In this document: one piece after another, positions 1 to 21,559 of the stretch | How the letters are laid out: each line of letters starts with the position of its first letter | How positions within the stretch are numbered: position 1 is the first letter of the stretch | Virus record (IMG/VR): IMGVR_UViG_3300022200_001499 | Span: 1-21,559 of that record | DNA: 21,559 nucleotides | Direction: 5' to 3' (one strand) | Source: a virus | Translations under genes and position numbers: made by a program | Notes under the pieces: generated by a model | What the model was told of the DNA's origin: nothing | Databases searched by the model: none | Seen by the model: only the letters and a program-made list of their open reading frames with translations

Positions 1-39
1 ACAAAAGATTTACCGCAACAAATGATGCAACAAGGCTAA
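1..39 (+). CDS. Portal (head-tail connector) protein, C-terminal end only
   Basis: Only the last 12 codons and a TAA stop are inside the window, reading TKDLPQQMMQQG. That is too short to identify by sequence. The call rests on position: in T7-type phages the portal gene (T7 gene 8) lies directly before the scaffold and capsid genes, and a Gln-rich, flexible end is common for portals. Another small structural gene could occupy this place instead. Confidence 0.45.
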   Translation, partial: TKDLPQQMMQQG

Positions 40-60
40 TTAATCTAAAGGAGATAAACA

Positions 61-252
61 ATGGCTAAACAACAATCGCTATATGAATTAAAACAGAATG
101 GTGTCAAAACCAAGAACAAAAATACAATTACAGACGCTGATTACTATTTGCGTGACAAAGAGGATGAAGCCAAACGAGGCTATCCTAATAGTATTGACAT
201 GACTCCTGCCCCTAAACCTACACCTAAAGCAACACCAGCTAAAGGAGAGTAG
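61..252 (+). CDS. Small hypothetical protein between portal and scaffold
   Basis: This 63-residue protein has no domain I recognise. The first 40 residues are charged and hydrophilic (many Lys, Asp, Glu), and the last 15 are a Pro/Thr/Lys/Ala tail (PAPKPTPKATPAK), suggesting a disordered end. There is no signal peptide or membrane segment. The start is supported by a strong Shine-Dalgarno sequence (AAGGAG at 48-53, seven bases before ATG). Its stop lies two bases before the scaffold start, so the two are probably translated together. Small genes at this spot are frequent in T7-like phages, and a role in head assembly is a guess from position only. Confidence 0.75.
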   Translation: MAKQQSLYELKQNGVKTKNKNTITDADYYLRDKEDEAKRGYPNSIDMTPAPKPTPKATPAKGE

Positions 253-254
253 TA

Positions 255-1064
255 ATGGCAGAAGAAACTATGGTAGATACAGGTACGGTTGAAGAAACCC
301 CGCAGATGTCTGAACAGCAACAAGTAGAAGCAGCAGCTAAAGCACGTTACCAAGAGTCACAAAAGACTGGTGACGAGGCAGCAGAAGGTGTCCCTGAAGG
401 TTACAACGAAGATGGCACACCTAAAGAAGAGCTGATTGCTGGTAAGTTTAAATCACAAGAAGATTTGTTACAAGCTTACAATGAATTACAAAAAAAACTA
501 GGCGAGCCTAAAGAACCTGAAGCACCCAAAGAAGAACCTAAAGTTGAAGATACTGCCGACACTGGATTCAATGTCAACAAGTATGAACAAGAGGTTGCAG
601 AAAATGGTAAACTATCAGATGAGTCTTATGCTGACCTAGCCAAAAAAGGGTTCACCAAACAACAAGTAGATCAATACATTCAAGGACAAACAGCTTATGC
701 TGAAACAGTCAAAAATACTATCTACAATTCAGTTGGTGGACAAGAGCAGTACGTAGAAATTATTAATTGGGCATCACAGAACATGACTGAAGACGTTATT
801 AACGACTACAATTCAGCTGTCGATAGCCTAGACCAACAAAGAGTATTACGCAACTTAGAGTACATGAAGTTAAAGTATGACCAACAAGCACCTACAGCAG
901 CTCGTAGGATTGAAGGTGATTCAGCTGGTAACGGTATGCAACCATTTGCAGACAAAAACCAATGGCAGAAAGCTATGACTGATAGACTCTACGGCAAAGA
1001 CGCTAAGTATACCAAAATGGTAGACCAAAGATTCTTAGCTTCTCGTAAGCGTGGTATTCTATAA
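255..1064 (+). CDS. Capsid assembly scaffolding protein (T7 gp9-like)
   Basis: This 269-residue acidic protein (T7 gp9 is about 307) should act as the internal scaffold around which the capsid protein assembles, then leave before DNA packaging. Residues 1-115 are rich in Glu, Gln, Lys and Pro and look disordered. A conserved-looking stretch follows (GKFKSQEDLLQAYNELQKKL, about residues 63-82), typical of T7-like scaffolds. The C-terminus is basic and helical (DRLYGKDAKYTKMVDQRF, ending RKRGIL), matching the family's capsid-binding end. AAAGGAGAG lies just upstream of ATG, inside the end of the preceding gene. Its place directly before the capsid gene supports the call. Some similar proteins are annotated as capsid assembly protein. 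Confidence 0.9.
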   Translation: MAEETMVDTGTVEETPQMSEQQQVEAAAKARYQESQKTGDEAAEGVPEGYNEDGTPKEELIAGKFKSQEDLLQAYNELQKKLGEPKEPEAPKEEPKVEDTADTGFNVNKYEQEVAENGKLSDESYADLAKKGFTKQQVDQYIQGQTAYAETVKNTIYNSVGGQEQYVEIINWASQNMTEDVINDYNSAVDSLDQQRVLRNLEYMKLKYDQQAPTAARRIEGDSAGNGMQPFADKNQWQKAMTDRLYGKDAKYTKMVDQRFLASRKRGIL

Positions 1065-1068
1065 CTAA

Positions 1069-1113
1069 TTTGCCCCTTTCCTCGTTTCGTCTCCTTTAGG
1101 GGTTTGGGGCAAT
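1069..1113 (+). terminator. Hairpin after the scaffold gene, possible terminator or RNA-processing site
   Basis: A 7-base stem, TTGCCCC (1070-1076) with GGGGCAA (1106-1112), closes a 29-base loop that holds a further AGGGG which could pair with the same CCCC. There is no clean U-tract afterwards, so a strong intrinsic terminator is doubtful. In T7 the same interval, between genes 9 and 10, holds a phage promoter and RNA-processing elements. The pairing is visible; the function is inference. Confidence 0.35.
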
Positions 1114-1121
1114 TCAATACT

Positions 1122-1334
1122 ATAAAGGACGACATCTTAGCTAAGCTGTCACTAGTAGACGTACTAAGACACTTAATAATGTAGCGTAATCTACAGAAAC
1201 TATTAGTAACCTTAGAGCAGATTTGTAAGTATTCTGTAAGCCCTGACAACAATGATGCGCTCATGTTCAAAGGACAACTTAAAGATTATTATATAAAGAT
1301 AGCTACGATTACAAAATACACATATCATATTTAA
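1122..1334 (+). pseudogene. Possible decayed small gene between scaffold and capsid, interrupted by TAG
   Basis: One frame is open from 1122 to a TAA at 1332-1334 except for an in-frame TAG at 1182-1184. Before the stop it reads DDILAKLSLVDVLRHLIM; after it, RNLQKLLVTLEQICKYSVSP followed by a tail containing MFKGQLKDYYIKIATITKY. This looks like normal helical protein rather than random translation. A Shine-Dalgarno-like AAAGGA (1124-1129) precedes an ATC codon at 1134 instead of ATG, as if the start codon was lost. So it may be a small gene that lost its start and gained an amber stop. It may equally be non-coding DNA, since the opposite strand also has open frames here. No homologue is recognised. 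Confidence 0.3.
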
Positions 1335-1344
1335 GGAAAATAAA

Positions 1345-2313
1345 ATGGCATTAACAGTAAATAACATTGGTAATTTTACCACTGGTACTCGCGGTATCCC
1401 TACCGACATGGACAACGCTTTAGAAATCTATTACGGTTCAGTATTAACAGCATTTGACCGTAAACAAGTGTTTCTAGATTTGGTTACAACTAAATCAATC
1501 GACAGCGGTTCTTCAATCTCTATCCCTGTAATTGGTCAGTCTTCTGACTCTGACACAAACACTCACGTACCGGGTACTGAGTTAACAATGTCAACAGTTG
1601 CAGTTAAAGAGCGTATCATCAACATCGATGCTCTTGAATACTTTGCAATGGCAGTAGATAAATTTGAAGAGAAAGTTCTTCACTTTGAAACACGTGGCGA
1701 ATTAGCTAAACAAGCTGGTGAAGCTCTAGCGGTTAAGATTGACAAAGCTGTTGCAGCTATGTTGGTTACTGCATCACAAACTTCAGGTACAATTGGCGGT
1801 GCTGCGGTACAAGCTGACGGTACAGAAGTTAACAATGACGTAATCGATTCAGGTGCTACACCTAAAGCTCGTGGTGATGCATTAATCGAAGCTGTATTCC
1901 AAGCTGTTGCTGCAATGGAAGCTAAAGATGTTGCTGGTGAAAAATACTTAGTAGTTACACCACTAATCTATTCTTACCTAGCTCAATCAGATGCTGTAAA
2001 CAAAGACATCACTTCAGGTGATAACGGTGGCATCAACAAAGGTACAGTAATGGAAGTTGCTGGTATCCGTATCTACAAATCTAACTACTTACCAGTAGAC
2101 ACAGCTGTAGATGTTGGCGGTACTAACAAAAAACTTAAAGCAATCATCTTCACATCAGAAGCGGTTGCTGTTGCTAAATTGATGGACGTTACTTCAGAAG
2201 TAAATTACATCCCTGAGCAATTGGCTACTTTGATGACTACATACTACTCATACGGTTTAGGTGTTCTTAAACCACCATGTTCATGTGTAATCACTGGTGG
2301 TACAATCGTTTAA
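1345..2313 (+). CDS. Major capsid protein (T7 gp10A-like)
   Basis: This 322-residue protein (T7 gp10A is about 345) forms the icosahedral head and has the HK97-type fold known for this family. Recognisable T7-family features are the N-terminal GIPTDMDNALEIYYGSVLTAF segment, where T7 also has a 'GEVLTAF' motif, a beta-rich E-loop region around SGSSISIPVIGQ (about residues 54-65), and the P-domain helix beginning around KQAGEALAVKIDKAVAAML. AAGGAAAA precedes the ATG. Codon choice favours well-translated forms (many GCT and GGT), as expected for the most abundant virion protein. A hairpin terminator follows. I saw no convincing slippery site for a gp10B-like frameshift product at the 3' end. Confidence 0.96.
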   Translation: MALTVNNIGNFTTGTRGIPTDMDNALEIYYGSVLTAFDRKQVFLDLVTTKSIDSGSSISIPVIGQSSDSDTNTHVPGTELTMSTVAVKERIINIDALEYFAMAVDKFEEKVLHFETRGELAKQAGEALAVKIDKAVAAMLVTASQTSGTIGGAAVQADGTEVNNDVIDSGATPKARGDALIEAVFQAVAAMEAKDVAGEKYLVVTPLIYSYLAQSDAVNKDITSGDNGGINKGTVMEVAGIRIYKSNYLPVDTAVDVGGTNKKLKAIIFTSEAVAVAKLMDVTSEVNYIPEQLATLMTTYYSYGLGVLKPPCSCVITGGTIV

Positions 2314-2331
2314 GTAACTCTTAGTTAAAGA

Positions 2332-2365
2332 TGCCTCCCTTCGGGGAGGTACTCTTTATCTCTAT
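2332..2365 (+). terminator. Intrinsic-type terminator after the capsid gene
   Basis: A GC-rich perfect stem, CCTCCC (2334-2339) and GGGAGG (2344-2349), is capped by a TTCG tetraloop closed by C-G, the very stable C(UUCG)G form. A G-U and a U-A pair extend it. A T-rich stretch (TACTCTTTATCTCT) follows. It stands where T7 has its late terminator T-phi, between capsid and tail tube A, and would let capsid mRNA exceed the downstream tail mRNA. Confidence 0.8.
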
Positions 2366-2370
2366 ATTTG

Positions 2371-2398
2371 TGATTATTAGAGAGTGCTAGAGTAATCA
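2371..2398 (+). promoter_or_regulatory. Inverted repeat upstream of tail tube A
   Basis: TGATTA (2371-2376) is mirrored by TAATCA (2393-2398), with an inner TAG/CTA pair, making an imperfect hairpin 25 bases before the next start codon. It could be an RNA-processing or regulatory hairpin, or a second part of the capsid terminator region. It does not match a promoter consensus I know. The function is unknown. Confidence 0.25.
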
Positions 2399-2422
2399 TA
2401 AATATATAGACAAGGAAAAATT

Positions 2423-2986
2423 ATGACAGAAATTGATGCAATCAATAGAATGTTACGCTACATTGGCGAGCTCCCGATTCCTACAGGTGTGACTATTGAT
2501 AGTTTACCTGAAGGACATGAAGCGGTATTAGCACGTGTAATTCTAGCTGAAACACTACGCGAAGAACAAGAAAATAAACTATGGTTTAATAAATTTGAAG
2601 TAACATATGTGCCTGACGTAGACGGCTACATTACATTACCTGATAACTTAATTGAGTTTGAGAATGTAGACTACTTTAAAGAAGGCAATAACTTATATCA
2701 ACGGGATACATCATCAGGTATCTTTACAGACCCTATTACACTTACAGTACGTCTTGAAGTTACTTTTGATAACATCCCTGACATCTTTAGAACATACATC
2801 GTATTAGTAGCTTCGAAGCACTTACATGTTTACCTAAATGGTGACGACACAACACAAAAAGAATTAGAGACAAAAGTAGCTCTACAACAAATTAAAGTTG
2901 AACGCGAACACTTAAGACAATCTAAATTTAATTTAGTAAGAGGCACTCGTTTAATCGATAGAGCTGCTAACCCAACACCACTATAA
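2423..2986 (+). CDS. Tail tubular protein A (T7 gp11-like)
   Basis: This 187-residue protein matches T7 gp11 (about 196) in length and position. In the family it forms the ring between the portal and the nozzle of the short tail. The N-terminus (TEIDAINRMLRYIGELPI) is the typical opening, where a helix around 'A(I/V)N.ML..IGE.P' is conserved. Further on are the AVLARVILAETLREEQENKLWFNKF region and the late helix IVLVASKHLHVYLNGDD, also family-like. AAGGAAAAATT precedes the ATG. The gene is followed after 10 bases by tail tube B, with a strong ribosome site inside the gap. Confidence 0.93.
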   Translation: MTEIDAINRMLRYIGELPIPTGVTIDSLPEGHEAVLARVILAETLREEQENKLWFNKFEVTYVPDVDGYITLPDNLIEFENVDYFKEGNNLYQRDTSSGIFTDPITLTVRLEVTFDNIPDIFRTYIVLVASKHLHVYLNGDDTTQKELETKVALQQIKVEREHLRQSKFNLVRGTRLIDRAANPTPL

Positions 2987-2996
2987 GGAGGATTAA

Positions 2997-5453
2997 ATGC
3001 CAAAGATACATAAAGTCTACCCTCCGTTTTACAATGGAGTTTCTCAGCAGAATCCTGAGTTGATACTAGATAACCAATGTAAAGAGATGGTAAACTGTAT
3101 TCCTAGTGTTGTTGAAGGACTACTTAAAAGACCTCCTGTAAACCATCAAAAAACAATTACCTTTGCTGACCAACCTGAAATGGCTGATGGCAAAGTATTC
3201 CACACATATGACCGTGGAGAAAATAACGAAGAGTATATCTTTGTAGAGACAAGCAACTACGACAACCCAGTACAAATATTTAATCTTGATGGCGAGCCGA
3301 TGGTTGTAGAGTTTGAGGCAGAACATGAAACTACAATTAAAGATTACTTAGCTAATAGTAACTTAAAAGCTCTAACAGTACAAGATAGAACTTGGATGTT
3401 CTCACGAGATGCTTTAATAGACATTGATACTACAAACACATTTCCTTTAAAAGAAGGTTATACAAAAGAAGCTTTCTATTGGTTAAAACGTGGTAGTGGT
3501 GATAGGTATAATCCTTACAACTATGCAGTTTATCTTAATGGTCAAATTATTCAGGTATCACCTAATAAACCTTCTATTCAAACGTATGACCCTGCTACTG
3601 GTTATGAGGATTCTGACTATGCAGCAACTCAACTAGCAGCTTTAATTAATGGTACTTCAATATCATCACAAACAACTTCTGCTTATTTAGCAGGGGGAGA
3701 AACTAAAACATTTAATGTAGATATCGGTAAAAATAAACAGTCGCCTACATATGCACTAAATTTACCCGGAGTAGCAGCATCAGGTTACTATTCAGCATCT
3801 GTATTGTCTAATAGTTATAATTCTACAACAGGCATTTATAGTATTACTATTTTAAATACTTCTTACGATAACGATGATTGGGGAGACCCTTTTGATATAC
3901 CTATTTCATTTTCATTTACTATAACCTTTACCGCTGCTCCAACTAACTTTAAGGCAGAAGTAAAAGGCTCACTGCTTAAAATTACACGAGAAGATGGTGG
4001 TGATTTTGAGTTTAGTAGCTGGGACTCATGGGGCAACCAAGCATCTATTGGATGGAAAGGCTCTGTTAATAAGATTACAGATTTACCTAAAGATTTTCCT
4101 TTTGCTGATACCCATGTTAAAATTACAGGTGAAGAACAAACAACCTTTACTGATTACTTTGTAAAATGGAATGGCTCATCTTGGGAAGAAACATTAGACC
4201 CTGAAGAGAACCGAGGTGTTCTTACAAATATGCCTATCAAACTAGATAGGATTGCTATTGCAGCTGGTGTGGCTACTTTTAAATTTGATACAATTGACTG
4301 GTCACCTCCTCGCGTAGGTAATCTTGAGAATAACCCTAATCCTTCTTTTGCACCTAGCGAAACTGGATTAAAACGTGCAGTTCAAGATATGTTCTTTTAT
4401 AAGAACCGCTTAGGGTTTGCTTCAGATGATAGTATTGTATTATCAGAGACTGCTAACTATACTAACTTTTATATCTCTTCAGTAGTTACTTCATTAGATA
4501 CAGATGTTATTGATGTTACTGTGGCTACTAACCAAGCTAGTAAGATTCATTTTACTAAACCATTTAATAACTCATTGTATATCTTTACGAAGTATGCTCA
4601 GTATGAGTTGGTAAGTGAAAGAGCTTTTAGCCCTGACTCAGTATCTTTAGTAAACACATCTAACTATCCAATGGCGATTGATGTTGAACCTGTGGTTGTT
4701 AATGATAGCTTGTACTTTATCTCAACGACTAACAATAGACAACAACTACGACAGTATATCAAAACAGATAACTTAGATATTAAAGGTGTAGACTTAAATG
4801 TTAGTACCCCAACATATCTAGCTGACCCTATACGCACATTGATTGTGGATGGTGTATTAGGATATATTGTTTGTACAACGGATACTAATGAAGTATACTT
4901 ATATAACTTTAAAGAAGATGGTACTACTCGTATTCAATCAGCATGGAGCAAATGGTCATTACTAAATGGCTTAGAGACAGCTGCTAACTCATTTGAATAC
5001 TTTGGCTTATCTTCAAACTTATTAGTAATCTGTAAGACAGCTTCTGATTATCGTTATCATAAACTACAATTAGATTCTAATGTTGTAAATGATAAAGTAG
5101 ATACTTCATCGGCTGATAATACTATTATAGATTCATATAATTATACATCAAGTGTACAGCTACCTGATTACTATCCAAAAATGACAGATATTAGGTCACC
5201 TAAGCATAAGCTACTTATTAAAAAAGTAACTATTGAAGGTGAAGGAGCTTTTGACGCAGAAGTATACCGTAAAGATTACGATACAACCTATACAAAATCA
5301 CACAACTCTTCATTAAAAGATTTAGACTTAACTGTAGCATCTCGAGTAGGTAACGTAGATATTACAATTTTAGACTCATCTGTAAATGATTTTAAACTAA
5401 CTTCAGTTATAGTCGAAGGTATGATGACAGTAACTTCTAGAGAAATGAAATAA
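2997..5453 (+). CDS. Tail tubular protein B, nozzle (T7 gp12-like)
   Basis: This 818-residue protein (T7 gp12 is about 794) should form the six-fold nozzle of the tail, through which DNA is ejected, attached below the gp11-like ring. The N-terminal pattern, ending in PPFYNGVSQQNPELILDNQC, followed by 'VNCIPSVVEGLLKRPP' (about residues 32-47), is the standard start of this family. The central part carries the beta-propeller-like sequence with 'FYKNRLGFASDDSIVLSET', a strongly conserved family segment in which viewed-as-cell proteins share 'R.RL.F.S...I..S'. AAGGAGG, a near-perfect ribosome site, lies five bases before the ATG and suggests efficient expression. Confidence 0.94.
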   Translation: MPKIHKVYPPFYNGVSQQNPELILDNQCKEMVNCIPSVVEGLLKRPPVNHQKTITFADQPEMADGKVFHTYDRGENNEEYIFVETSNYDNPVQIFNLDGEPMVVEFEAEHETTIKDYLANSNLKALTVQDRTWMFSRDALIDIDTTNTFPLKEGYTKEAFYWLKRGSGDRYNPYNYAVYLNGQIIQVSPNKPSIQTYDPATGYEDSDYAATQLAALINGTSISSQTTSAYLAGGETKTFNVDIGKNKQSPTYALNLPGVAASGYYSASVLSNSYNSTTGIYSITILNTSYDNDDWGDPFDIPISFSFTITFTAAPTNFKAEVKGSLLKITREDGGDFEFSSWDSWGNQASIGWKGSVNKITDLPKDFPFADTHVKITGEEQTTFTDYFVKWNGSSWEETLDPEENRGVLTNMPIKLDRIAIAAGVATFKFDTIDWSPPRVGNLENNPNPSFAPSETGLKRAVQDMFFYKNRLGFASDDSIVLSETANYTNFYISSVVTSLDTDVIDVTVATNQASKIHFTKPFNNSLYIFTKYAQYELVSERAFSPDSVSLVNTSNYPMAIDVEPVVVNDSLYFISTTNNRQQLRQYIKTDNLDIKGVDLNVSTPTYLADPIRTLIVDGVLGYIVCTTDTNEVYLYNFKEDGTTRIQSAWSKWSLLNGLETAANSFEYFGLSSNLLVICKTASDYRYHKLQLDSNVVNDKVDTSSADNTIIDSYNYTSSVQLPDYYPKMTDIRSPKHKLLIKKVTIEGEGAFDAEVYRKDYDTTYTKSHNSSLKDLDLTVASRVGNVDITILDSSVNDFKLTSVIVEGMMTVTSREMK

Positions 5454-5462
5454 GGAAAAACT

Positions 5463-6842
5463 ATGGAAACTCCAGCAAGACATTCCTTTACGTTAGATGG
5501 TACAACCAAAGTTTTTCCTATACCTTCTAACTTAAAAGGTGATAACTATGTTCGGCTAGAGGTTGATGGTGTAATTATTAATGATAGGTCAAAGTATGAC
5601 ATTGTTAATAACTCAATTGTAATGAACAACGCAGCTGACGTGCCTTCGGGCAGTCAGTTGGACGTTCTTGTAGTACAATCTGAAGAAGCCATTGGTCAAC
5701 TAGCAATTACAACAAATATTGATATTGTAGCTCAAAATATAGATGACATTAATTTGTTAGGTGCTATTGTTGCTGATATAACATTAACAGCAGATAACAT
5801 TGTAGACATTCAGAATGCTGAAGAAAATGCAGCAGCTGCTTTAGCTTCTAAAAATGCAGCAGCAGCTTCTCAAGCAGCCGCAGCAACATCTGCAACTAAC
5901 GCAGCTAACTCAGCAGCAGCATCAGCTACAAGTGCTAGTAACTCGGCAACAAGTGCAACAGCTTCAGCAGCAAGTGCTACAACAGCTACTACTCAAGCTT
6001 CAGCAGCAGCTACCTCAGCTACAAATGCTAGTAACTCAGCGACAGCAGCTGCTACAAGTGCAACTAATGCATCTAATAGTGCGAGTGCTGCAAGTACATC
6101 GGCTAGTGGCGCGGCAAGCTCTGCAACAGCTGCTAGTAATTCAGCATCAAATGCAAGTACATCGGCAACAGCGGCAGCTGGCTCAGCTACGTCTGCAAGT
6201 TCATCAGCTACAACAGCTACAACACAAGCTGGTATTGCAACGACTCAGGCAAGCAATGCAGCCTCCTCAGCGAGTTCTGCAAGTACTTCTGCTACCAATG
6301 CCTTAGCTAGCGAAAATAATGCGTCTACGAGCGCTACAGAGGCATCTACGAGTGCTTCTAATGCATCAACAAGTGCAGATCAAGCAGCAGCAAGTGCTGT
6401 TTTAGCCGCAGGATACACCCCTGATACTACTGGCAATGCTGGTAAATATTTAAGCACAGACGGCACAATTACTTTATGGGCTGATGTTGCTGCTGTTGAT
6501 GCTCTTCCTGACCAAACTGGTAATACAGGTAAATACTTAACAACAGACGGTACAGACGCTTCATGGGCTGTAGTAAACGTAACCCCTGCTCTAAACGATA
6601 TTTCAGACGTAACCATCACTTCGGTATCAACTGGAGAAGTTTTAGCCTACAATGGCTCTGCATGGGTAAATACAACGTCAAGTAGCAATAGTACATCAAA
6701 AGGTTTGTATGAACACAGTAATACAATAGATGCTAACTATACAATTGCTACTGGAAATAATGCTATGTCTACAGGTCCTATTACAGTTGATAGTGGCGTA
6801 ACAGTAACCGTTCCTAGTGGCTCACGCTGGGTAGTATTGTAA
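5463..6842 (+). CDS. Tail fibre protein with T7 gp17-type N-terminal anchor
   Basis: The first about 110 residues match the T7 gp17 tail-attachment domain. They begin RHSFTLDGTTKVFPIPSNL, continue to YVRLEVDGVIINDRSKYDIV, and end near AITTNIDIVAQNIDDINLL. Residues about 120-320 are a low-complexity shaft built almost wholly of Ala, Ser, Thr and Asn, with short units such as SATNASNSA recurring. The C-terminal about 130 residues contain two 'TGN(A/T)GKYL(S/T)TDGT' modules and end in VPSGSRWVVL, an ending often seen in phage fibres. The protein lacks a large receptor-binding tip, so the tip function is probably supplied by the following genes. ATG is preceded by AAGGAAAAACT. Total length is 459 residues (T7 gp17 is 553). 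Confidence 0.9.
   Translation: METPARHSFTLDGTTKVFPIPSNLKGDNYVRLEVDGVIINDRSKYDIVNNSIVMNNAADVPSGSQLDVLVVQSEEAIGQLAITTNIDIVAQNIDDINLLGAIVADITLTADNIVDIQNAEENAAAALASKNAAAASQAAAATSATNAANSAAASATSASNSATSATASAASATTATTQASAAATSATNASNSATAAATSATNASNSASAASTSASGAASSATAASNSASNASTSATAAAGSATSASSSATTATTQAGIATTQASNAASSASSASTSATNALASENNASTSATEASTSASNASTSADQAAASAVLAAGYTPDTTGNAGKYLSTDGTITLWADVAAVDALPDQTGNTGKYLTTDGTDASWAVVNVTPALNDISDVTITSVSTGEVLAYNGSAWVNTTSSSNSTSKGLYEHSNTIDANYTIATGNNAMSTGPITVDSGVTVTVPSGSRWVVL
5823..6405 (+). repeat. Ala/Ser/Thr low-complexity repeat tract in the fibre gene
   Basis: The DNA is a degenerate repeat rich in GCA, AGC, ACA and AGT codons (for example 'AATGCTAGTAACTCAGC' variants) encoding the fibre shaft. 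Codons vary a lot for the same residues, so the peptide pattern, not the DNA, is kept. Such tracts easily change length by recombination, and the Gln/Leu-rich frame open on the same strand is a by-product. Confidence 0.75.
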
Positions 6843-6851
6843 AGGATAAAT

Positions 6852-7901
6852 ATGGCAATAACATTAAATGGCAGCACTGGGATAACGACACCTACCTATG
6901 GTGGTAGCGTACCTGCCGAATACATTACTCCAGTAACAGGCTTTAAGAATCGTATCATTAACGGTGACATGCTGTTTGACCAGCGTAATGCTGGGGCTAG
7001 TGTTACTCCAAGTTCATCTTACACATTGGATAGATGGCGTGTATTTACAAGTCAAGCTAGCAAATTAACTGTTCAGCAAAATGCTGGCTCTGTAACACCA
7101 CCTGCTGGTTTTACAAATTATTTAGGCATAACTTCAAGTTCTGCTTATGCAGTAGGAACATCAGATTACTTCTTTTTAAATCAAAATATAGAAGGATTTA
7201 ATACTGCAGATTTTGATTGGGGAACTGCTAATGCTCAAACTGTAACTTTATCATTTCAAGTTAGAAGTTCTTTAACAGGAACTTTTGGTGGTTCTATTGA
7301 AAATGCAGCAAGCACAAGAGTTTATCCTTTTAGCTATTCAATTCCTGTAGCAAATACTTGGACTACAATTTCAATTACTATTGCTGGTGATACATCAGGA
7401 ACTTGGGTTGGCGCAACTAATGGTACAGGATTACAACTTGCATTGTCATTAGGAACAGGAACTACTTTTAGTGGAACTGCTGGCTCTTGGCAATCAGCAG
7501 ATTATCGTTCTGTAACAGGAGCTACATCAGTAGTCGGAACTAACGGTGCTACCTTCTACATCACAGGGGTGCAACTAGAAAAAGGCTCTACAGCTACATC
7601 ATTTGACTATAGACCTTATGGTACAGAGTTGGCTTTGTGTCAGAGGTATTATCAAGAGTTAATATGGACTTCAAGGACTTATGCGGTAAATGGCTCCTTA
7701 TATGCTAGTTATTCTACATTTCTTGTATCTATGCGAACAACTCCAACAGCAACTACTTTATCTACGGATGCAATAAATTTAGTATTTGCTTCGGGATTCG
7801 TACCTTTAACTACAAATAGTGCGCGTTCAATATTTACTGCAAGTGGAACAGGCGATGCGTATGTATGGCAACGAAAAGAAGCACTTTCAGCGGAGCTATA
7901 A
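6852..7901 (+). CDS. Tail fibre tip or receptor-binding protein
   Basis: This 349-residue protein opens with MAITLNGSTGITTPTYGG, then 'GFKNRIINGDMLFDQRNAG' (about residues 30-48) and 'YTLDRWRVF'. This is a widespread module in distal tail proteins of marine and freshwater phages, usually followed by a carbohydrate-binding-like beta sandwich. Here residues 60-250 are rich in Thr, Ser and Gly with beta character, ending in VQLEKGSTATSFDYRPYGTELALCQRYYQ, another typical segment. The last about 80 residues are probably the variable receptor-contact part. ATG follows the fibre stop by nine bases with AAAGGA in between. Role in host recognition is inferred from family and position. Confidence 0.8.
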   Translation: MAITLNGSTGITTPTYGGSVPAEYITPVTGFKNRIINGDMLFDQRNAGASVTPSSSYTLDRWRVFTSQASKLTVQQNAGSVTPPAGFTNYLGITSSSAYAVGTSDYFFLNQNIEGFNTADFDWGTANAQTVTLSFQVRSSLTGTFGGSIENAASTRVYPFSYSIPVANTWTTISITIAGDTSGTWVGATNGTGLQLALSLGTGTTFSGTAGSWQSADYRSVTGATSVVGTNGATFYITGVQLEKGSTATSFDYRPYGTELALCQRYYQELIWTSRTYAVNGSLYASYSTFLVSMRTTPTATTLSTDAINLVFASGFVPLTTNSARSIFTASGTGDAYVWQRKEALSAEL

Positions 7902-7902
7902 A

Positions 7903-8073
7903 ATGTATAAAGAAATTAAATCAACAATTCCTGAGATACCAGAAAACTGTGTAATCCGTCTTTCAGACAATGCAGTTATACCATTTGACCCAGCTAACAC
8001 AGATTACCAAGAGTTCGTACAGTGGTGCGAACAGGGCAACACACCAGAACCAGCAGACGAGGTAACACCATGA
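7903..8073 (+). CDS. Small fibre-associated protein (56 aa)
   Basis: The start was placed at ATG 7903, with GGAG seven bases upstream, and not at an earlier in-frame ATG inside the previous gene. The protein begins MYKEIKSTIPEIPENCVIRL and has the segment 'AVIPFDPANTDYQEFVQW' plus 'GNTPEPADE' near the end. From memory this segment recurs in small proteins or tails of fibres in aquatic phages. It starts one base after the upstream stop and overlaps the next gene by ATGA, so it is translationally coupled to both neighbours. A role as fibre chaperone or companion is inferred from context and is not proven. Confidence 0.75.
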   Translation: MYKEIKSTIPEIPENCVIRLSDNAVIPFDPANTDYQEFVQWCEQGNTPEPADEVTP

Positions 8074-8531
8074 GTTCAAAGATAAACGCAATATCAACTG
8101 GAGTTGGCGGGCTTGCTACAAGTGCTGACGCTAGTGGGATATTAGAGATACAAACAAATGACACAACAGCTATTACGGTTGATGGCAGTCAGGTAGTCAG
8201 CTTTGATAATAACTTTGGAACTGTTGCTGGATTGCCATCATTTCAATGTCGTGCTTGGGTAAACTTTAACGGTACAGGTACAGTAGCTATTCGTGGTAGT
8301 GGTAATGTGACAAGTATTACTGATAACGGTACAGGAAATTATACGGTTAACTTTGCCACGGCGATGCCAGATGCAAATTATTCCATTGCAGGAAGTGCGT
8401 TAGGTGATATTCCACAGTTAATCATGTCGCCTTACATAACAGTCTCTACTACTCAATGCCGAGTCATTATTAGCAACACTACTCAGGTTGCGGACAATGC
8501 AATGGTAAGTGTCTCCGTCTTCAGCAACTAA
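8070..8531 (+). CDS. Tail fibre tip-like protein, paralogue 1
   Basis: The start is taken at ATG 8070, overlapping the previous stop as ATGA, giving 153 residues. The N-terminal half (SSKINAISTGVGGLATSADA, then ILEIQTNDTTAITVDGSQ) is a fibre-type region often joined to chaperone or tip domains. The C-terminal half carries 'CRAWVNFNGTGTVAI...SITDNGTGNYTVNF', a beta-rich module common in distal tail proteins. The same module occurs in the protein at 9338-9751, with different flanking residues after it. The last about 40 residues diverge between the two, as expected for surface-contacting tips. Function as a receptor-binding or fibre-tip subunit is inferred. Confidence 0.8.
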   Translation: MSSKINAISTGVGGLATSADASGILEIQTNDTTAITVDGSQVVSFDNNFGTVAGLPSFQCRAWVNFNGTGTVAIRGSGNVTSITDNGTGNYTVNFATAMPDANYSIAGSALGDIPQLIMSPYITVSTTQCRVIISNTTQVADNAMVSVSVFSN

Positions 8532-8549
8532 TTTTTTAAGGAGTCTAAC

Positions 8550-8738
8550 ATGGACAACAAACGTGTGATTTACAAAACTGATGACAATGGGGTCGCTGTC
8601 ATCGTTCCTGCACCCGGCGCTACACAAGAGCAGGTGCTAAAGGCTGTACCAGCAGGTAAGCCCTACAAGATTGTAGATGTCGCAGATATTCCTGAAGACA
8701 GAACATTCCGTAACGCATGGGAATATATTAATGCTTGA
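8550..8738 (+). CDS. Fibre companion protein, N-terminal half (split by HNH gene?)
   Basis: This 62-residue protein (start supported by AAGGAG) begins MDNKRVIYKTDDNGVAVIVP and ends 'IPEDRTFRNAWEYINA'. From memory, phage proteins with 'DRTFRNAW' normally continue directly into a segment like '(V/I)T(V/I)(N/D)LDKAKEI...R..R...L..LDV'. That is exactly how the separate protein at 9111-9338 begins. The two lie in the same reading phase (both starts are at multiples of three) with an HNH gene between them. So this is probably the front part of a former single gene of about 135 codons. Whether the half is functional is unknown. Confidence 0.75.
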   Translation: MDNKRVIYKTDDNGVAVIVPAPGATQEQVLKAVPAGKPYKIVDVADIPEDRTFRNAWEYINA

Positions 8739-9111
8739 TAGATTTTTGAGCAAAACAATACCAGAGCCAAATTCTGGTTGCCTATTATGGACTGCTCATG
8801 TTAGCAGAGATGGATATGGAAGATTTGGAATTGGTAGAGTTCCACATGAAGCTCATAGAGTATCCTACAAATTATTTAAAGGTGAAATACCAAAAGGATT
8901 GTGTGTAGACCATATATGCAAAGTTAGAAGTTGTGTTAATCCAAACCATTTAAGATTACTTACAAGAGAAGATAATTCAAGATTGCAAGATAATTTTAAT
9001 GCAAAGAAAACGCACTGCAAATGTGGCAATGAATATACATTAAGAAACAACAAGCGAATTTGCAAGCCATGCCAAGCATCGGCTTCTAAAAAATATAGGG
9101 AGAAATTATAA
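8731..9111 (+). CDS. HNH homing-type endonuclease
   Basis: ATG 8731 was chosen because it overlaps the upstream stop and gives the N-terminus usual for this family (MLDRFLSKTIPEPNSGCLLW). The 126-residue protein has the HNH_3-type core: GCLLWTAHVSRDGYGRFGIG, then AHRVSYKLFKGEIPKGLCVDHICKV with Asp60-His61, then 'SCVNPNHLRLLT' with Asn72-His73. A C-terminal zinc ribbon follows (Cys96, Cys98, Cys111, Cys114). Such enzymes nick or cut intronless alleles and spread between phages. It lies between two small frames that look like one broken gene. TAATG occurs at both edges (8729-8733 and 9109-9113). I see no clear group I intron around it, so it is probably free-standing. Confidence 0.9.
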   Translation: MLDRFLSKTIPEPNSGCLLWTAHVSRDGYGRFGIGRVPHEAHRVSYKLFKGEIPKGLCVDHICKVRSCVNPNHLRLLTREDNSRLQDNFNAKKTHCKCGNEYTLRNNKRICKPCQASASKKYREKL

Positions 9112-9338
9112 TGATTACTATCAACTTAGACAAAGCTAAGAAGATTACACATGAAGCTCGTAGAGCTAAACGTGCTGAAGAGTTTGCCCCATTAGATGTG
9201 AAGGCTACTATTCCTAGTGAAGCCACTGCTGCTGAAGAAGCACGTCAGGCTGTCCGTGATAAGTATGCTGCCATTCAATCTAACATTGACAACGCACAAG
9301 GTGTTGATGAGCTTAAATTTGTATTGGAGAACATGTAA
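9111..9338 (+). CDS. Fibre companion protein, C-terminal half (split by HNH gene?)
   Basis: This 75-residue protein, MITINLDKAKKITHEARRAK onward, is a charged all-helical sequence with 'PLDVKAT' and a late 'QSNIDNAQGVDELKFVLEN'. In similar phage proteins these elements form the C-terminal part of a fibre-associated or fibre-assembly protein, following a 'DRTFRNAW' segment. Here that segment ends the separate gene at 8550-8738. It has its own ribosome site (GGGAGA about eight bases before ATG), so it can still be translated. Its start overlaps the HNH stop by one base and its stop overlaps the start of the next gene. Function is unknown beyond the fibre context. Confidence 0.75.
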   Translation: MITINLDKAKKITHEARRAKRAEEFAPLDVKATIPSEATAAEEARQAVRDKYAAIQSNIDNAQGVDELKFVLENM

Positions 9339-9751
9339 TGGCTGACATCGTTCTAGCAGGAAATACAAGTGGAAGTGTAACAATTGCTGCACCTGATGTG
9401 GCTGGAACGACTACATTAACTTTACCAGCTTCTAGTGGAACTGTGCTTGATGATGCTAGTGTTGGTGTTTGTAGGGCTTGGGTGAATTTCAATGGAACTG
9501 GGACAGTTGCTATCATGGCTGCATTTAATGTTAGCTCTATTACAGATAACGGTACTGGTTTTTACACAGTAAACATTGCTACTGCATTGGCAGATTCTAA
9601 TTATTCAGTTGTAGGTACTAGCAATCAAGGTGGAGCGATATATATAGTGCGTACTGCAATAGCAACAAAAACAACAACGGCTTGCGATTTATCGCACAAC
9701 TCTACTACAGCTGCCGTAGACGGTATTATATCTGTAGCCATTTTCAGATAA
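9338..9751 (+). CDS. Tail fibre tip-like protein, paralogue 2
   Basis: The 137 residues start with ADIVLAGNTSGSVTIAAPDV and 'GTTTLTLPASSGTV', a fibre segment very common in phage distal tail proteins. Then comes the 'CRAWVNFNGTGTVAI...SITDNGTGFYTVNIATAL' module shared with the protein at 8070-8531. The N-terminal segments of the two are unrelated, so the shared module looks like an exchangeable cassette. The end (GIISVAIFR) matches the paralogue's VSVSVFSN in style. Start ATG overlaps the upstream stop by one base. The role as a fibre-tip subunit is inferred. Confidence 0.8.
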   Translation: MADIVLAGNTSGSVTIAAPDVAGTTTLTLPASSGTVLDDASVGVCRAWVNFNGTGTVAIMAAFNVSSITDNGTGFYTVNIATALADSNYSVVGTSNQGGAIYIVRTAIATKTTTACDLSHNSTTAAVDGIISVAIFR

Positions 9752-9759
9752 GGACAATT

Positions 9760-9996
9760 ATGGAATTCCAAGACATTGTAAACGTAATCATAGGCACTGT
9801 CCTTTCAGTTTTAGGTTGGTTTGCTAGGCAACTGTGGGATGCTGTGCAAGACTTAAAGAAAGACATGAAGCAATTAGAAATAGACTTACCGAGCCATTAT
9901 GTACGTAAAGAAGACTTAGAGGCTCGTTTTGATAAACTAGAAACTATGCTTAATCGTATTTATGATAAGCTAGAGAATAAAGTAGATAAAGTATGA
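9760..9996 (+). CDS. Small membrane protein with coiled coil, possible holin-like protein
   Basis: ATG 9760 was chosen, with AAGGA six bases upstream, giving 78 residues; an in-frame ATG further upstream would overlap the previous gene. Residues 6-26 (IVNVIIGTVLSVLGWFARQLW) are one membrane or amphipathic segment. Residues 30-78 are a charged coiled coil with 'LPSHYVRKEDLEARFDKLE', a motif I recall from many phage proteins encoded directly before endolysins. It overlaps the endolysin start by ATGA. It may be a holin-type or other lysis accessory protein, but a real holin candidate occurs at 10441, so the exact job is open. Confidence 0.75.
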   Translation: MEFQDIVNVIIGTVLSVLGWFARQLWDAVQDLKKDMKQLEIDLPSHYVRKEDLEARFDKLETMLNRIYDKLENKVDKV

Positions 9997-10427
9997 AACT
10001 ATCAGACCACTTTACGTTAGATGAAATGATAAGGTCAGATACAGCAGTACGTAAAAATATCGATAATACACCTACAGATGAAATTATGAGTAACTTAAAA
10101 GTTACTGCTGAGGGTATGGAAAAAGTTAGGGAAATCCTACAAGTACCTATTACAGTTACAAGTGGTTACCGAAGTCCAAAGCTCAATAAGTATATTGGAG
10201 GCTCAAAGACCTCAGCTCATATGCTGGGTTATGCCTGTGATTTTATAGCTCCTCGCTTTGGTAACCCTTTGTCTATTGTAACAAAATTAAAAGCAGTAGG
10301 TGTTAGTGTTGACCAATGTATTATGGAAGGTAACTGGGTGCATATTTCTTTTGACCCTCGTATGAGACAAAAGTATATGACAGCTACATTTACAAATGGT
10401 ATTGCAACGTATTCAGACTTTAAATAA
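9993..10427 (+). CDS. Endolysin, M15-family peptidase
   Basis: This 144-residue protein has the Peptidase_M15_3 signature. 'SGYRSPKLN' lies at residues 57-65, the zinc-binding 'SAHMLGYACDF' at 74-84 gives His76 and Asp83, and 'WVHISF' gives His117. These three are the expected zinc ligands of D-Ala-D-Ala carboxypeptidase or L-Ala-D-Glu type peptidoglycan peptidases. There is no signal peptide, so release needs a holin. T7 uses an amidase instead, encoded early. This phage has a peptidase in a late lysis module. The start overlaps the upstream gene (ATGA). Confidence 0.93.
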   Translation: MKLSDHFTLDEMIRSDTAVRKNIDNTPTDEIMSNLKVTAEGMEKVREILQVPITVTSGYRSPKLNKYIGGSKTSAHMLGYACDFIAPRFGNPLSIVTKLKAVGVSVDQCIMEGNWVHISFDPRMRQKYMTATFTNGIATYSDFK

Positions 10428-10440
10428 ATAGGAGAAATAT

Positions 10441-10608
10441 ATGTTAGATTTTATTTTAAATCGTGGTAGAGAAGCATCTACTTGGAGAGGCATCTTAGCC
10501 CTAATAACAGCTGCTGGTGTAGCAATCTCACCTGAGCAAACAGAAGCTATTGTAGCTTTAGGCTTAGCTGCTATTGGTGCTCTTGGTGTCTTTACAAAAG
10601 ATGCTTAA
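10441..10608 (+). CDS. Holin, two membrane segments (55 aa)
   Basis: This 55-residue gene has a strong ribosome site (GGAGA, five bases before ATG). The protein begins MLDFILNRGREASTWRG, then has a hydrophobic segment (ILALITAAGVAI, residues 18-29), a short turn with Pro31 and Glu32, and a second hydrophobic segment (AIVALGLAAIGALGVF, 36-51). Two short helices with a charged N-terminus fit a class II or pinholin-like holin, which makes membrane lesions and times lysis. It lies between endolysin and spanins. Its stop overlaps the start of the inner spanin gene. Confidence 0.85.
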   Translation: MLDFILNRGREASTWRGILALITAAGVAISPEQTEAIVALGLAAIGALGVFTKDA

Positions 10609-10789
10609 GCTTGTAGCTATACTCGATAAATTACTTTGGGCTATTCAGTCTTGGGTGATTTATCGAGACCACAAAAAATTACAGGAAGAACGCAATGAAC
10701 TTGAAAGTGCTCCTGCTGATTGGTTTAGTAATCACTTTAGTGGGCTGTCAGACGACAACAACAATGAAACCAACAAAACCGACTCTTAA
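10601..10789 (+). CDS. Probable inner-membrane spanin (Rz-like)
   Basis: ATG 10601 overlaps the holin stop by eight bases, giving 62 residues. An amphipathic N-terminal helix (LKLVAILDKLLWAIQSWVIY) can anchor in the inner membrane. It is followed by a charged helix (RDHKKLQEERNELES) and a hydrophilic tail with 'PADWFSNHFSG'. The protein is shorter than T7 gp18.5 (143), so the coiled coil spanning the periplasm would be short. The lipoprotein gene nested in a different frame at its 3' end is the classic Rz/Rz1 arrangement, which supports the call more than the sequence does. Confidence 0.65.
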   Translation: MLKLVAILDKLLWAIQSWVIYRDHKKLQEERNELESAPADWFSNHFSGLSDDNNNETNKTDS

Positions 10790-10889
10790 TGTTATAGAAA
10801 GAGACGATGGTGGTATATGCTTAACGCATGAAGACACAGTAAAACTAGGTAATTATATACTTAACCTTGAATCTTATAAAACAAAATAG
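10695..10889 (+). CDS. Probable outer-membrane spanin, lipoprotein (Rz1-like)
   Basis: This 64-residue protein starts MNLKVLLLIGLVITLVGCQT, a textbook lipoprotein signal peptide with lipobox LVGC and the lipidated Cys at residue 18. The mature part begins with Gln and a Thr-rich and Pro-containing stretch (TTTTMKPTKPT), typical of Rz1-type proteins, and ends with 'GGICLTHEDTVKLGNYILNLE'. The first half of the gene lies inside the Rz-like gene in another frame. Together they should fuse inner and outer membranes at the last lysis step, implying a Gram-negative host. GGAAGAACGC precedes ATG as ribosome site. Confidence 0.8.
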   Translation: MNLKVLLLIGLVITLVGCQTTTTMKPTKPTLNVIERDDGGICLTHEDTVKLGNYILNLESYKTK

Positions 10890-10897
10890 GAGTAATT

Positions 10898-11569
10898 ATG
10901 CCAGCACCAATGACTGCGCCAATTGCAGCTGGAGTAGTAACAGGGGGTCTTTCTATTTTAGGAGGTATCCTCGGTAATCAAGCTATTGCTAAACAAGCTA
11001 AAGCTCAATACACAGCTAACCAAATGTTTATCGAAAGAGATAGACGAGTAAGTAATCAACAAACACAATATTTAGGTAGAGATGTAAATACAGAACTTGG
11101 TATGTTATTAACCAATTTAGGTATTCAAGCAGCTCAAGCCCAAGGACAAGTTACAACAACACAAGCTGAACGAAATGTATATGGTAATTCAGCAAGAAGA
11201 CAACAAATCGCAGTTGACATGCAAAAAGCATTAGCAGCTGATAGTCTAGCTCAAGCAGCAGACGCTAAGATGACAGATGTACAAACACAATTTTCAAACA
11301 TTGCCTATCAAGCAGAAGCTAAGAATATTCAAAATGCTCAAGCTTACAACCAAGCAATGTCACAACAACAATCAACCTTTGATATTTTAAGCGGAGCAGC
11401 TATGTCAGGATTCTCAGCTTACTCTACAGGCTTAGGTATTGAAAGTGCTACTAATACTATTGCAATGCAAAAAGTTGCCTTAGATAAAACAACAGCAGAA
11501 ACAGCAAGCTTACTTGGGTCTACTAATCGTAATACATTTGGTACAACTAATTATTGGAAAGGGGTATAA
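10898..11569 (+). CDS. Internal virion protein (T7 gp14-like)
   Basis: This 223-residue protein (T7 gp14 is 196) is the first of three core proteins that leave the capsid and form the channel across the host envelope. Residues 9-30 are a hydrophobic Gly/Ala-rich helix (IAAGVVTGGLSILGGILGN), matching the N-terminal membrane helix known for gp14, which inserts in the outer membrane. The rest is Gln/Ala-rich helix with many Asn and Thr. A second Gly-containing hydrophobic segment (ILSGAAMSGFSAYSTGLG) follows near residue 165. GGAG lies before ATG. Its place ahead of the two larger core genes matches T7 order. Confidence 0.88.
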   Translation: MPAPMTAPIAAGVVTGGLSILGGILGNQAIAKQAKAQYTANQMFIERDRRVSNQQTQYLGRDVNTELGMLLTNLGIQAAQAQGQVTTTQAERNVYGNSARRQQIAVDMQKALAADSLAQAADAKMTDVQTQFSNIAYQAEAKNIQNAQAYNQAMSQQQSTFDILSGAAMSGFSAYSTGLGIESATNTIAMQKVALDKTTAETASLLGSTNRNTFGTTNYWKGV

Positions 11570-11574
11570 ATAGA

Positions 11575-14310
11575 ATGGCAGATTTATTTAACTACACACG
11601 TTCGCAATCTATGGTAACACCTCAGTCCCCTTTTGTACAAGCTACACCTGCTAAATCTTCTTTTAGTAATATTTCTAAACTAGTTGAGTTTGCTCAAAAA
11701 GCACAGCTCGCTACTTTATCACAGCAATCAACTGATTTAACAGCTCAGCAAAAAGCTGCTAATATTGAGAATGAAGCAGCTCTTGTAGATTCTTATTTAG
11801 TAAATGATAGTAAACAAGCAGTTATGTATCAGGACTATGTAGCATCATATAGAGATGCTGGAGCAGATTTAACCAAAAAACAAGCAGTAACAAATTCTTA
11901 TTTGACTGAATCAGAAGACCATTATTCATCTTTACCTTCTGTTGTACAAGCTAAGCTTATTACTGCTAAACAAGCAATGAACGCTAATGCTAATAATCAA
12001 TTTTTAAAAGATGAATTAGTATTTAAACAAGAAGATTTTTCAAATCAAGTATCATTAACAGTTCCTACTATACAGTTTCAAGATGCTGAAACTCAAAATG
12101 AAACATATAAGCAATTACAAGCAAAGGCAGAAGCTTTAAATATTTCAAAAAATGACTTTGGTAATTTTTATACAACAAGTAGAATTAATTTTGCTTTAGA
12201 CCAATTAAATGGTGATGATTTATCTTTAGATGCTAATAAAGCATACGTTGAGATGGCTAAATTAACTGAGTTACATGGCACATTAAAATCAATTAGCCCT
12301 TTTAGTACAGATGTATTAAGTAAATTTAAAGATAAAATACAATCTTTAAAAAATGCTGTTGATAGTGGAGTAGAAAGTACAATTAAAGACTCAATCAATA
12401 ATTTACAAAAAGACCGTTTTGACGAATATGTAGCACTAGGCGTAGCAAACAAAGCTATAAATAAAGAACAAGCAACTAGTTATGCTATTGATTATGGGCA
12501 ACAAGAAGCCAGTAGTGGTGTTGTAAACCAAAGAACTGCACTAGAAATTTATAATGCAACAGGAGGAGTTCCTTTTGTTGATAGTAACCTTGGTGTAGAC
12601 CCTAAAGTTCAAACTATTCTTAAACAAAAAGTTACTGATAGTATTGTTTCTAATTTATATAGTCCAAACCCTAATCTTGTTTCATTAAAAGCACAGGCTA
12701 CAACTAATCCTGAATTATACAAAAAAGAATGGTCAAGTGCCTTTAATAATTCAATGGTAAAACTAGTAGCTTTAGCAAGTGATGCTAAAACTAATCCTGA
12801 CGTGTTAAAACAAGCTATTATTGATATGGAAACAAAAACAAATGCTGCGTTTGGTAATATGTCAAAAGATGATAGAATAAAAATGTTTATGGTTAAGGGT
12901 ACAATTTTATCAAACCCTACTAATCTAGCAGAACGCATGAGAATATTAGAAACAGCTGGTGAGTTTACGGCTTTCCCTACTTCAAATAAAGATGTCAAAG
13001 CTTTGTTATTACAAATACCACTTGATTCTCATACTGAAGCTAATGCTCTTTATTCAGCTTTTGTAAAAAGTGGTCAATGGCAAAAAACGGAAGCTACAGA
13101 TGTTGTAAGAAAAATGTTTGTGTTTCAAAATGTTGAAGATAATCGTGGTGCTATTTCTCCTCAATTAATAGATAAATTATCAGAAGCAGGAATGACAGCA
13201 CCTAACTTACCTTCTTTTGAAAAAGCTTTGCTAAGTTCTTTTGATGATTCTGAAATGCAACAACAAAAAAAAGCTGAAGTTGACAAAGCGTTAGCAGGAA
13301 CAGAGCCAACTATATCGTACATTAATAACTCAATATATATTAAAAATAAAGATGGTGATACAGCTTCTATTGTTTTAAACCCTAACTCTTTAAAATCATT
13401 AGTAACTAATATTCAAGAAACAGGGCAACAAAAAGCAGCAAGAGGTGTAACACAAGCAGGTGCACAAATACAAGGTATTGTAAGTGAAGTAAGTAAATTT
13501 TCTAATACTGTGTATGAGTTTGGCAGGGAGTTTTTTACAAATGATACAATCTCTTTACGTGATAAACAAGCTGTTGTTAATATGCAAACAGAATATACTA
13601 AACAACAAGAAGCATTATATAACAAAAAACAATGGGAGTTTATTGATAAACAAGATAATACTTATGCTATGGAAGCAGCTAAGTTGGTACTTAATTATTT
13701 TAAAGGTGTTTCTCAATTAGGAATTACGTTATCTCCTAGTGCTCAAGCAAAAGTTGATAATGCTTTAAGTCAAGCAGGTAGATTTGTAGGTGAAATAGTT
13801 TTTGATACAATTAGCGGTGATGCATATGGCATGGGAAACCTTGATGTTGTAAGGCGAAATGAACAAGCATTAAACACTAAAGAAAGTCTGAAACAACCTT
13901 CGTTTAAAAACACAGCTACAACTTTACAACCTATTATTGCTCAAATTGAATCATCCAATCAACATATAGACCCTGCAACTGGTAAATTAATTGTTAATTC
14001 AAAAACAGGTGCGCTAGGAAAATATCAGCTTATGCCAGCAACTGCTAAACAGCCCGGCTATGGTGTAAAACCTTTGCAAAATAATACTGAGCAGGAACAC
14101 GCTCGTTTTTACACAGACTATATGTCAGCAATGCTAAAAACATTTAATGGTGATATTGATAAAGCTACCGCTGCTTATAATCATGGAGTAGGTAACGTAA
14201 AAAAGGCAATTAAAGCTAAAGGTAACAACTGGCTTTCTGTAATGCCTGACGAAACTAAAAAGTATGTTAAACAAGTAAGACAAGGACTTTTAAATAGCTC
14301 AAGTCAATAA
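11575..14310 (+). CDS. Internal virion protein (T7 gp15-like) with C-terminal lytic transglycosylase domain
   Basis: ATG 11575 (GGAAAGGGG upstream) is preferred over an earlier TTG at 11554, giving 911 residues (T7 gp15 is 747). The bulk is helical and Gln/Lys-rich, as for gp15, the periplasmic tube. Residues about 785-905 add an SLT-type transglycosylase domain: 'IIAQIESSNQHI' with catalytic Glu792, 'GALGKYQLMPATA' at 812-824, and 'AAYNHG' at 866-871. In T7 this activity, which opens the cell wall during DNA entry, is at the N-terminus of gp16. Here it is fused to gp15. The stop is ten bases before the gp16-like gene. Confidence 0.9.
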   Translation: MADLFNYTRSQSMVTPQSPFVQATPAKSSFSNISKLVEFAQKAQLATLSQQSTDLTAQQKAANIENEAALVDSYLVNDSKQAVMYQDYVASYRDAGADLTKKQAVTNSYLTESEDHYSSLPSVVQAKLITAKQAMNANANNQFLKDELVFKQEDFSNQVSLTVPTIQFQDAETQNETYKQLQAKAEALNISKNDFGNFYTTSRINFALDQLNGDDLSLDANKAYVEMAKLTELHGTLKSISPFSTDVLSKFKDKIQSLKNAVDSGVESTIKDSINNLQKDRFDEYVALGVANKAINKEQATSYAIDYGQQEASSGVVNQRTALEIYNATGGVPFVDSNLGVDPKVQTILKQKVTDSIVSNLYSPNPNLVSLKAQATTNPELYKKEWSSAFNNSMVKLVALASDAKTNPDVLKQAIIDMETKTNAAFGNMSKDDRIKMFMVKGTILSNPTNLAERMRILETAGEFTAFPTSNKDVKALLLQIPLDSHTEANALYSAFVKSGQWQKTEATDVVRKMFVFQNVEDNRGAISPQLIDKLSEAGMTAPNLPSFEKALLSSFDDSEMQQQKKAEVDKALAGTEPTISYINNSIYIKNKDGDTASIVLNPNSLKSLVTNIQETGQQKAARGVTQAGAQIQGIVSEVSKFSNTVYEFGREFFTNDTISLRDKQAVVNMQTEYTKQQEALYNKKQWEFIDKQDNTYAMEAAKLVLNYFKGVSQLGITLSPSAQAKVDNALSQAGRFVGEIVFDTISGDAYGMGNLDVVRRNEQALNTKESLKQPSFKNTATTLQPIIAQIESSNQHIDPATGKLIVNSKTGALGKYQLMPATAKQPGYGVKPLQNNTEQEHARFYTDYMSAMLKTFNGDIDKATAAYNHGVGNVKKAIKAKGNNWLSVMPDETKKYVKQVRQGLLNSSSQ

Positions 14311-14320
14311 AGGAAAATAA

Positions 14321-17300
14321 ATGGAAGTATTTAATTTTAATGAAAGCGAACAGTTGTTGATGGATAGTGTGTCGTATAGCACTCCTGAAAAACCTGTATA
14401 CAAGAGAAATGATTATGCAGCTTTAGCTGAAGTTATGAACTCTACTGTTGCTTTAGTTAATCGTGGTGAGTATGAAAAAGCTTCCTATGATTTATCCCAG
14501 TATGAAGGCGTGCAATTTACTCGTGATAGTTTATTGAAATCACTTAAAGATAAAAAAGTAAGTGAAGATGTAATTGACCGTGTAATGGCACGCCCTATTG
14601 CTAATTGGAATGAGGCTGAAATTGCAACAGCTTATTTAACTCATTTAAAAGAAACTGAAGAACAGGTAGCAAACCAATTTACAACAGGGAGTATGATTGG
14701 AGCTGGTTTATCAATGGCTATTTTCGACCCTACAGATTTCCTCTTAGTTAGTCCTATTTTATCAGCGGCTAACAAGATTAAAAAAGCAACTACCCTAGCA
14801 ACTAAAGTTGGAGCTGTAGCACAATCTGCTGCTACTGGCTCTGCTGTAGGTACTGCTGCAATGTTAACGTATGAAACCAGTACAGGTGTCTATAATGAAG
14901 GCTCAATGGTTAATGCTGCTTTATTAGGAGCAGCTTTAGGTGGTAGTTTAGGTCTTGTTTTAGACAAAGCACCTTTACAAAAAGGTTTAACTAAAGAACT
15001 TGATGGTGAAGGTAAGGTTTTATCAGCTGAAGAAGCTAAAGTAGAAAAAATACGTTTAGCAAATGAAAAAGTTTCTGAAATAGATAGTGTTATTGCAGAA
15101 GCCTCAGTTTTAGTTAAAGAACAAAAGGGTGTTCAAAAAGAACTAACTGCGTCAGAAAAATTAGATGTAAAAAAAGCTAAAGTAGACGCTTCTTTACAAA
15201 AAAGTCAATTAGAAACATCTGTTCAAACTATTAAAACTTTATCGGAAGAGTCAACAGCAACTGCTAAAACTGCTAGAGATAGTTTAGATAGTATCATTAA
15301 TAGTAAAACAAAACTTGAAGAAACAATTTTAAAAACAGAAAAGAAAACATCTGTATTCAAAAAGCTTCAAGAAGATATAGCTACTTTAGCTAAATCAGCA
15401 ACTCCTATTAAAGGGCAAATAACTAAACTAAATAATACAATTAAATCTTTACAAGCAAAACCTATAACTAAAGAAATAACTGCTAAATTAAATAGTTTAG
15501 AAAAACAAGTCGGTAAACTTACTAAAGAATTAAATGTAACAAATACAAAAATGGCTTTAGCAGAAACAAAGTTAAATAAATTTGTTGAAGACCCGACTAT
15601 AAGTTTAAAAAGCTTAGAGGAACAAAGACAACTTTTACTTACTTCTGAACAAAAAGCACAAGAACTTTCAACAGCTAAAACAACAGAAGCAGATGCGAAT
15701 CTTTTAAAAGTAAAAGAAGCTAATAAACAACTTAGAGATTTTAGACTACGAGAAGCAGCTAAAGAAGCAGAAAGACAGAGTGTTGGTACTAAGGATTTAC
15801 AGGCAAAATTAGCAAAATACAATGCTGACTTATCTCCTCAAGGCTTACAAAAACTTGCAGCAGACCGTTTAACACTTACAGATGACATTAATAAACTTTT
15901 AAATGATGATGATTTATCTGTTTCATCTTTAACACAATTAAAAAAAGTTCAAGAGAATTATGTTTCAAAATTAAATAAAGAACTTGAAGAAATTAATAAA
16001 GCTAAAGATTTTAAACAAAAACCTTGGTATAAAAAATTACCTACTTGGCTTGTTATATCCCCTATTGAAAAACTATTAAATAGTTCCAATGACCTTGTCT
16101 CAGGTTTTGCTAGTAAACTTCACTCAGGAACTGTGCATCATGGTTTAATACAAAATAAAACAGCTTGGACTATACGTCAAAACTTAGATACCTCTCTTGA
16201 TTACACTCATAAAGCTTTAAGATACAATTTTGTACAAGCAGTAAAAGAAGGCTATACGGGTAAAATTGAAGACTTTGAAAGAGAAGTTACAGTTGAGTAT
16301 TTAAGAGGTAATAGTAAAATTCAAGAAGAAGTATACACTCAAATGGATGGTGCTCTTGATGAGGCTGCTAGATTAGAAATAATTAAACAACGACAAGCTT
16401 CTGTACAACGCTCTACATTCTCAGGTAATAAATGGGTCACTAAATCAGTTGAAGATTATGCTCGTTACTACGAGAAAATGGACAGTATTGGTAAAAACTT
16501 AGATATTGGAGCTTTTAAATTTACTAGTGCCAAAGGCTATTTAAACCGTGTTTATAGTGAATCTAAAATAAAAGCTTTTGGAACTCCTCAAGATGCTATT
16601 GAACAATTAACAGATGCTCAAATTAAATTTGCAAGAGCTACTAATGGTGTTGTTACAGATGCAGTTATTGCAGAGTTTGAGGCATTAGCTACCAAAGCCG
16701 TAGAAGCAACTCTAAGTCGTAAAGGTATTAGAGAAGCTCTTGTTAGACCTTTAGGAACTCCTCAAAGAAGCTCTACATCTGCTTTACAAGCTCGTACTAT
16801 TCAAGTATTTGATGAAGACTTAATACCATTTCTTGATGACTCAATTAGCATGACATCTTCTTTATATGGTTTACGTATGCATGGTAACTTTGCTTTAAAA
16901 GAAGCAATTGGCGTTCATAATAATGATGAGATTGAAAAGCTTTTTAAATCCTTAGAAGCTACCCCAAAAGAACTTGATAATTTACGAGTTGTAGTTGAAA
17001 CAATCAAAGGTATTAGAGAAATTTCTAAAAACCCTTATGACCCAACTACTCGTGCTATTAAAGCTCTTAGTTCTTATTCGAGTATAATGAAGTCAGCAGC
17101 TTTTGGTGTCAATACAGTTACTGAAATCTCTGCTTTAGCTAAAGAATTTGGATGGTCTAAATCAATCGATAAACTTATTGGAACACCATCTGAAATATAT
17201 CGTATTTATCGCTATGGTACACCAAGTGAAAAAAATACTATTGAAATGATGATTTCTTATGGCGATGCTCACTTTGGTATTAAAGCAAGTCGTCTTGAAT

Positions 17301-18169
17301 CTGAAAATATATTGGATTCTGTAGGTCTACAAAATAAACTTGACCATGCTGTACGAATGTCGTCTATATTTGGTGGCTTACTTCCAATTACCGATATGCT
17401 TAAAATGGCATCAGCATCTTTAACTGTTGACTTTATGGCAGGACTTTCAGTTGCTAGAAAAATTAGCAAAACAGATGAAATGCGTTTAAATGATATTGGT
17501 TTTACTATTGAAGACTTAGCACAAGTTAAACAAGTATTACAAGTTGATAGTAATGGTCGTATTGGTAATACTAACCGAGCTTCATGGGGTGCATTAGATG
17601 AAAAGATTACAAACGCTGTTATTACAATGGTTGAACGTACTATCTTAGACCCTAATGGTATTACATTACCTAAATTTATGACAAACATGAATGAAGGTCA
17701 AATTGTGCCTAGACTGCTAATGAAGTTTATGCGTTTTCCATTTGAATCATATGAACGTCTTTTACTCCGAGGTGTTCAAGAGGCAGATGCTAAACAACTA
17801 ACCGCTTTTGCAGGTAATATTGCAATGTGGACAGGTATCTTGGCAATGAAAGATGCTCTGAAAGACCCTGAGAAACAAAAATACAGTAGTGCAGATGGAT
17901 TTAATTCTTTAATGATAGATTCATTTTTATATGGGTCAGCTACAGCGTTACCTGTTGCATTAACTGAAATGGGTTATGGCTATGCTACTGGACAATCCTT
18001 AACTGGAGACTACGCTTTTAGAATGGGTGGTGCACCTATATCTGATTTAGTGTCTGCTCAAAAAGGAGAATTTAGATACTCTGTGCCTTTCACTAGTTTT
18101 AACATTGGAGACGCAGTAGGTGAAGTTTTAAATGACTTAAATTTTCTACAAATGGCAAACGAGGACTAA
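14321..18169 (+). CDS. Internal virion protein (T7 gp16-like), without N-terminal transglycosylase
   Basis: This 1282-residue protein, close to T7 gp16 (1318), is the largest core protein and should form the inner-membrane part of the DNA-ejection channel. The N-terminus has none of the SLT motifs. After a charged start there are hydrophobic segments (MIGAGLSMAIFDPTDFLL about 126-143, and AALLGAALGGSLGLVL about 199-214). Residues about 225-560 are a long Lys/Glu/Gln/Leu-rich coiled coil. The C-terminal 700 residues contain several hydrophobic helices and read like the conserved gp16 C-terminal region. AAGGAAAATAA precedes ATG. Loss of the enzyme domain fits its presence in the gene before. 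Confidence 0.9.
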   Translation: MEVFNFNESEQLLMDSVSYSTPEKPVYKRNDYAALAEVMNSTVALVNRGEYEKASYDLSQYEGVQFTRDSLLKSLKDKKVSEDVIDRVMARPIANWNEAEIATAYLTHLKETEEQVANQFTTGSMIGAGLSMAIFDPTDFLLVSPILSAANKIKKATTLATKVGAVAQSAATGSAVGTAAMLTYETSTGVYNEGSMVNAALLGAALGGSLGLVLDKAPLQKGLTKELDGEGKVLSAEEAKVEKIRLANEKVSEIDSVIAEASVLVKEQKGVQKELTASEKLDVKKAKVDASLQKSQLETSVQTIKTLSEESTATAKTARDSLDSIINSKTKLEETILKTEKKTSVFKKLQEDIATLAKSATPIKGQITKLNNTIKSLQAKPITKEITAKLNSLEKQVGKLTKELNVTNTKMALAETKLNKFVEDPTISLKSLEEQRQLLLTSEQKAQELSTAKTTEADANLLKVKEANKQLRDFRLREAAKEAERQSVGTKDLQAKLAKYNADLSPQGLQKLAADRLTLTDDINKLLNDDDLSVSSLTQLKKVQENYVSKLNKELEEINKAKDFKQKPWYKKLPTWLVISPIEKLLNSSNDLVSGFASKLHSGTVHHGLIQNKTAWTIRQNLDTSLDYTHKALRYNFVQAVKEGYTGKIEDFEREVTVEYLRGNSKIQEEVYTQMDGALDEAARLEIIKQRQASVQRSTFSGNKWVTKSVEDYARYYEKMDSIGKNLDIGAFKFTSAKGYLNRVYSESKIKAFGTPQDAIEQLTDAQIKFARATNGVVTDAVIAEFEALATKAVEATLSRKGIREALVRPLGTPQRSSTSALQARTIQVFDEDLIPFLDDSISMTSSLYGLRMHGNFALKEAIGVHNNDEIEKLFKSLEATPKELDNLRVVVETIKGIREISKNPYDPTTRAIKALSSYSSIMKSAAFGVNTVTEISALAKEFGWSKSIDKLIGTPSEIYRIYRYGTPSEKNTIEMMISYGDAHFGIKASRLESENILDSVGLQNKLDHAVRMSSIFGGLLPITDMLKMASASLTVDFMAGLSVARKISKTDEMRLNDIGFTIEDLAQVKQVLQVDSNGRIGNTNRASWGALDEKITNAVITMVERTILDPNGITLPKFMTNMNEGQIVPRLLMKFMRFPFESYERLLLRGVQEADAKQLTAFAGNIAMWTGILAMKDALKDPEKQKYSSADGFNSLMIDSFLYGSATALPVALTEMGYGYATGQSLTGDYAFRMGGAPISDLVSAQKGEFRYSVPFTSFNIGDAVGEVLNDLNFLQMANED

Positions 18170-18172
18170 ACT

Positions 18173-18436
18173 ATGACTAAAGATAAAGCATCTTTAGACG
18201 AGTTAAACGGACTTCATGGAATGGTGGCTAAGCAATTAGCCTCCAACCTTGATGACCCAAAGATGTTAGCACATGCAATAAAGTTTCTTAAAGATAACGA
18301 TATTACAGCTGATATTGTAGAGTCAGAATCTATGATGAGTTTAACCCAGTCTATACAGAAGATTGCACAACAAGCATCAAAAGAAGAAAGTATGTCCGTT
18401 GAGGATATGCTAAGTGCTTCATTAATATCGCATTAA
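18173..18436 (+). CDS. Small terminase subunit (T7 gp18-like)
   Basis: This 87-residue helical protein is almost the length of T7 gp18 (89) and starts in a similar way, with acidic and Lys residues followed by 'LDELNGLHGMVAKQLASNL'. 'ARIKFL' type helices (HAIKFLKDNDITAD) and an acidic C-terminus (SVEDMLSASLISH) also fit. Small terminases bind the concatemer near the pac/terminal repeat region and stimulate the large subunit. GAGGA precedes ATG. The identification rests mainly on size and the order gp16, small, large terminase. The nuclease gene that follows separates it from the large subunit. Confidence 0.8.
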   Translation: MTKDKASLDELNGLHGMVAKQLASNLDDPKMLAHAIKFLKDNDITADIVESESMMSLTQSIQKIAQQASKEESMSVEDMLSASLISH

Positions 18437-18451
18437 TTTTTAAAAAAGTGG

Positions 18452-18495
18452 CTAGGTAGGCTACCCTATCAAAAACAAAAGATAGAGCCTCCTAG
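18452..18495 (+). other. Long imperfect RNA hairpin between small terminase and nuclease genes
   Basis: CTAGG and AGGCT (18452-18456 and 18458-18462) pair fully with AGCCTCCTAG (18486-18495), ten pairs with one bulged T. After a three-base bulge, CTATC (18466-18470) pairs with GATAG (18481-18485), closing a loop of ten mostly A bases. No T-tract follows, so it is not a typical terminator. A bulged stem of this size resembles the RNase III processing hairpins of T7 mRNA. It may separate the small terminase message from the downstream ones. The pairing is visible; the function is inferred. Confidence 0.6.
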
Positions 18496-18544
18496 ATCCC
18501 TTAAAATGCAAATTAGAGGCATGTATGTAATAAGGAGACCCAAC

Positions 18545-19009
18545 ATGAAAGTATGTTCTACATGTAATGAATTAAAACAACTCAAAGCTTTCTTCAAACG
18601 CAACGATTCGTTAGACGGTTACGAAGGCAATTGTAAAGAATGTCGAATGGAAAAAAAGAGAGCTAACCCAAACTTTAAAGAGACTACTAGGAAAGCTGCT
18701 ATCAAACACGAGAAGAAGCGTAAAGGTACGCGGTGGGGTTATAGTCTTTATCGTAACTACGGTATTACAGAGGATGATTACTGGGAAATGTATGAAGCAC
18801 AGGAAGGATGTTGTGCTATCTGTCGTAGACCAACTCAAGGTGACCACTACAACCGATTAGTCGTTGACCACAATCACGACACAAAAGAGGTACGTGGTTT
18901 GCTATGTAATAGCTGTAACGTAGTCCTAGGACACTCAGGCGACAACGCTGAAGTACTTGAACGCGCTGCTCAATACCTAAAGGATAAAGGTTCTTATGAC
19001 CGAGAATGA
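18545..19009 (+). CDS. Endonuclease VII-like HNH nuclease
   Basis: ATG 18545 is chosen because AAGGAG lies seven bases upstream; a longer reading from 18506 has no ribosome site. The 154-residue protein has an N-terminal zinc finger (Cys4, Cys7, Cys30, Cys33), a basic linker, 'YGITEDDYWEMYEAQEGCCAIC' (72-93), and the His-Me finger core 'VVDHNHDT..VRGLLCNSCN' with Asp108-His109, His111, Cys121 and Cys124. This is the recombination endonuclease VII type, known in T4 for resolving branched DNA before packaging. T7 has a different resolvase (gene 3). Here it could debranch concatemers, or be a homing-like invader between the terminase genes. It overlaps the large terminase by 14 bases. Confidence 0.88.
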   Translation: MKVCSTCNELKQLKAFFKRNDSLDGYEGNCKECRMEKKRANPNFKETTRKAAIKHEKKRKGTRWGYSLYRNYGITEDDYWEMYEAQEGCCAICRRPTQGDHYNRLVVDHNHDTKEVRGLLCNSCNVVLGHSGDNAEVLERAAQYLKDKGSYDRE

Positions 19010-20690
19010 AGTTAAATTAGCAATTAGCGACTTTAAGTATTTTCTCAAGATTACTTGGGAGCATTTGAGGTTACCACCACCTACAGAAATGCAGTATCGA
19101 ATTGCTGACTTTCTGCAAGAGGGACATAGACGCTCAGTGCTACAGGCTTTGCGCGGAATTGGAAAGACGTGGGAGAGTGGAGCATTTGTAGCTTGGAGAT
19201 TATTACGTAATCCTAATGAGAAAATTTTAATTGTATCTCAGTCAGGGTCACATTCTGATGCTATTGCTATCTTTATTAGAAAACTAATTGATACAATGCC
19301 TATCCTTGAGCATCTACAACCACGTGCTGACCAAAGGTCATCGGTAATTGCTTTTGATGTTAACGGATGTGATGTCTCTGTACAACCTTCGGTTAAATCG
19401 CTCGGTATTACCTCACAGTTACAAGGTAACCGTGCCTCTTTGTTAATCTCAGACGATATTGAAGGACAACAAAACTCTGCTACTGAGAAACGTAGGCAAG
19501 ACTTACTTAATCAGGCAGCTGAATTTGAGGCTATCTTACAAACAGGTAAAGAATCACAGATACTTGTATTAGGCACACCGCAGACTTCTGAATCAATATA
19601 TAATAGGATGTTAGATAAAGGTTATGTAACTCGTATATTCCCTGCTAGATACCCTGATAACATCGCTGTGTACAAAGGGTGTCTAGCTGATTATATCGTA
19701 CAAAAACTTAACAACAACCCCTCCCTTGTAAACAAGTCTATTGACGAAAGATTCTCAGATGAAGACTTATATCAGAGGGAATTAAGTTATGGTCGTAGTG
19801 GTTTTAAGCTACAGTTTATGCTTGATACTACATTAAGTGATGCTGAAAAGTATCCTTTAAAGACACGAGACTTAATTGTTACTGACCTATCCCCTGAACA
19901 AGCCCCTACAAAGCTCATGTGGAGTTCTCAGAGCCACGATAGTATTCAAGACATACCCAACGTAGGGTTTACTGGAGATACGCTGCAGAGACCTAGCTTA
20001 CAGGAGTCCTATGGTAACTATGAAGGTAGTATTTTAGCCATTGACCCGAGTGGTCGAGGTACGGATGAGATGGGGTGGTGTGTAGTCAATCATTTACTAG
20101 GTAAAGTATTTGTACCAGCATTTGGTGGATTACGTGGTGGTTATGACGAAGCTAACCTTGTGAAGCTTAGTCAGATAGCTCAGGAATACAAAGTCAATAA
20201 GGTAGTAGTTGAGAGTAACTTTGGTGATGGTATGTTTACTAGCTTACTAACTCCTGTGCTTAATGCTATCTATCCTGTCGCTACTGAAGAGATACGTAAC
20301 AATATTCAGAAGGAAAAGAGGATTATTGATACTCTAGAACCTTTGATGAACCAGCATCGACTAGTCTTTGACTATAGTGCTATTAAGAAAGATGTAGAGT
20401 TTGCTCTAGTTGAGCCTAAGAATATCTACTACTCCCTAATCTATCAGCTAAGCCATATAACTTATGATAGAGGTGCTTTGGTGCATGACGATAGACTTGA
20501 TGTATTGGCTATGGGTGTTCAGTTTTGGAACGACTATGGTATCTTAAAGCAGGACTCTGATGATGCTTTGGACATCTATAAGAAGAAAAAGATTGAAGAT
20601 GAGCTTAAAAGACGAGCTAATATCTTTAGGAGTATGCAAAAAAGACCACAAAGTAAGCCTAGTTTATCAAGAATTAGAGCTTTTAATTAG
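18996..20690 (+). CDS. Large terminase subunit, DNA packaging ATPase and nuclease (T7 gp19-like)
   Basis: This 564-residue protein (T7 gp19 is 586) has the expected ATPase motifs: Walker A ALRGIGKT at 51-58, Walker B LLISDDIE at 149-156 and the coupling motif LGTPQT at 192-197. The RNase H-like nuclease follows, with Asp350 in 'AIDPSGRGTDEMGW', Glu406 in 'VVVESNFGDG' and 'HDDRLDVLAMG' (Asp499, Asp502). It drives concatemer DNA into proheads and cuts it at the terminal repeat. Its start lies inside the end of the nuclease gene, with AAAGG before ATG. It is the last large gene in the window, as in T7. Confidence 0.97.
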   Translation: MTENEVKLAISDFKYFLKITWEHLRLPPPTEMQYRIADFLQEGHRRSVLQALRGIGKTWESGAFVAWRLLRNPNEKILIVSQSGSHSDAIAIFIRKLIDTMPILEHLQPRADQRSSVIAFDVNGCDVSVQPSVKSLGITSQLQGNRASLLISDDIEGQQNSATEKRRQDLLNQAAEFEAILQTGKESQILVLGTPQTSESIYNRMLDKGYVTRIFPARYPDNIAVYKGCLADYIVQKLNNNPSLVNKSIDERFSDEDLYQRELSYGRSGFKLQFMLDTTLSDAEKYPLKTRDLIVTDLSPEQAPTKLMWSSQSHDSIQDIPNVGFTGDTLQRPSLQESYGNYEGSILAIDPSGRGTDEMGWCVVNHLLGKVFVPAFGGLRGGYDEANLVKLSQIAQEYKVNKVVVESNFGDGMFTSLLTPVLNAIYPVATEEIRNNIQKEKRIIDTLEPLMNQHRLVFDYSAIKKDVEFALVEPKNIYYSLIYQLSHITYDRGALVHDDRLDVLAMGVQFWNDYGILKQDSDDALDIYKKKKIEDELKRRANIFRSMQKRPQSKPSLSRIRAFN

Positions 20691-20728
20691 TGGTTGTAAG
20701 TTGTTGTTTCTTAAGCACTTCATTTGAA

Positions 20729-20761
20729 CGGACATTCTAGGGGTGAGGATATATAATATCC
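20729..20761 (+). promoter_or_regulatory. Candidate sigma70 promoter overlapping a palindrome
   Basis: CGGACA (20729-20734, 4 of 6 with TTGACA) is followed after exactly 17 bases by a perfect TATAAT (20752-20757). The -10 box lies inside the inverted repeat GGATATATAATATCC (20747-20761). It points toward the repeat array and the two pqqA-like genes. T7 has strong host-type early promoters at its left end, and this would be the equivalent if the contig is joined across the genome ends. The palindrome could bind a repressor. No experimental support. Confidence 0.5.
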
Positions 20762-20766
20762 GAACT

Positions 20767-20830
20767 CTTTAAGATTCTCTAAGATTCTTTAAGTATACTC
20801 TAAGTATACTCTAAGTATACTCTAAGAACA
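20767..20830 (+). repeat. Direct repeat array 1 (SR-like), six units
   Basis: Six head-to-tail units with core CTYTAAG: two of 10 bases (CTTTAAGATT, CTCTAAGATT), then four of 11 bases (CTTTAAGTATA, CTCTAAGTATA twice, CTCTAAGAACA). T7 carries an array of short CCTAAAG-like SR repeats next to its terminal repeat, and this array sits in the equivalent place. It shares the CTCTWAGATTC motif with the second array at 21447-21516. Confidence 0.8.
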
Positions 20831-20856
20831 CTTTTGCTTTTAGGTTTTACGTAGGC

Positions 20857-20869
20857 AGTCCTAAGGACT
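20857..20869. repeat. Palindrome AGTCCTAAGGACT
   Basis: A perfect 13-base inverted repeat with a one-base centre, in the non-coding region after the terminase. It might be a protein-binding or terminase-related site. The symmetry is visible; nothing else supports a function. Confidence 0.4.
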
Positions 20870-21045
20870 AACTACTACTACCCCTACCTTAAATCTTATA
20901 TCGAGGTTTACTGTAGGTTTTACATCGAGGTTTTATGTGTAATCTTTACGCAGTCTCGATGACAACTACGTACTCTCTAGTCAACTGTAATCATTTCGAT
21001 GACTCAAGCTAGACCTTGTATGCTATTAATATATGGAGAAATACT

Positions 21046-21117
21046 ATGTGGACATCACCAGCAGCTACTGAAATGCGTTTTGGCTTTGAAGTTACTATGT
21101 ACGTAATGAATAAGTAG
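21046..21117 (+). CDS. pqqA: PqqA-like PQQ precursor peptide, copy 1
   Basis: This 23-residue gene has a good ribosome site (GGAGA, six bases before ATG). The peptide starts MWTSPAATEMRFGF and ends EVTMYVMNK. PqqA of Klebsiella is also 23 residues and has the same frame: Met-Trp at the start, Pro5, Arg11, Gly13, then Glu15-Val-Thr-x-Tyr19 and a basic end. Glu15 and Tyr19 are the two residues that PqqE, with the chaperone PqqD, crosslinks to build pyrroloquinoline quinone. No pqqB, C, D or E is seen here, so maturation would depend on the host. PQQ is the cofactor of methanol and other quinoprotein dehydrogenases. The stop is TAG. The main alternative is that this stretch is host DNA at a junction. 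Confidence 0.85.
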   Translation: MWTSPAATEMRFGFEVTMYVMNK

Positions 21118-21137
21118 GACTTACAATATAACATTAA

Positions 21138-21151
21138 GTCCCCTTTGGGAC
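21138..21151 (+). terminator. Small hairpin between the two pqqA copies
   Basis: GTCCC (21138-21142) pairs with GGGAC (21147-21151) around a CTTT loop, 21 bases after the first pqqA stop. The stretch after it is T-rich but broken (ATACTCAATTTAATTT). It may be a weak terminator or an mRNA 3' stabiliser making copy 1 its own message. Five pairs only, so confidence is low. Confidence 0.35.
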
Positions 21152-21179
21152 ATACTCAATTTAATTTAAGGATACTATT

Positions 21180-21251
21180 ATGTGGACATCACCAGCAGCA
21201 ACAGAACTACGCTTTGGCTTTGAAGTAACAATGTACGTAATGAACAAGTAA
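21180..21251 (+). CDS. pqqA: PqqA-like PQQ precursor peptide, copy 2
   Basis: This second 23-residue gene lies 62 bases after the first, with AAGGA seven bases before ATG. The peptide equals copy 1 except Leu for Met at residue 10, and keeps Glu15 and Tyr19. At DNA level seven codons differ and six of these changes are silent; the stop is TAA instead of TAG. The first 18 bases are identical. That pattern means an old duplication, or two separate acquisitions, kept by selection for the peptide. Each copy has its own ribosome site. Two copies would raise precursor supply, since one PqqA is consumed per PQQ molecule made. Confidence 0.85.
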   Translation: MWTSPAATELRFGFEVTMYVMNK

Positions 21252-21559
21252 GCATTACTACAGCCCATACCTCTGATTTAACTAATATACCCCACACGCC
21301 TATCAAAGAAGCGCAACCTTGTGGTGTTTTTGAACATGACCTTGGACCGTTATGTCAGGTAGGGATAACCTGTAAAACCCTAAAAATACTAAAAAAATCT
21401 GTGGGGGTATCGATAGGAAAGCCTTCTTAATTTTCCCCCAGCCCCCTTTTTGATTGCTTTTGATTCCTTTAAATTCTTTTTGATTCTTTTTGATTCTCTT
21501 AGATTCTCTTAGCTTCAAATATCAAAGAGTAATAAGAGACACTAAGAGAATACCAACAG
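21252..21559. other. Non-coding region at the window end
   Basis: No supported gene in these 308 bases. The first about 195 bases show only a possible long-loop inverted repeat (TGGGGG at 21402-21407 with CCCCCA at 21435-21440). The rest holds the second repeat array (21447-21516) and an A/G-rich stretch with AAGAGA motifs. An open frame on the minus strand runs through the repeat array and is judged a by-product. Confidence 0.6.
21447..21516 (+). repeat. Direct repeat array 2 (SR-like), seven 10-base units
   Basis: Seven exact 10-base steps: TTTTTGATTG, CTTTTGATTC, CTTTAAATTC, TTTTTGATTC twice, TCTTAGATTC and TCTTAGCTTC. The last units resemble CTCTAAGATTC of array 1. In T7, SR repeats occur both left and right of the terminal repeat. 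Two related arrays about 620 bases apart therefore suggest that the ends of the linear genome lie between or near them. A period near one helical turn could also matter for protein binding or DNA bending (T-tracts in phase). Confidence 0.8.

Follow-up and report, generated by a model that had tools for sequence, protein, structure and literature searches.

The tail-fibre locus of this T7-like marine podophage contains an HNH endonuclease gene that is very probably a free-standing, intron-less homing endonuclease gene, inserted into a start/stop overlap that already existed between two small genes, termed A and B here. The analysed DNA, called the window, is a virus record of 21,559 bases, whose terminase is 55.6% identical to that of Lauvirus lau218 and ∼50% identical to those of Roseobacter CRP phages. 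A second contig (L012) matches the window identically across the 6186 bases compared, which speaks weakly against an assembly error, as L012 possibly stems from the same sample.

Genes A (8550..8738), HNH (8731..9111) and B (9111..9338) follow each other head to tail on the plus strand of the fibre locus, each overlapping the next. Gene A encodes a small fibre-locus protein of 62 aa with a conserved C-terminal DRTFRNAW; the protein ends in ...DRTFRNAWEYINA, and its final two codons and stop come from the insert. The HNH protein has 126 aa if translated from position 8731, a start set by fit to homologues, and would have 144 aa if the in-frame ATG at 8677 were used. Gene B encodes a predicted three-helix protein of 75 aa that begins with MITINLDKAKKI, and A and B together amount to 137 residues. 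The HNH gene shares 8 nt with A (ATGCTTGA, 8731–8738, plus strand) and 1 nt with B, within the TAATG at 9109..9113 (plus strand) that combines the HNH stop and the B start. A preliminary description of this DNA had given the same coordinates and protein ends, had noted TAATG at both borders and had stated that the HNH gene overlaps or abuts both neighbours, all of it correctly. The A–HNH–B block is itself flanked by a pair of fibre-tip-like phrog_11355 paralogues (8070–8531 and 9338–9751) with 71% DNA identity over 147 nt.

To place this arrangement among its relatives, homologues of A, B and HNH were drawn from phage records, IMG/VR and bacterial genome contigs. Each distinct A..B stretch was counted as a junction if A and B lay on the same strand within 1500 nt; loci such as L009, L133, L166 and L378 fall outside this definition, while L107, L144 and L385 were counted despite partial A matches. 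Among the 147 junctions, a sample enriched in HNH alleles through the HNH scans, A and B overlap in 112, lie adjacent in 13 (0–59 nt), are separated by this HNH gene in 10 and by another insert in 8, and are fused in 4. Two touching genes without any insert are thus present in 125 of the 147 junctions, and 104 of the 112 overlaps are the 4-nt ATGA. Overlaps of 1, 4, 8, 10, 13 and 14 nt occur beside the gaps of 0–59 nt, in phages that include Vibrio phages and cyanophages. As a rule A and B are two genes, with or without the nuclease.

This distribution bears on the proposal in the preliminary description that the HNH gene had split a single gene, the halves of which might now act as a two-piece protein. 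Its premise, that the two segments are continuous in similar phage proteins, is true for some of them: single-chain homologues of the joined A–B sequence were found at four junctions (L005, L382, L383 and L385, each with A and B in one open frame) and, outside the 147, in S-CBP42_0013 of a T7-like cyanophage, a protein of 160 aa encoded between tail fibre and lysozyme genes, in which an A domain (conditional E 1.3e-12) and a B domain (conditional E 8.5e-25) are recognised. A gene in pieces has also been reported for a phage ribonucleotide reductase. However, A and B are two genes without an insert in the 125 junctions above, in varied junction forms and in distant phages, and even in L093, the nearest empty allele on the B side, whose B is 93% identical to that of the window. 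The HNH clade occupies just 10 of 147 junctions, or 3 of 160 loci of the A and B scans (2 of 80 in the A scan, the best 80 of 297 loci, and 1 of 80 in the B scan, the best 80 of 209). The single chain was seen in distant relatives only, and not in close relatives without the nuclease. The preliminary description had named, as the observation that would speak against a split, that the two halves are invariably found as separate genes with no nuclease in between; this is true of most relatives, though not of all. Of the proposal, the insertion stands, as empty alleles exist, whereas the split of one gene by this HNH gene is highly unlikely in this lineage.

Insertion of the HNH gene into a finished A/B overlap is also what the borders point to. 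The typical empty junction reads TGGGAG TAT TCA GC ATGA TT, with the A stop within the B start, while that of L093, which has a TAATG overlap, reads TAATGATT. Filled and empty alleles occur at one homologous site. Homology between them ends on the left ∼5 nt before the HNH ATG and restarts on the right, in most alleles, at the HNH stop codon, which is the position of the former A stop. The preliminary description had suggested that relatives with an empty site would locate the insertion, and blastn of the window flanks against empty loci bounds the insert at approximately 8727..9108 (plus strand), with left homology stopping at 8725–8726 and right homology beginning at 9109.

The cassette opens with (A/G)ATGCTTGA in nine of ten distinct filled alleles, including the window (8731..8738), and with ATGTTTGA in L178. 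ATGCTTGA is read as Met-Leu in the HNH frame and as Asn-Ala-stop in the A frame of the window, so that the HNH start also terminates A: the last two codons of A are replaced by the cassette, which supplies the stop. The right border tracks the resident context, being TAATG in the window, at the place where L093 has its A stop and B start, and GCATGA in most others. On the left the border varies (GATG, AATG), and on the right it is mostly GCATG or AAATG. Since TAATG stands at both borders in only one of the ten distinct filled alleles, that of the window, it is not the mark of insertion that it had been suggested to be.

The fit extends to stretches that resemble ribosome sites. On the plus strand, AAGGAG (8538..8543) lies ahead of A with an anti-SD duplex energy of −8.7 kcal/mol, TGGGAA (8718..8723), formed by Trp-Glu codons of A, precedes HNH with −4.2 kcal/mol, and AGGGAG (9097..9102) in the final HNH codons precedes B with −9.0 kcal/mol; the earlier remark that each half has its own ribosome site agrees with the first and the last of these. 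In empty alleles the Trp-Glu stretch precedes B instead. All 104 empty alleles with a four-base overlap have a stretch before B whose pairing energy with the 16S tail is −4 kcal/mol or lower, compared with 20% of random 15-mers (n = 3000; unmatched for composition), and TGGGA from the Trp-Glu codons is present in 89 of these 104 and in all ten filled alleles. In the filled alleles this stretch precedes HNH at −4 kcal/mol or below in 10/10, and the fresh stretch for B in the HNH tail attains −4 kcal/mol or better in 9/10, the tenth giving −3.3. The HNH gene therefore appears, from these pairing energies, to adopt the ribosome site that was formerly that of B and to supply B with a new one; translation would then start from these stretches.

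The HNH protein itself matches phrog_826 (E 8.6e-38) and Pfam HNH_3 (E 5.8e-16), and the residues H61, N70 and H73 are invariant in 9/9 aligned HNH relatives, as expected for the intact catalytic domain of a free-standing HNH homing endonuclease. A search of its profile against PDB sequences gave nothing at E ≤ 0.01. An intron-borne HNH gene was considered and rejected, since no Rfam intron was matched in 8300–9600; A and B have separate frames on either side, and no host protein is interrupted. With dN/dS of about 0.07–0.2 in four close pairs, the gene is, as estimated from these substitutions, under purifying selection.

One clade of HNH genes is restricted to this junction. Eleven contigs (two of which share the same A..B sequence) encode an HNH with 66% or more identity to that of the window, and every one has it in the A/B junction, with A on the left and B on the right, while none of the remaining 69 loci of the HNH scan (39–59% identical) has A or B nearby. 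Such a pattern also weighs on the alternative that the HNH protein serves the phage, in packaging or in general DNA cutting, and was placed by ordinary gene shuffling rather than by homing. There are HNH proteins that act in packaging, and purifying selection would suit a useful protein. But nearly all relatives that have this junction lack the gene, and a single clade at a single site is scattered across the A and B trees, so we regard a phage-serving function as quite unlikely.

Comparisons between filled alleles are compatible with a homing endonuclease gene that spreads by homing and is in part inherited by descent. The window and L172 have HNH proteins that are 86% identical, while A is 55% and B, which is of another type, 32% identical; besides one fibre segment, their DNA similarity is confined to a block of 483 nt, comprising HNH with ∼64 and ∼37 nt of flank. 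Protein-level conservation of the A 3′ end may alone account for the flank similarity. Seven pairs have HNH proteins with 85% identity or more. In 5/7 the HNH identity exceeds that of either flanking gene, whereas a flank is the more similar part in L173–L302 (HNH 86%, A 92%, B 72%) and L178–L296 (HNH 85%, A 92%, B 90%). On the A tree and on the B tree, which have 60–75 columns and are poorly resolved, a minimum of 8 changes is needed to explain HNH presence, and because this is fewer than the mean of 9.8 in shuffled data, some inheritance by descent is suggested.

We propose that in mixed infections the HNH protein would cut or nick A+B+ genomes that lack its gene, close to the conserved A end, and that repair templated by the HNH-bearing genome would copy the gene across. 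Gene A would sacrifice just its final two codons, with ATGCTTGA of the cassette as its new stop. HNH would then be translated from the former ribosome site of B, and B would restart from the site in the HNH end. The HNH gene appears to be a selfish element of the ordinary kind whose fit is unusually neat. It provides a well-bounded pair of filled and empty sites for a candidate marine phage homing endonuclease, and it suggests a route into a tight operon, in which the ribosome site of one gene is borrowed and that of the next is supplied. A note of caution also follows: where a protein known elsewhere as a single chain is found as two adjacent pieces, the nuclease between them is not necessarily what split it.

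Phage T4 encodes the free-standing HNH endonucleases MobA–E, of which MobE lies between nrdA and nrdB; the mobE AUG overlaps the nrdA stop (UAAUGA), which is suggestive of translational coupling, and five of 12 free-standing endonuclease genes of T4 overlap the upstream gene (PMC2988022). Like mobE, the HNH gene of the window is an intron-less gene between conserved genes, but it overlaps its neighbours at both ends, it appears to use a ribosome site that formerly served the next gene, and other, unrelated genes flank it. Activity and inheritance were measured for MobE, whereas the HNH of the window is known from its sequence, and the T4 endonucleases cut at a distance of hundreds of bases or more (PMC2988022). 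The HNH genes of lactococcal Skunavirus likewise form clusters tied to single insertion places, and different HNHs may share a place; they are I-HmuI-like, PacI-like or GVE2-like, while that of the window is of the phrog_826/HNH_3 type, and marker exclusion was tested in the Skunavirus system only (PMC12724721). Free-standing HNH genes between conserved phage genes are thus already known, and the one described here adds another; a search of titles and abstract openings returned no paper recognisable as treating this A/B junction. The mobE case in the Aeh1 ribonucleotide reductase is similar in that two pieces, elsewhere a single chain, have an HNH gene between them. There the insertion itself is said, in work attributed to Friedrich and co-workers in 2007, to have broken nrdA. 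Unlike Aeh1 nrdA, A and B occur as two genes without the insert.

The A/B junction is an insertion hot spot that has received two unrelated HNH families, fibre-like genes and a small ORF. A phrog_374 nuclease, the family being followed at the best 80 of 164 loci, occupies it in L149 (2387–3004; E 2.8e-62) and L033 (2509–3105; E 3.6e-54), the two being 35% identical to each other; the nuclease of L149 is also present on a second contig (L150). These genes begin with GTG inside the A end, and that of L149 finishes in an ATGA overlap with B. In L112, L003, L010, L130, L140 and L025 fibre-like genes and one 44-aa frame lie between A and B.

Repeated arrivals of this kind, together with the fused A–B forms of other lineages, would also suit an ancient fission of A and B by an insert that has since been lost, the present HNH having moved into the old scar afterwards. 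We judge this unlikely. No scar of a lost HNH was seen among the empty junctions inspected in a non-systematic look, and fusion cannot be told from fission by rooting, because the trees have only 60–75 columns; when fused and separate proteins were aligned jointly, the B rows had very low identities, and the alignment was dropped. Gene fusion through loss of a stop would be equally simple: in L011, L031, L079 and L124 only one stop codon separates A from B within a common frame, possibly a step between fused and separate forms.

More tentatively, the A/B overlap that the homing endonuclease gene entered may be a conserved docking module, in which the Trp-Glu codons of A double as the ribosome site of whichever gene comes next. 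Any cassette with an ATG at this place, its own terminal ribosome site and a stop/start overlap could enter without harm to the operon, and at least two unrelated HNH families would have arrived in this way. The recombination driven by this HNH might also help to shuffle two B types among phages. The two types are EEFAPLD..IPSEA and REPLLAAQDVAFQRALE (e.g. window 9111–9338 and L172 2005–2223, respectively), and similar A and HNH genes are found in free combination with either, as though the junction were a recombination point.

The products of A and B may act as chaperones in fibre assembly. No family scored above its cut-off for either in profile searches, and A had no match in Pfam or PHROG. 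Phage_tail_APC (PF16778) was hit only by relatives of B and by one fused protein, at E 0.0013–0.13 and below its 26.6-bit cut-off, and the tail fiber assembly family phrog_4912 at E 0.0022 by one B relative; A and B were therefore not assigned to a tail-fibre assembly chaperone family. The best match of the B profile among PDB sequences, and the single one, had E 0.52. Structure models reached pLDDT 93.2 for B, with three helices, and 83.5 for A, and Foldseek of both against the PDB gave nothing at E ≤ 0.001. In BFVD the B model matched DUF4376 proteins insignificantly (E about 1), but it matched the 160-aa S-CBP42 protein at E 7.4e-4. Elsewhere in the window, an endonuclease VII type nuclease gene at 18506–19009 (PF02945, E 7.5e-26; phrog_307, E 4.3e-39) directly precedes the terminase large subunit gene, with an overlap of 14 nt.

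Follow-up and report, generated by a model that had tools for sequence, protein, structure and literature searches.

A tandem pqqA pair at the putative right end of a T7-like methylophage is predicted to lie outside the terminal repeat

The window analyzed here, a 21,559-bp IMG/VR record that represents a genome fragment and whose right edge is a contig end rather than a demonstrated genome end, carries two pqqA genes, host-like metabolic genes in a clearly viral context. The window is best explained as covering the late half of the genome of a T7-like, Autographiviridae-type phage that infects methylotrophic Methylophilaceae, in which both pqqA genes would occupy a late-expressed slot at the right genome end, left of a terminal repeat that is predicted to begin at position 21410. 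We assign a probability of about 0.8 to this explanation as a whole. The pqqA pair is accordingly best read as a putative late auxiliary metabolic gene and not as the immediate early gene that was suggested in the first-pass annotation for the case that the pair lies within the terminal repeat and hence at both genome ends.

The late half of the genome is arranged in T7 gene order within the window. The terL gene (18996-20690; plus strand, like the pqqA genes, arrays, promoter, and junction features described below) encodes a T7-type terminase large subunit (DNA maturase B), as supported by matches to PF22530 (Terminase-T7_RNaseH-like, E 3.2e-37) and phrog_38 (terminase large subunit, E 3.8e-103). 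The single-subunit RNA polymerase gene would fall outside the window; in the relatives G001 and L012 an ORF of 842 amino acids is the candidate for it, judged by its length, its location, and a reading of the sequence. Relatives were gathered by TerL; L006 is the nearest of these, and the TerL of L012 is 81% identical to that of the window. In many relatives terL and the first early genes are separated by a largely noncoding stretch of approximately 1 kb or longer, as in T7. A recombination endonuclease VII-type gene (PF02945; 18506-19009), probably encoding a homing endonuclease, is inserted between terS and terL and overlaps the start of terL, and is absent from this position in G001. An ORF at 8677-9111, between tail-fibre-type genes, displays an HNH-like pattern by eye. 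In five relatives (L039, L040, L041, L042, and L061) the terL match covers approximately 2.4 kb versus 1.7 kb, reflecting an insertion of some 750 bp within terL that is perhaps an intron or homing element.

The 719 bp from the terL stop to the cut motif contain pqqA copy 1 (21046-21117; MWTSPAATEMRFGFEVTMYVMNK) and copy 2 (21180-21251; MWTSPAATELRFGFEVTMYVMNK), each of 23 codons. PqqA is the peptide precursor of PQQ, in which PqqE joins the Glu and Tyr of the E-x3-Y core, and the host enzymes PqqBCDE consume PqqA one for one in making PQQ for methanol dehydrogenase. Both peptides read ..FEVTMY.. and keep this core intact, and the two ORFs match PF08042 with E-values of 1.7e-9 (copy 1) and 1.2e-9 (copy 2), their scores of 37.9 and 38.4 bits exceeding the gathering score of 21.1. 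Matches also occur in Methylophilaceae genomes, and the earlier assignment of pqqA as a metabolic gene is supported. A Shine-Dalgarno-like sequence is present before each ORF, and the copies differ by six synonymous codons and one nonsynonymous codon. The single pqqA of L006 matches copy 1 in its 5' part and copy 2 in its 3' part, a hybrid structure consistent with gain or loss through recombination between tandem copies. The pqqA leaders are conserved among the window, L006, and L012. Upstream of pqqA there is also a conserved element, ACTACGTACTCTCTAG, which was initially read as a phage promoter; this reading was dropped on finding that the element occurs once per genome and nowhere but upstream of pqqA. 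The leader also contains a AGTCCTAAGGACT dyad (20857-20869), for which L006 has AGTCTTAAAGACT, with both sides changed and pairing kept, and a small GC stem (GTCCCCTTTGGGAC; 21138-21151) lies between the copies; an Rfam search returned no match.

The boundary of the terminal repeat was predicted from a motif that most relatives share in the gap after terL, which reads roughly AAAAAATCTGAGGGGGTATCATCA, followed by approximately 15 bases and then CCCCC. In the window this terminase junction motif, identified with a profile from 28 relatives, occupies 21389-21415 (CTAAAAAAATCTGTGGGGGTA followed by TCGATA), with the predicted cut between 21409 and 21410 and a C run at 21435-21439 that has its counterpart in CCCCC(A/G)TAG of T7, T3, and gh-1. 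The right junction of T7 reads ATAAAAATCTGAGTGACTA up to the point where the right terminal repeat begins, which continues as TCTCACAG...TTCCCCCATAG, and that of T3 likewise reads ACAAAAATCTGAATGGGTA up to the repeat start and TCTCATAG...CCCCCCCATAG beyond it. The likeness to T7 was seen before the weight matrix was built, and T7 letters were not used in it: the matrix derives from 28 uncultivated relatives, excluding T7, T3, gh-1, and the window, the motif position in each training sequence being that of the best match, and it was run on whole genomes and both strands. The repeat start was recovered exact to the base in T7 (39778; rank 1 of 79,822, 21.2 bits, next 11.4), T3 (37978; rank 1 of 76,364, 29.3 bits, next 4.0), and gh-1 (37144; rank 2), the terminal repeats of these phages (160 bp, 231 bp, and 216 bp) being verified as identical to the left genome ends, in gh-1 as 37144-37359 to 1-216.

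The same matrix ranked 21410 first among 43,066 positions of the window, at 25.2 bits with the next position at 5.0. When two close relatives were left out the matrix again gave 21410, at 23.2 bits, whereas the best scores in 200 shuffles averaged 8.0 and peaked at 23.0, so that one of the 200 neared the leave-out score. Among relatives that did not contribute to the training set (L353, L354, L363, L364, L368, L376, and the isolate HTVC134P), the best motif match lay 167-867 bp past terL. The motif failed in P-SSP7, Lau218, and CRP-227 and is therefore not universal in T7-like phages; the P-SSP7 terminus is of another kind. The motif starts 137 bp to the right of copy 2, with 158 bases from the end of that gene (21251) to the predicted cut, and both pqqA genes therefore lie outside the predicted terminal repeat. 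We infer the left part of this repeat (21410-21559) from the junction motif, its right edge falling beyond the window, which ends 150 bp past the cut. In G001 and L012 pqqA is likewise situated left of the motif. The T7-like right end and the nearby terminal-repeat boundary of the first-pass annotation are supported, but its tentative placement of pqqA inside the repeat is not, since the T7/T3/gh-1 cut-site motif puts the repeat start to the right of both genes. A sequence-based prediction of the start of the terminal repeat is now available for an uncultivated phage group, and the results indicate that T7-like end motifs can be transferred to metagenome contigs without reads.

The window shares with T7 (V01146) and T3 (AJ318471) a layout in which terL is followed by phiOR, one or more small genes, an array of short repeats, AAAAATCTGA.TG..TA with the cut directly behind it, and a terminal repeat with CCCCCATAG. 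In this arrangement pqqA occupies the slot of gene 19.5; the window differs in that two pqqA genes take the place of 19.5, its host is a methylotroph, and its ends are predicted. A comparable situation exists in cyanophage P-SSP7, for which a terminal repeat of 206 bp has been mapped experimentally (PMC3350473). The talC gene of this phage ends at 44963, 8 bp before the mapped repeat start at 44971, and is, like pqqA, a metabolic gene of host origin in the interval from terL to the right terminal repeat, although the gene is a different one and this cut motif is lacking. The nearest named phages by TerL, those of the Lauvirus lau218 group (54-56% identical), also have a metabolic gene (rdsrA) close to terL, but rdsrA is located upstream of terL, pqqA is absent, and the junction motif was not found. 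Other ORFs in the slot between terL and the motif encode 150 amino acids in L044 (105-557 after terL) and 166 amino acids in L353 and L354 (approximately 325-830 after terL), so that the slot takes varied cargo among relatives. A tentative proposal has two parts and falls somewhat short of even odds when these are taken jointly: the slot between terL and the repeat, which has a late promoter of its own and is little constrained, may be a general cargo slot in which unrelated T7-like lineages fix the one metabolic gene suited to their host (talC in the case of cyanophages, the pqqA pair in the window), and the common metabolic gene of methylotroph phages may encode no enzyme but a substrate peptide of 23 codons, overlooked for its size.

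The two repeat arrays that had been noticed around pqqA in the first-pass annotation are genuine, correctly positioned, and related to each other. Array 1 (20767-20830) consists of 10/11-bp units (CTTTAAGATT, CTCTAAGTATA) and was detected by TRF at 20770-20827 with an 11/22-bp unit and a score of 79, and array 2 (21446-21516) consists of 10-bp units (CTTTTTGATT) and was detected at 21446-21507 with scores of 75 for a 10-bp and 89 for a 30-bp unit. When 20691-21559 was shuffled 500 times (first order), the highest score was 63 and thus none attained 75, and a single 22-nt family spans both arrays with 73-86% identity. A model in which the terminal repeat spans both arrays (approximately 620-750 bp), such that pqqA would be present at both ends, with the left copies entering the cell first and expressed immediately early, draws on this relatedness, on the location of the region in the right-end zone of a T7-like genome, and on the clustering of relatives' contig ends in that zone. 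We nevertheless consider it very improbable, on account of the T7/T3/gh-1-type cut motif to the right of pqqA in the window, G001, and L012. Moreover, G001 retains pqqA without the second array, and the array pair therefore does not define the terminal repeat. The arrays do not flank the predicted repeat either: array 1 would lie outside it, on its left, and array 2 inside it. CTTTAAG arrays resembling array 1 occur in the same position in the relatives L010, L015, and L045, and array 1 can be compared with the short repeats that T7 has to the left of its right terminal repeat, with the difference that array 1 precedes the cargo genes and the T7 array follows its cargo. The least probable of the alternatives is headful packaging from a pac site, which would yield a circularly permuted genome and render the question of what lies inside the repeat meaningless; permutation would also give assemblies that run continuously from terL to the early genes, as observed, but the TerL is of the T7 type, the cut motif equals that of the fixed ends of T7 and T3, and P-SSP7 was assembled as a circle too and yet has fixed ends (PMC3350473).

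Per kb, contig ends of the relatives are some three to four times as frequent in the zone 200-1350 bp after terL as elsewhere (18 ends; 0.41 per kb versus 0.15 and 0.09; p 1.8e-5, calculated over loci that are not independent). This clustering fits a terminal zone, although repeats in that zone can also break assemblies. In a single case, the contig of G013 starts 10 bp before the motif and has a 164-bp end repeat at 98.8% identity, which is suggestive of a terminus. Several other candidates were discarded: the exact end overlaps of G012 and G017 (127 bp) and G016 (114 bp) correspond to the k-mer overlap size of the assembler, the contig break of G001 falls inside a pentapeptide-repeat gene, and those of G010 and G011 lie away from terL. 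ProddE was rejected as a benchmark, since its annotated predicted repeat is absent from the right end of the ProddE record. An exact search with the right end of the window matched no other contig.

The timing of pqqA expression was approached through its upstream region. A search for repeated 20-mers in the 42-kb relative G001 revealed TTTCATTTGAATGGACATTCTAG three times, and the corresponding 23-mer (up to 2 mismatches) is found in that genome once directly behind the putative polymerase ORF, once ahead of the structural block, and once downstream of terL; it did not occur in shuffles at up to 3 mismatches. In the window it is represented at 20718-20740 (CTTCATTTGAACGGACATTCTAG followed by GGGG; 2 mismatches to the G001 repeat) as a phage-RNA-polymerase-type, phiOR-like promoter; variants such as GACAATCTAGGGG occur in the same position after terL in other relatives, the promoter as such was not found in L012, and a scan with the T7 promoter consensus yielded noise only. 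Because this repeated phage-type promoter precedes pqqA, as phiOR does in T7, late transcription by the phage RNA polymerase is the likeliest reading. A sigma-70-like promoter (CGGACA-17-TATAAT; 20729-20757) overlaps the phage-type promoter, which makes host transcription of pqqA from this site possible. A scenario in which pqqA lies outside the repeat and the host RNA polymerase transcribes it independently of the phage programme, using a sigma-70 promoter that belongs to pqqA or lies nearby, would also be compatible with the conserved leaders in the window, L006, and L012, but appears unlikely, as sigma-70-like sites are no commoner than in shuffles (2 versus 2.9) and the signal given by the phage promoter with its repeats is much stronger. 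In T7 the right genome end enters the cell last, which is established for T7 and assumed for the phage in the window, and on this biology the right end would arrive last even if the host polymerase were used. The earlier suggestion that pqqA would be the first to enter and immediately early is therefore not upheld, as a position left of the predicted cut implies presence at the right end only and the upstream phage-type promoter points to late expression.

In the preferred explanation, the terminase would cut the concatemer at the conserved motif right of terL, as in T7, such that the terminal repeat starts at 21410 and the pqqA pair between terL and the cut is present once per genome, at the right end only, and enters the cell last. 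The phage RNA polymerase would then read pqqA from the phiOR-like promoter, probably with or after the virion genes, and each copy would supply a complete PqqA peptide as substrate for the host PqqBCDE enzymes, by which the phage may keep PQQ supply and the energy derived from methanol going late, after host transcription falls. This would shift pqqA from the first gene in to the last gene in, and the associated hypothesis to sustaining methanol oxidation late in infection. The alternative view that the pqqA ORFs are decaying host remnants, for which their very short length and a copy number unlike that of the nearest relative L006 could be adduced, seems highly improbable considering the intact peptide, the ribosome site, the mostly synonymous changes both between copies and relative to L006, and the presence of pqqA at the same place in L012.

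In a scan of bacterial genomes, this type of PqqA was encountered in Methylophilaceae (Methylotenera, Methylophilus, Methylopumilus, and OM43) wherever genus or family was named among the matches listed, some records carrying a name at no finer rank than order, class, or phylum. Because it occurs in these genomes as well as in methylophage isolates, the host is taken to be a Methylophilaceae-type methylotroph. In fourteen such host genomes the number of pqqA genes ranges from 1 to 12, and some of the genes form tandem pairs approximately 200 bp apart; several copies are therefore normal for these hosts. None of 120 other viral loci with this PqqA had a second copy within the locus stretches examined, and a pqqA gene at a T7-like right end was found in three related phages (the window, L006, and L012). 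A literature search found no paper linking pqqA to phage termini or describing it at a T7-like right end. Viral PqqA as such has been reported once before, in the Lake Baikal viral population VP_266, a Methylophilaceae phage (Coutinho 2020, PMC7678222), which differs in being T4-like and in stemming from a set in which methanol dehydrogenase is present too, with no link to termini drawn; the window presents a host-like metabolic gene that occupies the slot at the right end of a T7-like phage. Five types of isolated methylophage also have a pqqA gene that is intact and has a ribosome site, namely P19250A (position 6024), MEP301 (6013), Venkman (1501), MEP401/402 (621 in MEP402), and Melnitz (1495 in Melnitz-1). 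At these sites the records have no annotated gene, or in Melnitz an opposite-strand hypothetical ORF, and pqqA is not annotated as such. The peptide of these isolates is nearly the same as in the window, whereas the phage types are unrelated and the genes are single copies that are not at a T7-like end. The presence of the mostly unannotated pqqA in five isolated methylophage types makes the idea testable in existing cultures. A tandem pqqA pair is furthermore present in a viral contig of 229,675 bp (G021, the contig of L345; 56210-56266 and 56344-56400), with the same start-to-start distance of 134 bp as in the window and an unlike spacer sequence.

Follow-up and report, generated by a model that had tools for sequence, protein, structure and literature searches.

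With psbA, the gene for the D1 protein, cyanophages supply a component of a host energy pathway that is consumed or turns over fast, and the host provides the remainder. One PqqA peptide is consumed for every PQQ cofactor made. The Methylophilaceae (OM43, Methylopumilus) rank among the major users of one-carbon compounds in lakes and coastal seas. Coutinho et al. (2020) reported PqqA together with methanol dehydrogenase in putative Methylophilaceae phage populations from Lake Baikal (PMC7678222), and a 2026 study of reservoir sediment listed pqqA among viral genes (PMC13188868). Viral pqqA is, therefore, a kind already known, and the suggestion of the first-pass annotation that it represents an undescribed phage strategy has to be given up. 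PqqA is unmentioned in the main text of the papers on marine-isolate phages.

Here, we analysed IMGVR_UViG_3300022200_001499, an entire IMG/VR record of 21,559 bases (hereafter, the window), which covers about half a phage genome. With a probability of about 0.83, we consider that it carries genuine PqqA in a T7-like, most likely lytic phage of Methylophilaceae, which would top up the consumed PQQ substrate and thereby sustain methanol oxidation.

The pqqA pair and its phage

The features around the pqqA pair are as follows.

18996..20690, + strand: terL, T7-type large terminase (NF033889 605 bits, PF22530), directly upstream of pqqA copy 1
20965..21045, + strand: leader of copy 1, sharing 79% identity with that of the relative L370 despite differing flanks
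21034..21041, + strand: putative ribosome-binding site of copy 1, by eye, within TGGAGAAA (Shine-Dalgarno-like GGAGAA)
21046..21117, + strand: pqqA copy 1, 23 aa, MWTSPAATEMRFGFEVTMYVMNK (PF08042 37.9 bits, TIGR02107 34.4 bits)
21138..21151, + strand: intervening stem-loop GTCCC-CTTT-GGGAC, presumably part of the 5' leader of copy 2
21166..21172, + strand: putative ribosome-binding site of copy 2, by eye, within TAAGGAT (Shine-Dalgarno-like AAGGAT)
21180..21251, + strand: pqqA copy 2, 23 aa, MWTSPAATELRFGFEVTMYVMNK (PF08042 38.4 bits, TIGR02107 33.3 bits)

Judged by their sequences, the ORFs at 21046-21117 and 21180-21251 were confirmed as genuine PqqA peptide genes. Both scored above the curated cut-offs over the full model (21.1 bits for PF08042 and 20 bits for TIGR02107), with E-values of about 1e-9 and 1e-8, respectively, and the E-values of 2.7e-10 and 3.6e-10 obtained in the window's own record indicate that the matches are not due to chance. 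The first-pass annotation had described two 23-residue PqqA peptides after the terminase of a T7-like phage, and this description held, including the presence in each copy of Glu15 and Tyr19, the cross-linked residues that form PQQ. The copies are separated by a 62 nt gap (134 nt from start to start) and differ at 9 of 72 bases, which affect six synonymous sense codons, the stop codon and a single nonsynonymous codon (M10L), so that they represent diverged copies rather than a duplicated read. The tandem arrangement is real in the window, but it is an exception, because none of the other viral loci read has two copies side by side. One 36 kb viral record possesses two pqqA copies, one at each end, which are probably a terminal repeat.

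The window contains genes for capsid, tail and internal virion proteins, an endolysin, an endonuclease VII-like protein and terminase, and the assignment to T7-like (Autographiviridae-type) phages is based on the NF033889 terminase, a Gp10A-like capsid, a tail protein and an internal virion protein. The early region lies outside the window; in a 42 kb relative (G001, L364), a T7-type RNA polymerase (PF00940) is present. A profile search for a tyrosine integrase (PF00589) was negative for both the window and this relative. Most likely, the window phage is lytic and infects a methylotroph of the Methylophilaceae, a host inferred from the PqqA type and by analogy with the isolates described below.

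As for other features, the endonuclease VII-like gene (18506-19009) adjoins the terminase genes, and an HNH-type ORF, recognized by eye, is located amid the tail genes (8677-9111). Tandem repeats of 10-11 nt (CTTTTTGATT, TATACTCTAAG) form two clusters at 20766-20827 and 21446-21516, flanking the pqqA pair, and are perhaps near the genome end. Both contig ends of the 42 kb relative (L431, L433) fall inside a GCTAACTTGAGAGG-type repeat, pentapeptide-repeat-like by eye, which is probably where its assembly broke.

Distribution and genomic context of phage pqqA

A single pqqA directly follows terL in two relatives, L364 (91% TerL identity) and L370 (81%), and the contig of a third, L365 (90%), stops 13 nt into pqqA. 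In L370, pqqA and its leader are conserved with respect to the window while the flanks have diverged. The single copy of L364 combines the upstream junction of copy 1 with the downstream junction of copy 2, as would result from recombination between the window copies or from the insertion of one of them. Since terL-pqqA recurs in independently assembled contigs and pqqA is present in the isolate genomes of cultured phages, the phage location is genuine, and an assembly chimera or misjoined host DNA, against which the first-pass annotation had cautioned, was ruled out. PqqA was found in two of the 22 TerL-related records searched whole; pqqA, therefore, marks a subset of the T7-like group and is dispensable in the wider group, of which the members without it perhaps infect other hosts.

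A tblastn search of 50,697 phage records with one of the window PqqA peptides matched nine records of cultured phages of Methylophilaceae (P19250A, Venkman, MEP301, MEP401, MEP402 and four of Melnitz), together with a metagenomic podophage and a pair of Acinetobacter "phage" records; further queries with PqqA of two other types gave no additional matches. PqqA is commoner in phages than the first-pass annotation had suggested: all nine cultured records found carry it, in single copies, and they comprise podo-, sipho- and myoviruses. "Every cultured methylophage" here refers to the records found, with MEP431-434, Venkman EXVC038S and HIM624-A outside the count. Among the 50,697 records, PqqA is restricted to methylotroph phages, and no genuine phage of another host carries it, one Acinetobacter record being judged by name.

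The Acinetobacter record that was opened (L363, CAKLQF020000010, "Acinetobacter phage MD-2021a") is a 144 kb, bacterial-chromosome-like sequence in which pqqA stands beside pqqBCDE and ppk, and it was rejected as bacterial DNA filed as phage; the other match bears the same name.

As predicted from its small size, pqqA was missed by gene callers in every isolate inspected. It is unannotated in the opened isolates P19250A, MEP301, Venkman and MEP401, and in Melnitz (L361, MZ577097), as in the metagenomic podophage (L362, MW202481), it is overlaid by an annotated hypothetical ORF on the opposite strand, probably a wrong-strand call. A 4 kb stretch of MEP401 had no more than the 60-95 bp around pqqA in common with P19250A, MEP301, Venkman, Melnitz or the podophage.

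In IMG/VR, at least 232 contigs carry pqqA: DNA-pattern scans yielded a PqqA ORF in 232 of the 234 contigs fetched, among the matches listed. These contigs, among the matches listed, form 42-79 gene-content groups depending on the threshold, with greedy clustering being used because single linkage chained nearly all loci together. In several groups, large or neighbouring ORFs have matches to phage families of terminase, portal, head and tail proteins, DNA polymerases and recombination proteins. The Pseudomonas/Acinetobacter-type PqqA pattern gave no viral contig among the IMG/VR matches listed. A second PqqA type (..TEIRLGMEITAYVMNR) occurs in the viral contigs L224-L236, which suggests phages of another PQQ-making host group.

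Neither window copy has an identified promoter, no repeated intergenic motif convincingly marks a promoter for the phage RNA polymerase upstream of pqqA, and sigma-70-like sites near pqqA are at chance level; the inter-copy spacer folded alone is likewise not significant (z -1.0). Across phages, 99% of non-redundant pqqA copies have a ribosome-binding site ahead of them, compared with 4% at a shifted position. Terminators lie downstream of 41% (about 1% in shuffles), and a leader stem-loop is present in 42% of the units (5.5% of shuffles). At 78 of 205 loci, pqqA is flanked on both sides by genes of the opposite strand. Judging from these predicted signals, phage pqqA frequently resembles a small transcription unit of its own.

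Selection, host supply and competing explanations

To avoid a biased sample, 120 contigs were picked by codons 1-14 only, among the matches listed. All 120 of these, among the matches listed, remain in frame to the stop at codon 24, and Glu15 and Tyr19 are invariant (120/120 each); over codons 15-23, pS is 0.70 and pN is 0.03 (pN/pS 0.048). Pairs at matching phage positions, defined by at least two homologous flanking ORFs, gave similar values over the same codons (pS 0.66, pN 0.04, pN/pS 0.06), demonstrating purifying selection within phages. The low pN/pS could in part reflect repeated conversion by host copies, and some of the apparent conservation could stem from recent acquisition of the gene from the host or from gene conversion, as copy 1 is 97% identical in nucleotides to its nearest host pqqA; copy 2 is 93% identical to its nearest host or phage copy.

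The same observations bear on passive carry-over, in which a short, multi-copy host gene would be repeatedly taken up by recombination and have no function in the phage. Hosts with up to 12 pqqA copies, the host-like copy 1 and the recombinant appearance of L364 would all be expected of it; nevertheless, we regard it as very improbable, because the frame is intact throughout the unbiased set with pN/pS of about 0.05, the gene is conserved at matching phage places and is present in all cultured methylophage records found, and L370 keeps gene and leader while its flanks diverge.

Methylophilaceae have been reported to carry 3-12 pqqA and usually a single pqqBCDE set (PMC4109929), and pqqA is amplified in the genomes analysed here, with PqqA in 149 of 150, a median of four copies and up to 12. 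The idea of the first-pass annotation that added pqqA copies alone could raise PQQ in a host that has the enzymes fits these copy numbers. Its description of a substrate gene without enzymes was also borne out, since pqqE was above the cut-off in none of 50 large pqqA-bearing records. A PQQ-dependent methanol dehydrogenase was found in one of the 50, the 72 kb record L030 (IMGVR_UViG_3300025120_009955; L425, L426; 608 bits with neighbours), where pqqA lies about 6 kb downstream.

According to the proposed mechanism, the infecting phage would express PqqA, host PqqD would hand it to PqqE, which would cross-link Glu15 to Tyr19, and a host protease together with PqqB and PqqC would complete PQQ, which would then load the host methanol dehydrogenases (XoxF/MxaF). 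When host transcription falls, the PqqA peptide would be the first part exhausted, because one PqqA is used per PQQ while the enzymes turn over many times, and a substrate gene alone, supplied in the manner of psbA in cyanophages, could raise PQQ, sustain methanol oxidation and so benefit the phage. Most simply, the peptide would be in limiting supply, and phages would supplement it once transcription in the host fails, the final step being the one we infer. More broadly, we lean towards enzyme-free precursor supply as a near-universal strategy of Methylophilaceae phages, repeatedly gained by unrelated types as a small gene unit, since PqqA would limit PQQ and methanol oxidation during infection.

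The peptide might, on the contrary, be a decoy that occupies PqqD/PqqE and blocks host PQQ synthesis, or that acts on another target. PqqA does bind PqqD, and excess peptide could compete; but a decoy could freely lose the reactive Glu15 and Tyr19, which are invariant among the matches listed, and the methanol dehydrogenase in one pqqA-bearing record points to support rather than blockade, which makes a decoy slightly less credible even than passive carry-over. It is more improbable again that the host-like 70 bp acts as an attP site through which the phage integrates into, or recombines with, host pqqA. Copy 1 has a 55-nt exact stretch in common with a host gene, and ERF- or RecE-type recombinases adjoin pqqA in some lineages, yet the window and its 42 kb relative are without the PF00589 integrase, phage copies differ at synonymous sites from the host copy closest to them (median 4 mismatches of 69), and an attachment site needs neither ribosome-binding site, terminator nor intact frame. 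Equally improbable is a role of PQQ outside central metabolism, such as occupying a PqqU-like receptor to block superinfection, for although E. coli PqqU serves as a phage receptor and infection is blocked by PQQ (PMC12124388), all the unrelated phage types would have to require the same receptor.

Implications and comparison with known systems

Should pqqA be present in nearly all Methylophilaceae phages, control of methanol oxidation by viruses would be routine and would have been missed because pqqA is only 72 bases long. Topping up of the PQQ substrate, if true, would also be a clear case of a viral metabolic gene that provides raw material rather than an enzyme. In addition, pqqA provides an easy sequence marker by which methylotroph phages can be recognized in metagenomes, and cultured phage-host pairs already exist for Venkman, P19250A, MEP301, MEP401 and Melnitz. 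The medium published for OM43 includes 1 nM PQQ (PMC9004378), an addition that could mask an effect of phage pqqA in such cultures.

Phage pqqA resembles the host paralogues in encoding a near-identical 23-aa peptide with its own ribosome-binding site, and tandem pairs about 200 bp apart are found in some host genomes (same-strand pairs about 190-200 bp apart in G106, G135, G152, G161 and G043). Unlike the host paralogues, it lies amid phage genes, is synonymously diverged and has fewer downstream terminators (41%, versus 86% of host units). Similar to pqqA, psbA provides a consumed or fast-turnover component from the phage; however, the product of psbA is a complete protein within a complex, while pqqA encodes a peptide that is chemically converted into a cofactor.

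The closest described case is VP_266 from Lake Baikal (PMC7678222), which, like the window phage, is a predicted Methylophilaceae phage with PqqA, read as boosting PQQ and methanol oxidation. VP_266 is T4-like and carries a phage methanol dehydrogenase, whereas the window phage is T7-like, with two tandem pqqA copies and no dehydrogenase in the window, and the generality of pqqA among methylophages is unstated in the accessible part of that paper. As far as the open-access literature searched shows, what is new is the near-universality of pqqA in methylophages, the pattern of a substrate without its enzymes, and the tandem pair.
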